64,000 bases of DNA from Negativicoccus massiliensis (GTDB lineage: Bacteria; Bacillota; Negativicutes; Veillonellales; Negativicoccaceae), in NCBI GenBank assembly GCA_900155405.1, contig LT700188.1, positions 558,001-622,000 on the forward strand, given 5' to 3'. The notes under the pieces are model-generated. The model saw nothing but the letters and a program-made list of their open reading frames with translations, was not told the origin of the DNA and did not search any database. The translations under genes and the position numbers were made by a program. Below are positions 1 to 64,000 of this stretch, in pieces (positions within the stretch are counted from its first letter, which is position 1; the number at the start of each line of letters is the position of its first letter).

Positions 1-327
1 TTCATCGCGACGTACAAAACGATCTGTGATCACTCGTACAAAATCGGCTTGGAGAATCTTCCAAAAGTTCGCCACATTGTCATACGTGAACCGGATATCT
101 GTCAATACAATGAGACCCAAATCATATTTCACCATAAAGTCGGCGGTTTCATCTGCATACAAGCCTAAAATACGCCAGCCGAAAGCAGCTTCTTCATAAC
201 AAAATAAAACATGCCGTTCGCGCTCTTCCGCGGAAAGCTCGCGGCGTTTCCATGAACCGATCGCGGCCGGCAAATCAACCGCATTTTCCATTTCCGTTAA
301 TACATTTTCATATGTTTTACTATCCAT
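1..327 (-). CDS. hypothetical protein, C-terminal part outside the window
   Basis: An open frame starts with ATG at 327 and runs off the window edge without a stop (109 codons visible). It begins MDSKTYENVLTEMENAVDLP and continues through an acidic stretch (SAEEERER-like) and a YDLGLIVLTDIRF segment. I do not recognise the family. Its ATG lies inside the last codons of the upstream transglycosylase gene (ATGGATAG, 8-nt overlap), the same tight coupling seen throughout the polA operon, which argues that it is a real gene and the fifth member of that operon. No signal peptide or membrane segment is visible in the part that can be read. Its function is unknown. Confidence 0.6.
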   Translation of the reverse strand, partial: MDSKTYENVLTEMENAVDLPAAIGSWKRRELSAEERERHVLFCYEEAAFGWRILGLYADETADFMVKYDLGLIVLTDIRFTYDNVANFWKILQADFVRVITDRFVRRDE

Positions 328-886
328 GTTGTTCGTCCTCATGCGGGTGAAAATACTCCGCATAAACAGCCTGGTAATGCAGCACACTCGCTACAAATTC
401 GCGCGTTTCCGGAAACGGAATTTCTTCTACCGCAGGAGCACGGTCATGCCAGCCGTATGTATCCATCCATTCTTCCACATGCCCCCGCCCCGCGTTATAG
501 GCCGCCAGGGCAAGTACGGGAGAGTGAAAATGATCATACAGATAACGTAAGTACCATGTCCCATTGGCAATATTTTCCTCCGGATCGGCAAGGCTTCGCA
601 CTTTTGTATCCCGCTGCTCGGCAATCCAATGCGCCGTCACCGGCATCAGCTGCATCAAGCCGATCGCGCCGCGGGGCGAAACCGCTTTTTCCTGAAAGCG
701 GCTTTCGGTAAAAATCACGGCCGCTACCAACTCCGGCGGCAAGTCATTTTGCTTGGCATAGGTTTCCACCAGCGCCGGATAGGATACTTTGTGAAAATAG
801 TTGTACGCGATGTAGTCGGCTCCGTATAAAAAATACCAAAAGCCGAACACGAGCATGAAAAGCGACCACCAAGTTCGTTTACACAT
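320..886 (-). CDS. Lytic transglycosylase, SLT family, membrane-anchored
   Basis: A 188-residue murein lytic transglycosylase that should cleave the MurNAc-GlcNAc bond of peptidoglycan outside the membrane. An N-terminal hydrophobic segment (about residues 7-25) looks like an uncleaved signal anchor. The SLT domain follows: the catalytic Glu is E61 in the ESRF motif, GAIGLMQLMP follows at about 74-83, and AAYNAGRGHV comes later. These are the classic family-1 SLT signatures. The start overlaps the end of coaE by 8 nt and its own end overlaps the next gene by 8 nt, so it is translated within the polA-mutM-coaE operon. Placing a wall-cleaving enzyme after coaE is common in Negativicutes-like and clostridial genomes (general knowledge). 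Substrate detail is not visible. Confidence 0.9.
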   Translation of the reverse strand: MCKRTWWSLFMLVFGFWYFLYGADYIAYNYFHKVSYPALVETYAKQNDLPPELVAAVIFTESRFQEKAVSPRGAIGLMQLMPVTAHWIAEQRDTKVRSLADPEENIANGTWYLRYLYDHFHSPVLALAAYNAGRGHVEEWMDTYGWHDRAPAVEEIPFPETREFVASVLHYQAVYAEYFHPHEDEQHG

Positions 887-1484
887 GAGTTTCTTCCCGT
901 AAGTCTTTTAATAATCTTTCCAATTGCTGATACGTGTCCAGTAAGCTGCCGCTGTTGTCGATGATAACATCGGCAAAATTTTCCCGCAGCAGCGGATCAA
1001 GTTGCGCCGCCAGCCGCTGTTTCGCCATATCTTCTGAAAGGCCGTTACGCAGACGCAAGCGTTCAATCTGTTGCGCCCGCGTGGCGCGTACCACCCACAC
1101 CTGATCCACTTTGTTTTGCCAACCGAGCTCGATCAAAAGCGGAATGTCCCACACGACAAAAGGTTCACCGGCCGCGGCAAGTCGATCCGATTCCTGTTCA
1201 AACCAATCCGCAATCGCCGGATGCATAATCGCGTTCAACTTTTTACGGGCCGCGCTGTCATTGAAAATGATGTCCGCCAATTTGGCGCGATGCACCTGTT
1301 GATCCGGCTGTAAAATTCCCACGCCGAACTCCTTAACCACGGCATCGTAAACCGCATGCCCCGGTGTTACCACCAGACGGGCCGCCCAATCCGCATCGAG
1401 GATCGGTACGTCATGTTGTCGCAGCCAGCGGCTGACTTCACTTTTACCGGAGGCAATGCCGCCGGTGAGTCCGATTGTCTTCAT
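879..1484 (-). CDS. coaE: Dephospho-CoA kinase
   Basis: Last step of coenzyme A synthesis: ATP-dependent phosphorylation of the 3'-OH of dephospho-CoA. The frame stays open upstream to 1568, but the family start is MKTIGLTGG at 1484, which gives 201 residues, the usual length. The P-loop GGIASGKS is at residues 8-15, and a DADWAAR motif (the substrate/metal-binding Asp region) lies near residue 32. RLRLRNGLSEDMAKQRLAAQ is the typical lid and C-terminal helix. The ATG sits 2 nt after the mutM stop (TAA-AA-ATG). The 3' end overlaps the transglycosylase start by 8 nt. Confidence 0.95.
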   Translation of the reverse strand: MKTIGLTGGIASGKSEVSRWLRQHDVPILDADWAARLVVTPGHAVYDAVVKEFGVGILQPDQQVHRAKLADIIFNDSAARKKLNAIMHPAIADWFEQESDRLAAAGEPFVVWDIPLLIELGWQNKVDQVWVVRATRAQQIERLRLRNGLSEDMAKQRLAAQLDPLLRENFADVIIDNSGSLLDTYQQLERLLKDLREETHV

Positions 1485-1486
1485 TT

Positions 1487-2299
1487 TTATTTTTGACAGT
1501 GAGGACAATACACTGTCGTTCTGCCTCCTAAGCGAATACTTTGTAACGGATGTTGACACCGTTTGCAAGGCAAACCTTTGCGTCCGTACACGGCCAGACG
1601 CTTCACATGCAAGCCTCGTTTACCGGAACTATCGCGGTAATCCCGAAATGTTGTGCCGCCGTCCTCGATACTCTGCGTAAGAACCTCTTTGAGCGCCGCC
1701 AGTAACCGCCGCGCTTTCGGCCGTGTTAAATGATCGGCGCGCATTTGCGGTCGCAGTCCGGCAAGAAACAATGCTTCGTCCGCATAAATATTGCCGACGC
1801 CGGCGATGACGCGCTGATCCAACAGGAATGTCTTCAGCGCCACCTTGCGTCCTCGCGAAGCCGTGTATAAAACAAGCTCCGATGTCTGCGAAGAAAGTGG
1901 CTCCGGTCCCAATTTCAACAACGGCGGATACTCGGCGAGATCGGCGCGTCGCAACAGCGTCAGGCCGCCGAACGTGCGCACGTCTTTAAAATACAATACC
2001 GCCGGCGGCGCGAGCCGGATTTCAACACGTACATGCGAAATCGAAGCGGCGTGTGTCCGATACAAAAGCGCCCCCGTCATTCGCAAGTGCCCTACGAGCA
2101 CCAACCGTTCGGTATAGAGCAGCAAGTATTTTCCGCGCCGCTGTACCTCGGTAAAACGGGTCCCGATCAGTTCCGGGAGTAAGCCTTGCGGATCCGCAAA
2201 GGCTTTGGCGAGATGAACTTTTATCCCTGTAATTTCCTGACCGGGCAACACTTCGTTCAGCTGGCGACAGACAACTTCCACTTCCGGCAATTCCGGCAT
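1487..2299 (-). CDS. mutM: Formamidopyrimidine-DNA glycosylase (Fpg/MutM)
   Basis: Bifunctional DNA glycosylase/AP lyase that removes 8-oxoguanine and formamidopyrimidines. The proper start is the ATG at 2299 giving MPELPEVEVV, because Pro2 after Met removal is the catalytic nucleophile; the frame upstream (MGDGEV) lies inside polA and is not used. The protein has 270 residues, with the catalytic Glu in the PELPEVE motif, a helix-two-turn-helix region (RVIAGVGNIYADEALF) and a C-terminal zinc finger (CKRC ... CPHC). Its ATG shares one base with the polA stop (TAATG), so the two repair genes are translationally coupled. Confidence 0.97.
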   Translation of the reverse strand: MPELPEVEVVCRQLNEVLPGQEITGIKVHLAKAFADPQGLLPELIGTRFTEVQRRGKYLLLYTERLVLVGHLRMTGALLYRTHAASISHVRVEIRLAPPAVLYFKDVRTFGGLTLLRRADLAEYPPLLKLGPEPLSSQTSELVLYTASRGRKVALKTFLLDQRVIAGVGNIYADEALFLAGLRPQMRADHLTRPKARRLLAALKEVLTQSIEDGGTTFRDYRDSSGKRGLHVKRLAVYGRKGLPCKRCQHPLQSIRLGGRTTVYCPHCQK

Positions 2300-4893
2300 T
2301 ACTTCGCCATCTCCCAATTCGTGCCGTAGTGAATATCTACTACCAGCGGTACCGCCAGTTCTGCGGCGCCGGGCATGTGCATTTCTAAAATTTGCGCGAC
2401 GATGTCACGCTCTTCTTCGACGACTTCCAGCACGAGTTCATCGTGCACCTGCAGCAGCATGCGACTTTTCAGCCGGTTACGAACCAGCGCCCAATACACA
2501 TTATTCATCGCGCGCTTGATAATATCGGCCGCGGCCCCTTGAATCGGCGTGTTGAGAGCCGTGCGTTCGGCAAAAGAACGCCGATTGAAATTGCGACTGT
2601 GAATATCCGGCAAGACGCGAAAACGTCCGTACATCGTTTCCGCGCGCCCCGATTCTTTCGCCGCTGCAATTGAGTCCGCCATATATTGACGAACCTTGGG
2701 ATAACGCTCGAGATATTTTTCAATATATGCACCCGCCTCTTCACGGCTGATGCCGAGATCGCGCGCCAAACCGTAATCACTGATGCCGTAAATGATGCCG
2801 AAGTTGACCGCTTTGGCATGCGAACGTTCCTCCGCCGTTACCTCTTTCGGATCTTTATGCAAGACCTCCGCGGCGGTGCGACGGTGGATATCCTCCTGAT
2901 GCAAGAAGGCTTCCCGCAATTTTTCATCTCCGGAAAGATGCGCCAGAATACGCAATTCAATTTGTGAATAGTCGGCCGACATGAAGCCGCTAAAACCTTC
3001 GCCCGGCACAAAGAGCGAACGGATGCGGCGGCCTTCCTCCGTACGCACGGGAATATTTTGCAAATTCGGGTCGGAACTGCTGAGTCGTCCCGTTGCCGTG
3101 ACCGTTTGATTAAAGGTTGTATGCACCCGCTCGGTCTCCGGATCAACCAATTCCGCAATCCCGTCAAGATATGTCGAAATCAATTTGGTAATCGTACGGT
3201 AGTTGAGTACTTTCGACACAATCGGGTGTTTCTTGAGCAAGCCGTTCAAAACTTCGGCGTCTGTCGAATAACCGGTTTTCGTTTTTCGTCCCGGCGGCAA
3301 TTCCAGTTTAGTAAATAAAACATTCGACAGTTGTTGCGGACTTAAAATATTAAATGTTTCTCCGGCCAGTTCGTAAATCTCAGCGGCAAGCGCTTCCGCC
3401 TGCGCAGTGAACTCGCCTTTTAACGCGGTCAGCTTATTCTGATCGATCGCGATGCCCGTATGCTCCATCGCCGCCAGCACTTGCGTCAGCGGCATCTCAA
3501 ACGTCATGTAGAGATCCCATGCGCCGTTCGCTTTCAATTCCGCCGTAAGCGGCTCTACCAACTGCGCAAACATTTGCGCGCGGGCCGCCAGCATTTTTTC
3601 CCCGTTCTCATACGGATACGGCGCCGGTACGCGGTAGGCATCCGCTAAATAGGTTACGGGATACGAGGTGCGCGTCGGATTCAATACGTACGCGGCCAAT
3701 GTGACGTCAAACAGTTCTGCGACCGAAGTAAAAATGCCCGCCGCCTGGTACAGCAATTTGGCGCGGTCGGTAATAATCTGCGCTTCGCCGCCGAGAAGGA
3801 TGCGGAGCGCTTCCGTGGCGAATTCGTCCTGCCAATAGTAGAGCGTATCGTCCGCCAGCGCCGCAAGTTCTTTTAATGCAAGATACGGAATTTTACCCGC
3901 GGTTGTCACGCTGACCGCCACGCGATCCGCATCTTTTAACACGCTCGGTTTCGCATCGGTAACGACAGCCATGTCGGCAGGCTCTTCCTGCAACGGTTGC
4001 GCAAAAAGGCCTTCATCTCCGGCGATAATATGCGCTGCCTGCATTTTTTCGAGCATGCTGCGAAAACCGAGTCGCTCGAACAGTGTACGCGCTTCATCGA
4101 CACGTCCCTGCGGTTCCATCTCGGATAAGTCGGTCGAAATCTCCACATCCGTTTTAATCGTCGCAAGTTCGCGAGAAACGTAGGCGATATCTTTATTTTC
4201 CGTCAATCGTTCAACCAGTTTTTTGCCGCTGACCTCATCCAAACGGGCAAAAATTTCATCGAGCGTCAGAAATTGCCGTAGCAATTTCGAAGCCGTTTTC
4301 GGACCGATACCGGCGACGCCCGGAATATTATCGGAGGTATCACCCATGAGCGCTTTCCAGTCGACGATTTGCGCGACCGTGACGCCCGTGCTTTCCAACA
4401 CCGTCTCCGGCGTCATCGCTTCCAACTGCGTCACGCCCCGTTTCGTCAGATATACGGTAGTGGCATCATCTACCAGCTGTAATGTATCGCGATCTCCGGT
4501 GATAATAGCGATATCGCATTCGTCGCGGTAGCGCTTACTGAGCGTGCCGATCAGATCGTCGCCTTCGTAGCCTTCTTTTTCGTATTGAGCGATCCCGAGC
4601 GTCTGCAGCACTTCCCGGATCAGACCGAATTGCGGTGCGAGATCATCGGGGGCATCCGGTCGATTTCCCTTATAGTCCGCATACAGCTCATTGCGAAACG
4701 TCACTCTTCCTTTATCAAATGCCACCGCTAAGTAAGTCGGCTTAAGATCCTCAAATACTTTGGCCAACATCAGTAAGAAACCGTATACCGCATTCGTCGG
4801 ATTTCCCTGCGGATCAGTTAACACCGGTAGCGCAAAGAACGCGCGATACAGTAAACTGTTACCGTCAATTAAGACAAGGCGAGGTTTGCTCAT
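2299..4893 (-). CDS. polA: DNA polymerase I
   Basis: Family A polymerase of 864 residues for Okazaki-fragment processing and repair synthesis. The N-terminal 5'-3' exonuclease (FEN) domain spans about residues 1-290, with LVLIDGNSLLYRAFF and IITGDRDTLQLV. The middle 3'-5' exonuclease-like fold (about 310-490) shows no DxE catalytic pair, so proofreading looks lost. The polymerase domain has motif A (SADYSQIELRILAH), motif B (KAVNFGIIYGISDYG) and motif C (LQVHDELVLEV). A GGGAGG ribosome site precedes the ATG, and an extended -10 promoter lies about 45 nt upstream. It is the first gene of polA-mutM-coaE-slt. Confidence 0.98.
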   Translation of the reverse strand: MSKPRLVLIDGNSLLYRAFFALPVLTDPQGNPTNAVYGFLLMLAKVFEDLKPTYLAVAFDKGRVTFRNELYADYKGNRPDAPDDLAPQFGLIREVLQTLGIAQYEKEGYEGDDLIGTLSKRYRDECDIAIITGDRDTLQLVDDATTVYLTKRGVTQLEAMTPETVLESTGVTVAQIVDWKALMGDTSDNIPGVAGIGPKTASKLLRQFLTLDEIFARLDEVSGKKLVERLTENKDIAYVSRELATIKTDVEISTDLSEMEPQGRVDEARTLFERLGFRSMLEKMQAAHIIAGDEGLFAQPLQEEPADMAVVTDAKPSVLKDADRVAVSVTTAGKIPYLALKELAALADDTLYYWQDEFATEALRILLGGEAQIITDRAKLLYQAAGIFTSVAELFDVTLAAYVLNPTRTSYPVTYLADAYRVPAPYPYENGEKMLAARAQMFAQLVEPLTAELKANGAWDLYMTFEMPLTQVLAAMEHTGIAIDQNKLTALKGEFTAQAEALAAEIYELAGETFNILSPQQLSNVLFTKLELPPGRKTKTGYSTDAEVLNGLLKKHPIVSKVLNYRTITKLISTYLDGIAELVDPETERVHTTFNQTVTATGRLSSSDPNLQNIPVRTEEGRRIRSLFVPGEGFSGFMSADYSQIELRILAHLSGDEKLREAFLHQEDIHRRTAAEVLHKDPKEVTAEERSHAKAVNFGIIYGISDYGLARDLGISREEAGAYIEKYLERYPKVRQYMADSIAAAKESGRAETMYGRFRVLPDIHSRNFNRRSFAERTALNTPIQGAAADIIKRAMNNVYWALVRNRLKSRMLLQVHDELVLEVVEEERDIVAQILEMHMPGAAELAVPLVVDIHYGTNWEMAK

Positions 4894-4934
4894 AGATTCC
4901 TCCCATTATGCTATACTATATTCAAATACATGTC

Positions 4935-4943
4935 ATTATACCA
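4935..4943 (-). promoter_or_regulatory. Extended -10 promoter of the polA operon
   Basis: On the minus strand this reads TGGTATAAT: a perfect TATAAT -10 box preceded by the TG-N extended -10 element, with no good -35 box at 16-18 nt. Transcription would start near 4928, leaving a leader of about 35 nt before the GGGAGG site and the polA ATG at 4893. Confidence 0.7.
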
Positions 4944-5030
4944 TATTTGCAACCGCGAACCGTGTTTTGCGACTTTGTCACATGTCAGCACATCGACGCT
5001 AAAAATGCCGCAAGCACAGGCTTTTCATAT

Positions 5031-5036
5031 TATAAT
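5031..5036 (+). promoter_or_regulatory. -10 box (TATAAT) of the pseudouridine synthase gene
   Basis: A perfect TATAAT lies only 6 nt before the ATG at 5043. Counting 6-7 nt from the -10 box places the transcription start on or next to that ATG. No Shine-Dalgarno sequence is present. The -35 region is poor. This suggests a leaderless or nearly leaderless mRNA. Confidence 0.5.
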
Positions 5037-5042
5037 AGAGTT

Positions 5043-5933
5043 ATGCCGATGAAATGGATAGTGACGGATGCCCTGGCAGGAAAAACCGTCAGTCAGCAAT
5101 TACGTTTATTGGGTATTTCCCAACGCGAACGACGCCGCTTACGCAGAGAGGCAACGGTCTTTTGCAACGGAGAACGTGTCGATTTCCACACACTTCCTCC
5201 GCTCTCCGCGGAAATTTCGCTGCGGTGGTCCGTTCCCTCGCGACCGCCGGCCTGGCATATACCGTTGGATGTTCGCTATGAAGATGCGCAATATATCGTC
5301 GTCAACAAACCCGCGGGCATGTTGGTTCACGCGACGGCAAAAGAGCGTGAAAAGACCCTTCTGCATGCGCTTTCCGCGTATTTTGAACGGCATGATGCGG
5401 ATGCGTATCCGCATCTCGTGCAACGTTTAGACAGAAATACTTCGGGATTGGTTCTTGTGGCAAAATCGCCACAGGCTCAGCATGCGCTCAACCGCAACCA
5501 CTTGGCATCGGTCGAGCGTACCTATCGGGCTTTGGTCCCCGGTCGATTTTTTACACCGTACGCCGAAATCACCTGGCCGATTGCCCGCCGTAAAGACAGT
5601 ATCATTTTACGCGAAGTAAATTTCACGACAGGCAAACCCGCCGTTACTTATGTCACACGCTTAGCTGCGAATCAACAACTTTCCTACCTCGGTATTCGTC
5701 TGAAAACCGGACGAACGCATCAAATTCGCGTGCACCTCGCCCATCTCGGCTACCCGTTGCTGGGAGATGATTTGTACGGAGGATCTCGAGATATTCTTAC
5801 GCGGCAAGCCTTACATGCCGCTACTCTTACTTTCATGCAGCCATATACCGGCCAAACGGTTCGCGTCAGCGCGCCGCTTGCACCGGATATGAACGCCGTT
5901 CTCGAACGGCATTTATCTCATTATTTCCGTTAG
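5043..5933 (+). CDS. RluA-family RNA pseudouridine synthase
   Basis: Isomerises specific uridines in rRNA or tRNA to pseudouridine. The catalytic motif is HLVQRLDRNTSG, with Asp130 as nucleophile, followed by the family motifs KTGRTHQIRVHL and GDDLYGG. An S4-like N-terminal part is probable (TVSQQLRLLGISQRERRRLRR). The open frame extends back to 4908, but the upstream residues are low-complexity intergenic translation, and the family start MPMKW or MKW is at 5043/5049. There is no ribosome binding site in front of it and a TATAAT box sits just upstream, so translation may be leaderless. It is followed 18 nt later by fba on the same strand. The exact RNA target (RluD, RluC or other) cannot be told. 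Confidence 0.9.
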   Translation: MPMKWIVTDALAGKTVSQQLRLLGISQRERRRLRREATVFCNGERVDFHTLPPLSAEISLRWSVPSRPPAWHIPLDVRYEDAQYIVVNKPAGMLVHATAKEREKTLLHALSAYFERHDADAYPHLVQRLDRNTSGLVLVAKSPQAQHALNRNHLASVERTYRALVPGRFFTPYAEITWPIARRKDSIILREVNFTTGKPAVTYVTRLAANQQLSYLGIRLKTGRTHQIRVHLAHLGYPLLGDDLYGGSRDILTRQALHAATLTFMQPYTGQTVRVSAPLAPDMNAVLERHLSHYFR

Positions 5934-5951
5934 CCTTAAGGAGGTTATCTC

Positions 5952-6881
5952 ATGCCGCTTGTCAGCTCTACTGAAATGTTTAAAAAAGCGTATGAAGGGA
6001 AATACGCGATCGGCGCATTCAATGTCAACAATATGGAGATCATCCAGGGCATTGTCGATGCCGCGAAAGAAGAACAGTCACCGTTAATTTTGCAGGTTTC
6101 CGCCGGCGCCCGTAAATATGCCCGTCATATTTACCTTGTCAAATTGGTGGAAGCCGCTGTCAGTGATACGGGCCTGCCGATCTGTCTGCACTTGGATCAC
6201 GGCGAAGACTTTGAAATTTGTAAAGCCTGTGTTGATGGCGGTTTTAACTCCGTCATGATCGACGGCTCCAAACATCCCTTCGAAGAAAATATCGCGTTGA
6301 CCAAAAAGGTCGTTGAATACGCGCATTCGAAAGGCGTTGTCGTCGAAGCGGAACTCGGTCGCTTGGCCGGTGTCGAAGACGATATCTCCGTATCCGCGCG
6401 TGACGCCCGCTTCACCGATCCGGATCAGGCTGTTGAATTTGTAGAGCGCACCGGTTGCGACTCGCTCGCGATTGCGATCGGTACCAGCCACGGCGCATAT
6501 AAGTTCAAAGGCGAACCTTATCTTGATTTTGAACGTCTGCAGCGCATTTCCGAACTGTTGCCCGGATATCCGATCGTTTTGCACGGTGCTTCCACCGTCA
6601 TTCCCGAATTCGTCGAAAAATGTAACGAATACGGCGGCGATGTTGCCGGTGCCCGCGGTGTACCGGAAGAAATGCTGCGTAAAGCCGGTACCATGGGCGT
6701 TTGCAAAATTAATATTGATACCGACTTGCGCTTAGCGATGACGGCTTCGATTCGTGAACACTTGCAAAATCATCCGGCTGATTTTGACCCCCGCACATAC
6801 TTGGGCGCCGGTCGTGCCGCCATTAAAGGCATGGTACAACATAAAATCAAACACGTACTCAACAGCTCGAACCGCATTTAA
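5952..6881 (+). CDS. fba: Class II fructose-1,6-bisphosphate aldolase
   Basis: Zinc-dependent aldolase of glycolysis and gluconeogenesis, splitting fructose-1,6-bisphosphate into DHAP and glyceraldehyde-3-phosphate. The 309 residues contain the metal-binding and catalytic signatures LHLDHGEDFE, VEAELGRLAGVED, IGTSHGAYKF and VLHGAST, followed by INIDTDLRLA. A strong AAGGAGG site precedes the ATG. It follows the pseudouridine synthase by 18 nt and is closed by a strong bidirectional terminator. The related tagatose-bisphosphate aldolases share these motifs, but the length and YGGDVAGARGVP region fit Fba. Confidence 0.95.
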   Translation: MPLVSSTEMFKKAYEGKYAIGAFNVNNMEIIQGIVDAAKEEQSPLILQVSAGARKYARHIYLVKLVEAAVSDTGLPICLHLDHGEDFEICKACVDGGFNSVMIDGSKHPFEENIALTKKVVEYAHSKGVVVEAELGRLAGVEDDISVSARDARFTDPDQAVEFVERTGCDSLAIAIGTSHGAYKFKGEPYLDFERLQRISELLPGYPIVLHGASTVIPEFVEKCNEYGGDVAGARGVPEEMLRKAGTMGVCKINIDTDLRLAMTASIREHLQNHPADFDPRTYLGAGRAAIKGMVQHKIKHVLNSSNRI

Positions 6882-6883
6882 AC

Positions 6884-6913
6884 AAAAAAGAGAGCCTTTC
6901 GGCTCTCTTTTTT
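6884..6913. terminator. Bidirectional intrinsic terminator between fba and the DsbA/FrnE gene
   Basis: The inverted repeat AAAAAAGAGAGCC / GGCTCTCTTTTTT with a TTTC loop has A- and T-tracts on both sides. It ends fba (plus strand) and the convergent thiol oxidoreductase gene (minus strand), whose stop is only a few bases away. Confidence 0.9.
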
Positions 6914-6917
6914 GTTG

Positions 6918-7484
6918 TCATTGTGCCAGCGCGTTTTCGATATCGGTATAGGTTAAAACACCATCGGCAATGATCTCGCCGTCTTTTTCCAGTGTGGGCA
7001 CATACTCCAACGCAATCTCCATGCAATGCTGATCATGTTCTTTCAACGTATCGGCATATTGATCCCCCGCCAGTACCTCGGCAGCGCCGCTCAGTCCTAC
7101 TTCTTCCGCCCACTTTGCGAGCGTTGCGCGATCGCTCATGTCGCCCTCTTCCTGATACGTGCCGATGTAGACGCGGTCAACCCAGGCATCGGCTTTACCC
7201 TGCTCCCGCGCGAGTTCCAATAAACGCAAGGCGTCAAAACTCGACGCATTCCATTTGGCGGTCGTCGCATTAATGCCGGCTTCTTTACCGAGTTCAGCGA
7301 ACTGTTTGCGCTCCTGTTCGCCGGCATATTTTTCTTTTGCTTTACGATGACGCCATTCGGGGTGAATTTCCCAGCCGTACCACTCCAGGCAGATATCTTT
7401 TTGCTCCTGCAATTTTCGTAAACTGCCCCACGCATGGTAGCAGTACGGACAAACAAAATCGAAGTAAATACGAATTTTGGACAT
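6918..7484 (-). CDS. DsbA/FrnE-family thioredoxin-fold oxidoreductase
   Basis: A 188-residue DsbA-type fold. It begins MSKIRIYFDFVCPYCYHAWG, with the redox CPYC at residues 12-15 and an alpha-helical insertion with the FrnE-like pattern (SSFDALRLLELAREQGKADAW), followed by the C-terminal thioredoxin half containing VPTLEKDGEIIADGVLTY (the cis-Pro loop VPT). There is no signal peptide, so it acts in the cytoplasm, like FrnE proteins linked to oxidative and thiol stress. Glutathione-type isomerases (HCCA isomerase) share the fold but lack this CxxC. It is transcribed divergently from an ArsC/Spx-like gene with overlapping promoter regions, which suggests a common redox theme. A GGAGG site precedes the ATG. 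Confidence 0.85.
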   Translation of the reverse strand: MSKIRIYFDFVCPYCYHAWGSLRKLQEQKDICLEWYGWEIHPEWRHRKAKEKYAGEQERKQFAELGKEAGINATTAKWNASSFDALRLLELAREQGKADAWVDRVYIGTYQEEGDMSDRATLAKWAEEVGLSGAAEVLAGDQYADTLKEHDQHCMEIALEYVPTLEKDGEIIADGVLTYTDIENALAQ

Positions 7485-7513
7485 TGCTATTCCTCCTTTG
7501 TTTTCCTGTTTTC

Positions 7514-7519
7514 ATTATA
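7514..7519 (-). promoter_or_regulatory. -10 box of the DsbA/FrnE gene
   Basis: TATAAT on the minus strand, about 30 nt upstream of the ATG at 7484. No clear -35 hexamer is visible. It lies 18 nt from the divergent ArsC-like -10 box, so the two promoters share their upstream region. Confidence 0.5.
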
Positions 7520-7534
7520 TCGCAAAAATGAACA

Positions 7535-7543
7535 TGGTATAAT
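7535..7543 (+). promoter_or_regulatory. Extended -10 promoter of the ArsC/Spx-like gene
   Basis: TGGTATAAT on the plus strand: a consensus -10 with extended TG element. The predicted start is near 7550, giving a leader of about 17 nt that contains the AAAAAGGGGG ribosome site before the ATG at 7567. Confidence 0.7.
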
Positions 7544-7566
7544 ATACGCAAAAAGGGGGTATAGAC

Positions 7567-7923
7567 ATGCTTTTTATTTACTATCCGAAATGCAGCACCT
7601 GCCGACGTGCCAAAGCCTGGTTGGACGATAACAATATCCGTTATGAAGAAAGACTGATCGTGGAAGATCCGCCGACCGCAAAGGAACTTCTCGCTTGGAG
7701 TGGAAAAAGCAATCAGCCGCTGACAAAATTCGCCAATACGAGCGGCCAATTATATCGGTCAAGCGGCTTGGCCAAACGCCGTCTGACACTTTCCGATGAG
7801 GAGTTTGCCAAAGAGCTCTCCCGTGACGGCATGCTGATCAAGCGACCCCTATTGGTGATTGATGATGACCATATTCTAACCGGTTTTCGCCAAACGGAAT
7901 GGGAAGCCGCGTTACTTAAATAA
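7567..7923 (+). CDS. ArsC/Spx/YffB-family protein (arsenate reductase-like)
   Basis: A 118-residue thioredoxin-fold protein starting MLFIYYPKCSTCRRA, with the redox motif CSTC (Cys9, Cys12), then LTKFANTSGQLYRSSGL and the conserved LIKRPLLV near the end. This pattern is shared by YffB-type reductases, glutaredoxin-dependent arsenate reductases and the Spx/MgsR regulators. The KRP motif and length fit the YffB/Spx-like group. Nothing nearby (no arsR or arsB) supports an arsenic role. An AAAAAGGGGG ribosome site precedes it, and the nitroreductase follows 10 nt downstream on the same transcript, next to the divergent FrnE gene. A role in thiol/redox stress is an inference. Confidence 0.85.
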   Translation: MLFIYYPKCSTCRRAKAWLDDNNIRYEERLIVEDPPTAKELLAWSGKSNQPLTKFANTSGQLYRSSGLAKRRLTLSDEEFAKELSRDGMLIKRPLLVIDDDHILTGFRQTEWEAALLK

Positions 7924-7933
7924 GGAGGATTAT

Positions 7934-8449
7934 ATGGAATTTAAAGAAGTACTTGCCCTGCGTCAATCTACCCGAGATTACCGGACGAATCCCGTAGCTG
8001 CTGACGTTTTAGAAAATATTGTGCACGCCGGCGTCACAGCGCCGATTTCGTTGAGTCGCTATGAATCCTATCATTTGACTGTCATCACGTCTGAAGGCGT
8101 GTTGAAAGCGCTCGAAGAAGAATGGTTGGAGCGTGGTAATACAGGCAATCCGATTTATGATGCCCCGGCGTTAATCGTCGTTTTCGGTGATGAAAAAGTG
8201 ACCTCCGGTTTGCGTAATGCAGACACCGGTTGTATCATTACCCAAATGCATCTGGCCGCCACTGCGCTCGGTTTAGGATCCTGTTACATCTGCGGCGCCA
8301 TCCAGCAACTCGGCAAAGATGCCCGTTATCTAAACGGAGCACGCGTACCGGCCGATTTCGTGCCCATGGGAGCGCTTGCCGTCGGCGAACCGACGAGAGA
8401 ACTTAAAGCTCGTCATAAAGAAAGTAAAATGACGGTCGATCGTTTATAA
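7934..8449 (+). CDS. Nitroreductase-family FMN oxidoreductase
   Basis: A 171-residue nitroreductase-fold enzyme. The N-terminal FMN-binding pattern RQSTRDYRTNPV (about residues 10-21) and the central AATALGLGSCYICGA loop are typical, and AVGEPTRELKAR closes the protein. Substrates cannot be predicted; members reduce nitro compounds, quinones or flavins with NAD(P)H. An AAGGAGG site directly follows the stop of the ArsC-like gene, so both are one operon. A strong terminator follows. Confidence 0.9.
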   Translation: MEFKEVLALRQSTRDYRTNPVAADVLENIVHAGVTAPISLSRYESYHLTVITSEGVLKALEEEWLERGNTGNPIYDAPALIVVFGDEKVTSGLRNADTGCIITQMHLAATALGLGSCYICGAIQQLGKDARYLNGARVPADFVPMGALAVGEPTRELKARHKESKMTVDRL

Positions 8450-8451
8450 AT

Positions 8452-8482
8452 AAAAAGAGCTGCGCAAAGCGCAGCTCTTTTT
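8452..8482. terminator. Bidirectional terminator between the nitroreductase and feo operons
   Basis: The perfect inverted repeat AAAAAGAGCTGCGC / GCGCAGCTCTTTTT with an AAA loop has flanking A/T tracts on both strands. It ends the plus-strand nitroreductase unit and the minus-strand feo operon. Confidence 0.9.
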
Positions 8483-8669
8483 ATTTCGATAATTTTTGTT
8501 TGCGTGCCCCAGTAGCGGCGGAACAGCACGAGCAACCTGTCATTTTTTTGTCACCGGTGCACCCCGGGCAATTTGTGCAGGAATTTTCTTCGTGCAGACC
8601 GTGCCAAAAATGCCATGTCAGGTAGACAAATGCCGCCAGCACTGCCAACCCTATAAAAACAGTTTGCAT
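8481..8669 (-). CDS. FeoB-associated Cys-rich membrane protein
   Basis: A 62-residue protein. An N-terminal transmembrane helix (about residues 4-20) is followed by a Cys-rich tail, SCTNCPGCTG and GCSCCSAATG. This is the layout of the small Cys-rich proteins (sometimes called FeoC-like in Firmicutes) encoded right after feoB. The start follows the feoB stop by 9 nt with a GAGGTGAG ribosome site. It probably supports ferrous iron transport at the inner membrane face, perhaps by binding iron or sensing redox state; that role is inferred from context and is not established by the sequence. Confidence 0.85.
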   Translation of the reverse strand: MQTVFIGLAVLAAFVYLTWHFWHGLHEENSCTNCPGCTGDKKMTGCSCCSAATGARKQKLSK

Positions 8670-8678
8670 ATTCTCACC

Positions 8679-11063
8679 TCAAAATCCGAGCATCCGACCG
8701 CCTTGATAAACCACAAAGGAGCACACCCAGGCAAGCGACGTACAATACATAAAGACAAATGCCGGCCAACGAAACGAGTCAGTTTCCCGACGCATCACAG
8801 CGAGTACGGCCAGACACGGACAGTATAACAAAACAAAGACCATCAGACTGAGCGCAATCAACGGATCAAACGCGGGATCCGCGGCAAGACGTTCCATCAA
8901 ACCGCTGCTGTCATCCGGATCGGCTTGCATGCTGTAGATCGTGCCGAGCGAACTTACCAACACTTCTTTCGCCGTTAAAGCAGCTACCAGCGAAACGCCG
9001 ATTTTCCAATTAAAGCCGAGCGGTTGCAAGACAGGTTCGATCATGTGTCCGAATTGTCCCGCATAGCTGTGAGCAAGTTGATCGGCACTTTCCGCACGAT
9101 CAATCGCCGCCATTTCTTCTTCGTGATCTTTCGTTAAGGCAAAATATTCCAACGCATACGGGTAGTATTGCGGCTGTGTCTCGGCCACCGATTGCAACGC
9201 CACCGGAAATTCCCGACCATATGCGGTAAACGACTTGGCAAGCGTTTCTTCTTCGGCGGCGTTTCCTTCTTCTTGCGCCGCGGCCAGCGCTTCCTCATTT
9301 TGCGTCTGCAAGGTTTCCAACGTTGCCACCGCTTGGAAAAGTGCCGGATTCTCATTGATTTCGTTAATGGCAAACGGCGCAAGCACTGCTTCCGCTTGGG
9401 TTTGATATTCCTGTGTCGCGGCGGCACGCAACGCGTCATAATCCTGATCAAGCGGGACATTTTGCGGATATACGGTAATAAACCAAACAACCACAGAAGC
9501 CGCCAAAATAAACGTGCCTGCTTTTTTAAAGTATAGCACCGCTCGTTCCCACATGTGAAGCAAAACACCCTTTAGCGTCGGAACGTGGTACTCCGGCATT
9601 TCCATAACGAACGGTTCCCTTTCTCCCGGGAATAAAAATTTACGGAAAGCCAGCGCCAGCACAATCGCCAGCACGATGCCCAGCATGTAAATGCCGAAAA
9701 GCACTGTCCCCGCCCACTTCGCGGTAAAGAAAGCACCGATCAACAGCGTATATACCGGCAAACGCGCGCCGCAACTCATCATCGGCGCGACCAACATCGT
9801 CACCATACGATCCCGCGGATTATCCAGCGAACGTGTGCCCATGACGGCCGGCACTGTACAACCGAAACCCAGCAGCAACATAATAAACGACTTGCCGTGC
9901 AAACCTACCGCATGCATCATGCGATCTAAAATAAACGCGGCACGCGCCATGTAACCGCTATCTTCCAAAAGCGCAATGCCAGCGAATAAAATTAAAATCA
10001 AAGGCAAGAAACTCAAAACCGCGCCGACGCCGCCAACAATTCCGTCCACAACAAGCGATTGGATGGCTCCTTCCGGCAAAACGGTGGTAAGCCAAGTGCC
10101 GAAGTCTGTAATCACTCCATCGAGCCATTCCTGCGGATACGCCCCCAATGTGAATACCGCGTTAAACAGCAGCCACATCATACCCGCAAAAATAAGCGGT
10201 CCGAAAAAGCGATGCGTCAATACTTTATCGATTTTATCCGAACGTGTTTCATGTAATGTGGGGTCTACCGTTACCGCCTGTTGAAATATCTGTACTGCAA
10301 ATTGGTGGCGCTTTTCCGCAAAAATAAATTCTGCGTCAATTTCTTTCGGTAATGAATTTCGTAAACAATGCGCCAAGTTGAGTACGTCTTCCATACCGCC
10401 GCGTTGTTGCAACGCTTCTTGTACTTCCTGATCATTTTCCAACAGCTTAATCGCCAGCCAGCGTATCGGATACTGAATATCCGTCTGGGCTTGGATCGCT
10501 GTTGTCATGGTAGTGATCAAATGTTCCAGCGTCGGACCGTAGTCGATCTTAATCTGCGGCGCCTTGCCTTCCTTGGCAACACGCGCCACATCTTCCAGCA
10601 AAGCGACCGTGCCGACGTTGCGGCTGCCTACCGTTTGTACGACAGTGACGCCCAATGCATCACTTAATTTTCGTAAATCAACATGAATCCCCATCTGATC
10701 CGCCACGTCGCTCATGTTCAAAGCAATCACGACCGGTTGACCCAACTCGACAAGCTGTGCGGTCAAGTACAGGTTGCGCTCCAGGTTGGAAGCATCCTGG
10801 ACATTGACGATCACATCGGGACGTTCGTTAATAATGGTGTTACGAGCTACCACTTCGTCCAAAGAACGGGCGGTCAAACTGTACGTGCCGGGCAAATCCA
10901 AAAACAGCATGTCAATGCCTGCAAAACGTTTATGGCCCTCTTTGCGTTCCACCGTGACACCGGGATAGTTGCCCACATGTTGACGCGCCCCGGTGAGATT
11001 ATTGAAAACCGTCGTTTTGCCGCAGTTTGGATTGCCCGCCAACGCAATTTTAATCGCTTTCAT
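8679..11063 (-). CDS. feoB: Ferrous iron transporter B
   Basis: Inner-membrane Fe(II) uptake protein of 794 residues. The cytosolic G domain has GNPNCGKTT (G1, about residues 10-18), DLPGTYSL (G3) and NMSD (G4), followed by the helical GDI region. The membrane part carries the two Gate motifs, seen as the LLGFGCTVPAVMGTR and LYCPCLAVLA segments. A long hydrophilic insertion of about 134 residues (about 532-665, rich in Ala, Glu and Gln) separates two membrane segments; it is far longer than in E. coli FeoB. It starts inside the last codons of feoA (14-nt overlap) and is followed by the Cys-rich protein. Confidence 0.97.
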   Translation of the reverse strand: MKAIKIALAGNPNCGKTTVFNNLTGARQHVGNYPGVTVERKEGHKRFAGIDMLFLDLPGTYSLTARSLDEVVARNTIINERPDVIVNVQDASNLERNLYLTAQLVELGQPVVIALNMSDVADQMGIHVDLRKLSDALGVTVVQTVGSRNVGTVALLEDVARVAKEGKAPQIKIDYGPTLEHLITTMTTAIQAQTDIQYPIRWLAIKLLENDQEVQEALQQRGGMEDVLNLAHCLRNSLPKEIDAEFIFAEKRHQFAVQIFQQAVTVDPTLHETRSDKIDKVLTHRFFGPLIFAGMMWLLFNAVFTLGAYPQEWLDGVITDFGTWLTTVLPEGAIQSLVVDGIVGGVGAVLSFLPLILILFAGIALLEDSGYMARAAFILDRMMHAVGLHGKSFIMLLLGFGCTVPAVMGTRSLDNPRDRMVTMLVAPMMSCGARLPVYTLLIGAFFTAKWAGTVLFGIYMLGIVLAIVLALAFRKFLFPGEREPFVMEMPEYHVPTLKGVLLHMWERAVLYFKKAGTFILAASVVVWFITVYPQNVPLDQDYDALRAAATQEYQTQAEAVLAPFAINEINENPALFQAVATLETLQTQNEEALAAAQEEGNAAEEETLAKSFTAYGREFPVALQSVAETQPQYYPYALEYFALTKDHEEEMAAIDRAESADQLAHSYAGQFGHMIEPVLQPLGFNWKIGVSLVAALTAKEVLVSSLGTIYSMQADPDDSSGLMERLAADPAFDPLIALSLMVFVLLYCPCLAVLAVMRRETDSFRWPAFVFMYCTSLAWVCSFVVYQGGRMLGF

Positions 11064-11304
11064 CTTGTTCCTCCTGCGTCTTTACGTAAATCATCTCGGC
11101 TTCTGCCTTGCGTAAAGATAAATTAAAACCTTTGACTTTAATTTCGATCGGATCGCCCAGAGGTGCCTCTTTCATCACCGTTGCCCGAGCCCCTCGTACA
11201 ACTCCCATATCAATCAGTCGGTGCTGCACATTACCGCGCCCCTCGACACGTGTAATCTCGCCCGTTTCTCCCGGGTGCAATTGCGCTAACGTCCGTTCCT
11301 CCAT
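11050..11304 (-). CDS. feoA: Ferrous iron transport protein A
   Basis: An 84-residue cytosolic SH3-like protein that assists FeoB in iron uptake. The pattern LAQLHPGETGEITRVEG, followed by HRLIDMGVVRGARATV and GDPIEIKVKGFNLSLRKAEA, is the standard FeoA fold. A GGAGG site precedes the ATG. The gene overlaps feoB by 14 nt, so the two are translationally coupled. The promoter is a TG-extended -10 box just upstream. No convincing Fur box was found, although an iron-responsive regulator (fur, at 62253) is present in the window. Confidence 0.95.
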   Translation of the reverse strand: MEERTLAQLHPGETGEITRVEGRGNVQHRLIDMGVVRGARATVMKEAPLGDPIEIKVKGFNLSLRKAEAEMIYVKTQEEQDESD

Positions 11305-11335
11305 TGTGGTGGACCTCCTGGTTCTATGATTTTTT

Positions 11336-11344
11336 ATTATACCA
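11336..11344 (-). promoter_or_regulatory. Extended -10 promoter of the feoAB operon
   Basis: Minus-strand TGGTATAAT, consensus -10 with TG extension, about 32 nt upstream of the feoA ATG. The -35 region is poor. An AT-rich inverted repeat (TTATT-AAA-AATAA) lies farther upstream near 11375 but does not match a Fur box well. Confidence 0.65.
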
Positions 11345-11436
11345 CATCTCTATTACTTTTTGATATTGTTTCGCAAAATTATTTTTAATAAGTATACATT
11401 GACCGGCAAAGCTATGGATTTCATATAAAGTAAATA

Positions 11437-11458
11437 AAAAAGCTGCTTGCGCAGCTTT

Positions 11459-11460
<2 letters not shown>
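11437..11460 (-). terminator. Intrinsic terminator after upp
   Basis: AAAAAGCTGC / GCAGCTTTTT with a TTGC loop, followed on the minus strand by a T-tract. It overlaps the upp stop codon and ends the long prfA-upp block. Confidence 0.9.
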
Positions 11461-13332
<1,872 letters not shown>

Positions 13333-13359
13333 GATCATCCTCCTACTCAATGAAAATTT

Positions 13360-13902
13360 TTATGCTTTTGTATACCGGGCCCGTTCGCCACCGATCAGCG
13401 GAAATCTTGTTCGCGCCGCGACTACCAAAGCCGACCCGATATGATTTTGCTGCAATCGTACCGGCACTACCACGCGACGCAAATGCATGCCGATCATCGT
13501 GCAACCAATGTCCAAGCCGCCCGCCGCCGATACTGCTTCCACCACAACCGGATCGTCAAAAAGCGCCATCGCATTGGTAGAAAAAGAACCGCCCGCATGC
13601 AGCCACGGCACGACCGTGACTTGCTGCAAATGTAAGCGTTCCGCCGTTTTGCGTTCGACAACCAGCGCGCGGTTTAAATGTTCGCAGCATTGAATCGCCA
13701 ATTCCAAATGTTGATCCTGCGCCACTTCCATTAATGCCTTGATCGCTTCTTCGCCCACTTCCGCGGAGCTGTCTTTACCGATATGACCGCCGCGAATTTC
13801 ACTGGATGAACCGCCAACCACGATTAAGTCCTGCGGAGCAAATTGCGCGATCTCGCAAAGTTCGTTAAAAGCCGCTTTGGTCTGTTCATATATTTCACTC
13901 AT
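13360..13902 (-). CDS. YwlG/UPF0340 family protein (TIGR01440, DUF436)
   Basis: A 180-residue conserved protein of unknown biochemical role, always found near glyA and rpiB in Firmicutes. Recognisable features are the DLIVVGGSSSEIRGG motif near residue 25, CCEHLNRALVVER in the centre, and the C-terminal GLDIGCTMIGMHLRRVVVPVR. The start overlaps the end of rpiB by 8 nt, so the pair is co-translated. No membrane or signal sequence is visible. The name follows the family; no function is claimed. Confidence 0.9.
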   Translation of the reverse strand: MSEIYEQTKAAFNELCEIAQFAPQDLIVVGGSSSEIRGGHIGKDSSAEVGEEAIKALMEVAQDQHLELAIQCCEHLNRALVVERKTAERLHLQQVTVVPWLHAGGSFSTNAMALFDDPVVVEAVSAAGGLDIGCTMIGMHLRRVVVPVRLQQNHIGSALVVAARTRFPLIGGERARYTKA

Positions 13903-14350
13903 GCGCAGCGCCTCCCTTTTCCAGTGCGGTAATTTCGTTCACCCGACGCTCGTGACGACCGCCTTCGAATTGACCTTCCAAAAAGGCGTGCACGATTTCC
14001 AGCGCCAAGCCCGGTCCGATGACACGCTCTCCCATCGTCAAAATGTTGGCATTATTATGCGCGCGCGATGCTTTCGCGGAAAAGACATCGTGACAAAGCG
14101 CGGCGCGAATGCCCGGCACTTTGTTGGCAGCGATGCCAATACCGATCCCCGTACCGCAAATCAAAATGCCCAGTTCGGCTTCGCCGGCGAGTATCGCTGC
14201 AGTGGCATCCTGCGCAATTAAGGGATAATCGCAAGAATCCAACGAGTGAGTCCCCACATCTTTTACTTCATAACCTTCCTCTGCGAGTTCACGACGAATC
14301 GTTTCTTTCAAATGAAATCCGCCATGATCACTGCCGATCACTATCTTCAT
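13895..14350 (-). CDS. rpiB: Ribose 5-phosphate isomerase B
   Basis: Interconverts ribose-5-phosphate and ribulose-5-phosphate in the pentose phosphate pathway. The N-terminal GSDHGGFHLKE and the CGTGIGIGIAANK loop with the catalytic Cys identify the RpiB/LacAB family, and the HNNANILTMGERVIG segment matches RpiB. Two in-frame ATGs are present (14353 and 14350). The AAGGAGG site gives 3 nt spacing to the first and 6 nt to the second, and MKIVIGSD is the family start, so 14350 is chosen. It follows the arginine phosphatase-like gene after about 60 nt. Confidence 0.93.
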   Translation of the reverse strand: MKIVIGSDHGGFHLKETIRRELAEEGYEVKDVGTHSLDSCDYPLIAQDATAAILAGEAELGILICGTGIGIGIAANKVPGIRAALCHDVFSAKASRAHNNANILTMGERVIGPGLALEIVHAFLEGQFEGGRHERRVNEITALEKGGAAHE

Positions 14351-14413
14351 CATATCCCTCCTTAGTAATTCTATCCTACCATAAAACAGGCGGTAAGGTC
14401 ATAAAAAGTACAC

Positions 14414-14878
14414 TCATTTTGTGTCGCCATGCTCCGGATAGAGTCTTTGTTTCGCCGCTGCGAGATGATCCCAAATTGAGCTTGCGCATTGCGCATACAA
14501 GCTTGCGTCACCGCCGAAAGGATCGGGGATTTCTCCGCCCAAACCGCTCCATTCGCCAAGTGTTTGAATTTTCTTTTCCATCTCACCGAACGAGCGCCGT
14601 AAAAGATCGCGTTGGCTTTGCGTCATCACCACAACCGCATCCGAATTTTGTAACATATCCCGTGTTAAAGCTTTCGCGGTATGCCCGGAAAACGGAATCT
14701 CACGACGTGACAGTTCCGCCACTGCTAACGGCGCCGCCGGCATACCGATAGCCGGTGCCAAACCCGCCGAATGAACCGTGTGTGAATCGTCAGTAACATC
14801 TTTCATTAAATATCGCCACATCGCTTCCGCCATCGGACTGCGACAGGTATTGCCCGTACATACAAATACGACTTTCAT
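14414..14878 (-). CDS. ywlE: Low-molecular-weight phosphatase, YwlE-like (probable protein-arginine phosphatase)
   Basis: A 154-residue LMW phosphatase with the P-loop VCTGNTCRS at residues 6-14 and the general acid Asp in the DPFGG segment. In the well-studied B. subtilis YwlE, the Thr at the position after GN (CTGNTCR) favours phospho-arginine over phospho-tyrosine. The same Thr is present here, and the neighbours (sua5, rpiB, ywlG, glyA) match the B. subtilis ywlE locus. The call as arginine phosphatase is therefore motif- and context-based. No arginine kinase (mcsB) is in the window. The ATG directly follows the sua5 stop (TAA-ATG). Confidence 0.85.
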   Translation of the reverse strand: MKVVFVCTGNTCRSPMAEAMWRYLMKDVTDDSHTVHSAGLAPAIGMPAAPLAVAELSRREIPFSGHTAKALTRDMLQNSDAVVVMTQSQRDLLRRSFGEMEKKIQTLGEWSGLGGEIPDPFGGDASLYAQCASSIWDHLAAAKQRLYPEHGDTK

Positions 14879-15907
14879 TTATTTCACCTCTCGAACCTGG
14901 TACGCGGCCGCTTTCAAAAGGCGATTCATGACCGCAAGCCCGATGCCCTGATCGGAAATGCCTTCGGCATAAATCTCCTCCGCCGCCGTCTCGTCAAGAT
15001 ACAGCAAGCCCTGGTATAAATGCGCCGCATACGCCGCAGCGTCAGCTGCCTCGCCCCAAATATAGATATTCTCACCGGCAGGTAAGGCGCGCGCCGTCTC
15101 GGCGCTTACCAGGTAGCCGCGGCGAGGGTCGTACGTTTTTGCCAGCGCAGCGCGAATTTTTTCAGTTTCTCCCGTATATAAATACACCGGCACACGCGGC
15201 GCGTAATGACGGTATTTCATGCCCGGCGCTTTCGGAATGCCCTGACCTGTGACAAGCGCCGTATCCAAACGTGTCGGAGCAAAGGCGGACAGCATTTCCA
15301 AGGTAATCGCCCCCGGTCGATATATGACAAGTTCATTTTCCTGCAGTGATACCACGGTCGATTCCAAGCCGATTCGGCAAGCGCCGTCATCTAAAATGGC
15401 ATCCACTCTGCCGTCCAAGTCATGCCGTACCGCCGGCGCGGTCACCGGACTCGGCCGTCCGGACAAATTCGCGCTGGGCGCGGCCAATGGCACGCCTGAC
15501 GCGGCAATTAAAGCGCGCGCCACCGGCTGACTCGGCGCTCGTACTGCCACTGTCTCGCCGCCACCCGTCACTGTTGTTGGAACGACGTCCGATTTCGGCA
15601 GTACCAACGTCAGCGGTCCCGGCCAAAATTCGGAAATAAGTCGGTCAACAAGCGGCGGAATTTCCTTTACCAAAGGCGCCAGGCCGTCGCGATCCAGCAC
15701 ATGTAAAATCAGCGGATTGTCGCTCGGACGTCCTTTGGCAACATAAATTTTTTTCGCCGCCTCACTATCCAAGCCGTTGGCCCCTAACCCGTATACCGTT
15801 TCCGTCGGAAATGCGACAAGGCCGCCGGCCCGCAGAATTTCGCCCCATGGAGCCACCTGCGGACCCAGCGGCCGTGAGTGATCAATTGTTACATACTTTG
15901 TTTTCAT
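14879..15907 (-). CDS. tsaC: L-threonylcarbamoyladenylate synthase (Sua5 type)
   Basis: Makes threonylcarbamoyl-AMP from threonine, bicarbonate and ATP, the first step of the t6A37 tRNA modification. The YrdC domain fills the first about 200 residues (FPTETVYGLGANGLD, KGRPSDNPLILH, APSANLSGRPSPV), and an additional C-terminal SUA5 domain (about 205-342) makes this the long Sua5 form. The start is the ATG at 15907, which forms an ATGA overlap with the prmC stop, rather than the upstream in-frame codon at 15922. The next gene starts directly at its stop codon. Confidence 0.93.
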   Translation of the reverse strand: MKTKYVTIDHSRPLGPQVAPWGEILRAGGLVAFPTETVYGLGANGLDSEAAKKIYVAKGRPSDNPLILHVLDRDGLAPLVKEIPPLVDRLISEFWPGPLTLVLPKSDVVPTTVTGGGETVAVRAPSQPVARALIAASGVPLAAPSANLSGRPSPVTAPAVRHDLDGRVDAILDDGACRIGLESTVVSLQENELVIYRPGAITLEMLSAFAPTRLDTALVTGQGIPKAPGMKYRHYAPRVPVYLYTGETEKIRAALAKTYDPRRGYLVSAETARALPAGENIYIWGEAADAAAYAAHLYQGLLYLDETAAEEIYAEGISDQGIGLAVMNRLLKAAAYQVREVK

Positions 15908-16761
15908 ATCCGTTTCCACCAAACTACACGATCAAGATTCTGCAGATCCTGCCTGACGGCAGGTTCGCTGAACGCGTTCACTTCACGCACAAGAGCGCTT
16001 ACCGCGGCCCCCTGCTCCGCGCCGATCTCCACCGCACAAAGCGCGCCTTTGCGCAAATGAGGTACCATGGCCGGAATCATTCGGCGGTAAATGGCTAAGC
16101 CGTCTTCTCCGCCGCGCAACGCAGTCATCGGTTCGTTCCGCACTTCCGGCGCAAGGCCTTCAATCTCCCCATTGGGAATATACGGCGGATTGGACACGAT
16201 GATATCAAATGTTTGATCGGCAAGGGAACGGAAAAGATCACTCTCGATTATTTCCACGCGATCGCTTACTTCCAAACGCGCCGCATTTTGCCTCGCAACC
16301 GCCAAGGCGGCAGCGGAGATATCGCAAGCAATACCTGTCCATTGCGGACGATAGTGTAAAAGGCTCAAGATGATCGCGCCGCTTCCCGTACCGATATCCA
16401 ATACCCGCAAAGGCGTTTCACCGCAGTGCTCCAGTACCGTTTCCACGAGCGTTTCCGTCGCGGGACGCGGGATCAGTACATCTTTTGTCACCACGAAAGG
16501 TAAACGCATAAATTCTTTTTTACCGACGATCGCCGCGACGCTGTAGCCTTCGATGCGACGTTGAATATATGTTTTCAGGCGAGCGAGTTCGGACGCTTCA
16601 AGCGGACGTTCAAAATGCGTATACAAATATAGCCGATCAACACCGAGCACTTCCGCTACCAATAAGTCGGCGTCCAAACGCGGATTTTCTATTTCATGCT
16701 TAGTAAAATACGCTACCAGCCATTGCAGCATACGACTGATCGTCCAAAGCTCGTTCGCCAT
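15904..16761 (-). CDS. prmC: Peptide chain release factor glutamine N5-methyltransferase
   Basis: SAM-dependent enzyme that methylates the Gln of the GGQ motif in release factors, improving termination. The 285 residues contain an N-terminal helical release-factor-binding domain, the SAM motif RVLDIGTGSGAIILSL, and the substrate motif VSNPPYIP. It shares one base with the prfA stop (TGATG) and overlaps sua5 by 4 nt, so its own substrate prfA is encoded immediately upstream in the same transcript. Confidence 0.97.
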   Translation of the reverse strand: MANELWTISRMLQWLVAYFTKHEIENPRLDADLLVAEVLGVDRLYLYTHFERPLEASELARLKTYIQRRIEGYSVAAIVGKKEFMRLPFVVTKDVLIPRPATETLVETVLEHCGETPLRVLDIGTGSGAIILSLLHYRPQWTGIACDISAAALAVARQNAARLEVSDRVEIIESDLFRSLADQTFDIIVSNPPYIPNGEIEGLAPEVRNEPMTALRGGEDGLAIYRRMIPAMVPHLRKGALCAVEIGAEQGAAVSALVREVNAFSEPAVRQDLQNLDRVVWWKRI

Positions 16762-17837
16762 CAGTTCTCGCTTTCCGCCAGTTTGGCCGTCTGATCCGCA
16801 GCAATCAAACCGGATAATAATTCTTCCAAATCGCCGTCAAGTACCGCCTGCAACTGGTAAATCGTCAAGTTGATACGATGATCCGTCACACGTCCCTGCG
16901 GGAAATTATATGTGCGAATGCGTTCGGAGCGATCACCGGTTCCCACTTGGCTCTTGCGGTCGGCCGCCAGCTTCGCATCCGCTTCCTGTTGCACTAAATC
17001 GTAAAGACGCGCCTTTAACACGCGCATCGCTTTATCTTTATTTTTCGCCTGACTTTTTTCATCCTGGCAGGTCACCACCAGTCCGGTCGGCAAATGCGTA
17101 ATGCGTACTGCGGTTTCCGTACGGTTAACGTACTGACCGCCCGCCCCCGACGCGCAATACGTATCGATGCGCAGATCCGACGGCTTGACTTCGATTTCCA
17201 CATCTTCCGCTTCCGGTAAAATCGCCACCGTCACCGTCGACGTGTGGACACGACCGCCGCTTTCAGTTTCAGGCACGCGTTGCACACGATGCACGCCGCT
17301 TTCATATTTTAATTTGGAATATGCGCCGGTCCCTGCAATCGAAAAGACGACTTCTTTATAGCCGCCCAAACCGGTCTCATTCCAATCGATCAAATCACAA
17401 TGCCAGCCTTGCGCTTCGGCGTAATGCGTATACATGCGCATTAATTCCGCGGCGAATAAAGCCGCCTCATCACCGCCGGCACCGGCGCGGATTTCCACGA
17501 TGACATTTTTTTCATCGTTGGGGTCTTTCGGCAATAATAAAATTTTCAACCGCTCGGCAAGATCCTCTTTCGCCTGTTTATTCTCAGCGAGCTCCTCTTT
17601 GGCTAACGCCAGCATATCCGCGTCCTGGTCTTTATCGTTCAGCAATTCTTCCGCTTCACGGATACCGGCCACGGCTTTTTTGTACTCGCGAAACGTTTCG
17701 ACGGTTTCCGCCAAGGCAGCGTGCTGTTGCATCAACGCGCGCCACTTTTCCTGCTGCGCGATAACGTCCGGATCGCTGATTTGTTGCTCCAAATCCAAAA
17801 AGGTATCTTCCACCGTTTGTAATTTATCCTCTAACAT
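16761..17837 (-). CDS. prfA: Peptide chain release factor 1
   Basis: Recognises UAG and UAA stop codons and triggers peptide release. The 358 residues contain the N-terminal coiled-coil region, the stop-codon recognition domain with [13 protein letters not shown], and the catalytic GGQ motif ([18 protein letters not shown]). The start overlaps the end of the DUF1385 gene by 14 nt, and its stop overlaps prmC by one base. Confidence 0.98.
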
Positions 17838-18696
17838 ATTCCTCCTGCGGCTTGGCCGCGTTCATCGCGGCAATAGCGACTTCGATCTGACTGTCATCCG
17901 GCGGACGAGTAGTAATATTCTGCAACCAAAGCCCCGGCTTCACCAATGCCTGCACCATCGGATTGTCAGAGCGAGCGGCCAGCCGAATCCATTCATAGGC
18001 AAGGCCCGCTACGACCGGCATCAAAATGATGCGGGAAAGAAAGCGCTCCCACAAACTTGGCCAGCCTAAAAAAGCAAATACAAAAATGCTGACAATCACA
18101 ACCATCAGCAAAAAGTTTGTACCGCAACGCGGATGCAACCGGGATTGCGGACGAACATTTTCGACCGTCAGCGGTAAATTTTTTTCATAGCAGTAAATCG
18201 TTTTATGTTCTGCGCCATGATACTCGAACACGCGCTGAATGTCTTTCGTTCGTGAGATGCCGTATAAATACGCTAAAAAGATCAGGAGCCGGATAATGCC
18301 TTCCGCCAAATTCAAGAGAATATGGTTGGAACCCGTCCCCGGGATAAATTTCGCCACGTACGTCGGAATTGCCAAAAACAAAACCGCGGCAAATACAGTC
18401 GACACCGCCATCGTAATATAAATCTCTTTGTCGTCAAGCTTTTCGTCTTCTTCGCCCGCGACCTGCGCCGAAAACATCAGGGAGCGCATGCCGATCACAA
18501 GCGACTCGTACAGTGCCACCATACCTCGCAGCAAAGGCTTGCTTAAAACCGGATATTTCGCGCCTAAAGGCAATACTCTGTCCTTTTTCACGATGATCTC
18601 GCCGCCGGCATCACGAACCGCTGTGGCAACATACTCCGGCCCGCGCATCATCACACCTTCGATGACCGCCTGACCTCCTACATAAGCTTTTTTCAC
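17824..18696 (-). CDS. DUF1385 (YqhQ-like) membrane protein
   Basis: About 290 residues starting [20 protein letters not shown], the diagnostic DUF1385 motif. It has several hydrophobic segments (about residues 90-120 and 130-160, and two more near 200-245) and a central [12 protein letters not shown] motif, so it is a polytopic membrane protein of unknown function. The frame can start at TTG 18699 or GTG 18696; the AGGA site fits the GTG better. It lies between rpmE2 and prfA and overlaps prfA by 14 nt. The association with prfA is conserved in Firmicutes, but no function is established. Confidence 0.88.
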
Positions 18697-18721
18697 CAAA
18701 TTCCTACTTTCATTTTATGTA

Positions 18722-18753
18722 TAAAAATAGACAGACACTGTACGCGCCTGCCT
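18722..18753 (-). terminator. Weak intrinsic terminator after rpmE2
   Basis: On the minus strand, an AGGCAG ... CTGTCT stem (one G-U pair) with a long loop is followed by ATTTTTAT. It lies just after the rpmE2 stop. The imperfect stem suggests partial read-through into the DUF1385-prfA genes. Confidence 0.5.
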
Positions 18754-18759
18754 ACCCTT

Positions 18760-19011
18760 TTATTCGCTCTCTTTGCCGTATCGTTTATTGAATTTTTCAA
18801 TACGGCCGCGCGCTTTCGCGAAACGCTGCTGGCCCGTATAGTACGGATGCGATTTGCTACTGATATCCACGTTGACCAGGGGGTATTCGTTGCCGTCTTC
18901 CCATTTAATTGTCTGGCTCGACGTCATGGTGGAACGAGTCAAAAACGCGTAATCCGCGCCGGCGTCTTGGAATACGACCGGATGATATTCGGGATGAATT
19001 CCTTTCTTCAC
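18760..19011 (-). CDS. rpmE2: 50S ribosomal protein L31, type B
   Basis: An 83-residue L31 of the zinc-independent type B: it starts [11 protein letters not shown], contains [19 protein letters not shown], and lacks the CxxC zinc ligands of the C+ paralogue. The start codon is GTG with an AGAGGTG site upstream. A strong promoter (TTGCAT-N17-TATACT) lies immediately before it. Type B L31 is often the low-zinc alternative in other bacteria, but whether another L31 exists in this genome cannot be seen. Confidence 0.95.
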
Positions 19012-19048
19012 AGTTGCACCTCTTTTCTTAACATACTGACACTAAGAT

Positions 19049-19077
19049 AGTATAACAAATGCCCATATCAAATGCAA
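19049..19077 (-). promoter_or_regulatory. Promoter of rpmE2
   Basis: Minus-strand TTGCAT (-35, 19072-19077), a 17-nt spacer, and TATACT (-10, 19049-19054) preceded by TG. It drives rpmE2 and probably the downstream prfA block through the weak terminator. Confidence 0.8.
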
Positions 19078-19122
19078 GATAAATTACTTGCCGATGCCTT
19101 ATTTTTATATCCGTTTTTTACA

Positions 19123-19153
19123 AAAAAACAAACGGCACCGAAGTGCCGTTTGC
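19123..19153 (-). terminator. Intrinsic terminator after trxA
   Basis: CAAACGGCAC / GTGCCGTTTG with a CGAA tetraloop, followed on the minus strand by seven T residues. It closes the single-gene trxA transcript. Confidence 0.95.
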
Positions 19154-19164
19154 GTAAAATTATT

Positions 19165-19491
19165 TTATTCTGCGTATTCCGCAAATGCCGCTTTCAGTTC
19201 ATCCGGACGATTACCGACGATTCGTTTTACTTCTTCGCCGTTCTGGAAGAAAATGAGGCTCGGTACGCCCATCACGTCCATTTGACCGGCGAGATCGCCG
19301 CCTTCATCCACATTCACTTTGACAACTTTGACCTTGCCCGCATATTCTTCCGCGAGCTTATCAACTACCGGCGTAATCATTTTACACGGGCCGCACCACG
19401 AAGCCCAAAAATCAACCAATACAGCGCCTTTTTCAGCTTTTACTTCCGATTCAAATTCTTGTGCAGTGGTAATTTCTGTAATATTTGCCAT
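19165..19491 (-). CDS. trxA: Thioredoxin
   Basis: A 108-residue classical thioredoxin with the active site FWASWCGPCKMI and the cis-Pro loop MGVPSLIFF. It reduces protein disulphides in the cytoplasm. A GAGGTGA site precedes the ATG. It is a monocistronic unit, with its own consensus promoter (TTGACA-N17-TATGAT) and terminator, between the RNase P RNA gene and rpmE2. Confidence 0.97.
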   Translation of the reverse strand: MANITEITTAQEFESEVKAEKGAVLVDFWASWCGPCKMITPVVDKLAEEYAGKVKVVKVNVDEGGDLAGQMDVMGVPSLIFFQNGEEVKRIVGNRPDELKAAFAEYAE

Positions 19492-19544
19492 TGGGTATCA
19501 CCTCATGTAATGTATATCGAAAAATATAGAAATTCTGTATCAAT

Positions 19545-19573
19545 ATCATACCTATTTTCTGTCGGTATGTCAA
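19545..19573 (-). promoter_or_regulatory. Promoter of trxA
   Basis: Minus-strand consensus TTGACA (19568-19573), a 17-nt spacer and TATGAT (19545-19550). The predicted start is about 50 nt before the trxA ATG. Confidence 0.85.
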
Positions 19574-19643
19574 GTTTACCGCCGCACAAAAGTGATTGAA
19601 CACGGATATCGCAAACATTTTTCTAAGGAATGGAAATAAAAAT

Positions 19644-19668
19644 AAAAAATCCGCTGCTGCGGATTTTT
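19644..19668 (-). terminator. Intrinsic terminator after the RNase P RNA
   Basis: AAAAAATCCGC / GCGGATTTTTT with a short TGC-type loop, directly downstream (minus strand) of the P1 closing strand of rnpB. Confidence 0.9.
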
Positions 19669-19671
19669 TAT

Positions 19672-20010
19672 TACGAGTAGTCAATAAGCCGAGTTCTGTA
19701 CGTTTACACGTGACAATCATCTTTCTAGACAGCCGATTACTCGACTGTTCAAGCGACACACCCAAAAGGTCAGCGGGCAACTTCATCCCTTTTCTATTCG
19801 GTCTTGCCCCGAGTGAGGTTTACCTGGCCGACGGGTTACCCCGCCGCCGGTATGCTCTTACCATACCGTTCCACCCTTACCGTTACCGGCGGTTTACATT
19901 TCTGTGGCACTATCTCTGAGGTCACCCTCGCCGGACGTTATCCGGCACTCTGCCCTGCGGAGCTCGGACTTTCCTCGAGCCTACGCTCGCGATTGTCTTT
20001 CGTACTCGTT
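19672..20010 (-). ncRNA. rnpB: RNase P RNA, class A
   Basis: The catalytic RNA that trims tRNA 5' leaders. The conserved core elements are readable on the minus strand: the GAGGAAAGTCCGAGC block (P4/J region), GGGTGACCTC, CCACAGAAA, GGTAAGGGTGGAA and the 3' ACAGAACTCGGCTTA. The outer P1 helix pairs ACGAGTA at the 5' end with TACTCGT at the 3' end (19673-19679), which fixes both boundaries to within a few bases. It has its own promoter and terminator. About 339 nt, normal for the family. Confidence 0.96.
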
Positions 20011-20015
20011 CTGTT

Positions 20016-20044
20016 AGCATATCATTTTTTTACAATACCGTCAA
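20016..20044 (-). promoter_or_regulatory. Promoter of rnpB
   Basis: Minus-strand TTGACG (20039-20044), a 17-nt spacer and TATGCT (20016-20021). The predicted start near 20009-20010 agrees with the P1 boundary of the RNA. The -35 box overlaps the end of the nif3 gene. Confidence 0.8.
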
Positions 20045-21156
20045 TTTCCCCAAAATGAAAATATATCCGCCCGCACGGGATCAGCGACAATGTTCAAGCG
20101 TACGTTTTCCGTCGCAAGCGCTTGGGTCAAATACTCCGCCAGACGATCAGCAATTTTGATCTCCGTGTGGTAATGGTGTCCGTCGACTACCACGATTCCT
20201 TGCGCCGCGGCACGCTGCGCCTCGTGGTATTTGACATCGGCGGTCAAATATAAATCCGCCCCCTGCTGCACCGCGGCATCGGCAAATTCCATACCGGCAC
20301 CGCTGCAAAGCGCAACGCGCTCAACGGTTTCACTTTGCCCGGCATACCGCAATACCGGAATTTCTAAAGTAGTTTGAATTTGCCTAAGTGCTTCCTCCAG
20401 CGACAACGTTTTGGGAAAGCGACCGATCCGCCCCAGGTAGGACGTTTCCCGCGGTCGTTCCAACGGATACACATCATACGCCACTTCTTCGTAGGGATGC
20501 GCGGCCAGCATCGCGCGGAGCACTGTGTTTAAGTCCTGTGCCGGCACGATGGCTTCCACGCGTTCTTCTTCGACCGTTTCCATTTGCCCCGGATTTCCCA
20601 AAAAAGGCTGCGCGCCGGATAACGGTAAAAAGCGTCCCTGCCCCTGCGTACTGAACGTGCAATGCGAGTAATCGCCGAGCGCGCCGGCGCCGTGATCCCC
20701 CATAGCGACGCGCACCGCGTCCGCATGCGTTTGCGGGGTGAATACCGCCACTTTGTAAAACGGCTCGTGATGCACCGGTACAAGTCCTTCCACATCGACA
20801 AGCCCGATTTGTTCCGCCAGTAGATCATTTACGCCCGCGGTCGCAATATCCAAATTCGTATGCGCGGCGTAGCAGGCGATATCATTTTGCACCAAAAGTC
20901 GCACCAAGTCCGCGACCGGATCTCCCGCAACCAATTGTTTCAACGGTTTGAACAGAATCGGATGATGCGCGACGATGAGGTTGATACCATGCTCTTTCGC
21001 ATAACGTATATTTTCCTTTGTGACATCAAGCGCCGTTAAGATACCGGTCACTTCCGTCTCCGGGTCACCAACCAGCAGCCCTACATTGTCCCAGTCTTCC
21101 GCCAATTTCGGCGACGCCCATTCTTCCAACGCCTGCATTATCTTTCGGATTCGCAT
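20041..21156 (-). CDS. Nif3-like dinuclear metal-centre protein with PII-like insertion
   Basis: A YqfO-type NIF3 protein of about 371 residues. The N-terminal NIF3 half (LAEDWDNVGLLVGDPE, IVAHHPILFKPL, CYAAHTNLD) and the C-terminal half (SGAGMEFADAA, DVKYHEAQRAA, DGHHYHTEI) flank an inserted PII/CutA-like domain (YKVAVFTPQTHADAVRVAMG to HPYEEVAYDVYPLE). The His and Asp residues are those that bind the two metals. Two starts are possible, 21156 (MRIRKIMQAL) and 21138 (MQALEEW, one base overlapping trmK TAATG); the longer one fits the family N-terminus. It is coupled to trmK, as in Bacillus. Biochemical role unknown. Confidence 0.9.
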   Translation of the reverse strand: MRIRKIMQALEEWASPKLAEDWDNVGLLVGDPETEVTGILTALDVTKENIRYAKEHGINLIVAHHPILFKPLKQLVAGDPVADLVRLLVQNDIACYAAHTNLDIATAGVNDLLAEQIGLVDVEGLVPVHHEPFYKVAVFTPQTHADAVRVAMGDHGAGALGDYSHCTFSTQGQGRFLPLSGAQPFLGNPGQMETVEEERVEAIVPAQDLNTVLRAMLAAHPYEEVAYDVYPLERPRETSYLGRIGRFPKTLSLEEALRQIQTTLEIPVLRYAGQSETVERVALCSGAGMEFADAAVQQGADLYLTADVKYHEAQRAAAQGIVVVDGHHYHTEIKIADRLAEYLTQALATENVRLNIVADPVRADIFSFWGN

Positions 21157-21866
21157 TGCTGCAGCATCTCCTTCCACTGTGCGATATGTTTCTCCAACGA
21201 ATATAATTCCGCCTGCCGTGCCGAGGATCGCTCTTTCGCGTGCAATAAGCCGTTACGGTGGGCTTGCGCGCGCTGAATTAACCGATGCAGATGACGGGAA
21301 AGCAGCGGCGCGCGGGTTTCCCAAAGGTAGGGTCCGACCGCCGCGAGTTTCTCCGGCAGATCCTGCTTCCCGGGAACGACACGAATGATTTCATAGAGGT
21401 GTTTACCTTCTTCACAAAGCCATTCCCGATCAATTTTCAGACCAAGTTTCCGCAAGCTTCGTCGCAACATCGCCTGACCCGTCATCGGCTGCAAAATAAT
21501 AAATGCCAGTTTTTGATACACTTCCGGCCGCGCCTGTAAAAGTTCCCGCATCAACGGACCGCCCATGCCCGCCAAAATAATACCGTCCGCCTCGCCCGCC
21601 TGCAATATTTCCAAGCCACTGCCCAGGCGAAAATCCGCCTGCGCGCTGCAGTGCGTCCGGCAAAAGTTTTGCCGCGCTTTGGCCAACGGTCCTTGCCGTA
21701 AATCGCTGACGATGACGTGACGCGCCCGCTTTTTTTCGAGCAGGTACAAGGGCACGTAGCCGTGATCGCTACCGATATCGGCTACGGTACCGCATACGGG
21801 CACGGCATCTGCCACGGTTTGCAAACGCGGTGACAACGTCACAGAAGGCGCTGCGCCATCCTGCAT
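21138..21866 (-). CDS. trmK: tRNA (adenine(22)-N1)-methyltransferase
   Basis: SAM-dependent methylase of A22 in the D-stem of tRNAs. The SAM motif VADIGSDHGYVPLYLL, then LAGMGGPLMRELL and FIILQPMTGQAMLRRSL, identify the TrmK (YqfN) family, and a C-terminal coiled coil is seen. The open frame continues upstream through the tRNA terminator to 21932. The real start is the ATG at 21866, which has GGAAGGAG 7 nt before it, giving 242 residues. It is coupled to the Nif3-like gene and lies downstream of dnaG-sigma, as in Bacillus. Confidence 0.92.
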   Translation of the reverse strand: MQDGAAPSVTLSPRLQTVADAVPVCGTVADIGSDHGYVPLYLLEKKRARHVIVSDLRQGPLAKARQNFCRTHCSAQADFRLGSGLEILQAGEADGIILAGMGGPLMRELLQARPEVYQKLAFIILQPMTGQAMLRRSLRKLGLKIDREWLCEEGKHLYEIIRVVPGKQDLPEKLAAVGPYLWETRAPLLSRHLHRLIQRAQAHRNGLLHAKERSSARQAELYSLEKHIAQWKEMLQQCESER

Positions 21867-21883
21867 ACAAGAACTCCTTCCGA

Positions 21884-21909
21884 CAAAAAAGGACGACCGC
21901 AGTCGTCCT
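21884..21909 (-). terminator. Intrinsic terminator after the CAU tRNA
   Basis: AGGACGAC / GTCGTCCT with a CGCA loop followed on the minus strand by six T residues. It separates the tRNA transcript from trmK. Confidence 0.9.
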
Positions 21910-21920
21910 ACAATGCAATG

Positions 21921-21995
21921 TGGTGGGCCCACCTGGGATCGAACCAGGGACCGACCGGTTATGAGCCGGCTGCTCTACCCCTGAGCTATAGGCCC
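21921..21995 (-). tRNA. tRNA with CAU anticodon (Met elongator or Ile2)
   Basis: A 75-nt tRNA with encoded CCA. The acceptor stem pairs GGGCCTA with TGGGCCC, the D arm is AGCTCAGGGGTAGAGC, the anticodon stem-loop is GCCGGCTCATAACCGGT (anticodon CAT), and the T arm is CCTGGTTCGATCCCAGG. It is not an initiator, because the first pair is G1-C72 and the three G-C pairs at the anticodon stem base are absent. Elongator Met and lysidine-modified Ile2 tRNAs both carry CAU and cannot be separated with certainty by eye. Confidence 0.95.
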
Positions 21996-22016
21996 GGTGT
22001 ATAAATATACTTTTCT

Positions 22017-22046
22017 ATTATACAAAAGCATATAAAGACCTGTCAA
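22017..22046 (-). promoter_or_regulatory. Promoter of the CAU tRNA
   Basis: Minus-strand consensus TTGACA (22041-22046), an 18-nt spacer and TATAAT (22017-22022), only 4 nt past the rpoD stop codon. It gives the tRNA its own strong transcription apart from the dnaG-sigma operon. Confidence 0.88.
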
Positions 22047-22049
22047 ACA

Positions 22050-23972
22050 TCAGAGGTAGTCGGTAATCTTCTCGCGTTTCCCGCGGCTGCGCAATTTTTC
22101 CAAGGCTTTGCGCTCGATCTGACGAATCCGTTCGCGCGTAACGTCAAAGTATTGCCCGACTTCTTCCAGCGTTCTCTGTTTACCGTCTTTTAACCCGAAA
22201 CGCAAATAGATAACTTCCCGTTCGCGTTTGGTAAGACCTTGCAAAATATCATCGACCTGCTCCTTGAGCAAAATGGCGGAAGCTGCTTCTTCCGGAGCGA
22301 CGGCATTGCGGTCTTCGATAAATTCCACCAAGTGGGAATCTTCTTCTTCACCGATCGGCGTTTCCAACGAAACCGGTTCCTGCGAAATTTTCATGATCTC
22401 GCGCACACGTTCCACGGTAATGTCCATTTGCTCGGCGATTTCTTCCGGCGTTGCTTCGCGTCCCAGCTCCTGCAATAAATTGCGGGCCGTTCGCGAAAGT
22501 TTGTTGATGGTTTCCACCATATGCACCGGAATACGAATCGTACGCGCCTGATCGGCGATCGCGCGGGTAATCGCCTGGCGAATCCACCAGGTCGCATACG
22601 TGCTGAATTTGTAACCTTTTTTATAGTCGAATTTATCGACGGCTTTGATTAAACCGAGATTACCTTCTTGCATTAAATCCAAAAATTGCATGCCCCGGCC
22701 GACGTAGCGTTTCGCAATACTGACGACCAAACGCAAATTGGCATCCGTCAGATCCTGCTTGGCAAAATGCGCGTCCGCTAAAACGCTGCCCTCGTTGTGG
22801 CGCATTTCATCCGTGACGAGCCCTGCCTCCAACCGGCTTTGCACTTCGTCAGGTGATAAAAAGGCTTCGCTCGGCGTTGTCTCCGCGTTTTCTTCATCGG
22901 ACGGAAGTTCCGCCATGGCCGTCGCCATTTCTACCGCTTGCTCTATATTTAATCCGTCCGCAGGCTTCATCTGCAAAATGTCCAATGATGTTTGCAAAAT
23001 ATCCGCCGTCGTTTCGTTCCATTCCAATTCGGAAGGAACTTGGAACGCCGTATACGGAATTTCCCCCTGCGCGTCACTTACCTGAGCCATCGCCGCTACC
23101 CAACGGATCACAGCCTGTCGCTGCGCCTGCGTTTCCATAATCAATTTGCCTGCTTCGATACGCTTGGCAAGTGCTACTTCTTCCGGCGCCTTTAACAACG
23201 AAACGCGACCAATTTCTTTAAGGTACATGCGCACCGGATCATCTAAATGGATATTGTCATTACTGTCCTGTAAGTTTTCCGAAGCTGCTTTACGCGCTTC
23301 GCGCGCTTCACTGTCTTCGTCTTCATCGTCGTCCGCCAGCGCCTCTTCCTTCTCTTCGCTGTTGACCATTTCAATATTCTCTTTATAGAAGCGAGCGTAA
23401 ATTTTTTCAATTTTTTCCGCGCTTAAATCAAACCGTTCGAAAGCATCCATGACTTCTTCATACGTCAACACGCCGTCGCGTCGGCCGCGTTCCACCAAAA
23501 GCATCAGAACCTGATCAAGACTTGCGCCTCCTTTGATCAGCTGCTGCATCGATTGGGCATCATCGACTGCAACGGTGCGTTTTGATGCTTTCCCTTTGCT
23601 CTTCTTTTTAGTTTTGGATGCGGTCGTTTTTTTGTCGGCGTCTGCCTTTTTCTTGGTCTTTTTTGAGGCTTTTTCCACCGGTGTCGTCACGGTGACTTGA
23701 TCATCCTCCGTGATCGCAAGCGGAAGGCCCGCCTCCTGTAATTGCCGCGTCAACAATGTACGACTGCGTTTCGAAAAATGATGCGGAGTCAAAATGGAAG
23801 ACGCGGCGGCCGTATCCTGCGGCTTGGTCTGATACCATTCGATCAAATCCTGCCGAGCGATTTCGATTCGTTCCGGCACCGTCAGGCGAGCTCGTTTTTT
23901 TGTCGTCTTGGTTTGGTTAGTTGCCGTCATAGTTCCTTCCTCTTCCACAGCTCCGTACTTGCTTTGTTTCAA
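22050..23972 (-). CDS. rpoD: Primary sigma factor RpoD with extended N-terminus
   Basis: A sigma-70 family factor of 640 residues. From the N-terminus: an unrecognised basic-to-mixed domain (about 30-98), a Lys-rich linker (about 99-132), sigma 1.1 (about 141-203), an acidic stretch (about 207-222), sigma 1.2 ([12 protein letters not shown], about 244-255), a non-conserved region (about 285-400), then regions 2 ([18 protein letters not shown]), 3 and 4.2 ([20 protein letters not shown]). A TTG start at 23972 with AAGGAG 8 nt upstream fits best; the ATG at 23930 also has a GGAAGGA site. It follows a second sigma gene after 17 nt, both downstream of dnaG. Confidence 0.95.
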
Positions 23973-23989
23973 AAATCTCTCTCCTTAAA

Positions 23990-25081
23990 TCAGCGCAATA
24001 ATTTTTCTTGCGTTTTCAGCTTTTCCAGTGCTTTGCGTTCGATTTGCCGGATTCTCTCACGTGTAACGTCAAAATATCGTCCGACTTCTTCAAGCGTACG
24101 ATGTTTGCCGTCACGCAAACCGAAGCGCAGGTAAATGACTTCGCGCTCGCGTTCAGGCAACGTATTAAGCGCCGCTTCAATCTGCTCGCGTTGCAATGTT
24201 TCCGCCACGGCTTCTTCCGGCGCTACCGCATCGCGATCTTCAATGAACGAGCCCAAGTGGGAATCTTCCTCTTCCCCGACCGGTTTTTCCAACGAAACCG
24301 GTTCTTCCGCAATTTTTCGAATCTCTCGTACTCGTTCAACCGTTACTTCCATCGCTTCAGCGACTTCTTCAATCGTCGCCTCGCGTCCTTTTTCCTGTCC
24401 GATCTGGCGGGTCAACCGATTCATCCGATTGATCGTTTCCACCATATGTACCGGAACACGGATCGTGCGCGCCTGATCGGCAATCGCCCGCGTAATGGCC
24501 TGGCGAATCCACCAGGTCGCATAGGTACTGAACTTAAACCCCTTTGTATAATCGTACTTTTCCACAGCCCGCAGTAAACCGAGATTGCCTTCCTGGATCA
24601 AGTCCAAAAACGGCAAACCGCGACCGTGGTATTTTTTGGCAATACTTACTACCAAACGCAGATTGGCATCGGAAAGCTCTTTGCGAGCCATATCGGCATC
24701 CGCTTCCAGATCGCGCTGTTCACGTTTCGTGTAGCCTTCCACCTCGCGTCCTGCTTCAATGCGCTGCGCCAGTTCCACTTCTTCGTCGGCCGTCAATAAG
24801 TCGACCTGACCGATTTCTTTTAAATAGGTTTGCACCGCGTCATCGACGCGACCGCCGGACGCTTCCGTCGCCTCCGCCTGGGCGGCGGCGGGCGATGTGA
24901 CCGCGCAAAGGACGAGCCCTCGCTTGGCCAATGCGGTGAGCATCTGGTCCCATTTACGATACGAAAAACCTTGCTGCACCGCATACTCTTGCCAAACGCT
25001 GTACGCAAGGTTTCCCTGCTTATCCGCGCGAGCTACAAGACTTGCGACGTGCGCGCGATTGCCTTTCTCCGTTGCTTGCAT
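23990..25081 (-). CDS. Second RpoD-like sigma-70 factor (short form)
   Basis: A sigma-70 factor of about 363 residues. It has a short N-terminal winged-helix-like segment ([17 protein letters not shown]), sigma 1.2 ([22 protein letters not shown]), regions 2.1-2.4 ([33 protein letters not shown]), region 3 and region 4.2 ([20 protein letters not shown]). The promoter-contact helices are nearly identical to those of the neighbouring 640-residue RpoD, but the non-conserved region is missing. The preferred start is ATG 25081 (AAAGGAGG 4 nt upstream); ATG 25102 overlapping the dnaG stop (TGATG) is also possible. It sits between dnaG and rpoD. Confidence 0.93.
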
Positions 25082-25101
25082 GGCGCCTCCTTTACCACTC
25101 A

Positions 25102-26877
25102 TCACAGGGAATGAATCCTTTGTGAAATTTCTACGACTAATTCCATTTCCCTGCGAAACGCTTCGACATCTCCCGCCTGATTATACTGTTCGGCCGCTTT
25201 TCTGTGCGCATTATAGGAGCGCACCAGCGTCGCCTTGCGGAGGCGTCGGATAAGTAATGCCACGTCGGTGGTTCGTGGCGTCAGCCCATCTATTATAACA
25301 CCCGAAAGCCGTGCTTGCTCGTCGGCCGTCAAAGAAATTTCACGACCGATTTGCGCCGCATTCACCGTGTCGTTTGCCGTCGTCTGTAAAAAGGCAAAAA
25401 TATTTTTCCACAGAGGATCGGTAAAATCTTCCGCCGTCAGCTGATCGAGCAGTTCCCGGCGTTGCGCCGAACCGCTGAACAGCAGATGCATCGCATCGTC
25501 TTCCGCCGGATCGGCTGTGACGCGCGGCGCATCGGTCGCTTCCGCATGGTTGCCCGCCGGCGCAATGTACACATTTTTAGCTTGCGTTTTGGCGATTTTT
25601 TGCGCTTCACTGCGCACGATATTTTCATTCATGCGTAAGCGTGTCGCCAAACGCCGCAGATAACTGTCGATGGTAATGGCATTATCCGTTTGCATGATTT
25701 CCGGAATAAATTCCTGAACAATCATATTTTTGCCGTCGGCAGTGGTCGCGTCGTGACTCGCAATGATTTCATCCAGCCGGTAGTCCAGCACGTTCTGCGC
25801 CATGGCAATGACATCTTCCCACGCCTTCGCGCCGTGTTGTTTAATGTATTCATCCGGATCTTTCCCGTCGGGAAGCGTCGCAATACGAAGTTTCAAACCC
25901 GATTCGCGCGCGATGGCAATCGCCCTTCGGGTCGCTTCGCGGCCGGCTCGATCCATATCATACGCGACGATCGCCACATCGCAGATACGACGCAGCAGTT
26001 GTGCCTGACGTTGCGTGAATGCCGTACCGAGAGACGCGATGACATTGGTCACGCCCAAATTGTGAACGCCTACTACGTCCATGTAACCTTCGACCAGCAC
26101 CGCCTGTTTCGTTCTCCGAATCTCTTTGCGGGCCCGTTCCATCGCGAAGAGCAGGTCGCCTTTATGAAAGATCGGCGATTCCGGTGAGTTCAAATACTTC
26201 GGCTCGCCTTCTTCGACGATGCGACCGCCGAAAGCCACCACGCGTCCCTTATCATCACGAATCGGAAACATGCAGCGCCCGCGGAAGCGATCATACGTTT
26301 TCCCGTTTTTCGTCAAGCACAAACCGCTCTTAATCAAATCTTTTTCCCGGTAACCGCGTTCGCGAAAATCACGATATAAGCGATCCCATTGCGGCGGCGC
26401 AAAGCCGAGTTTAAAGTCAACAATGGTCTGCGCGGATAGACCCCGTTTCTTAAAATACTCAATCCCTACCGCGCCCATGCGTGTTTTCGTCAGACAATTA
26501 TGAAAATAGTCGGCCGCCAAATCACAGATTTCATACAATCGTTGCCGCTCTTCTTCCCGCTCACGTTCGGCCGGCGACAGATCCGCTTTGGGAATTTCCA
26601 AACCGATCCGTTGCGCCAGCTTTTCCACGGATTCCGGGAATGAAATGTTTTCTATCTTTTGCACAAATTGAAAAACGTCACCGCCCGCATGGCAACCGAA
26701 ACAATAAAAAAACTCCTTGTCGGGTGAGACGGAAAACGACGGCGTCTTTTCTTCATGAAACGGACAGCACGCCCAATAGTTATTCTGTTTTCGGGTCAGC
26801 GGCACGTAGCTTCCGACCACATCGACAATCGGATTGCCGGCACGTACCTGCTCAATAAATTCTTTGCTGAACTGCAT
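25102..26877 (-). CDS. dnaG: DNA primase
   Basis: Synthesises RNA primers at the replication fork. The N-terminal CHC2 zinc finger ([11 protein letters not shown] ... CFGCHAGG, residues about 38-66), the RNA polymerase/TOPRIM core ([28 protein letters not shown]), and a C-terminal DnaB-interacting helical domain make up 591 residues. The frame is open to 26955, but the GGAGGCG site and the family start place the ATG at 26877 ([11 protein letters not shown]). It heads the dnaG-sigma-sigma operon and is separated from rny by a terminator. Confidence 0.97.
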
Positions 26878-26940
26878 AACGCCTCCGTTTCTGATATATG
26901 TATTAACCGTGGAACGGAAAAATCCTTTTTTCATCCACGT

Positions 26941-26970
26941 AAAAACCGTCGTCATAATGACGACGGTTTT
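26941..26970 (-). terminator. Intrinsic terminator after rny
   Basis: AAAACCGTCGTCA / TGACGACGGTTTT with a TAA loop and five further T residues on the minus strand. It separates rny from dnaG. Confidence 0.85.
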
Positions 26971-26972
26971 AT

Positions 26973-28517
26973 TTATTTGGCATAATCGGTCGCCCTGGTT
27001 TCCCGAATGACGACTACTTTGACCTGCCCCGGATACTTGAGTTCGTTTTCGATACGTGTGGCAATTTTATGTACCAATAACGTAGCTTCGTCTTCGTTTA
27101 CTTTTTCCGGTTTGACCATGACACGAATTTCACGACCGGCCTGAATCGCAAAGCAACTTTCCACACCGTCAAACGATTTGGCGATTTCTTCCAACTTCGT
27201 GAGACGTTTCAAATAATTTTCCAGCGTTTCGCGACGAGCGCCCGGCCGTGCAGCTGAAATCGCATCCGCTGCCGCTACCAGAACCGCTTCCACATAGGTC
27301 GCTTCCGTATCGCCGTGATGGGATCCGATCGCATTCACCACAACGTCCGGTTCATGGTACTTCTTGGCAATCTCTACACCCAATTCCACATGCGTGCCTT
27401 CCGTTTCCTGATCGATCGCTTTGCCGATATCATGCAACAGGCCGGCACGACGTGCCATGCCCACATCGGCTCCGATCTCGGCGGCCAGCGTGCCCGCTAA
27501 CATCGCCACTTCCACGGAGTGCTGCAGAACGTTTTGACCATAACTGGTACGATATTTCAATCGTCCCAATATCTTAATCAGCTCGGGATGTAAATCGTGG
27601 ATACCGACGTCGAATGTCGCCTGTTCACCGGCTTCACGCATCGCTTTATCCACTTCTCGTTTGGCTTTTTCGACGGTTTCTTCAATACGAGCCGGATGTA
27701 TTCTGCCGTCTTTAATCAAGTTTTCCAAGGCGATACGAGCGACTTCCCGTCGTATGGAATGGAAACCGGAAAGCGTCACCGCTTCCGGAGTATCATCAAT
27801 GATTAAATCTACACCGGTCGCCATCTCCAGCGCGCGAATGTTGCGCCCTTCACGACCGATAATCCGACCCTTCATTTCATCATTCGGCAAGCTCACCACC
27901 GAAATCGTAGTTTCGGCGACCTGATCAGCGGCGTTACGTTGAATCGCCAGTGAAATCACTTCGCGCGCGTTTTTATCCGCTTCCGCTTGGAATTGCGTTT
28001 GCAATTCACGAATCAAGACCGCTTGATCATGCTTAATCTGCGTCTCCGTTTGCTCCAGCAACAACGTTTTCGCCTGTTCCGTAGTCAAGCCGGAGATTTC
28101 TTCCAACTTTTGCAACTGCTGCGCATACAGGCTGTCTGCCGCGCTTTGCCGTTCTTTTACTTTCGCATCACGACGCTGCAACGCTTCTTCCTTATGTTCC
28201 AGCGAGTCCGCACGTTTCTCCAAATTTTCTTCTTTTTGCAGTAAACGTCGTTCATACCGTTGTAAATCTGTGCGGCGTTCTTTTTCTTCCTGTTCAAAAT
28301 CAGTACGCAGACGATGCATTTCGTCTTTTGTCTGCAGGACGCTCTCTTTGTACGTGCTGTCCGCATCCCGTCGCGCCTGTGCGACAATGCGGGAAGCTTC
28401 CTGCTCGGCACTGCCGATTTTCGATTCCGCTAAACTGCGTCGTAAAAAATAGCCGCATGCCACGCCGATAATCGCCAAGAGAAGTCCTATCATGAGAGTC
28501 TCAACTATGATCTCCAC
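26973..28517 (-). CDS. rny: Ribonuclease Y
   Basis: Membrane-anchored endoribonuclease that starts mRNA decay. It has an N-terminal transmembrane helix ([16 protein letters not shown]), a long coiled coil (about residues 35-200), a KH domain ([16 protein letters not shown]), and an HD domain ([19 protein letters not shown]), ending in a C-terminal domain. The start is uncertain: the first in-frame codon is GTG at 28517, which abuts the GGGAGG site, and the ATG at 28493 (MIGLLL) has no good ribosome site. A leader of about 75 nt from a consensus promoter holds an 8-bp hairpin just upstream. Confidence 0.93.
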
Positions 28518-28527
28518 CTCCCTTGCG

Positions 28528-28547
28528 CATAGAAAATCAACTGATTT
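28528..28547 (-). promoter_or_regulatory. Hairpin in the rny leader
   Basis: The perfect inverted repeat AGAAAATC / GATTTTCT with an AGTT loop lies 5-10 nt before the GGGAGG ribosome site of rny, on the transcript from the promoter at 28601-28629. It has no following T-tract, so it is not a terminator. A role in translation or RNase Y autoregulation is possible but unproved. Confidence 0.5.
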
Positions 28548-28600
28548 TCTATATATTATTTGGTTTTTTTATGTTCATTTCTTACAGATTGCCTTTATTT

Positions 28601-28629
28601 ATTGTAGATTTTTTTAATAATACTGTCAA
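28601..28629 (-). promoter_or_regulatory. Promoter of rny
   Basis: Minus-strand consensus TTGACA (28624-28629), a 17-nt spacer and TACAAT (28601-28606). The predicted start near 28594 leaves a leader of about 75 nt. The remaining bases 28630-28750 hold no recognisable gene, only a small hairpin TGCCGG ... CCGGCA on this strand. Confidence 0.88.
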
Positions 28630-28750
28630 GTAACGTGCCGGCTTATAAATATCTCCGGCATGGGCAAAAAGCTTTTTAACGCGGATGTTTTACGTAGCGC
28701 CAAAAACAACAACAAGAGTAGCAAAAAATATTTTTCATAAATACATTTAC

Positions 28751-28783
28751 AAAAAATGACTCCCGCAAAAGGAGTCATTTTTT
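28751..28783. terminator. Intrinsic terminator after the recX 3' RNA
   Basis: AAAAAATGACTCC / GGAGTCATTTTTT with a CGCAAAA loop, A-rich on one side and T-rich on the other, so it can work in both directions. On the minus strand it ends transcripts coming from recA-recX about 100 nt after the recX stop. Confidence 0.85.
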
Positions 28784-28882
28784 TATGATGGTTTTTCTGC
28801 TTCGTATGAAAAACCGATTCCATTCATCGGCAACCACCTCGCCTCGAACAGTGGGAGAGGCGCTTGTCTTACCGTGATAATA
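28784..28882 (-). ncRNA. Candidate structured RNA in the recX 3' region
   Basis: Between the recX stop and the terminator, the minus strand can fold into three consecutive hairpins: CGCCTC ... GAGGCG (28840-28862, with a C-rich loop TCCCACTGTTC), CCGAT ... ATCGG (28814-28830) and GTTTTTC ... GAAAAAC (28791-28813), followed by the terminator. Three stems in 100 nt are more than a plain trailer needs. A weak -10-like TATTAT follows the recX stop. It could be a 3'UTR-derived small RNA. It was not recognised as any known RNA family. Confidence 0.4.
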
Positions 28883-29347
28883 TCAATCGTATTTCGAACG
28901 ATCGGAGAGCAATAAATCCCGTGCGGCGAGTTCTTCCAAAACCGCGTAAAAAGTGCTTTGTCCGTAACCGCGATTGGCAAGATAGGAGCCGACTTTACGA
29001 CGCAATACCGGCCCGTTTTGGGTTAATTTCGAAAGCACAAGAGCAAGGGCTCGTTCGTTTTCTTCCTCTACGCTCAGCCGTTCCGACATCTCCAGTCCGC
29101 GCTCTTTCATTTTGTAAGCGATATAACTGTTGCCGTAAACGCCTTCCTCTACAAAGCGACGATACACACGTTTTGCCAACGCCTCGTCATCAATGAAACG
29201 ATTGTCCTGCAAACGCTTGATCGCAGCGTCTTTTTCTTCATCCGTGTACCCTTTCGCCGTGAGTTTACGACGGATCTCCAATGCGGAATAACTGCGCTTC
29301 GAAAGATATGTCAGCGCCTGATCATAGGCGCGATCCTCATTCGTCAT
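28883..29347 (-). CDS. recX: Regulatory protein RecX
   Basis: A 154-residue RecX that modulates RecA filament growth. It is built from repeated three-helix units: [19 protein letters not shown] at the N-terminus, [20 protein letters not shown] in the middle and [14 protein letters not shown] near the end. It overlaps recA by 11 nt, which ties its amount to that of RecA. About 100 nt of structured RNA and then a terminator follow it. Confidence 0.95.
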
Positions 29348-30389
29348 TCGCTTCCGTCAGCTCGCCCTCTTCGAAAAGTTCAGGCTCGGCCAACAACGTA
29401 TCGCGAATCAATTTATCGATCTCCTGCGCGATCGCCGGATTTTGCCTCAGATATTCTTTAACATTTTCCTTACCCTGGCCCATGCGTTCGCCGTTGTAGG
29501 AATACCACGAGCCGCTCTTTTGGATAATGTCCATGTTCACGCCGATATCAATTAACGTGCCCTCATGCGAAATACCGGAACCGTACATCATGTCGAATTC
29601 CGCCAGACGGAACGGCGGCGCCACTTTGTTTTTCACGATCTTGGCGCGGGTGCGGTTGCCGATCACATCGGTTCCTTGTTTAATCGTTTCGCCTTTGCGA
29701 ATATCAATGCGAATCGTCGCGTAAAATTTCAGCGCGCGACCGCCGGTTGTCGTTTCGGGATTGCCGAACATGATGCCGACTTTTTCCCGCAACTGGTTGA
29801 TAAAGATAACGATCGTTTTGGATTTGCTGATGATGCCGGTCAATTTGCGCAACGCCTGGCTCATCAGACGCGCCTGCAAGCCGACGTGCGAATCACCCAT
29901 TTCCCCTTCAATTTCCGCTTTCGGAACCAGCGCCGCCACCGAGTCGATAACGATAATATCAATCGCGCCGCTGCGCACCAGCATCTCGCAAATTTCCAAT
30001 GCCTGTTCCCCTGTATCCGGCTGCGAAATCAACAGATTTTGCGTGTCAACGCCGAGATGGCGCGCGTAAATCGGATCCAGCGCGTGCTCCGCGTCGATAA
30101 AAGCGGCGATGCCGCCCTGTTTTTGCGCCTGCGCAATCGCATGCAAGGCGACCGTTGTTTTACCGGACGATTCCGGGCCGTAGATTTCAATGACACGTCC
30201 GCGCGGAAAACCGCCGATGCCCAACGCCAAATCCAACGCCAGCGAGCCCGAAGAAATGACTTCCAAATTCATGTTGGAGCCGACATCTCCCAAACGCATG
30301 ACGGCGCCCGCACCGAAATCCCGTTCGATCTGTTTGATCGCGCGTTCCAGCGCTTTTACTTTGCCTTCATTCAGGCTGTTATTTTCCAT
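29337..30389 (-). CDS. recA: Recombinase RecA
   Basis: Strand-exchange and SOS coprotease ATPase of 350 residues. Walker A is GPESSGKT (about residues 70-77), Walker B is [12 protein letters not shown], and the DNA-binding loops ([20 protein letters not shown], and [20 protein letters not shown]) are intact; the acidic C-terminus ([11 protein letters not shown]) is present. AAGGAGG precedes the ATG. It overlaps pncC and recX by 11 nt each, so all are in one transcript starting at the substrate-binding protein. No LexA box was sought successfully. Confidence 0.98.
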
Positions 30390-30885
30390 CGATCGTATCC
30401 TCCTTCGAATGTGTCTGTAACCATGTTGTCAATTGTTCCAGCGCGAATCGAACGGCGCTTGCGCGCACTTCCGCGCGCGTGCCGCTAAACACGCAGCGGT
30501 GCACTTTATAGTCGGTTTTGCTGCCGCAGGCGATATACACCGTACCGCAAGGTTCGGTCGCTGTGCCGCCGCCCGGCCCCGCATATCCTGTCGTCGCTAA
30601 ACCGATATCGGCCGCGGCGCTCGCTAAAACTCCCATAAGCATTTCTTGCGCCGTTTTTTCGGAAACGGCGGTATACCGCGCGAGCGTTTCGGCACGAACG
30701 CCGAGCCACGCTTCTTTACGACGTTCCTGATACGCAACTATCGCACCCTCGAAGTAAGCGGAGCTGCCCGCCCGATCCGTCAGCGCGGCCGCGAGCATGC
30801 CGCCGGTGCAGGATTCTGCGGTCGCTACGCGTAAACCGCTTTGCAACAACGCTTCATGCAGCGTTTCCGGCATTAAGGAGCGCAT
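30379..30885 (-). CDS. pncC: Stand-alone nicotinamide-nucleotide amidohydrolase (CinA C-terminal domain)
   Basis: A 168-residue protein corresponding only to the CinA C-terminal domain, which deamidates NMN to nicotinic acid mononucleotide in the pyridine nucleotide cycle. Motifs include [29 protein letters not shown] and [23 protein letters not shown]. The N-terminal MocF-like domain found in full CinA is missing, so this is the PncC form. It begins on the rimO stop codon (TGATG) and overlaps recA by 11 nt, in a conserved cinA-recA neighbourhood. Confidence 0.93.
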
Positions 30886-32228
30886 CAGTACGCCGGTCCG
30901 ATCGGTTCCGCTACGACATCATATGCGTAACCCGCCATAATTTTTACGGGCACGAAATCCCCCGGCCGTAAATCGGGTTCATTTTCCAAATACACTTTGC
31001 CGTCCACGTCCGGCGCCTGACTGATCAGGCGTCCTTCCGCCGGAGTCTCCGCCGTCGCCGCCGTTTCAACTAGGGCGACCGTTTCCTGACCGACGCTTTC
31101 GCGATTAAGCTGCTCGGAAATCGCCGCCTGTATGGACATCAGAATATCATAACGTCGGCGCTTGACTTCGTCGGGCACCTGCTCCGGCATGCGCGCCGCC
31201 GGCGTACCGTCTTCCTGTGAATAAGGGAATACGCCCACACGATCGAAACGGATTTTTTTCACGAGTTCGCAAAGTTCTTTAAAATCGGCTTCCGTCTCGC
31301 CGGGAAAACCGACGATAAACGTCGTACGCAAGGTAATCGGAACCGACTGCGCGCGCACTTTTTCAAGCAAAGTAATAATATCCGCTTTGCGATCACGACG
31401 ATTCATACGTTGTAGAATGCGGTCGCTGATGTGTTGCAACGGGATATCAATATATTTGCAGATTTTGGGATTCGTAACGATTTCCTGCAAAAGTTCATCG
31501 GTAAAATATTTCGGATATAAATATAAAAGCCGCACCCATTCAATGCCCTCAATCGCCGTCAATTCCCGCAATAACGCGGCAAGAGTCGTCGGATCTTCCA
31601 AGTCGCGCCCGTAGCTTGTGGTATCCTGTGCGATCACGTTAATTTCACGAACGCCTTCCTGCGCCATTTTTCGCACTTCACTGACGATGGATGCTACACT
31701 GCGACTGCGAAAACGTCCGCGCACGTAAGGAATCAGACAAAACGCGCAACCGTTGCTGCAGCCTTCCGCCACCTTGACATACGCACTGTAATGCGGGGTC
31801 GTGCGCTCGCGCGACAGAGCAGCCAGATCCGGCAACGGCGCCCGATCGAAGTAGGCGACATGCGACTTGCCTTCGCGTTCAAAATGCTCCACCGCTTCCA
31901 CAATGCGTTCCCACGATTCCGTGCCCAACAAAATATCAATTTCCGGAATCTCACGAAACAACTCTTCCCGGAATTGCTGGCTCAAACAACCGGTGACGAC
32001 CAATAACCGCGCGCGACCGGTTTCTTTATATTGCGCCGCCTGTAAAATTTCCTGAATGGATTCTTCCTTAGCCGCTTCGATAAACGTGCAAGTGTTGATG
32101 ACAATGACATCCGCCTGCGCCGGATCTTCCGTCAATTGCCATTGCGCCTTTTGCAACAACCCCATCATGATTTCGGCATCGACTAAATTCTTTGAGCAGC
32201 CCAGGCTGATCACTGCGACTTGTTTCAT
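30885..32228 (-). CDS. rimO: Ribosomal protein S12 methylthiotransferase
   Basis: Radical SAM enzyme adding a methylthio group to Asp of ribosomal protein S12. The 447 residues contain the N-terminal MTTase domain with three Cys (LGCSKNLVDAE, NTCTFIEAAKEES, VVTGCLSQQ), the radical SAM CxxxCxxC (EGCSNGCAFCLIP), and the C-terminal TRAM domain. The related tRNA enzyme MiaB differs in the N-terminal Cys pattern; LGCSKNLVD is typical of RimO. It overlaps the upstream substrate-binding protein by 4 nt. Confidence 0.96.
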   Translation of the reverse strand: MKQVAVISLGCSKNLVDAEIMMGLLQKAQWQLTEDPAQADVIVINTCTFIEAAKEESIQEILQAAQYKETGRARLLVVTGCLSQQFREELFREIPEIDILLGTESWERIVEAVEHFEREGKSHVAYFDRAPLPDLAALSRERTTPHYSAYVKVAEGCSNGCAFCLIPYVRGRFRSRSVASIVSEVRKMAQEGVREINVIAQDTTSYGRDLEDPTTLAALLRELTAIEGIEWVRLLYLYPKYFTDELLQEIVTNPKICKYIDIPLQHISDRILQRMNRRDRKADIITLLEKVRAQSVPITLRTTFIVGFPGETEADFKELCELVKKIRFDRVGVFPYSQEDGTPAARMPEQVPDEVKRRRYDILMSIQAAISEQLNRESVGQETVALVETAATAETPAEGRLISQAPDVDGKVYLENEPDLRPGDFVPVKIMAGYAYDVVAEPIGPAY

Positions 32229-33268
32229 TCAACTTCCTTTCCTGCAAAGCGTACTTCCTTAAACCACGCCGCCAATAAAGCTTTGCGTCCGGTCGGAGTG
32301 TAGGTTTTACGGAGTGACCAGAGTTGCAATTCCCGGTTTTCGGAATCCACTACCTGCGCACTCGGAAAACCGGTGTAATAAAAATAATAATGCTTGCGAT
32401 GCAAAGGCGTAAACGCATTTCCTTCCATCACCCAGTCCAATAAGGCTCCCACTTCCTGCGCCCGCGATGTCGATTTAGGAATCCCGATACCGTATAAGTA
32501 GTACGCCGTGCCGTCCTGCGGATAAATCATGGTCAGCGGCAAACCCTGCACCATAAATTCGCGCGCGGTAGCCGCATCGGAAATGGCCACGTCACTTTTT
32601 TGCATCGCCAAAACGCGTACCGGTGTCGACAAATATTTTGAATACTGCACTACATGTCGATGAATAAAATCCAGTTTGCGGAATGCTTCGACATGCCCGT
32701 ATTGTTCCACCATCGAGTATAAAAGCTCCGCGGAAAGATCCGCTGCTACGAAATCAGTCATCGTAATGCGGACATCATTATGCGCCGTCAAATCCTGCCA
32801 CGAATGCAGCGGCTTCGACATGGAGCGGTAGTAATCATTGGTCACAACAAACACGATCGGAATATACCATGTGCCGGTCCACAGTCCGTCTTCATCTTTG
32901 AATTGTTGCGCAACAAGATCCGTTTGCTCCGACACATACGGCTGCAACAAATCGAAGCGAGCGAGCTCTTGCAGCGTCGCCTGACTCGCCCAGACAAGAT
33001 CCGGCGCGGGAGTATTCCCCGGCGACTTCAGGTGGTCGACTATCTGCTCCCCGGTCAAGGGTACCAAGGTAAGTTCCACCTGACGTTCGTTGCGATAAAC
33101 ATCCGCCAAAGTTTGGATAATATCCGGCGGCATATCCGAATACACCACCAGTTTCTCCCTGACCGGGATCGCCCCTTCTTCTGCCGCATCCTGCGAGGGC
33201 AAGTGCGCCGTCGCGACAAGCCATAGCACGACGACAACCAACAGCCCTACCGGCAACCATTTCCGCAT
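32225..33268 (-). CDS. Extracellular solute-binding protein (family 1, FbpA-like)
   Basis: A 347-residue periplasmic-type binding protein. A hydrophobic signal or anchor (LPVGLLVVVVLWLVATA, residues about 5-21) without a lipobox Cys is followed by the PBP fold: LVVYSDMPPDIIQTLAD, APDLVWASQATLQEL, GLWTGTWYIPIVFVV and IGIPKSTSRAQEVGALLDWV. The pattern resembles iron(III)- or anion-type binding proteins of the FbpA group, but no permease or ATPase gene is nearby, so its ligand is unknown. It is the first gene of the rimO-pncC-recA-recX operon, with a GAGGTGAAA ribosome site and a TG-extended -10 promoter. Confidence 0.85.
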   Translation of the reverse strand: MRKWLPVGLLVVVVLWLVATAHLPSQDAAEEGAIPVREKLVVYSDMPPDIIQTLADVYRNERQVELTLVPLTGEQIVDHLKSPGNTPAPDLVWASQATLQELARFDLLQPYVSEQTDLVAQQFKDEDGLWTGTWYIPIVFVVTNDYYRSMSKPLHSWQDLTAHNDVRITMTDFVAADLSAELLYSMVEQYGHVEAFRKLDFIHRHVVQYSKYLSTPVRVLAMQKSDVAISDAATAREFMVQGLPLTMIYPQDGTAYYLYGIGIPKSTSRAQEVGALLDWVMEGNAFTPLHRKHYYFYYTGFPSAQVVDSENRELQLWSLRKTYTPTGRKALLAAWFKEVRFAGKEVE

Positions 33269-33285
33269 GTTTTCACCTCGAATTT

Positions 33286-33294
33286 ATTATACCA
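33286..33294 (-). promoter_or_regulatory. Extended -10 promoter of the substrate-binding protein-rimO-recA operon
   Basis: Minus-strand TGGTATAAT, about 18 nt before the start codon at 33268. The -35 region is weak. It is the apparent first promoter for recA in this arrangement. Confidence 0.7.
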
Positions 33295-33333
33295 TAGCCA
33301 CCCCGTACGGATTCGCCCAAAATCGTCGCAAAC

Positions 33334-33366
33334 AAAAACACATCGGCTGACAGCCGATGTGTTTTT
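33334..33366 (-). terminator. Intrinsic terminator after the DUF1292 gene
   Basis: AAAAACACATCGGC / GCCGATGTGTTTTT around a TGACA loop, T-rich on the minus strand. It closes the alaS-ireB-ruvX-DUF1292 operon just before the promoter of the next unit. Confidence 0.9.
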
Positions 33367-33675
33367 TTACTCTTCGTCTTCCATTTCAAACATATCGTCG
33401 TACAATTTTTGGACCGCTTCAAATTCATCTTCTTCCGGCGATACATATTCGATCTCGCCATCTTCGGTCGTGTCCATACGAGCTAGAATCAGATCCGGTT
33501 CTTCATCTTCCGGTGCGTCGTCATCCGGGATGGACACCAGTACGGCAAATTGCTTGCCGTTATACGGAATAATAATATCCTGCGCGTAGTACTCCTCTTC
33601 GCCGTTCGGACCTTCCACTTCCACGATGACTACTTCTTCATCATTCTGCAGTTCCTGTTCCGGTTGCTTCTCCAT
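33367..33675 (-). CDS. DUF1292 (YrzB-like) acidic protein
   Basis: A 102-residue, very acidic protein (many Glu/Asp, including DDDAPEDEEPD and SPEEDEFEAV) with the DUF1292 pattern. The N-terminal EVVIVEVEGPNGEEEYYAQD and the central YNGKQFAVLVSI match the family. Its start lies inside the ruvX gene (35-nt overlap), and the order ireB-ruvX-DUF1292 is the conserved yrzL-yrrK-yrzB order of Firmicutes. No function is known. Confidence 0.88.
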   Translation of the reverse strand: MEKQPEQELQNDEEVVIVEVEGPNGEEEYYAQDIIIPYNGKQFAVLVSIPDDDAPEDEEPDLILARMDTTEDGEIEYVSPEEDEFEAVQKLYDDMFEMEDEE

Positions 33676-34108
33676 TGTCTACCCCTTCTTTCTGCGCGAT
33701 GGCATTCAAATACCCTTGCAATATAAGCACTGCGGCCAATTGGTCAACCACGGTGCGCCGCTTATCGCGACGTACGTTACCCGCCAAGAGACTCCTTTGA
33801 GCGGCGACTGTCGTGAGCCGTTCATCCCAAAAAACAACTTCGGTGTCGGGGAGCAGACGTTGTAAACGCGCCGCAAACTTTTGCGTTTTTTCCGCCCTTT
33901 CACCGAGAGTCCCGTTCATGTTTTTCGGTAAGCCGACCACAATCTTCGCCACGTCATAATGGTGCGCCCATTCGGCCATACGTTCCAGATCGGCGTTGCG
34001 GGAAACATGCTCCCACGTTTCCACCGCCTGCGCCGTCAGCCCGAGCGGGTCGCTCACGGCGATTCCCGTGCGTTTCGTGCCGACATCGAGCCCTAAAATT
34101 CGTTTCAT
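33641..34108 (-). CDS. ruvX: YqgF/RuvX-type putative Holliday junction resolvase
   Basis: A 155-residue RNase H-like protein. The N-terminal ILGLDVGTKRTGIAVSDPLG motif holds the first catalytic Asp, VGLPKNMNGTLGERA follows, and VFWDERLTTVAAQ and VDQLAAVLILQGYL complete the YqgF signature. It is proposed to resolve Holliday junctions or to process 16S rRNA in different organisms. It overlaps ireB by 4 nt (ATGA) and DUF1292 by 35 nt. Confidence 0.93.
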   Translation of the reverse strand: MKRILGLDVGTKRTGIAVSDPLGLTAQAVETWEHVSRNADLERMAEWAHHYDVAKIVVGLPKNMNGTLGERAEKTQKFAARLQRLLPDTEVVFWDERLTTVAAQRSLLAGNVRRDKRRTVVDQLAAVLILQGYLNAIAQKEGVDNGEATGTGTAE

Positions 34109-34365
34109 TGGCGATCGTGGGCTACGTATAAAGTAATCAAATCTTCCAAAATGCGATCACGTTCAAAACCGCGAATCAAATTACGCGCATTTCGGTGACT
34201 GGTAATATAAGTCGGATCACCGGACAACAGGTAGCCCGCCAGCTGTACGACCGGATCGTGACCTTTCTCACGCATCGCCGCAATGACTTCGCGAAGCATC
34301 AGAGATACTTCCGAATCTCCTTTTTTTATAGGTGCATAAAATTTTGTTTCATCATTCACTGCCAC
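34105..34365 (-). CDS. ireB: IreB-family regulatory phosphoprotein
   Basis: An 86-residue member of the UPF0297/IreB family. The N-terminal DETKFYAP contains the Thr (residue 7) that Ser/Thr kinase IreK phosphorylates in the Enterococcus homologue. DPVVQLAGYLLSGDPTYITSH and the C-terminal LYVAHDRQ match the family. It lies 13 nt after alaS and overlaps ruvX by 4 nt. Phosphorylation in this organism is inferred; no IreK gene is in the window. Confidence 0.92.
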   Translation of the reverse strand: MAVNDETKFYAPIKKGDSEVSLMLREVIAAMREKGHDPVVQLAGYLLSGDPTYITSHRNARNLIRGFERDRILEDLITLYVAHDRQ

Positions 34366-34378
34366 GATAGTCCTCCTC

Positions 34379-36985
34379 TCACGCCAAGGCTTGCAGCATC
34401 ACTGCTACACCGGCCTCAATCGCTTCGCCAAGCTTATCCGGATCCTTGCCGCCTGCCTGCGCCATATCCGGACGACCGCCACCGCCGCCGCCGGCTACTT
34501 TGGCCGCCGCCTTGACCGCATTCCCCGCGTGAATACCGCGAGCCACTGCGGTCGCGTCCGCCATGGCGACTAAATTGACTTTTTCACCGATGCGTGCGCC
34601 CAATAAAAGCGCCTGAATATCATCGCGCCCTTTGAGCATATCGCCCAAGGCGCGTAATTCCTGTACATCCGCCACTTCAACGATGCCATTGGCAATCCGC
34701 AGGCCGTCTTGCGCAACTGCATTTTTCACCAGATCGCCGACCTGATCTTTGGCCTGCGCCTGATGCAATGAAGATAACTCTTGCGCCAACTCTTTCTTTT
34801 CCGCCAGCAGTTTTTCCAGTTTCTCCAACAATTCCTGCGGACGTGTTTTTAGAAGTTCCGCCGCCTGCGCCAGATCATTTGTTTCCTGTTGCGCCAATCG
34901 ATACGCGGCATGACCGGTCACCGCCTCGATACGGCGAACGCCGGAACCGATGCCGCCTTCCGAAAGGATTCGGAAAGAGCCGATCTCACCGGTGTTTCGA
35001 ACATGACTGCCGCCGCATAATTCGATGCTGACATCCGGTACTTCGACCACACGAACAATGTTTCCGTATTTTTCACCGAAAAGTGCGATGGCGCCCAATG
35101 CTTTAGCTTCTTCGATCGGCAATTCGCGAATCTCGGTGGCGATACCGGCTAAAATGCGCTCATTGACTTCCGCTTCAACCGCTCTCAATTCATCGGCGGA
35201 AAGCGGTTCGGGATGCGTAAAATCAAAACGTAAACGTTCCGGCATTACTACCGAACCCGCCTGCGTGACATGATCGCCCAGTACGTGGCGTAACGCCGCT
35301 TGTAAAAGGTGCGTTGCGGTATGGTTGCGCGCCATGTCATGACGACGCTCCGTATCGACGGCTAGCGTCACTTCCGCGCCGCGTTCAATCGTCCCTTCGG
35401 TGACATCACCCAGGAGATAAATCGTACCGTCCGGGTTTTTCTTCGTATCGGTAATTGCTACCTTACCCGTAGCGCTTTGCAGTTCGCCGATATCGCCCAG
35501 CTGACCGCCGCCTTCGGCATGAAACGGGTTGGTGGCCAAAATGATGAGCACCGATTCGCCGTCGGAAGCCGATTCGATTTCGCCACCGTCGCGACCGAGC
35601 ATCAAAATCTCGCTGGCCGTCGCCGTTTCATCGGCCGCCTTACCGGCCCCAGCCAAACGGGTAGTATCCGGTGTCGCGACCTTCGCGGACACTTTCGCAC
35701 GCGCCTGACGCGCGCGTTCGCGCTGCGTCTTCATCGCCGTTTTGAAGCCGTCGATATCGATCGTAAGTCCCGCTTCAGCGGCAATTTCTTCGGTCAGTTC
35801 CCAAGGGAAACCGTACGTATCATACAATTGGAAAACATCTTCGCCGCTGAGCGATGTTTTTTGTTGCTCGTCTGCGGCATCTATTTTCTCCTGCAACAGC
35901 AAGCTGCCCTGATCCAGCGTTTTTTGGAAACGGGCTTCTTCACTGGCCGCAATCTTCTTAATATAAGCTCTCTTTTCAAAGAGATCCGGCAAACCCTGCC
36001 CCAACAAATCAATGACCAAGTCCACCAACTCAGCCATAAACGGTTGATTGATCCCGAGCAATTTTCCCTGTCGTACCGCGCGTCGTAGAATCCGGCGCAA
36101 CACATAGCCGCGTCCTTCATTGGACGGCAGTACGCCGTCACCGATCAGCGCCGTCACCGCCCGCGAATGGTCGGCAATGACTTTAAGCGCAACGTCGGTT
36201 ACCGCCGAGGCGTTGTATTTCGTTCCCGCCAGCGCCGCCGCGCGTTCAATAATCGGAAAAATCAAATCCGTTTCGAAATTGTTGCGTTTTTTCTGTAAAA
36301 CGGCCGCCAATCGTTCGAGACCCGCGCCGGTATCAATGTTTTTCTTGGCGAGCGGCTCGTATTGACCGTCTTTCGTCCGATTATATTGCGTGAACACGAG
36401 GTTCCAAATTTCCAGGAACCGATCACCGTCACTGCCCATTGCGTTTTCCGGACCGGTGCCGAACGATTCACCCTGATCGTAAAAAATTTCGCTGCAGGGG
36501 CCGCACGGACCTTCGCCGATTTCCCAGAAGTTATCTTCCAGTTTATAAATGCGCTCGTCCGGCAAACCTACCGTTTCATGCCAAATCGCATAGGCTTCCT
36601 TGTCATCCGGATGGACTGTCACATACAGACGCTCCGGATCCAGCTTCAGTTCTTCCGTAAGAAACTGCCAAGCCCATTGAATGGCATCCTGCTTAAAATA
36701 ATCGCCGAATGAAAAGTTCCCCAACATTTCAAAAAATGTATGGTGACGCGCGGTTCTGCCGACATTCTCCAAATCGCCCGTACGCATACATTTTTGACAG
36801 GTTACCACGCGATGGCGCGGCGGTTCCACTTTCCCTGTGAAAAAAGGCTTTAACGGCGCCATGCCGGCGCCGATTAAAAGTAAACTCGGATCATCTTTCG
36901 GAATCAACGGAAAGCTAGGCAGATGCAAATGCCCGCGCTCTTCAAAAAAGCGTAAATACCGCTCACGAATTTCATTACCCTTCAT
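34379..36985 (-). CDS. alaS: Alanyl-tRNA synthetase
   Basis: Class II synthetase of 868 residues charging tRNA-Ala. The catalytic core covers about residues 1-240 (RHHTFFEMLGNFSFGDYFK, CGPCSEIFYD), the editing domain has HTATHLLQAALRHVLGDH and CGGSHVRNTG, and a C-terminal coiled coil plus DHHA1 C-Ala domain ends in a Gly-rich stretch (AGGGGGGRPDMAQAGG). GGAGGG lies 13 nt before the ATG, a rather long spacing. No T-box leader is present; the leader is only about 35 nt. Confidence 0.98.
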   Translation of the reverse strand: MKGNEIRERYLRFFEERGHLHLPSFPLIPKDDPSLLLIGAGMAPLKPFFTGKVEPPRHRVVTCQKCMRTGDLENVGRTARHHTFFEMLGNFSFGDYFKQDAIQWAWQFLTEELKLDPERLYVTVHPDDKEAYAIWHETVGLPDERIYKLEDNFWEIGEGPCGPCSEIFYDQGESFGTGPENAMGSDGDRFLEIWNLVFTQYNRTKDGQYEPLAKKNIDTGAGLERLAAVLQKKRNNFETDLIFPIIERAAALAGTKYNASAVTDVALKVIADHSRAVTALIGDGVLPSNEGRGYVLRRILRRAVRQGKLLGINQPFMAELVDLVIDLLGQGLPDLFEKRAYIKKIAASEEARFQKTLDQGSLLLQEKIDAADEQQKTSLSGEDVFQLYDTYGFPWELTEEIAAEAGLTIDIDGFKTAMKTQRERARQARAKVSAKVATPDTTRLAGAGKAADETATASEILMLGRDGGEIESASDGESVLIILATNPFHAEGGGQLGDIGELQSATGKVAITDTKKNPDGTIYLLGDVTEGTIERGAEVTLAVDTERRHDMARNHTATHLLQAALRHVLGDHVTQAGSVVMPERLRFDFTHPEPLSADELRAVEAEVNERILAGIATEIRELPIEEAKALGAIALFGEKYGNIVRVVEVPDVSIELCGGSHVRNTGEIGSFRILSEGGIGSGVRRIEAVTGHAAYRLAQQETNDLAQAAELLKTRPQELLEKLEKLLAEKKELAQELSSLHQAQAKDQVGDLVKNAVAQDGLRIANGIVEVADVQELRALGDMLKGRDDIQALLLGARIGEKVNLVAMADATAVARGIHAGNAVKAAAKVAGGGGGGRPDMAQAGGKDPDKLGEAIEAGVAVMLQALA

Positions 36986-37024
36986 GCTTTATATGTTCCC
37001 TCCAGCCCTGTTCGATGTGTGCTT

Positions 37025-37033
37025 ATTATACCA
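37025..37033 (-). promoter_or_regulatory. Extended -10 promoter of the alaS operon
   Basis: Minus-strand TGGTATAAT about 40 nt upstream of the alaS start. It has the same TG-extended form as the polA, feoA and substrate-binding protein promoters, with a weak -35. Confidence 0.7.
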
Positions 37034-37064
37034 TGCGCCCCCGCTGCGAACAATGCAGCGCGAG

Positions 37065-37850
37065 TTACTCGCCGTCATAAACCTCGGGCCGGCGATCGGC
37101 AAAAACGCTCATTCGGGCGCGCGTTTTCTCGACTATGTCGCTGTCGTATTCGCCATACAAAATGGCTTCGTTTTGATCGCCTTTTACCACGTTTTCACCC
37201 ATCGGATCAATCAGAGCGGAGTGTCCGGCGAAGATATTGTTTTTGAAAGTGCCGACCGCATTCACCGCGCAAATATACATCTGGTTTTCGATAGCGCGCG
37301 CCTGAATCAAATTTTCCCACGCGACCAGCCGCGATGTCGGCCATTCCGCCGGCACAAAGACGAGTGTCGCGCCATCCAGAGCCAGTTTGCGATACAGTTC
37401 CGGAAAGCGTAAATCGTAGCAAATGGATAAACCGCAATGAATGTCCGCGAGCTTCGCCGAAACGATTTGGTTTCCCGCCGCAAAGTTATCCGGTTCGGAA
37501 AGCAAGCTGAAAAGATGAGTTTTATCGTACTGCGCCACCGCTCCGTCCGGTCCGAAACAATGTGTGCGATTGTACACTTTTTCATTTTCCTTCGTCGGCA
37601 AGCTGCCCGTTACAATCCATTTTTTTCGCTCGCGGGCAAACGCCTCCAACCGCTGCAGCAATTCATCGCCTTCGTGCGTTACCTGCTGACCCAAACGGCT
37701 CAAATTGTAGCCCGTTGTCCACATTTCCGGTAACACGATAATATCGGCCTTAGAAGCCGCTTCTTTAATGCGAGCAAATGCATTCGCTATATTGGTCGCT
37801 TTATCTCCCGCTTCGACATGCAGCTGAATTAATGCCAGCGTACGCTTCAT
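37065..37850 (-). CDS. Carbon-nitrogen hydrolase (omega-amidase-like)
   Basis: A 261-residue nitrilase-superfamily enzyme with the catalytic triad visible: Glu in VLPEMWTTG, Lys in YDKTHLFS, and Cys in LSICYDLRFPE. The motifs and size fit the YafV/Nit2-type omega-amidases that hydrolyse alpha-ketoglutaramate, but related enzymes act on other small amides, so the substrate is open. GGGGTGA precedes the ATG, and a TATAAT box lies just upstream. It is a stand-alone gene between alaS and the metal ABC pair. Confidence 0.85.
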   Translation of the reverse strand: MKRTLALIQLHVEAGDKATNIANAFARIKEAASKADIIVLPEMWTTGYNLSRLGQQVTHEGDELLQRLEAFARERKKWIVTGSLPTKENEKVYNRTHCFGPDGAVAQYDKTHLFSLLSEPDNFAAGNQIVSAKLADIHCGLSICYDLRFPELYRKLALDGATLVFVPAEWPTSRLVAWENLIQARAIENQMYICAVNAVGTFKNNIFAGHSALIDPMGENVVKGDQNEAILYGEYDSDIVEKTRARMSVFADRRPEVYDGE

Positions 37851-37873
37851 GCGATCACCCCGTTCATGGTTTT

Positions 37874-37879
37874 ATTATA
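37874..37879 (-). promoter_or_regulatory. -10 box of the carbon-nitrogen hydrolase gene
   Basis: TATAAT on the minus strand about 24 nt before the start codon; the -35 region is poor and there is no TG extension. Confidence 0.5.
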
Positions 37880-37901
37880 CCGTATTCCCGTAATATTTCG
37901 T

Positions 37902-38720
37902 TTACGCTCGGTTTCGGGTATGTAAAAACGGTGCCAAGACGGCTGTCAATGTGTACAGCGCCAGACCCGTTAAGACAATGGTTCCGCCCGGCGCAAGATC
38001 CCATGCGTACGCGCCCCACAGGCCGCACAAGACCATGGAAAGCGAGTAACCGACCGCAATGCCGGCGGTCTTTTTGAAACCTCGCCGCCATAAATGAGCC
38101 GCCGCTACCGGTACAATCATGAGCGCGCTTACAAGTAAAATGCCTACGATCGACATGCCGATCACTACGACCGCCGCCACCAGCAAGGCGAAAAACATAT
38201 TCATGCGTTCCAAACGAATCCCGCGCGTACGCGCGATATCCGGTTGAAAACTCGCCAGTAGCAACGGCGTATGAAACTTTCCGAGCAACAGAATGACAAT
38301 CAATGCAATGATCGCAATCGCTCCAATATTCGCCCAATTGACGGTTAAAATGCTGCCGAAAAGAAAACTCATCAGACTTGTATTCGGAATCCGCGCAAGC
38401 GAACTGCACACGACCGCCAACGCCAAACCGCCGTAGAAAAACAGCGCCAGACCCATATCGCCGTATTGCAGATGCTTGCGGCGCACGATTTCAATACCGC
38501 CCGCGGCGGCGAGCGTCAAAACGACCGCGCCGATCGCGGGATTAATACCGAGCAACGCACTCCCCGTAACGCCGGCGAAAGCGATGTGTCCCAAACCGTC
38601 TCCCAAAAGCGACTGCCGCCGGATCACGACAAACATCCCGACTAAAGGGCAGAGCAACGCGACAATAAGACCGGCCAAAAACGCGCGCTGCATAAATTCG
38701 TAGCTGAGCATTTCCATCAT
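37902..38720 (-). CDS. Metal ABC transporter permease (ZnuB/MntB type)
   Basis: A 272-residue integral membrane protein of the ABC-3 family with seven or more hydrophobic segments. It begins MLSYEFMQRAFLAGLIVALLCP and contains GDGLGHIAFAGVTGSALLG, the standard metal permease motif. It should form the channel for Zn(II) or Mn(II). It overlaps the ATPase gene by 4 nt. No solute-binding lipoprotein is encoded next to it, which is unusual for this transporter type. Confidence 0.9.
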   Translation of the reverse strand: MMEMLSYEFMQRAFLAGLIVALLCPLVGMFVVIRRQSLLGDGLGHIAFAGVTGSALLGINPAIGAVVLTLAAAGGIEIVRRKHLQYGDMGLALFFYGGLALAVVCSSLARIPNTSLMSFLFGSILTVNWANIGAIAIIALIVILLLGKFHTPLLLASFQPDIARTRGIRLERMNMFFALLVAAVVVIGMSIVGILLVSALMIVPVAAAHLWRRGFKKTAGIAVGYSLSMVLCGLWGAYAWDLAPGGTIVLTGLALYTLTAVLAPFLHTRNRA

Positions 38721-39433
38721 CCGACCACCTCCGCCATGTGCATTCCGGTCGCATGGTTGGTAATAAACTGATGTGGTGAACCGTCATAACAAAGCGTGCG
38801 GTCGATGCAAAGTACCCGGTCGGCATGCGGTAACGCGCGCGCGATATCATGCGTCACCATGATAATCGTCGTCTGCTGCTCCGCCTGAATGCTGCTGAGC
38901 AAATCCAGCAGCATATTGCCCGCCGTATAGTCGATTCCGCTGGTCGGCTCATCCAAAAGCAGCAATCCCGGCCGCGCGGCGATCGCCTGCGCCAACATGA
39001 CACGTTGCTGCTGACCTCCCGAGAGATCCCCGATGCGTTTATGCGCCCATTCCGCCATTCCCACTTTCGCAAGCAATGCCTGGCGTCGTTCGACCTGTTC
39101 GGCATGTGAAATCTCGGTTCCCCAAAAGCCGAGATCGACCACCTCATTCACCGTCGCGGGGAACGAAGCCGTATTTTGATTGTAATGCTGAGGGACAAAA
39201 CCGATACCGCCGGCGCGTTGCCAATCCTGCGGCGATTGGCCGGCAATCGTAAGCGTTCCCTCGGCCGGCGTCAGGAGTCCCGCCAACAAACGCAACAACG
39301 TTGTTTTCCCGGCGCCGTTCGGGCCGACGATCAAAGTAAATCCGCCGTGTTCCACCGTAAAGTGTATATCGGTAAATACCGTCTCTTTGTCATACCGAAA
39401 CGCCAAGTTTTGCGCCGTAATCCATTCATTCAT
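38717..39433 (-). CDS. Metal ABC transporter ATPase (ZnuC/MntA type)
   Basis: A 238-residue ABC ATPase. Walker A is VGPNGAGKTTLL, the signature is LSGGQQQRVMLAQA, and Walker B is LLLLDEPTSGID, with the D- and H-loop (VTHDIARAL) following. It starts about 30 nt after the terminator of the wall hydrolase gene, and no consensus promoter is seen in that gap, so expression may depend on partial read-through. It overlaps the permease by 4 nt. Zn or Mn specificity cannot be read from the sequence. Confidence 0.9.
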   Translation of the reverse strand: MNEWITAQNLAFRYDKETVFTDIHFTVEHGGFTLIVGPNGAGKTTLLRLLAGLLTPAEGTLTIAGQSPQDWQRAGGIGFVPQHYNQNTASFPATVNEVVDLGFWGTEISHAEQVERRQALLAKVGMAEWAHKRIGDLSGGQQQRVMLAQAIAARPGLLLLDEPTSGIDYTAGNMLLDLLSSIQAEQQTTIIMVTHDIARALPHADRVLCIDRTLCYDGSPHQFITNHATGMHMAEVVG

Positions 39434-39465
39434 TATCTGATTGATCCTTCAAATGTTTGTTTCAT

Positions 39466-39488
39466 AAAAAAAGAGGCTTGCGCCTCTT
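39466..39488 (-). terminator. Intrinsic terminator after the NlpC/P60 gene
   Basis: AAGAGGC / GCCTCTT with a TTGC-type loop followed by seven T residues on the minus strand. It overlaps the stop codon of the wall hydrolase gene. Confidence 0.85.
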
Positions 39489-40146
39489 AGATTAACCGTT
39501 TTGCTCCCACGTAGCAATCGCTCCAGTAGCCCTCCGACAAGCTGTCGATGACTACGCCGCGACTTGATGTGGAACTGATAAAGCGATCTCCTCCCAGGTA
39601 AATACCCGAGTGCGACACGCCGTCCGTATATGTCGAGAAAAAAACCAGGTCGCCCGGCCGCATCTGACTCCGACTCACACTGTGGCCCATTTGGTATTGT
39701 TCATCGGCCGACCGTGGCAATACCAATCCGGCCGCTTTGGCGGCAAACTGAACGAATCCCGAACAATCAAAGCCGCTGGGAGTAGAACCTCCAAAAACAT
39801 ACGGCACACCGATATATTCCTGCGCGACGGAGATCAGCCGCCGTACCAGCATCGTCGAAAAATCACCACGGCTGGTCGGTATATCGCGGCTCAACAACGC
39901 GCGATAAGTAGCCGGACCTACCAAACCGTCCGCTTCCAAACCATGCGCCGTCTGAAATTCCCGAATGGCATCTTCTGTGGCCGGACCGTATACGCCGTCC
40001 GCTTCCAAATGGTACCCTAACGTTCCCAAGCGATGCTGAATCGTCGAGATATCTTCACCGATATCTCCCGGGTGATACGTGGCCCCTACCGCCATCGGTA
40101 CTACCAAAAACATCGCCATACAAGCCCAGTGTCGTATTCCCGTCAT
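39487..40146 (-). CDS. NlpC/P60 cell-wall endopeptidase with peptidoglycan-binding domain
   Basis: A secreted peptidoglycan endopeptidase of about 219 residues. It has an N-terminal signal peptide (HWACMAMFLVVPMAVGA), a peptidoglycan-binding domain 1 (IQHRLGTLGYHLEADGVYGP, about residues 30-85), and the NlpC/P60 catalytic domain with Cys in FDCSGFVQFA and His in VSHSGIYLGGD. The open frame reaches 40263, but that part is a riboswitch. The AAGGGAG site favours the ATG at 40146, with 40149 as a close alternative. It is preceded by a c-di-AMP riboswitch aptamer, so wall hydrolysis is probably tied to c-di-AMP. Confidence 0.93.
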   Translation of the reverse strand: MTGIRHWACMAMFLVVPMAVGATYHPGDIGEDISTIQHRLGTLGYHLEADGVYGPATEDAIREFQTAHGLEADGLVGPATYRALLSRDIPTSRGDFSTMLVRRLISVAQEYIGVPYVFGGSTPSGFDCSGFVQFAAKAAGLVLPRSADEQYQMGHSVSRSQMRPGDLVFFSTYTDGVSHSGIYLGGDRFISSTSSRGVVIDSLSEGYWSDCYVGAKRLI

Positions 40147-40156
40147 CATGCTCCCT

Positions 40157-40264
40157 TCCGCCTGCGAGGTTAGCTGCCGGGTTCGGCCAAGAGCTGACCG
40201 TCTTTTGCAAGATACACCCCGAAAACATTTGGTTCCCCCGCGCGCATATGCGCTTCGGCACACC
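40157..40264 (-). promoter_or_regulatory. c-di-AMP riboswitch (ydaO-yuaA type)
   Basis: The minus strand shows the conserved ydaO aptamer landmarks in order: GTGTGCCGAAG (5' strand of P1), GCGGGGGAACCAAA, TCGGGGTGTATC, CCGAACCCGGCAGCTAACC and CTCGCAGGCGG (3' strand of P1). The 3' end of the aptamer lies only a few bases before the GGAAGGGAG ribosome site of the wall hydrolase gene, and no terminator hairpin follows, so control through ribosome access is the likely mechanism. The 5' part lies directly after the glycosyltransferase stop codon. The family is known to bind c-di-AMP and often controls cell-wall hydrolases. Confidence 0.9.
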
Positions 40265-40278
40265 CTTGTGTCCTGTCG

Positions 40279-41214
40279 TTAATGTCTCGTTTTCTGATTC
40301 GCCGTACCGCGCAACCAATACAGAGGTCGATCCTTTACCTCCGCAAAAATGCGCCCGATATACTCCCCGATAATTCCCAAAAAGATCAACTGCAAGCCGC
40401 CGAAAAGCAACATCATCACAGCAAGCGTGGCCCAGCCGGGAACCGCTTCCAGGAAATAATACTTAATCAACAGCACATAGATGATCAAAAGCAAGCTGCC
40501 GATGCCTGACAACACTCCCACATAGAGAGCCATACGCAGCGGCAACGTCGAATATGAAGTAATTCCATCCAAGGCGAACCGCACCATCTTGCGCAACGAA
40601 AATTTACTTTCGCCGGCATAGCGCGCCGGTGCGCGGAATGTAATTTGCGTTTGCCGATAGCCGATATCGCTTACCAGGCCGCGGATAAATCGCGCCTTTT
40701 CGCGAAACAGCAACAAGCTGTCCGCCACTTTGCGATCAATCAGGCGAAAATCGGAACCGCCTTCGGTAATCTGCACTTGGGAAATAGAATTAATAAAACG
40801 ATAGTAGAGTTTCGATGTCCATTTTTTGAACGCACCGACATTGGCGGTCGAAAGCCGTACCGTCTGCACCACTTCATAACCGTCATACCATTTATCCAGC
40901 AAGTCCGGTATCATCGTCGGCGGATGCTGCATGTCTCCATCCATGGTAACCACCGCGTCGCCGCGAGCATGATCCAGACCGCAGGTGAGTGCGGTTTGAT
41001 GTCCGAAATTACGCGCCAAAATAAAAGCTGTCACACGGGCATCCCGTTCCGCAAGCTCCGTTAAAATCAACGGTGTGCGATCACTTGAGCCGTCATCTAC
41101 AAATAAGAACTCAAATGATTCATCACGATGCGCAACCACTTCGCATAACGCATCGTAAAAGTGCAATATATTGTCCTCTTCATTGAAAAAAGGAACAACG
41201 ATTGAAATCAGCAT
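40279..41214 (-). CDS. Glycosyltransferase family 2, polyprenyl-phosphate sugar transferase type
   Basis: A GT2 enzyme of 311 residues: the nucleotide-sugar binding IVVPFFNEEDNI, DDGSSD, and DXD-like TMDGDMQHPP motifs, then a DFRLID and a RFIRGLVSD region, and two C-terminal transmembrane helices (about 230-255 and 263-290). This layout fits GtrB/DPM1-like enzymes that load a sugar on undecaprenyl phosphate for cell-surface glycosylation. The frame is open to 41226, but the GGTGG site and family start fit ATG 41214. The wall hydrolase with its riboswitch follows directly. The sugar is unknown. Confidence 0.88.
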   Translation of the reverse strand: MLISIVVPFFNEEDNILHFYDALCEVVAHRDESFEFLFVDDGSSDRTPLILTELAERDARVTAFILARNFGHQTALTCGLDHARGDAVVTMDGDMQHPPTMIPDLLDKWYDGYEVVQTVRLSTANVGAFKKWTSKLYYRFINSISQVQITEGGSDFRLIDRKVADSLLLFREKARFIRGLVSDIGYRQTQITFRAPARYAGESKFSLRKMVRFALDGITSYSTLPLRMALYVGVLSGIGSLLLIIYVLLIKYYFLEAVPGWATLAVMMLLFGGLQLIFLGIIGEYIGRIFAEVKDRPLYWLRGTANQKTRH

Positions 41215-41242
41215 TTCTACCACCAAACACTACTATGTTTTC

Positions 41243-41251
41243 ATTTTACCA
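41243..41251 (-). promoter_or_regulatory. Extended -10 promoter of the glycosyltransferase gene
   Basis: Minus-strand TGGTAAAAT about 30 nt upstream of the start codon, a near-consensus TG-extended -10 box with no clear -35. The remaining bases up to hemL (41252-41322) show no terminator or gene. Confidence 0.5.
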
Positions 41252-41322
41252 CAGGCAAAGGAACCTCGCCACCGCGACAGCCGCAACTGCGGACGACTTT
41301 TTACCGCGCGCGAAACGACTCC

Positions 41323-42633
41323 CTACTTACGCCCTTTTTGCTCCCGAAAAGCCGCTACTTTTTGGAACGCCGTTCGCGCCGCGGCGAGCGTTTGGCGAAT
41401 ATCTTCATCCGTATGCGCAAGCGACATGAAACCGCATTCAAATTGACTCGGCGCTAAATACACGCCGGCCTCCAGCATGGCCAGGAAATAGACATTAAAC
41501 TCGTCCAAATGCGACGTCGCTACCGTATCGTAATCCGTGACTTCATATTCATTGAAAAATACGGTAAACATCGAGCCGATCCGATGCACGATGATCGGTA
41601 CTCCCGCGTCCTTCGCTGCCGCTTCCAAGCCTTGGCACAACGTTTCCGTTTTTGCCGTCAGCTCTTTGAAACGGTCCGCGGACAATTTATTCAGCGTCGC
41701 CAGTCCCGCCGTTACCGCGAGCGGATTGCCCGAAAGCGTCCCCGCCTGATACACCGGTCCTTGCGGCGCCAATTTTTCCATCATTTCGCGTTTACCGCCG
41801 AACGCACCGACCGGTAAACCGCCGCCGATTACTTTACCGAGGCAAATCAAATCCGGTGTGATGTCAAAATATTCACAGGCACCACCGGCCGCCGCGCGAA
41901 AACCGCTCATGACTTCATCGACAATCAAAAGCGCGCCGGCTTTCTGCGTCAATTCGCGCAAGAGCGACAAATACCCCGGCTGCGGCAATACGCAACCCAT
42001 GTTACCCGCGACGCCTTCCACAATCACGGCGGCAATTTCATCGCCGTATTGGGCAAAAAGTTCTTTGACCGCGTCCGGATTGTTATACGGAATCGTCAGC
42101 GTATCCGCTGCAATTTCCGAAGGAATCCCCGGACTGTCGGGAACGCCCATTGTCGCCGCGCCGGAACCAGCTTTGACCAGGAGTCCGTCGCTGTGACCGT
42201 GGTAGCAGCCGACAAATTTCACAATCTTATCGCGCCCCGTATAGCCGCGCGCCAACCGCAACGCGCTCATCGTAGCTTCGGTGCCGGAGCTGACCAAACG
42301 AATCATTTCAATCGCCGGGAAAAAAGTCTGCACTTTTTGCGCAATTTCCGTTTCCAGTTCCGTCGGCGCGCCGTAACTCGTGCCGTATTGCGCCTGTTCA
42401 CGAATCGCTGCGACAACGTCGTCATCGGCATGGCCGAGGATCAAAGGCCCCCAGCTGAGAACATAGTCGATGTATTCATTGCCGTCGACATCAAAAATAT
42501 GACTGCCTTTACCTTTGGCGATAAACGGCGGTGTCGTATCGACGTTGCGAAACGAACGGACGGGACTGTTCACGCCGCCCGGCATAAATTTCTGCGCCGT
42601 GGCGAATGCTTCTAACGAACGCGTTCGGTTCAT
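41323..42633 (-). CDS. hemL: Glutamate-1-semialdehyde 2,1-aminomutase
   Basis: PLP enzyme of 436 residues converting glutamate-1-semialdehyde to 5-aminolevulinate, the second step of the C5 haem pathway. The PLP-lysine motif LGKVIGGGLPVGAFGGK, FVGCYHGHSDGLL and LIVDEVMSGFR are clear. It is the last gene of the operon NUDIX-HMA-sirC-hemA-hemC-cobA/hemD-hemB-hemL and overlaps hemB by 4 nt. The enzyme step before it (hemA) is in the same operon. Confidence 0.97.
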   Translation of the reverse strand: MNRTRSLEAFATAQKFMPGGVNSPVRSFRNVDTTPPFIAKGKGSHIFDVDGNEYIDYVLSWGPLILGHADDDVVAAIREQAQYGTSYGAPTELETEIAQKVQTFFPAIEMIRLVSSGTEATMSALRLARGYTGRDKIVKFVGCYHGHSDGLLVKAGSGAATMGVPDSPGIPSEIAADTLTIPYNNPDAVKELFAQYGDEIAAVIVEGVAGNMGCVLPQPGYLSLLRELTQKAGALLIVDEVMSGFRAAAGGACEYFDITPDLICLGKVIGGGLPVGAFGGKREMMEKLAPQGPVYQAGTLSGNPLAVTAGLATLNKLSADRFKELTAKTETLCQGLEAAAKDAGVPIIVHRIGSMFTVFFNEYEVTDYDTVATSHLDEFNVYFLAMLEAGVYLAPSQFECGFMSLAHTDEDIRQTLAAARTAFQKVAAFREQKGRK

Positions 42634-43616
42634 CCTTCATACCCCTCTCGTATCCAGCGAGCCGCTTCCAGTGCGTGGTATGTGATAATCAAATCCGCAC
42701 CCGCGCGTTTCATCGACAGCAGCGTTTCCATAATAAGTCGCTTTTCATCGATCAAACCGGCGGCGCCGGCTGCTTTGACCATCGCGTATTCGCCGCTGAC
42801 GTTATACACGCAGATCGGCAAATGGGTAATTTCGCGCGCCGCGCGTACGACGTCAAGATACGCCAGTGCCGGTTTAACGATGATGGCATCGGTGCCTTCC
42901 AACAAGTCCAGTTCGATTTCTTTCAAGGCTTCACGTGCATTCGCCGGATCCATTTGATAGGTTTTGCGATCGCCGAACTGCGGCGCCGAATGTACGGCAT
43001 CACGGAACGGGCCATAGTAAGCGGACGCGTATTTCGCCGCGTAACTCATAATCGCCACATCACTGTAACCCGCTTCATCCAACGCTTCGCGCAGCACCGC
43101 AATGCGGCCGTCCATCATATCGCTCGGCGCGACCATATGCGCGCCGGCTTTTGCATGACTGACCGCCACTTTGGCAAGCAGCGGCAAGCTTTCGTCATTC
43201 ATGATGCAGCCGTTTTCCACATGACCGCAATGACCGCTTTCCGTGTATTGGCATAAGCAGACATCGGTAATAACATACAGTTCCGGTACTTCTTTGCGGA
43301 TCGCGCGGACCGCCTGTTGCACCGGTTCATTGTCATCCCACGCGGAATCGCCATCCGCCGCTTTATAGGTCGGAATGCCGAAAATTTCGACCGCGGGAAT
43401 CCCAAGTTCAGCCGTTTCTTTAGCCATCTTGACCGCTTCATCGACGGAAAGATGATACTGACCCGGCAGGCTTGCGATTTCTTCTTTTACGCCTTCCCCC
43501 GGAACGATAAATAACGGATAAATCAAATCATTGACCGATAATGCGTTTTCACGCACCATGCGTCGAATATTGCGGTCGGCGCGCAAGCGGCGCGGACGAT
43601 CATACGGAGTAATCAT
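42630..43616 (-). CDS. hemB: Delta-aminolevulinic acid dehydratase (porphobilinogen synthase)
   Basis: Condenses two 5-aminolevulinate molecules to porphobilinogen. The Cys-rich loop VCLCQYTESGHCGH (zinc site), the Schiff-base lysines (MSYAAKYASAYYGPF, IIVKPALAYLD) and the 328-residue length are standard. It overlaps cobA/hemD and hemL by 4 nt each. The Cys loop indicates the zinc-dependent form rather than the magnesium-only form. Confidence 0.97.
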   Translation of the reverse strand: MITPYDRPRRLRADRNIRRMVRENALSVNDLIYPLFIVPGEGVKEEIASLPGQYHLSVDEAVKMAKETAELGIPAVEIFGIPTYKAADGDSAWDDNEPVQQAVRAIRKEVPELYVITDVCLCQYTESGHCGHVENGCIMNDESLPLLAKVAVSHAKAGAHMVAPSDMMDGRIAVLREALDEAGYSDVAIMSYAAKYASAYYGPFRDAVHSAPQFGDRKTYQMDPANAREALKEIELDLLEGTDAIIVKPALAYLDVVRAAREITHLPICVYNVSGEYAMVKAAGAAGLIDEKRLIMETLLSMKRAGADLIITYHALEAARWIREGYEG

Positions 43617-45136
43617 ACATTCGCTTCCTTTCGAAATACATCCAGTACAGCATCGACCATGGCATCCTGTGTCGCTTTCGCCGCCAGTCGATCCGGCTCC
43701 AGACCCGCTTGGCGCAACGCGTCGGCGGTAATTTCGCCGATCGCAATCAACGGAATGCCCGCAAGTTCCTTGCGCGGATCTTCCAGCATCGCCAGTAAAC
43801 CGGTCACGGTTGATGCACTGGTAAACGTAATCGCGGAAATTTTTCCGCTTTGCAGTTCCTTTTGAAAAATATCTTTGCGCGAAGTTTCCGGTACGGTTTC
43901 ATAAAACGGCACTACATCTACCACAGCGCCCGCTTTGCGCAGCGTCTCCGGCAACAATTCGCGAGCCTGCATCGCCCGCGGCAAAAGCACGCGCTTACCG
44001 GTCATTACTTCATCTTTAAGCGCGGCCAATAATCCTTCCGCCTGCGCCGTCTCCGGTACAATATCCGCCAGAATACCGTAACGTCGTAATTTTTCTGCCG
44101 TTTTCGAACCGACCGCCGCGATTTTCAGCGTCGCCAGGTCGCGACTGTCGCGACCGCATTCCATGAGCACGGCAAAGAATCGTTCCACGGTATAGGGGCT
44201 GGTGAAAAGCAAATAATCATACGACGCGGCATTTTGCACCGCCTGCTTTTGCTCTGCCGTATTGTCTGTCGCCTGTCGACGAATCGCCGGAATATAGAGA
44301 GGTTGCGCGCCCAAACGTGCCAACTTCTCGCCCAACACCGATGCGACATCGGCCGCACGGGTGACAACGATACGTTTACCAAACAGCGGCTGATCTTCAA
44401 ACCAGCGCAGTTTGTCACGCAACGCCACCACCTCGCCGATAACCAGCAGTCCCGGCGGTTTCAAGCCCGCCGCTTCCACCGCTGCCGGCAATTCCTCCAG
44501 CGTGGACACCACGGTTTCCTGTTCGGCTTTAGTGCCCCAACGCACAACCGCGGCAGGGGTCGTCGCCGGCCGTCCGTGCGCGATCAATTCACTGACAATT
44601 TTGCGCAGCTTGCCAAGTCCCATGACAAATGTCAATGTGTCCACACCGGTCGCTAAATGCTCCCAGCGCATGGAGGCTTCCGGTTTCGTCGGATCTTCGT
44701 GCCCCGTAACTACCGCAAATGATGTCGCCACCGCGCGATGCGTCACGGGAATCCCCGCGTACGCCGGCGCGGCAATCGCGCTGGTAACGCCCGGAACGAT
44801 TTCAAAAGCCAAGTTATTTTCCTGCAACGCGAGCGCTTCTTCCCCACCGCGCCCGAAAACAAACGGATCGCCGCCTTTTAAGCGCGCTACCGTATGTCCC
44901 TGCGCCACTTTTTCCACGAGCAATGCGTTGATTTCCGACTGTTTCAGCGTGTGCTTTCCCGCCTGTTTACCGGCGTAAATCAATTCCGCGTCGGGCCGCG
45001 TCAAAAACAGCAAACTGTCGTCGGCCAAGTAATCATAAATGACAACATCCGCTTTTTTTAAGCAGTCTTGCCCTTTGACCGTCAGTAAGCCCGGATCGCC
45101 CGGCCCTGCGCCGATTAAATATCCTATTCCCGCCAT
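43613..45136 (-). CDS. cobA-hemD: Fusion of uroporphyrinogen-III methyltransferase and uroporphyrinogen-III synthase
   Basis: A 507-residue bifunctional protein. The N-terminal SUMT/CobA domain (GIGYLIGAGPGDPGLLTVKG, VARLKGGDPFVFGRGGEE, MGLGKLRKI) methylates uroporphyrinogen III to precorrin-2; the C-terminal HemD domain (about residues 250-500) closes the tetrapyrrole ring. The track frame begins earlier at 45322, but the GGAGG site after the hemC stop fits ATG 45136. The fusion is typical of Firmicutes and channels flux to sirohaem and cobalamin as well as haem. It overlaps hemB by 4 nt. Confidence 0.94.
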   Translation of the reverse strand: MAGIGYLIGAGPGDPGLLTVKGQDCLKKADVVIYDYLADDSLLFLTRPDAELIYAGKQAGKHTLKQSEINALLVEKVAQGHTVARLKGGDPFVFGRGGEEALALQENNLAFEIVPGVTSAIAAPAYAGIPVTHRAVATSFAVVTGHEDPTKPEASMRWEHLATGVDTLTFVMGLGKLRKIVSELIAHGRPATTPAAVVRWGTKAEQETVVSTLEELPAAVEAAGLKPPGLLVIGEVVALRDKLRWFEDQPLFGKRIVVTRAADVASVLGEKLARLGAQPLYIPAIRRQATDNTAEQKQAVQNAASYDYLLFTSPYTVERFFAVLMECGRDSRDLATLKIAAVGSKTAEKLRRYGILADIVPETAQAEGLLAALKDEVMTGKRVLLPRAMQARELLPETLRKAGAVVDVVPFYETVPETSRKDIFQKELQSGKISAITFTSASTVTGLLAMLEDPRKELAGIPLIAIGEITADALRQAGLEPDRLAAKATQDAMVDAVLDVFRKEANV

Positions 45137-45137
45137 C

Positions 45138-46079
45138 TCATTCCTCCAACATCGCGCGGACTTTCGTCCATAACTCACGTCCGCCGTTAGCCAAGATTTC
45201 TTCCGCAACGGCTTGTCCCAACGACGCGGCCGCGCTGCATTTTCCGGTTCGTACAGCTTCAATGACCGTTGCGCCGTCCAGCGATAATAATCGTCCCTGT
45301 ACTTGAATGGTATCGTTTTCATACACAGACGCAGCGCCGATCGGAACCTGACAGCCGCCTTCCAGCGCGGCTAAAATCGCGCGTTCCGCCGCCACGGCCG
45401 CTGCCGTTTCGGGATCATGAATGCCCGAGAGCAACGCCAACAATTCTTCATCATCGGCGCGACATTCGATGGCCAATGCGCCTTGACCGGCCGCCGGCAA
45501 CCATTGAGGTGCTTGCAATACCTCCGTAATGCGATCCGCCAAACCCAAGCGCTCTAAACCGGCGCGCGCTAAAATAACGCCCGCCAAATGTTCTGTTTCT
45601 ATTTTCCCTAAACGTGTTTGCACATTGCCGCGAATCGATACCGGCACCAAATCCGGTCGATAATGTAAAAGCTGCGCCGTTCGACGTAAACTGGACGTTC
45701 CTACTCGCGCACCGGTCGGCAAATCGCGCAACAAAATTCCGTCTGCGGAGACGAACGCGTCCTCTACAGCGGCCCGTTGCGGAATCGCGCCGATCACAAG
45801 GCCTTGCGGCAATTTGGTCGGCATATCTTTCAAGCTGTGCACGGCAAAATCAATGCTTCCGTCCAAAAGTTTCGCCTCGAGTGCTTCCGTGAACGCTCCT
45901 TTACCGCCAAACGTATGCAGGGCCTGTTGCAGTTTACGATCCCCTTCCGTATTCACTTTGGTCGTCGTAAACGTTATTCCTTTGGCGGCAGGCAGCGCTT
46001 CTAAAAGCGCAATCACATGCCGTGTCTGCCACAGCGCCAGCGCGCTTTGGCGCGTTCCTACTTTACATTCATTTCGCAT
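45138..46079 (-). CDS. hemC: Hydroxymethylbilane synthase
   Basis: Polymerises four porphobilinogens into hydroxymethylbilane. Starting from ATG 46079 (MRNECKVGTRQS) it has 313 residues, with the dipyrromethane-binding Cys in EGGCQVPIGA and the arginine-rich GTSSLRRTAQLL motif. The start lies within the last codons of hemA (11-nt overlap), about 10 nt after a GGAGG site. The upstream extension to 46130 is hemA in another frame. cobA/hemD begins one base after its stop codon. Confidence 0.96.
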   Translation of the reverse strand: MRNECKVGTRQSALALWQTRHVIALLEALPAAKGITFTTTKVNTEGDRKLQQALHTFGGKGAFTEALEAKLLDGSIDFAVHSLKDMPTKLPQGLVIGAIPQRAAVEDAFVSADGILLRDLPTGARVGTSSLRRTAQLLHYRPDLVPVSIRGNVQTRLGKIETEHLAGVILARAGLERLGLADRITEVLQAPQWLPAAGQGALAIECRADDEELLALLSGIHDPETAAAVAAERAILAALEGGCQVPIGAASVYENDTIQVQGRLLSLDGATVIEAVRTGKCSAAASLGQAVAEEILANGGRELWTKVRAMLEE

Positions 46080-47364
46080 CGTCAGTTTCCTCCGGTCGCG
46101 ATTGCGCAGGCAACGGCAATTGATATACATCCGCCAGGATTTGCCAATACATCTGCTCGTCCTCTGTCCCGGCCACTTCGCGGAAATGAATCATCGGATC
46201 GCGTAATAATTTGCGCACAAGCACTTTCGACATTCCCTCGATCACGCGACGTTCATCATCTTGCACATCGGGCAACTTGGCAAACGCGCGATGCACAATG
46301 CGCTTACGTACCATTTCAAAACGATCGGTCACGGCCGCCATCAGCGGGCGCATGGAAAAATAGCTGTATTTTTCCATTAATTCCGCCACCGCTTCTTCCA
46401 GCAACGGATACGCCGCTTCCGCCTCCTGGGCGCGCATTTCTTTATTTTCATCGACGACTTGTTCCAAGTCATCCAGGTTATATAAAGTGATCCCCTCAAT
46501 TTGAGAGACTTCCGGATCGATGTCGCGCGGCACGGCAATGTCGATCATTACCAGCGGTCGGCCCTGACGCTTATGCATCAACTCCACCGCCTGCTCGTAA
46601 TCAATTAAATACGTATTCGCACCGGTCGACGTTAAAATGACATCCACACGTCCCGCCCAACGCAAGCGCTCTTCCAGCGGCACGGCGCGACCGTGATATT
46701 TTTGGGCGAGCGCTTCCGCTTTATCCATGCTGCGGTTGGCAATCAGCAGCGTTTGCAATCCGTGGCCGATAAGATGTTTCGCCATCAATTCCGACATTGT
46801 TCCGGCGCCTAAAATCAGAGCCCGTCGCTCGCCGAGCGAACCGAAAATCTGTTGCGTGAGTTTAACCGCCGCATAGCTTACCGAAACGGGATTATCCGCA
46901 ATGCTTGTTTGCGTGCGAATTTTTTTGCCGATGGCAAGCGCGCGCTGAAACAGCATGTTGCTGATGGTGCCGGTCGTTCCTACCCGTACTGCGGTCAAAT
47001 ACGCCACTTTCACTTGCGATAAAATCTGTCCTTCACCGATAACGAGCGAATCCATGCCCGACGCCACACGAAACAGATGACGTACCGCATCTTCGCCCTT
47101 GTAATAATACGTATATTCTTGCGAAACCGCAGTGCCGATTTTGGCAAACAGCTTCTGCATCGCTGCCAGAGGCGGAACATCATCGGCCACCACGGCGTAT
47201 AATTCCGTACGATTGCAAGTCGCTAAAAGCACCGCTTCATCCAGCTCGGCTAAACCGTAGATCTCGGTCAGCGCCTGATGAACTTGCGTAGCGTCCAGTG
47301 CGAATTGTTCACGTACTTCGATAGGCGCCGTTTTATGATTCAGCCCCAAGACGGCCAATTGCAT
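46069..47364 (-). CDS. hemA: Glutamyl-tRNA reductase
   Basis: First and rate-limiting enzyme of the C5 pathway, reducing glutamyl-tRNA to glutamate-1-semialdehyde. The 431 residues include the catalytic Cys in ATCNRTELYAV (residue about 50), SLVIGEGQILSQVK, the NADP-binding LILGAGTMSELMAKHL and the C-terminal dimerisation domain. Haem-dependent instability, as in Salmonella, requires an N-terminal Lys pair that is not obvious here (MQLAVLGLNHKT). It overlaps sirC by 32 nt and hemC by 11 nt. Confidence 0.97.
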   Translation of the reverse strand: MQLAVLGLNHKTAPIEVREQFALDATQVHQALTEIYGLAELDEAVLLATCNRTELYAVVADDVPPLAAMQKLFAKIGTAVSQEYTYYYKGEDAVRHLFRVASGMDSLVIGEGQILSQVKVAYLTAVRVGTTGTISNMLFQRALAIGKKIRTQTSIADNPVSVSYAAVKLTQQIFGSLGERRALILGAGTMSELMAKHLIGHGLQTLLIANRSMDKAEALAQKYHGRAVPLEERLRWAGRVDVILTSTGANTYLIDYEQAVELMHKRQGRPLVMIDIAVPRDIDPEVSQIEGITLYNLDDLEQVVDENKEMRAQEAEAAYPLLEEAVAELMEKYSYFSMRPLMAAVTDRFEMVRKRIVHRAFAKLPDVQDDERRVIEGMSKVLVRKLLRDPMIHFREVAGTEDEQMYWQILADVYQLPLPAQSRPEETDDAK

Positions 47365-47977
47365 GCAAAATCTCCCCTTTTATGATTTCTTTTTCCCCGC
47401 GGCGAATTCGTTCCAAGGTGTCATCGGGCAAGTACGTTCGCCAAAATGCTTGCCGTTCCGCAGGTTGCGGCAACAGTTCTCTTACCTTTTGCCGTAACGG
47501 CGCAAGTTCCGCGGCAAACGCGCCGATGTCCGCGTATTCTTTCTCCAGATCCTTCGTGAGCAAAGCGACCAGTCGCGGCATCGCGCCACGCGATGTTACC
47601 GTTCCGGTGAGGCTGCCGCTTTCCCAGTTGGCCGGCAGCATCAGGTCTCCCTCGGCGGCATTGACCGCATCGTTAAGCCACGCTCCTTTGGCGTGCGCTG
47701 CGTTTCTCACCAACGCGCTGATTTGCGCTCCTGCAGCGGAAATAATGATATCCCCTTGGCGAATATCATCTGTCCTAAACGTCCGCGGATACCAGACGAG
47801 CTGACCGGCCTCATGCCAGTCCCGAATCGTTTGCTCCGCCGTTGGCGCAATGACAATAACAGTCTGCGCCCGTCCTATCACTTTGCGCAGTTTGCGAACT
47901 GCCACCGGTCCCGCGCCCACGCAAACAACGCGGCGGTGTGCCACATCCAACACCGCCGCCACTCCGTTAGGCTTCAT
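47333..47977 (-). CDS. Precorrin-2 dehydrogenase/sirohydrochlorin ferrochelatase-type protein (SirC/MET8 N-terminal)
   Basis: A 214-residue Rossmann protein: VVCVGAGPVAVRKLRKVIGRA (NAD-binding), TVIVIAPTAEQ, DIIISAAGAQISALVRNAA, and NAAEGDLMLPANWESGSLTGTV. It oxidises precorrin-2 to sirohydrochlorin; whether it also inserts iron, as MET8/CysG does, cannot be told. It is encoded between the HMA protein and hemA. The 32-nt overlap with hemA and the one-base overlap with the HMA gene fix its frame. The product feeds sirohaem and perhaps cobalamin. Confidence 0.93.
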   Translation of the reverse strand: MKPNGVAAVLDVAHRRVVCVGAGPVAVRKLRKVIGRAQTVIVIAPTAEQTIRDWHEAGQLVWYPRTFRTDDIRQGDIIISAAGAQISALVRNAAHAKGAWLNDAVNAAEGDLMLPANWESGSLTGTVTSRGAMPRLVALLTKDLEKEYADIGAFAAELAPLRQKVRELLPQPAERQAFWRTYLPDDTLERIRRGEKEIIKGEILHAIGRLGAES

Positions 47978-48189
47978 TATTGCGCCGCTGCCGCGTCGAA
48001 ACCGATATCATCTACGGCGGCGCAAAGTGCTTCTACATTGGTTTTAGTCTCATCAAAATCAACGTCGGCGATGCCGGAGGCCAAGTCCACTTTAGCGTCA
48101 TGTACGCCTTCGACATCACGCAATGTTTTCGTCACCGATTGCACGCAATTTTCGCAACTCATCCCGGTCACTTTCAATTTTGTCTTCAT
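47977..48189 (-). CDS. Heavy-metal-associated (HMA) domain protein, CopZ-like
   Basis: A 70-residue stand-alone HMA domain: MKTKLKVTGMSCENCVQSVTKTL has the metal-binding GMSCENC motif, and VDLASGIADVDFDE matches the ferredoxin-like fold. It resembles copper chaperones such as CopZ. The start is ATG 48189 with GGAGAC upstream, forming an ATGA overlap with the NUDIX stop, and it shares one base with sirC. No copper ATPase or CsoR-type regulator is nearby. Its presence between a NUDIX gene and the haem operon is unusual; see the findings. Confidence 0.9.
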   Translation of the reverse strand: MKTKLKVTGMSCENCVQSVTKTLRDVEGVHDAKVDLASGIADVDFDETKTNVEALCAAVDDIGFDAAAAQ

Positions 48190-48827
48190 GTCAAGTCTCC
48201 TCTCCATTGCCGAAAATCAAAGTCGAAGGATATCTTCTGTTCCCGACAAATTTGTAAAAAGTTTCTAATGATACGCGCCGTCAATCCCCAAATCGTAAAA
48301 TCGCCATAGGTATAAAAATACACGTCGTACTTCTGACGACCGGTCCATCCGGGTACAACGCTTGTAACACGTTCATAAGGAAAGTTTTCTCCCGGGCGCA
48401 CGCCGTCCTGCATTTCGACGCGCACGGGTTCGTGTTCCATCAGCCACTGCAGCGGCACCGTAAACACGGAATTCACTTCCGCCGGATTGCAAACGAATTT
48501 CGGGACATCTTCACGGAAGGCAAGATATGGCGCTACCATGCGCCCGTTCACCGTGTAAGCCAACGGCAACGCGCCAAGCAACTCCCAACTTTCCGAAGGC
48601 GTGCCGATTTCTTCCGCCATCTCGCGCAGCGCCGTCACACCGGGATGCGCATCATAGGCTTCAATTCTGCCGCCCGGAAAGGATACTTCATTGGGATGGG
48701 AGCGCAAATGAGGGTTTCGCAGTTCCAATACCAGTTGCCAGCCCTCGTCGGCAGGCATTAGCGGTACGGCAACGGCATATTGTAAGACGCTTCGCCAATC
48801 CGCATGGCGCGGTAACGGATTCTTCAC
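48186..48827 (-). CDS. NUDIX hydrolase, CoA pyrophosphatase-like
   Basis: A 213-residue NUDIX enzyme. The Nudix box is GGRIEAYDAHPGVTALREMAEEIGT (residues about 51-75), preceded by PNEVSFPGG. The CoA-type feature is the conserved LRSHPNEVSFPGGR context, also seen in NudL-like proteins, so CoA pyrophosphatase is likely but not certain. The start is GTG at 48827 with GGGAGG upstream. It is the first gene of the haem operon and is preceded by a TG-extended TATAAT promoter. Confidence 0.9.
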   Translation of the reverse strand: MKNPLPRHADWRSVLQYAVAVPLMPADEGWQLVLELRNPHLRSHPNEVSFPGGRIEAYDAHPGVTALREMAEEIGTPSESWELLGALPLAYTVNGRMVAPYLAFREDVPKFVCNPAEVNSVFTVPLQWLMEHEPVRVEMQDGVRPGENFPYERVTSVVPGWTGRQKYDVYFYTYGDFTIWGLTARIIRNFLQICREQKISFDFDFRQWRGDLT

Positions 48828-48847
48828 GGTTCTCCTCCCAGCTCTTT

Positions 48848-48856
48848 ATTATAACA
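48848..48856 (-). promoter_or_regulatory. Extended -10 promoter of the NUDIX-HMA-hem operon
   Basis: Minus-strand TGTTATAAT (TG-N-TATAAT) about 21 nt upstream of the GTG start. The -35 region has no good hexamer. This is the only promoter seen for the eight-gene operon. Confidence 0.65.
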
Positions 48857-48884
48857 TTACTCTTCAATGAGAGCCTGCCAAGCC

Positions 48885-49838
48885 TTAGCGCAAGCGTACC
48901 TTTGTCGTTTCCGTCGCGGTTTTATCTTCATCATCGAAAAGCGCTTCGACAAATTCTTGCGCGCGAAACGGTTGCAAGTCGTCAACGCCTTCTCCGAGCC
49001 CCACCCATTTCACCGGTACGCCGAGTTCTTCCTTGACGGAAATCACGACGCCTCCTTTCGCTGTACCGTCCAGTTTGGTGAGTACAACTCCTGTGAGCGG
49101 TACGGATTGACCAAACACTTTCGCCTGACTCACCGCATTTTGTCCGGTGGTGGCATCGAGTACCAACCAAGTTTGGTGCGGCGCATCCGGCACTAACTTG
49201 GCAGCGACGCGACTGATTTTGGCGAGTTCCCCCATTAAATTCACTTTGGTATGCAAACGTCCTGCGGTATCGATCAATACGACATCGCTTTTGCGCGCCA
49301 ACGCCGCTTCCAACGCATCATAAACGACCGCAGCGGGATCCGCTCCTTCCTGATGTTTGACAATCGGTACGCCGACACGCTCCGCCCAAATCGTCAGCTG
49401 TTCGGACGCGGCGGCGCGGAACGTATCGCCGGCCGCCAGTAAAACTTTTTTACCGGCGTTTTTATAGTATTGCGCCAACTTGCCGATACTCGTTGTCTTA
49501 CCGACGCCGTTGACACCGACAATTAAAATAACCTCCGGCGAATGCGGCAGCGCGGCGGGATCATGATCCACGGCAAGCCATGTTTCCATCGTTTTGGCGA
49601 GGAAGGGCATGACTTCTTTCGTACTGTGAATTTCACCTTCTTTTACCGCGGTACGAATTTCACCGAGCAAGTAGTCGGTCGCCGTCACGCCGAGATCACC
49701 GGTCAGCATGACAGCTTCCAAATCATCTAAAAACTCTTCGTCGATTTCGTCATAGCCGATAATCAACGTTTCCATATTTTTGACAAAACTTTTTTTCGTG
49801 CGTTCTAAGCCGGCACGGACTTTATCCAAAAAGCTCAT
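48885..49838 (-). CDS. ftsY: Signal recognition particle receptor FtsY
   Basis: The 317-residue GTPase that docks the SRP-ribosome complex at the membrane. The G domain shows GVNGVGKTTSIGKLAQYY (G1), LLAAGDTFRAAASEQL, DTAGRLHTKVNLM (G3) and TKLDGTAKGG (G4). It overlaps smc by 4 nt, the usual smc-ftsY order of Firmicutes. The N-terminal A domain is short, ending in a compact MSFLDKVRAGLERTKK start. Confidence 0.97.
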   Translation of the reverse strand: MSFLDKVRAGLERTKKSFVKNMETLIIGYDEIDEEFLDDLEAVMLTGDLGVTATDYLLGEIRTAVKEGEIHSTKEVMPFLAKTMETWLAVDHDPAALPHSPEVILIVGVNGVGKTTSIGKLAQYYKNAGKKVLLAAGDTFRAAASEQLTIWAERVGVPIVKHQEGADPAAVVYDALEAALARKSDVVLIDTAGRLHTKVNLMGELAKISRVAAKLVPDAPHQTWLVLDATTGQNAVSQAKVFGQSVPLTGVVLTKLDGTAKGGVVISVKEELGVPVKWVGLGEGVDDLQPFRAQEFVEALFDDEDKTATETTKVRLR

Positions 49839-52800
49839 GGTGTCTCCTTATACTGTTTCAAATTGACGGCAATTAATTGCGAGATTCCGCGTTTCACCAT
49901 CGTCACACCTTGCAGACGATCGGCGGCCGCCATGGTCGGTTTGCGGTGCGTAATGACGATAAATTGCAAGCCGTTCCGCCCTGTTTCCAAATACCGTGTG
50001 AAGCGTTTGATATTGGCATCGTCCAGCGCCGCGTCGATTTCATCCACCAGACAAAAGGGCGCCGGCCGATAGGCCATAAAGGAAAAGAGCAACGCAATGA
50101 CCGTCAGCGCGCGTTCACCGCCCGACAAGAGCGAAAGCGCCTGCTGTTTTTTGCCCGGCGGTCGGACCATAATTTCTACGCCTGCGGGTTTATTTTCCTC
50201 CGCAGCCGTCAGTATCAGTTGTGCCTCGCCACCGCCGAACAAATGGGCAAAAATCCGTTGGAACTCGGCGGCCACGACCTCAAACGCCGCCGCAAACTGT
50301 TCCTGCATGGTGCGATCGATCTCCGCCACCACATTTTGCAACGTATCACGAGCCGCCGTCAAATCGGCGAGTTGCGTCGTATAAAACTCACTTCGCTCAC
50401 GTGATTTTTCATATTCCTCAATCGCCTGCTCGGAAATATCCGTAAAGCGCGCGATTTCCGTCAATAATCGCCGCTGTTCGGCCAACAATGCCGCCTGCGT
50501 TCCCGCGACGATCGCGGGCTCCGCGGCCTGCGGGTCTAAATGATACGCCGCCAATTCTTCCCGCTGTTGCGCCATGTCCGCCTGCGCCGCTTCTTTTTTT
50601 GCCAGAAGCCGCGCCGCTTCCACTTTCGTTTCCATCGCTTGCGCCCGCATGGCGCGCAACCGATCTTGCTCCGCTTGTTGCGCGTTCAGGCGTTCCGCAT
50701 GTGCATCGTAAAACGAATCCGCTTCCGCTTTCGCCGTCTGCGCCGTTTGCTGCGCCTCGTCCGCCTGCTTTTGCAACGTTTCCTGCGAGGCGGTCAGTAC
50801 TTCGGCCGTCGCTTGAATTTCCTTTTCACGTTGCGTAAGCCGCTCCATTTCTGCCTGCGCATTTTTTTCCTGCTCGGCTTGGCGGAGCTTCTCCTGCTCC
50901 TGTTGCCGCAGCGTCGCCTGCACGGTGGCCAACGCCACATGCGCCTCGGTGTAAGCATGCTCGCAATGAGCCAGCTCCGCTTCCTGCGCGGCCGTGTCCG
51001 CCGTCGTTTCGGTGACCGTTGCCGGCGCGGCGGTCAGTTCTTTTTGCTTACTTACCGTCAGTCGGTATTCGTCCGCCGTCTGCGTTTGCGCGCGGCGAAT
51101 TTCATCTTCCCGCTGTCCGATCCCGGTCCATTCGTCACGCAAAGCTTGCAGCTGCGCAGATTGCGAAGCAATCGCCAAAGCCGTCGTCTGCGCGGTGTTT
51201 TGTAAGGCATCCCGTCGCGCGAGCGCCGCGGAAATGTCCGGTATCTCTCGCTCCGGTTGTGCGGCAAGCGTTTCCAGTTGGGCGCGCAATGCGGATAGCT
51301 CCTGCTGCCGACCGAATAATGTCAGCTCCGCGCGCCGCGTGCTGCCGCCCGTAAGCGCGCCGCCCGGTTGAAAAAGATCCCCCGCGCGCGTCACCAGACG
51401 AATTCGTTGCTGATATTTTGCCGCCAGGCGCGAACCCGTGGCGAGATCTTCCACCAACACCGTGCGCCCCAGCAAATAATCAACCAGCGGTTGTAAATAA
51501 GATTCCGCTTCCACCAACGCCGCGGCCAAGCCGATCACGCCCGGCTCGTGTAAAATCGCCCGATCGCGATCCGTCAGCGCCCGCGGCCGCATTTCGTCCA
51601 ACGGATACAACGTCACGCGACCGCTTTTTGTGCGACGTAAAAAACGAATCGCCGCCTGCGCCGCTTGGCTGTCGCGCATCACGAGATGCTGTTGCGTACC
51701 GCCCAACGCGATATCCAACGCCGTGGTGTATTCTTTCGGCACGCGCAAAAGTTGCGCTACCGTTCCATAGCAGTCGCTACGCCATGCTTCAGTGGACGCA
51801 AGGACCGCTTTCGTGGCGCGGCCGTAGCCTTCGTAACTGTCCGCTAATTGTTGTAAATATTGGTACCGCGTTTGCGTAGCCTGTAACGCTTCGCGCGCTT
51901 TCGCATTGGCCGCCTGCGCCGTTTCGCGCTGCACCTGCAGTTTGTTCACAACCTCTTCCTGCGCCGTGAGTTGTCGGCTGCTTTCCGATGCGGTCGCCTG
52001 CGCCGTCGCAAGCGCCGCTTGAGCCTGCTGCAAACGCGTTTGTAATGTTTCCTTGCGTATGTCTAACTCTCGCGCGCGGCGCGTAAGTTCGGCATTGCGC
52101 TCCTGCAATTGCTGCGCCGTTTGCTGCAAAAACTCTTGCTCCGCCGCGTTCCGTTCCTTGCGTCGCAACCGATCGGCGACTTGTTCACGAGCCGCTTGCA
52201 ACGCAGCGCGTAATCGATCACGCCGCGCCGTTCCTTCCGTCAAGCGCGCCTGCGCTTCGTCCCGCTCCCGCGCCGTGGCCGCTATCGCCGCGACCGTCGT
52301 CGCCTGCGCCGCCGCAAGCTGTTCCAACATCTGCCGCTTTGCCGCCAGTGCCTGCGCCACTTCCTGCATTTCTTTCGCGTGCTGATGACTGCGCTCCGTC
52401 AACACCGCAAGTTCGCTGCGCAAGCGTTCGCAATGTTGCGCCGCGACGTTGGCCGCCTGCTCTTTTTCGCGCAGCGTTTGTTGCGCCTTCGCATCCGCTT
52501 GCGTTTGCGCCTGCGCCGCCGCTTCCAGCTGCGTAAGTTCAGTTGTCGCCGCTGTCGCCGCCTGATCCGCGGTAATCCATTCCTTCTCCGCGCGCGTCAA
52601 TTGGCGCTGCGCCGTTTGCCACGCTTTCCATGCGAGACTGCGCGCGATATTTGCCTCCTGCGTGCGCAACTCATTACGTTGTTTCGCCTGCCGCGCTTTT
52701 TCTTCCAGAGGCGGTAAATCCTGTGCGAGCAGTCGCGCAATATCGCTGACGCGCTCCATATTGCGTTCCGCCTCGCGCAATTTGCGCATGCCTTCTTCTT

Positions 52801-53320
52801 TGCGCAGCTTGTAACGGGTAATGCCCGCTACTTCTTCAAAAACGAGTTTGCGTTCTTCCGGTCGACCGATTAAAATCCGATCGACCCGCTGCTGCCCGAT
52901 GACCGCCAAGGAGTCTCGACCCAAACCGGTATCCGCCAGCAACAGTTGAATATCTTTTAAGCGGCAATTTTGACGATTAATAAAATAATCGCTCGCACCC
53001 GAACGAAGCAGACGTCGCGTTACCGCCACCTCTGCCGTATCCGTTTGGAAAAAGCCGTCATTATTGTCGAAAACGAGTGTCACTTCCGCCGAAGCTTTCG
53101 CGCGTTCGGTCGCAGTCCCCGCAAAAATCACGTCACTCGACTGCTCACCGCGCAACTGGCGAATATTTTGCTCACCCAGCACCCAGCGCACCGCATCGGC
53201 TAAATTACTCTTGCCGCTGCCGTTCGGACCGACGATCGCCGTCACACCCGGCGCGAATTCCACTTCCGTTTTATCCGCAAAGGATTTGAAACCGCGCAGA
53301 ATCATCCGTAATAAACGCAT
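49835..53320 (-). CDS. smc: Chromosome segregation ATPase Smc
   Basis: The 1161-residue SMC condensin. Walker A is VGPNGSGKSNLADAV (about residues 31-45), then two long coiled-coil arms (about 170-480 and 670-1000) around a hinge near residues 500-650. The signature LLSGGERALTVIALLF and Walker B FCLVDEIDAALDDANI are C-terminal. The coiled-coil sequence is rich in Ala, Gln, Glu and Arg (RQAKQRNELRTQEAN style). The frame is open to 53359, but the AGGGAG site fits ATG 53320 (MRLLRMILRGFKSFA). No rnc gene precedes it. Confidence 0.96.
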   Translation of the reverse strand: MRLLRMILRGFKSFADKTEVEFAPGVTAIVGPNGSGKSNLADAVRWVLGEQNIRQLRGEQSSDVIFAGTATERAKASAEVTLVFDNNDGFFQTDTAEVAVTRRLLRSGASDYFINRQNCRLKDIQLLLADTGLGRDSLAVIGQQRVDRILIGRPEERKLVFEEVAGITRYKLRKEEGMRKLREAERNMERVSDIARLLAQDLPPLEEKARQAKQRNELRTQEANIARSLAWKAWQTAQRQLTRAEKEWITADQAATAATTELTQLEAAAQAQTQADAKAQQTLREKEQAANVAAQHCERLRSELAVLTERSHQHAKEMQEVAQALAAKRQMLEQLAAAQATTVAAIAATARERDEAQARLTEGTARRDRLRAALQAAREQVADRLRRKERNAAEQEFLQQTAQQLQERNAELTRRARELDIRKETLQTRLQQAQAALATAQATASESSRQLTAQEEVVNKLQVQRETAQAANAKAREALQATQTRYQYLQQLADSYEGYGRATKAVLASTEAWRSDCYGTVAQLLRVPKEYTTALDIALGGTQQHLVMRDSQAAQAAIRFLRRTKSGRVTLYPLDEMRPRALTDRDRAILHEPGVIGLAAALVEAESYLQPLVDYLLGRTVLVEDLATGSRLAAKYQQRIRLVTRAGDLFQPGGALTGGSTRRAELTLFGRQQELSALRAQLETLAAQPEREIPDISAALARRDALQNTAQTTALAIASQSAQLQALRDEWTGIGQREDEIRRAQTQTADEYRLTVSKQKELTAAPATVTETTADTAAQEAELAHCEHAYTEAHVALATVQATLRQQEQEKLRQAEQEKNAQAEMERLTQREKEIQATAEVLTASQETLQKQADEAQQTAQTAKAEADSFYDAHAERLNAQQAEQDRLRAMRAQAMETKVEAARLLAKKEAAQADMAQQREELAAYHLDPQAAEPAIVAGTQAALLAEQRRLLTEIARFTDISEQAIEEYEKSRERSEFYTTQLADLTAARDTLQNVVAEIDRTMQEQFAAAFEVVAAEFQRIFAHLFGGGEAQLILTAAEENKPAGVEIMVRPPGKKQQALSLLSGGERALTVIALLFSFMAYRPAPFCLVDEIDAALDDANIKRFTRYLETGRNGLQFIVITHRKPTMAAADRLQGVTMVKRGISQLIAVNLKQYKETP

Positions 53321-53347
53321 ACCGACTCCCTTTACATAATTACTTCT

Positions 53348-53353
53348 ATTATA
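53348..53353 (-). promoter_or_regulatory. -10 box of smc-ftsY
   Basis: TATAAT on the minus strand about 28 nt before the smc start. No good -35 and no TG extension are present. Confidence 0.5.
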
Positions 53354-53431
53354 CAGCAAATCTTCGTCAGTTCATCATGTCCGCCGAAAGAAATAGCCGC
53401 GGGCGCCGGTGTAAATGTTTTCTTGCGGCGT

Positions 53432-53458
53432 AAAAAAACAGCCGCAGACGCGGCTGTT
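53432..53458 (-). terminator. Intrinsic terminator after the RodZ-like gene
   Basis: AACAGCCGC / GCGGCTGTT with an AGAC loop, followed by T residues on the minus strand, overlapping the stop codon of the HTH-membrane protein. Only about 80 nt separate it from the smc promoter. Confidence 0.88.
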
Positions 53459-53888
53459 ATCCGAAAATCCAGTACAAACTCAGTAAAAACAATATGATGA
53501 TGAGCGCCGTAAGGCCCTGTTCCACTCGTGTGAACGGGCGGTTTTTACGGCGCCTGCGATGCATTTTTTTGCGCTGCGGGCGCGCGGTCGGTTCGACGTC
53601 CAAATAATCTTTTGCTCCGACGCTCGGCACGTACGCGCGTTCCACCGGACGTTCTTCCCCCATAGCGGCGTTGTAGCGATCTACGAGTCCTACCCCCGAC
53701 AGACCGAGGAAGTTACCGTAGTTGCGCAGCATGCCGCGCATGTACACCGTGCCCGGAATCGTTCCGTACTCTTCCCGCTCCAATGCTGCGAGGTAGCGCG
53801 CGCTGATATACGTACCAAGTGCCGCCTCGGAAAGCGACAGTCCCTTTTCCTCGCGCGCGCGTCGTAAAATATCTCCGATTTCGTTCAT
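53457..53888 (-). CDS. HTH and transmembrane protein, RodZ-like
   Basis: A 143-residue protein with an N-terminal HTH ([21 protein letters not shown] and [17 protein letters not shown], about residues 1-45), a basic linker ([17 protein letters not shown]) and a single C-terminal transmembrane helix ([18 protein letters not shown]). The HTH_25 pattern and the topology match the short form of RodZ, which links the MreB cytoskeleton to the membrane. The C-terminal periplasmic domain of full RodZ is absent. It overlaps ftsK by 4 nt (ATGA). Confidence 0.85.
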
Positions 53889-56158
53889 GACTCGCTGTTC
53901 CCTTCGTAGCGCGCCAGCAACTCTTCCACTTCATCTTTCGTCATCAGAATATCCCGCGCTTTACTGCCCAATGACGGTCCGACGATCCCCATGTTTTCCA
54001 TGGTGTCGATCAGTCGACCGGCGCGGGTGTAACCTACGCGAAAACGACGTTGCAACATCGAAACGGAAGCCTGTTCGGTATCCATGACCATGCGAATCGC
54101 ATCGGGCAAAAGTTCATCTTCCCAACGCGGCGCTTGCGCTTCCTCAGTTTCCGCGGCCGGTTGCACAACCGTTTCATTATATTCCGGTTGCCCTTGCTTT
54201 TTGATGTATTCTACCAGTTTTTCCACATCCGCGTCGGAAATAAATGCGCCTTGCACGCGTCGCGGTTTCGGCGCGCCGATCGGATAGAAAAGCATGTCGC
54301 CTTTACCGAGCAACTTCTCCGCGCCTGCCATATCCAAAATCGTGCGCGAATCGATCTGACTCGAAACGGCAAACGAAATTCGGCTCGGAATGTTAGCTTT
54401 GATGGTACCCGTCAATACGTCAACGGACGGACGCTGCGTCGCGAGCACGAGATGCAATCCGGCCGCGCGCGCCATTTGGGCGAGGCGTGCGATCGCATCT
54501 TCCACATCATGCGGCGCAACCATCATCAGATCCGCGAGCTCGTCGATAATGATGACGACAAGCGGCAACGGCGAATCCGGATTAGCTTCATTGTAGCCGG
54601 TGATATTGCGCACTTTAGCGGAAGCGAATAAGCGGTAGCGGTTTTCCATTTCACGCACCGCCCAACGCAATACGCCCGCCGCTTTTTTGACATCAGTAAC
54701 CACCGGCGTCAAAAGATGAGGAATATGGTTATACTGCGCGAGTTCGACCACTTTCGGGTCGATCAGAATTAATTTCACTTCATCGGGATACGAACGCAGC
54801 AAAATGCTCGCCACCAGCGTATTGATGCAAACGCTTTTGCCCGAACCGGTAGAACCCGCTACCAAAAGATGCGGCATTTTAGCAAGATCGGTAATGACCG
54901 GTTGACCGGTGATGTCTTCTCCCAAACCGACGACGATGCCGCCGACGGCGTGTTGAAATTCGTCGCAGGCAAGCACTTCGCGTAAACCCACGGAAGACGT
55001 TTCCCGATTCGGCACTTCGATGCCGACAGCTGCTTTACCGGGAATCGGCGCTTCGATACGGACATCGGTCGCCGCGAGTTGCAGCGCGATATCGTCCGCC
55101 AAGTTGACGATTTTGCTGACTTTTACTCCCGGTCCCGGTTCCAGCTCGTAACGTGTCACGGACGGGCCGCGACTGGCGTGAGTAATTTTAGTTTCCACGC
55201 CGAAGCTCGCCAATAATTCTTCGAGTTTCTGCGCGTTTTCTGCTACTTCCGCCTGCGTGTCGGCCGTGCTTTGTCGCGTTTTGGTGAGCAAACTCAGCGG
55301 CGGCAATTTATAATCGGCGCGATCATTTTTCGGTTTCGCGGGCGCGATATCCGGCTTCACTTGTTCCGTATCGGTGTCCGGTTCCGGCTTCATCCAGCTC
55401 GGTTCCGGCGCGACAGCCGATGCCTTGACGGGCGGTGTAAACGGTGTTGTTACCGCAGCCGACCCATGCTTCTCCTGCGCGGGCGCGTCGCTCACCGGTT
55501 TTTTTTCTTTCGACTTGTCAAAATCAAAAAACTGCGCGCGCTGTTTTTGTTCTGTCGGAGAGTTTTCGGCATGCCGGTGCGCTTCGACAGTTGCTTTCAC
55601 TTTGTCACTCGCTTTTTCCCAATGCGGTTGCGCTTTACCTTTGACAAAGTTGACGCCGTCCGTCACCGTCCATTTGCTGACGAAAATAGTATTCACCACG
55701 AGAATGACGAGCAGCGCAAGTTTCACGCCCGTTTCACCGAAAAGCGTGCGCAGACACAGTAAGCCCGCGCCGCCAAGCGCGCCACCGTACTGCGGAAACC
55801 AGGACGGCTGGATTTCCTGGCCGGTCGGCACGTACCACCAATGCAACGTGATCAGTCCGAGAACAAAGTAAATAATCCAAGCCGTATCCCGTGTTTTCAC
55901 CGCCATCGCGCGCGGACGGTAAACGTATCGCGCACCGAGGAAGATCAGCGCCATAGCCGGAATAAACGCGCCAAGACCGAATAAATATTCTAAAATCGTG
56001 TGCGTCCAATAACCGGCGATACCGACATCAAAACGAGCGATCGCCGTCAACGCGAACAGCCCGACGGCGATCATCATCACGCCGCCGATTTCAAAGCGTC
56101 GGCTTTCCTGCCGTGCCGTTTCTTTTTCTGTTGGGGATTTACGATTTACTTTGGGCAC
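53885..56158 (-). CDS. ftsK: DNA translocase FtsK/SpoIIIE
   Basis: A 757-residue septal DNA pump. Four transmembrane helices fill the first about 170 residues, then a Ser/Pro/Lys-rich linker (about 190-320). The motor has Walker [19 protein letters not shown] (about 437-454) and [13 protein letters not shown] (Walker B), and the C-terminal gamma winged helix ends in [19 protein letters not shown]. The start codon is GTG at 56158 with AAAGGAG upstream. It overlaps rarA by 20 nt. The C-terminal gamma domain indicates recognition of KOPS-type DNA sequences. Confidence 0.96.
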
Positions 56159-57479
56159 TCTGCTTCTCCTTTGTAGCGCTGAGACCGCGCCGTTCGTTCC
56201 AGCGGCGGACGAGTTCCGCTTCGCTGCCGTACATTTTCGGTTGATAATACCGATCCTTCACGATCGGATCGGGTAAATACTGCTGCTTGACCCATCCGTT
56301 CGGATATTGATGGGCGTATCGATACGTTTGTCCATGACCCAGTTGTTGCGCGCCGCTGTAATGCGCATCGCGCAGATGCGCGGGTACATTTCCCGTCGCG
56401 CCCTGCCGCACGCGCGACAATGCCGCGTCAATGGAAGTGATCACCGAATTGCTTTTCGGCGCCAGCGCAATATACAACACCGCTTCCGCTAAAATAATCC
56501 GCGCTTCGGGAAAGCCGACCATCTCCGCCGCCTGCGCCGCCGCCTGTGCGACAACAAGAGCCTGCGGATCGGCCAGTCCGACATCTTCCGCCGCGCAAAT
56601 CATGATCCGTCGCGCCATGAACGAAGGTTTTTCGCCGCCTTCGATCATACGGGAGAGGTAATGCAACGCCGCGTCGGCATCCGAGCCGCGCATGCTTTTA
56701 ATAAACGCGGACGCGATATCGTAATGGCTGTCGCCGCTTTTATCGTAAGCCAACCGACCGATTCCCGCCGCGCGCGCAACGTCCTCCGGCGTCATTTCCG
56801 AACCCGGCGCAAGTCCGGCCGCCGTCTGCTCGAGCATATTCAGCGCGAGCCGCGCATCGCCATTAGCCTGCAGCGCGAGTTCACGAAGCACCTCCGGCGC
56901 CACGGTAAGTTTTTGTTTACCCAAGCCGCGCTCCGCATCCGTCACCGCATTTTGCAAAATCCGGACAATGGCCGCCGGCGTCAATGCTTCCAAACGAATC
57001 AGACGCAAGCGGGACAAAAGTGCCTTCTGCACCTCAAAAAACGGATTTTCCGTAGTAGCGCCGATCAGCGTAATGGTACCGTCTTCCACATAGGACAGCA
57101 ATAAATCCTGCTGCCCTTTATTAAAACGATGAATTTCATCAATAAAAACTATTGTGCGCCGACCGTAAAAACTGCCCTGCTCTTTGGCTTCGGCAATGAC
57201 TTTACGCAACTCGGCCACGCCGCTGGTCGTCGCGTTCACCGTCACGAATTCGCTTCGCGTGAGATTGGCGATAACGCGGGCAATTGTTGTCTTACCGGTG
57301 CCGGGAGGTCCGAATAAAAGCAGAGACGGCACGGTATCCGAGCGAATCATCGCCGCTAAAAAACTCTGCGAACCGACGACGGCTTCCTGTCCGTAAATCT
57401 CATCCAAAGTGCGGGGCCGCATGCGTACCGCCAGCGGCCGAAAATCCGCGCGCTGTGTCTGCTCGAATAAATTGGCCAT
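56139..57479 (-). CDS. rarA: Replication-associated recombination protein A
   Basis: AAA+ ATPase of 446 residues (MgsA/RarA), related to clamp-loader subunits, acting at stalled replication forks. Walker A is [18 protein letters not shown], Walker B is [17 protein letters not shown], and the sensor-2 region is [20 protein letters not shown]. The start ATG 57479 is preceded by GGGAG; the upstream frame to 57515 is part of the 6S RNA 3' region. The gene order aspS-6S RNA-rarA matches other Firmicutes. It overlaps ftsK by 20 nt. Confidence 0.95.
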
Positions 57480-57496
57480 GTTTTCTCCCGACATAC

Positions 57497-57527
57497 AAAA
57501 ATAACCGCTGTCCATAAAGTCAGCGGC
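57497..57527 (-). terminator. Intrinsic terminator after 6S RNA
   Basis: A minus-strand CCGCTG ... CAGCGG stem with a TTATTTTT tail, directly downstream of the closing strand of 6S RNA and just before the rarA ribosome site. Confidence 0.75.
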
Positions 57528-57697
57528 TATGAAAAATCCCCACCATGTCGTGATTTGCTGTATTTTGAGCCTGCATGTGCAGGTGGGTGTCTTCCCGCCC
57601 GAAGAAAATCTGCTCCGCGAGCGAAGTCGGACTCCCTTATCGATGGTGTTGGTTCAAAATAACGTCAGCCACACGTGCACGGTAGGGGTTTCTTTAC
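57528..57697 (-). ncRNA. ssrS: 6S RNA
   Basis: About 170 nt on the minus strand forming a long rod: GAAACCCCTACC pairs with GGTGGGGATTTTTC, then GTG/CACG, GCTG/CAGC and ATTTTGA/TCAAAAT steps continue inward around a large central bubble. This rod with an open centre mimics an open promoter and binds housekeeping RNA polymerase in 6S RNA of other bacteria. A consensus promoter precedes it and a terminator follows. The location between aspS and rarA is the classic position in Firmicutes. Confidence 0.85.
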
Positions 57698-57703
57698 ACT
57701 TAT

Positions 57704-57732
57704 ATAATAGCAAAGTGCAGGCAATTTTTCAA
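57704..57732 (-). promoter_or_regulatory. Promoter of 6S RNA
   Basis: Minus-strand TTGAAA (57727-57732), a 17-nt spacer and TATTAT (57704-57709); the predicted start near 57697 agrees with the outer closing helix of 6S RNA. It lies about 20 nt past the aspS stop codon. Confidence 0.8.
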
Positions 57733-57753
57733 GTTATATTGCCGCCGCTGCAA

Positions 57754-59547
57754 TTATTTTTTTACGAGATCGTCTTCCGTACGAATGGAAAGCTCGCGCA
57801 ATTGTTTCGGCGCCACTTCCGACGGCGCCTGGGTCATCGGATCGATCGCGCTTTGCGTTTTCGGGAACGCGATGACATCACGAATCGACTGACGATTGGC
57901 CATCAGCATGACCAAGCGATCCAAGCCGAACGCGATACCGCCGTGCGGCGGCGCGCCGAACGCAAAGGCGTCCATGAGGAAGCCGAATTTTTGCTGCGCT
58001 TCTTCCTGACTGATACCGATCGCCGCGAAAATTTTCTGCTGCAGTTCTTCCTGGTAAATACGCAAACTGCCGCCGCCGACTTCGATACCGTTCAGGACAA
58101 GGTCATACGCTTTCGCCTTCACGCGTTCCGGATTCGATTCGAGGAACTCGATATCTTCATCGCGCGGCATCGTGAAGGGGTGATGCATCGCGACGTAGCG
58201 TTTCTCTTCTTCGCTGTATTCAAACATCGGGAAATCAAGCACCCAAGTGAACGCCAATTCATCCGGATCGATCAAGTTACGACGACGCGCCATTTCCAAG
58301 CGCAATTCGCCCAACGCCTGCGCAACCACTTTCGCTTTATCCGCTACCATGAGGATCAAGTCGCCCGTCTGCGCTTCACTGTGAGCGATGATCGACTGCA
58401 CCATTTCCTCACCGAGGAATTTGGCGATCTGCGATTTGACGGAACCGTCCGGATTGACTACGATCCACGCCACGCCTTTACCGCCGTAACGGCCGACATA
58501 GTCGACCAGTCCGTCAAGTTCACGGCGCGGAATGTCCGAATATCCTTTCACCACAATACCTTTGACTTCGCCGCCTGCTTCGACGACCGAACGGAACACT
58601 TTGAAATCGGTCTTGGCTACAATATCCGTTACATTGAAGAACGGCATTTCGAAACGCAGATCCGGTTTATCCGAACCGTACAGGTTCATCGCGTCATCAT
58701 AGCTGATACGCGGGAACGGCGTGGGAATTTTTTTACCGAGCGCGCGTTCAAAAATGAAAGCGACCATGTTTTCCATTAATTTCAAAATATCGTCGCGTTC
58801 GATAAAGCTCATTTCAATATCCAGCTGCGTAAATTCCGGCTGGCGATCCGCGCGCAAGTCTTCATCGCGGAAGCAACGTACAATTTGGAAATATTTATCC
58901 ATGCCGGACACCATCAGAATTTGCTTGAAAATCTGAGGGGATTGCGGCAACGCGTAGAATTTGCCCGGGTTGACACGGCTCGGTACCAGGTAATCACGCG
59001 CGCCTTCCGGCGTGCTCTTGGTCAGCATCGGCGTTTCAATTTCCCAGAAACCGTGCTCGTCCAAATAATCGCGCATCGCCTTTGCTACTTGGTGGCGCAG
59101 CCGCAAATTCTTTTGCATTTCCGGACGACGCAAATCCAAATAACGATACTTCAGGCGGATATTTTCATCCACGTCTACATTATCTTCGATATAAAACGGA
59201 GGGGTTTGCGCGGCATTTAAAACGCGCATTTCATACACAACGACTTCCCATTTGCCGGTCGGCATATTTTCGTTGACCGTTTGCGCGTCGCGTTCACGTA
59301 CCGTACCGCGTACGCAGATCACGTATTCATTCCGGATGCCTTCCGCTTTATGAAAACTTTCCTCGTCATAATCGGGCGAAGCCACCAGTTGCACTACACC
59401 GGTCCGGTCGCGCAAATCCACAAAAATCAAACCGCCGTGATCGCGACGTCGTTCCACCCATCCGCACAAAACGACTTCGTTACCGTTCTGCGCCTTGGTC
59501 ACTTCGCCGCACATCAACGTACGGTGCAAACCTGCCATTGTTTCCAT
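57754..59547 (-). CDS. aspS: Aspartyl-tRNA synthetase
   Basis: Class II synthetase of about 597 residues. The N-terminal OB-fold has VVLCGWVERRRDHGGLIFVDLRD, motif 2 is FRDEDLRADRQPEFTQLDIE, motif 3 is AFGAPPHGGIAFGLDRLVML, and the bacterial GAD insertion lies between them. The long bacterial form can be non-discriminating (charging tRNA-Asn as well), but that cannot be read here. The start is ATG 59547, 4 nt after the hisS stop, with GGAGAGG upstream; MAGLHRT at 59538 is an alternative. 6S RNA follows it. Confidence 0.97.
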   Translation of the reverse strand: METMAGLHRTLMCGEVTKAQNGNEVVLCGWVERRRDHGGLIFVDLRDRTGVVQLVASPDYDEESFHKAEGIRNEYVICVRGTVRERDAQTVNENMPTGKWEVVVYEMRVLNAAQTPPFYIEDNVDVDENIRLKYRYLDLRRPEMQKNLRLRHQVAKAMRDYLDEHGFWEIETPMLTKSTPEGARDYLVPSRVNPGKFYALPQSPQIFKQILMVSGMDKYFQIVRCFRDEDLRADRQPEFTQLDIEMSFIERDDILKLMENMVAFIFERALGKKIPTPFPRISYDDAMNLYGSDKPDLRFEMPFFNVTDIVAKTDFKVFRSVVEAGGEVKGIVVKGYSDIPRRELDGLVDYVGRYGGKGVAWIVVNPDGSVKSQIAKFLGEEMVQSIIAHSEAQTGDLILMVADKAKVVAQALGELRLEMARRRNLIDPDELAFTWVLDFPMFEYSEEEKRYVAMHHPFTMPRDEDIEFLESNPERVKAKAYDLVLNGIEVGGGSLRIYQEELQQKIFAAIGISQEEAQQKFGFLMDAFAFGAPPHGGIAFGLDRLVMLMANRQSIRDVIAFPKTQSAIDPMTQAPSEVAPKQLRELSIRTEDDLVKK

Positions 59548-59551
59548 TCCT

Positions 59552-60820
59552 TTATCCTCTCCGTTCTCGTTCATTTTGCAAGTAGCCGACAACCTCGCTG
59601 CGCGCCAGCGTTGTCTGCTCTCGCGCGGCCAAATCGCGTATAATCACGGTGCCGTCTGCTAATTCTGTTTCGCCAATAATTATAACATACTTAGTGCCGG
59701 TTTTACCGACCTGCTTCAAACGGCTCTTCAAGCTGCGTCCCAAAAGATCGGTATCGACGGTGAAATTCGCCGCGCGCAATTCTTGCGCGATAGCGAACCC
59801 GAGTTCACTCGCGGCATCGCCGTGAGTCGCGATCGCCACATCGCCGGCCGCGGTGACTTCCGGTAATAAATCCTGCATCGACAACGCGAGCATTAAACGC
59901 TCGAGGCCGACGGCAAAGCCGATGCCCGGCGTATGCGGACCGCCGATCTCTTCGACCAATCCGTCGTAACGTCCGCCGCCGCAAATAGCGCTTTGGGCGC
60001 CGAGCGGCGCGTACTGAATTTCAAAAGCGGTTTTCGTATAGTAATCCAAACCGCGCACGAGACGCGGATTTAACGTAAACGGAATCCCCGCCGCCGTGAG
60101 CAATTTCTGCGTAGCGGCGAAATGATCGGCGCATTCCTCGCAAAGATACTCCGTGATTTCCGGCGCGTCCTGCGCGAGTTTTTGGCACGATTCCTCTTTG
60201 CAGTCCAACAGACGCAACGGGTTTTTATATAAGCGCGTTTTGCAGTCTTCGCACAACTCGTCCTGATGCGCTTCGTAGTACGCGATCAACTTTTCCCGAT
60301 AGACGGGCCGGCATTTCGGACAACCGACCGAGTTCACAAATACGTTCAGATCGTGTAAGCCGAGCGTTTGGAACAGCTGTACCGCGAGCGCGATGATTTC
60401 CCCGTCCGCCTGCGGCGACGGGGTCGCCAATACTTCCACACCGAATTGATGAAATTCACGGTAGCGTCCCGCCTGCGGCCGATCGTAACGGAACATCGAA
60501 CCGATGTAGTACCATTTCGTCACATTCTGGTCCGCATACACCTTATGTTCCAAATACGCGCGCACCGCGGCCGCCGTATTTTCCGGACGGAGCGTCAGCG
60601 AACGATCGCCGCGATCGGTAAACGTATACATTTCTTTGGAAACAACGTCGGTCGTTTCCCCGATACCGCGTTGAAACAGTTCCGTTTTTTCAAAGTGCGG
60701 CGTGCGAATTTCCTGAAATCCGTACTGCGCGCACAATTTACGTATCATTTCTTCCACATACCGCCACTGCTCACTTTCCGGCGGCAAGATATCTTGCGTT
60801 CCCCGCAAGGCTTTAATCAT
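59552..60820 (-). CDS. hisS: Histidyl-tRNA synthetase
   Basis: Class II synthetase of 422 residues charging tRNA-His. Motif 1 starts after RGTQDILPPES, motif 2 is FRYDRPQAGRYREFHQFGVE, and the histidine-A loop RGLDYYTKTAFE is present, with motif 3 (GIGFAVGLERLMLAL) after it. A Cys-rich insertion (CPKC, CEDC and CEEC) is typical of Firmicutes HisRS. It overlaps hemZ by 4 nt and is followed by aspS after 4 nt. Confidence 0.97.
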   Translation of the reverse strand: MIKALRGTQDILPPESEQWRYVEEMIRKLCAQYGFQEIRTPHFEKTELFQRGIGETTDVVSKEMYTFTDRGDRSLTLRPENTAAAVRAYLEHKVYADQNVTKWYYIGSMFRYDRPQAGRYREFHQFGVEVLATPSPQADGEIIALAVQLFQTLGLHDLNVFVNSVGCPKCRPVYREKLIAYYEAHQDELCEDCKTRLYKNPLRLLDCKEESCQKLAQDAPEITEYLCEECADHFAATQKLLTAAGIPFTLNPRLVRGLDYYTKTAFEIQYAPLGAQSAICGGGRYDGLVEEIGGPHTPGIGFAVGLERLMLALSMQDLLPEVTAAGDVAIATHGDAASELGFAIAQELRAANFTVDTDLLGRSLKSRLKQVGKTGTKYVIIIGETELADGTVIIRDLAAREQTTLARSEVVGYLQNERERRG

Positions 60821-62256
60821 TGTACTTCGCTCCTTTGCGATATCGATTGAAACAGGCGATCTCTTTGCGTAAGGTACGACTCCAGTCGTTCACAATACGC
60901 CGCATTGTCCCAAGGAAAATAGCAGCGATCAAATTGAAACGCGGCATTTTTGATCACTTTATTCGTCGCTCCCGGTCCGATGCCGAGTATGTGAATGCGT
61001 TCGCCCATCATTTGTATATTATAGCGGCAAAGCGTGCCGGGCAAGGCGTACCCGATATTGGCCAAGTCCGCTGCGAGATATTTCTGACGATATAAATAGT
61101 ACGGCTCATAGCCCATGCCACACAGCGTTTCATAGGCAAGATCCGCCATGGCCCGCGTCGTTTCCGCGGACGGCAACCGGTATTCGCCCGCCGTTTGCAT
61201 CAACGGACTGTGCCGCTTCAGCGACAATGTATGCACGGTCACATTTTCCGGTCGCAGACGCGCCACCGCGTCCAGATTTTCTTTCATATCCGCGATGGTC
61301 TGGTCCGGCAAACCAGCGATGAAATCCATATTGATCGCGTCAAAACGGTAGGTTTGTGCCTCGGCGTACACGCGTTCGATCTGCGCTCCGGTATGCGCGC
61401 GGTGAATCGTTTGTAAAATGCGATCCTGCAACGTTTGCGGGTTGATGCTCAAGCGCGTTACTCCCGCGTTCCGCATCGCCTCCAGCTTCGCCTCGGTAAT
61501 CGTATCCGGACGCCCTGCTTCGACGGTAAATTCCGTGCCGGACGGAATCGCAAGTTCCGTTTGCAACGCTGTCAATAACCTTCGAAAATGTTCCGCCGGT
61601 AATACGGTCGGCGTACCGCCGCCGAAGTAAACGCTGTCAATCGCTAAGCGTTGTCGGCGCAGCAGCGCGCCGGCTCGCTGCACATCTTCCAGCAGCGCCG
61701 CCAGAAATCCGTCCCAATCTTCATCCGGTCGCGCGACACGAGCCGGAAACGAGCAATACACGCAATGGCTCGGGCAAAACGGAACACCGATATACACCGC
61801 CGCTTGGTGATCGGTTTCTCGCCAATCGGTGGAAAGATAGGGTCGTTGGCGTTCACAGATCGCGGTTAAAAGTCGCCCCCAGTGCGGCGCGACTTTCTCG
61901 CGCTCCCACAGCGCCTCCGCCTGCGCGACGAAATCATCTTCTGCAAGCAGCGGGTGCAAAAGCTTGGTCGGACGCATCCCGACAAGGTAACCCCATTCAC
62001 CGAGCGGCTTTTCGCAAAGGGTAACGAGTACGTCACTCAGGAAATGCCCGCCCGCGCGTCGCGTGGAAACCGTTTGCGAAGAGTACGGTGTGCCGTGCAG
62101 AAATAATTCTACATGGTACGTATTATCTTGCGGCGTCACTCGTACCCGACAATCCGGCTGTTTTTCGTCCCAACGCAAACCGAAGCGGAGCATCAGCTGC
62201 GCCACGGGGGAATGCCATGCCGCCGGTCCGTCCAGAAAATAGGTGCGAAGCGTCAT
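60817..62256 (-). CDS. hemZ: Oxygen-independent coproporphyrinogen dehydrogenase, HemZ
   Basis: Radical SAM protein of 479 residues converting coproporphyrinogen III to protoporphyrinogen IX without oxygen. The radical SAM Cys motif is FCPSHCVYCSFP (CxxxCxxC), followed by VYFGGGTPTVLPAEHF and SINPQTLQDRIL. The long N-terminal domain (about residues 1-150) distinguishes HemZ from HemN/HemW. It is co-transcribed with fur upstream and hisS downstream through 4-nt overlaps, linking haem formation to the iron regulator. Confidence 0.92.
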   Translation of the reverse strand: MTLRTYFLDGPAAWHSPVAQLMLRFGLRWDEKQPDCRVRVTPQDNTYHVELFLHGTPYSSQTVSTRRAGGHFLSDVLVTLCEKPLGEWGYLVGMRPTKLLHPLLAEDDFVAQAEALWEREKVAPHWGRLLTAICERQRPYLSTDWRETDHQAAVYIGVPFCPSHCVYCSFPARVARPDEDWDGFLAALLEDVQRAGALLRRQRLAIDSVYFGGGTPTVLPAEHFRRLLTALQTELAIPSGTEFTVEAGRPDTITEAKLEAMRNAGVTRLSINPQTLQDRILQTIHRAHTGAQIERVYAEAQTYRFDAINMDFIAGLPDQTIADMKENLDAVARLRPENVTVHTLSLKRHSPLMQTAGEYRLPSAETTRAMADLAYETLCGMGYEPYYLYRQKYLAADLANIGYALPGTLCRYNIQMMGERIHILGIGPGATNKVIKNAAFQFDRCYFPWDNAAYCERLESYLTQRDRLFQSISQRSEVQ

Positions 62257-62711
62257 ATACGACGCTGTTTACGACGGCATTGCCGGCAGTAGCCGTAGAA
62301 CTTCAGCACATGATCCACGATTTGGAAGCGTTCCTCTTCTTCGATGATCTGCTCCAGCGGATCCAGCATATCGTACTCAAATTCTTTAATGGCGCCGCAA
62401 CCCAAGCAAATCAGATGATGATGGAAATGCGGCATATTATCATCAAATAATTCGTAACGCGAGCGGCCGTCTCCGAAATCCAATTTCTTCAGCAAACCAA
62501 GTTCCACGAATAAATCGAGCGTACGATATACCGTCGCCAAACCGATGTCCGGCTGAATGACTTTGACCGCATTGTAGACATCTTCCGCGCTCATGTGGTT
62601 TTCGTCGCTTTCCACAAACACTTTCAAAATATCCTGCCGTTGCGAAGTGAATTTGTACTTGTGTTCTCTGATCTTTTCGCGCAATGTCCGCATAATTTCA
62701 TTTTGTCGCAT
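62253..62711 (-). CDS. fur: Fur family iron-responsive regulator
   Basis: A 152-residue winged-helix regulator. The DNA-binding half (KFTSQRQDILKVFVESDENHMSAEDVYNAV, and GLATVYRTLDLFVELGLLKK) is followed by the metal-binding half with HFHHHLICLGCGAIKEF (His cluster and CxxC) and the second CxxC near the end (YCRQC). The pattern fits Fur or PerR; the presence of feoAB and hem genes in the window favours Fur. AAAGGA precedes the ATG. It overlaps hemZ by 4 nt and lies 16 nt after perM. Confidence 0.9.
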   Translation of the reverse strand: MRQNEIMRTLREKIREHKYKFTSQRQDILKVFVESDENHMSAEDVYNAVKVIQPDIGLATVYRTLDLFVELGLLKKLDFGDGRSRYELFDDNMPHFHHHLICLGCGAIKEFEYDMLDPLEQIIEEEERFQIVDHVLKFYGYCRQCRRKQRRI

Positions 62712-62727
62712 GTCGAAATCCTTTCTG

Positions 62728-63828
62728 TTAACTACGTGCGATTTCTCTGTACTTATTGTAATACCACATATGCTTGGTAATAACCTTCAATACCGCCAAT
62801 GTCGGCACGGCAAGCATCATGCCGAACACACCGAGAACGGCGCTTCCCAAAAGAACGCCGGCGATAATCGCGACCGGATGAATCTCGATGACGTTGCCCA
62901 TGAGTTTCGGCATTAAGATATGACCGTCAAATTGCTGCACGACGATGTAGAAGATCAATACTTTTACCGCCAGCGCGCCGCTGATGGTCAGCGCCAACAA
63001 AAGGGCCGGAATCGCACCCACAATCGGACCGACGATCGGCACCAATTCCACGATTCCCGCGAGCAGCGCGATGACCAGGGGATACGGAACGCCCAGCCAC
63101 CACATGCCGACAAACACCATGCTGGCGATCGCCGCGCACAAAATCAACTGACCGCGAATATAGGCGCTCAGGATATGATCCGTTTCCTGCACCAAATCCA
63201 TTATATGTTGACGATAATTCATCGGGAATAATCCGGCGAAAATGCGTTTGAATTTGCCGCCCGCTTTCAGCATGTAAAACGTAATAATCGGCACGACGAC
63301 CAGTTCAACCAAGGTGCCGGTAAATGCAATTACGGCGAAGATGCCGTTTTTGGCGACATCAATCAAATAGTTACCCGCGCGCACCAGCGAGTCATTGATC
63401 ATGTCCTGCACTTCCGGCGGGATGAAGTCAATATAGCGCGCCTGCAAATACTGCATGGTTTCTAAAAGTTGCGACGTCAATGACGGAATCTGCAATACAA
63501 AGCCTTCAAATTGATGCCAGAACGGCACGAAAATACTGCGTGCCAGAATGGTCATCACCGCGATAAATACCAAGAACGCAATGACAATGGCAATATCGAT
63601 GGGGAACCGGTGCCAGCGCAATTTTTCCGCCATTTTCATCTGAAATTCGACGAGCGGTCGCAATATCAGACACAAAAAGAGACCGATCAAAAACGGTACG
63701 ACAATCCACGGCACATAGTAAACGGTTAAAATAACGGCCGTCACCAGGACAATGCGCAACCAAAATTGCGCGTCGCGTTTCAAAGGTACTACATTGACTG
63801 TTTTTTCATATTCAGAAACGGGTTGCAT
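62728..63828 (-). CDS. AI-2E family transporter (PerM/YdiK-like)
   Basis: A 366-residue polytopic membrane protein with about eight hydrophobic segments, beginning [21 protein letters not shown] and ending in [25 protein letters not shown], the conserved AI-2E C-terminal signature. The name is historical; most members are permeases of unknown substrate, some exporting sodium or small solutes. It overlaps the downstream metallo-beta-lactamase gene by 40 nt and is followed by fur 16 nt later. No regulatory site is visible. Confidence 0.85.
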
Positions 63829-64000
63829 CTTTTTTCTTCTCCGATCGTAGTCGACGGTCCGTGTCCGGATAAAACCACGGTAGTATCGGCCAGAGATAAC
63901 AATTTTTCTTCAATACCTATAATTAATTGTGCCATTGAGCCGCCCGGAAAATCCGTGCGGCCGATCGAGCCTTGAAACAGCGCGTCACCGACAAATACCA
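63789..64000 (-). CDS. MBL-fold metallo-hydrolase (glyoxalase II-like), N-terminal part outside the window
   Basis: The C-terminal 69 residues of a metallo-beta-lactamase-fold hydrolase enter from the right edge: [18 protein letters not shown], then [20 protein letters not shown], the typical YcbL/GloB-like ending with the final metal-binding His in SGHGP. The Asp in GDALF is a metal ligand. The upstream part is missing, so substrate and start are unknown. It overlaps the start of perM by 40 nt, so both are on the same transcript. Confidence 0.85.

Follow-up and report, generated by a model that had tools for sequence, protein, structure and literature searches.

The closest described system is the c-di-AMP riboswitch of C. 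glutamicum nlpC (cg2402), which reporters showed to be an OFF switch, probably translational, and for which a pseudoknot between CTCC and the GGAG of the ribosome site was suggested by the authors (PMC9960051). In the same aptamer family, the solved T. tengcongensis RNA (4QLM) contains a loop-to-3'-tail pseudoknot (PMC5393176); from the sequence printed there, we read the two strands as the loop CUCCUUC and its complement in the 3' tail, GAAGGAG. B. subtilis ydaO/kimA works by an intrinsic terminator, and ydaO-type leaders lacking a canonical terminator precede wall hydrolases in Streptomyces (PMC8079986, PMC10117811). A 2024 review places ydaO in the docking group of riboswitches (PMC10907184). 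Our literature search for a c-di-AMP riboswitch in Negativicutes found no paper.

The locus described here, from Negativicoccus massiliensis, shares with C. glutamicum nlpC (PMC9960051) an RF00379-type aptamer, an NlpC/P60 target and the lack of a canonical terminator, and translational OFF control would be a further likeness. It belongs to another phylum, however, and its riboswitch has a glycosyltransferase gene on one side and nlpC on the other, whereas the C. glutamicum nlpC opens its operon. The loop-to-3'-tail pseudoknot would be common to this RNA, B. subtilis ydaO/kimA and the T. tengcongensis RNA (4QLM, PMC5393176), but here the tail strand coincides with the ribosome site, in place of the terminator-based output of B. 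subtilis. The Streptomyces leaders likewise precede wall hydrolases, but they are found in another phylum and termination has been reported for one of them, rpfA. As in the docking or occlusion riboswitches preQ1-III and cobalamin (PMC10907184), which differ in ligand and aptamer, we propose a ligand-stabilised pairing between aptamer and ribosome site. We consider it likely that the locus is a c-di-AMP riboswitch situated between two genes, probably within one transcript, and that high c-di-AMP turns nlpC translation off by pairing of the P6 loop with the ribosome site; ligand binding by this RNA, the OFF direction and the shared transcript are what we infer.

The window, that is, the whole 64-kb stretch of DNA analysed, was compared with Rfam using cmscan, and four matches exceeded the gathering scores: an RNase P class A RNA (20008-19670, minus strand, 279.7 bits), a 6S RNA (57691-57533, minus strand, 72.8 bits), one tRNA and the c-di-AMP (ydaO/yuaA) family RF00379. 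The RF00379 match scored 80.6 bits (gathering score, 38 bits; E 3.8e-17) and covered the complete model, positions 1-134. The preliminary description had read the hallmark ydaO-yuaA blocks on the minus strand and named an Infernal comparison as the check; the significant full-model match, in which P1, P2 and P6 are all present, as is the conserved CAGCUAACCUCGC core, bears this reading out (Table 1). The interval given there, 40157-40264, does contain a real aptamer but cuts off the 3' pseudoknot strand; about ten more bases are needed at the 3' end, because the model takes in the tail with the ribosome site. Minimum-energy folding of the leader did not recover the aptamer (z +1.2), and such plain folding is uninformative here because the RNA is ligand-dependent and pseudoknotted.

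Table 1. Positions of the riboswitch, its helices and the neighbouring genes in the window
Feature	Position	Strand	Basis
c-di-AMP riboswitch aptamer, including the 3' pseudoknot strand	40146..40270	-	RF00379 cmscan match
P1 5' strand, UGCC (partner GGCG, 40162-40159)	40257..40260	-	cmscan alignment and coordinates
P1 3' strand, GGCG (last G is the first base of GGAAGGGAG)	40159..40162	-	cmscan alignment
P2, GCGGGG / CCUCGC	40241-40236 / 40169-40164	-	cmscan alignment
P6, GGUC / GGCC	40199-40196 / 40188-40185	-	cmscan alignment
Pseudoknot 5' strand, GCUCUU, in the P6 loop	40189..40194	-	6 contiguous pairs with 40155-40150
Pseudoknot 3' strand, GGGAGC, contains the ribosome-site core GGGAG	40150..40155	-	pairing with the P6 loop
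Shine-Dalgarno core, AAGGGAG	40151..40157	-	GGAAGGGAGCA pairs with the 16S 3' end, -12.0 kcal/mol
nlpC, secreted PG_binding_1 and NlpC/P60 hydrolase, 219 aa from ATG 40146 (220 aa from ATG 40149)	39487..40146	-	Pfam
Glycosyltransferase family 2 gene, upstream	40279..41226	-	PF00535, 109.5 bits
Intrinsic-terminator-like hairpin, nearest in the gene direction, 3' of nlpC	39471..39488	-	AAGAGGCGCAAGCCTCTT followed by TTTTT

The product of the next gene begins like a signal peptide and carries the domains NLPC_P60 (PF00877, 111.9 bits) and PG_binding_1 (PF01471, 66.6 bits), confirming the earlier assignment of the target as an NlpC/P60 wall hydrolase. On the other side, the TAA of the glycosyltransferase gene ends at 40279, 18 bases ahead of P1; the riboswitch had been described as beginning directly behind this stop codon. 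A sigma-70 scan returned 8 promoter-like sites, against 8.1 expected from shuffles, and none between the glycosyltransferase gene and nlpC, which fits a shared transcript without proving it. The order glycosyltransferase, riboswitch, NlpC/P60 recurs at nine loci in four genera and two families, the window included (L001, L003, L005, L006 and L008-L012), and in L003 the glycosyltransferase stop codon stands directly ahead of P1. The glycosyltransferase and nlpC are thus probably on the same transcript, and the previously suggested place of the riboswitch inside a longer transcript holds to the extent that sequence can tell.

The ribosome site GGAAGGGAG (40159-40151, minus strand) is followed by two in-frame ATGs, at 40149 and 40146. 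The second has the better spacing and corresponds to the single ATG of a relative from the same family, L005, which lies 4 bases past GGAG. The nlpC frame is also open upstream through the aptamer as far as a GTG at 40263 (40263-39487, minus strand), so that automatic annotation could set the protein start too early. Less than 20 bases separate P1 from the start, and no terminator-like hairpin was found between the aptamer and the nlpC start (40163 to 40146), in agreement with the preliminary description; the nearest one lies beyond nlpC. The locus therefore does not have the intrinsic terminator between aptamer and gene that characterizes terminator-type ydaO switches. Since a terminator has no room there, the locus is best read as an OFF switch acting on translation, and the probable translational control put forward before stands as far as the sequence goes.

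How the aptamer would reach the ribosome site is the point on which two translational readings part. The 3' strand of P1 had been placed a few bases before the ribosome site; it is indeed near, but the last G of P1 is already the first base of GGAAGGGAG, and translation could be turned off by a ligand-stabilised P1 close to the site, with no part for a pseudoknot. The ribosome site is, however, likely not just adjacent to P1 but part of the aptamer's pseudoknot as well, as its 3' strand, a feature absent from the earlier account. In the window RNA, the loop AGCUCUU and the tail GGAAGGGAGC can form GCUCUU/GGGAGC, a helix of six pairs (4 Watson-Crick and 2 G-U). This helix is short and on its own does not exceed chance (p 0.26 by tail shuffling), which leaves some room for the P1-based explanation, and we infer the pseudoknot in the window RNA itself from its relatives.

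RF00379 elements were found in all 4 genomes of the family that were compared, 11 of 61 of the order, 131 of 250 in the class sample and 78 of 119 in the phylum sample. The class set comprised 124 loci, in 123 of which the core could be placed, and 105 had a distinct loop and tail. At 64 of the 123 loci, spread over 22 families, the next gene encodes a protein closely related to the NlpC of the window (phmmer, above 150 bits). A domain scan identified other targets as well, including a 3D-domain protein (L026) and, at L021, a DapB-like protein: this riboswitch precedes a match to DapB (dihydrodipicolinate reductase) and has its ribosome site in the pseudoknot, and the leaders and gene starts of L024, L030 and L031 are near-identical to those of L021.

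A first loop-tail test, which allowed long gapped duplexes, detected nothing significant (energy z -1.4), because the segments took in P6 and neighbouring helices. The test was then limited to gap-free helices formed by precisely the P6 loop; as the method had been changed after a null result, controls with shuffled tails, with a window further downstream and with genus- and family-thinned sets were added. Across the 105 distinct class aptamers, the helix of a loop with its own tail scored 14.1, against 12.7 for swapped partners (z 6.8; 0 of 20,000 permutations), and the scores for shuffled tails and for the window further downstream were 10.9 and 8.3, respectively. With one locus per genus, the signal persisted for all loci (z 5.5; median p 0.0005, the lowest value attainable with 2,000 permutations) and for the nlpC orthologues (z 3.2; median p 0.0015). 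With one locus per family, the median p was 0.0017 for all loci, and the covariation was not significant for the nlpC orthologues alone (median p 0.085); some relatedness among the loci survives the permutations. Compensated helices occur among the nlpC orthologues, for example UCUCG/CGAGA and UCUCA/UGAGA. Purine-rich ribosome sites pair readily with pyrimidine-rich loops, so that swapped pairs, too, reach fairly high scores; for this reason our argument rests on the covariation test.

Overlap was scored when the best helix had at least 4 pairs, its tail strand shared at least 3 bases with the Shine-Dalgarno match and the start lay within 75 bases. On this definition, the pseudoknot strand overlapped the Shine-Dalgarno sequence in 76 of the 105 distinct class aptamers; terminator-like hairpins were detected in 5 of the 105 by the stricter scan and in 15 by the looser one. 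In the phylum sample of 29, overlap was scored in 3 and terminators, by the stricter scan, in 20. Because loci had been picked by score, these proportions apply to the sample and not to whole taxa. Among the nlpC orthologues, 42 of 55 distinct aptamers (48 of 64 by locus) showed the overlap, and 18 of the 22 families contributed at least one such locus; the other 13 distinct aptamers failed as scored, some of them perhaps owing to unusual start codons. These comparisons suggest that the ribosome site is folded into the aptamer's own pseudoknot, which had been a suggestion in C. glutamicum and is now backed by comparison within another class.

The relative L005 (1501-1627) bears on the role of P1. 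All four of its P1 pairs are non-standard, and it still matches RF00379 with 69.4 bits. Despite the broken P1, its loop UGCUCU pairs with GGAGCA and the gene arrangement is kept. Together with the class-wide loop-tail covariation, this argues against P1 proximity as the mechanism, which we regard as unlikely. L005 also suggests that P1 can be dispensable where the pseudoknot is the output, although this is a single genome and the aptamer could be decaying. The upstream glycosyltransferase frame runs into the L005 aptamer and has its stop codon inside it. A wider generalization, which we offer tentatively and would not ourselves expect to hold, is that the nlpC riboswitch of the class is an integrated translational form in which the ribosome-site pseudoknot, not P1, acts as the switch; in L005, where P1 is lost, translation of the glycosyltransferase frame might then influence how the aptamer folds.

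Control at the mRNA level, in which c-di-AMP would act ahead of nlpC through decay or through termination that depends on Rho or on pausing, appears slightly less probable again than the P1-based reading. Premature termination has a precedent in the S. coelicolor rpfA leader, which has no canonical terminator (PMC10117811; discussed in PMC9960051), but at this locus no intrinsic terminator separates the aptamer from the nlpC start, and the transcript level of the C. glutamicum nlpC-riboswitch reporter was unchanged by c-di-AMP (PMC9960051). It is very improbable that the aptamer is degenerate or inactive, with its RF00379 score kept and switching lost: P1 has only four pairs and the default fold lacks the aptamer, but the match reaches 80.6 bits with the conserved core intact, and the riboswitch is kept before nlpC orthologues in 22 families.

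In the favoured pseudoknot mechanism, the P6 loop and the 3' tail would not be stably joined without ligand, and the ribosome site AAGGGAG would be open. With c-di-AMP bound, the aptamer would close, the P6 loop GCUCUU would pair with GGGAGC and the ribosome site would be buried. Folded without constraints, however, the RNA prefers a structure other than the aptamer, with most of the ribosome site base-paired, and in the absence of ligand the site may thus be less than fully open.

The genome, a single contig of 1,360,589 bases, encodes one DAC domain protein, which passes the cut-off of the CdaA equivalog TIGR00159 (261.3 bits; cut-off, 188.8), with a YbbR-domain gene directly 3' of the CdaA gene, and a GdpP-type protein (GGDEF_GdpP, DHH and DHHA1). 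It contains two RF00379 elements, the window locus and L002, so that a writer, an eraser and two RNA readers are encoded. Judged by these genes, the organism would both make and break down c-di-AMP, and the presence of CdaA and GdpP lends support to the previously proposed link between c-di-AMP and wall cleavage. The second element, L002 (G000:C1:982506-982631, minus strand), precedes a gene for an AA_permease_2 protein, whose K_trans match is weak and below the cut-off; we read the product as a KimA-like transporter. The transporter-type elements L002, L004 and L007 have a different pseudoknot, GACCUUAU/GUAAGGUC and variants, with the tail strand off the Shine-Dalgarno site. In L002, the tail folds into a hairpin that uses the pseudoknot strand and, once this strand is blocked, into one enclosing part of GGGAGG; L004 then gives the same hairpin as L002 and L007 a different one. 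This modelled refolding of the L002 tail looks like a strand exchange, the energy differences being small.

Neither the class of RNA nor its association with this gene nor control at translation was new, which limits the surprise of these results. What the comparison adds is support at the sequence level for a mechanism, a pseudoknot with the ribosome site, that in the literature cited had been no more than a suggestion for C. glutamicum; this mechanism predicts the outcome of compensatory mutants. For the organism, it means that in a very small genome (1.36 Mb) the only NlpC/P60 hydrolase found, the single NLPC_P60 match being the nlpC studied here, would be under a c-di-AMP riboswitch, and that the gene for a KimA-like transporter carries the second.
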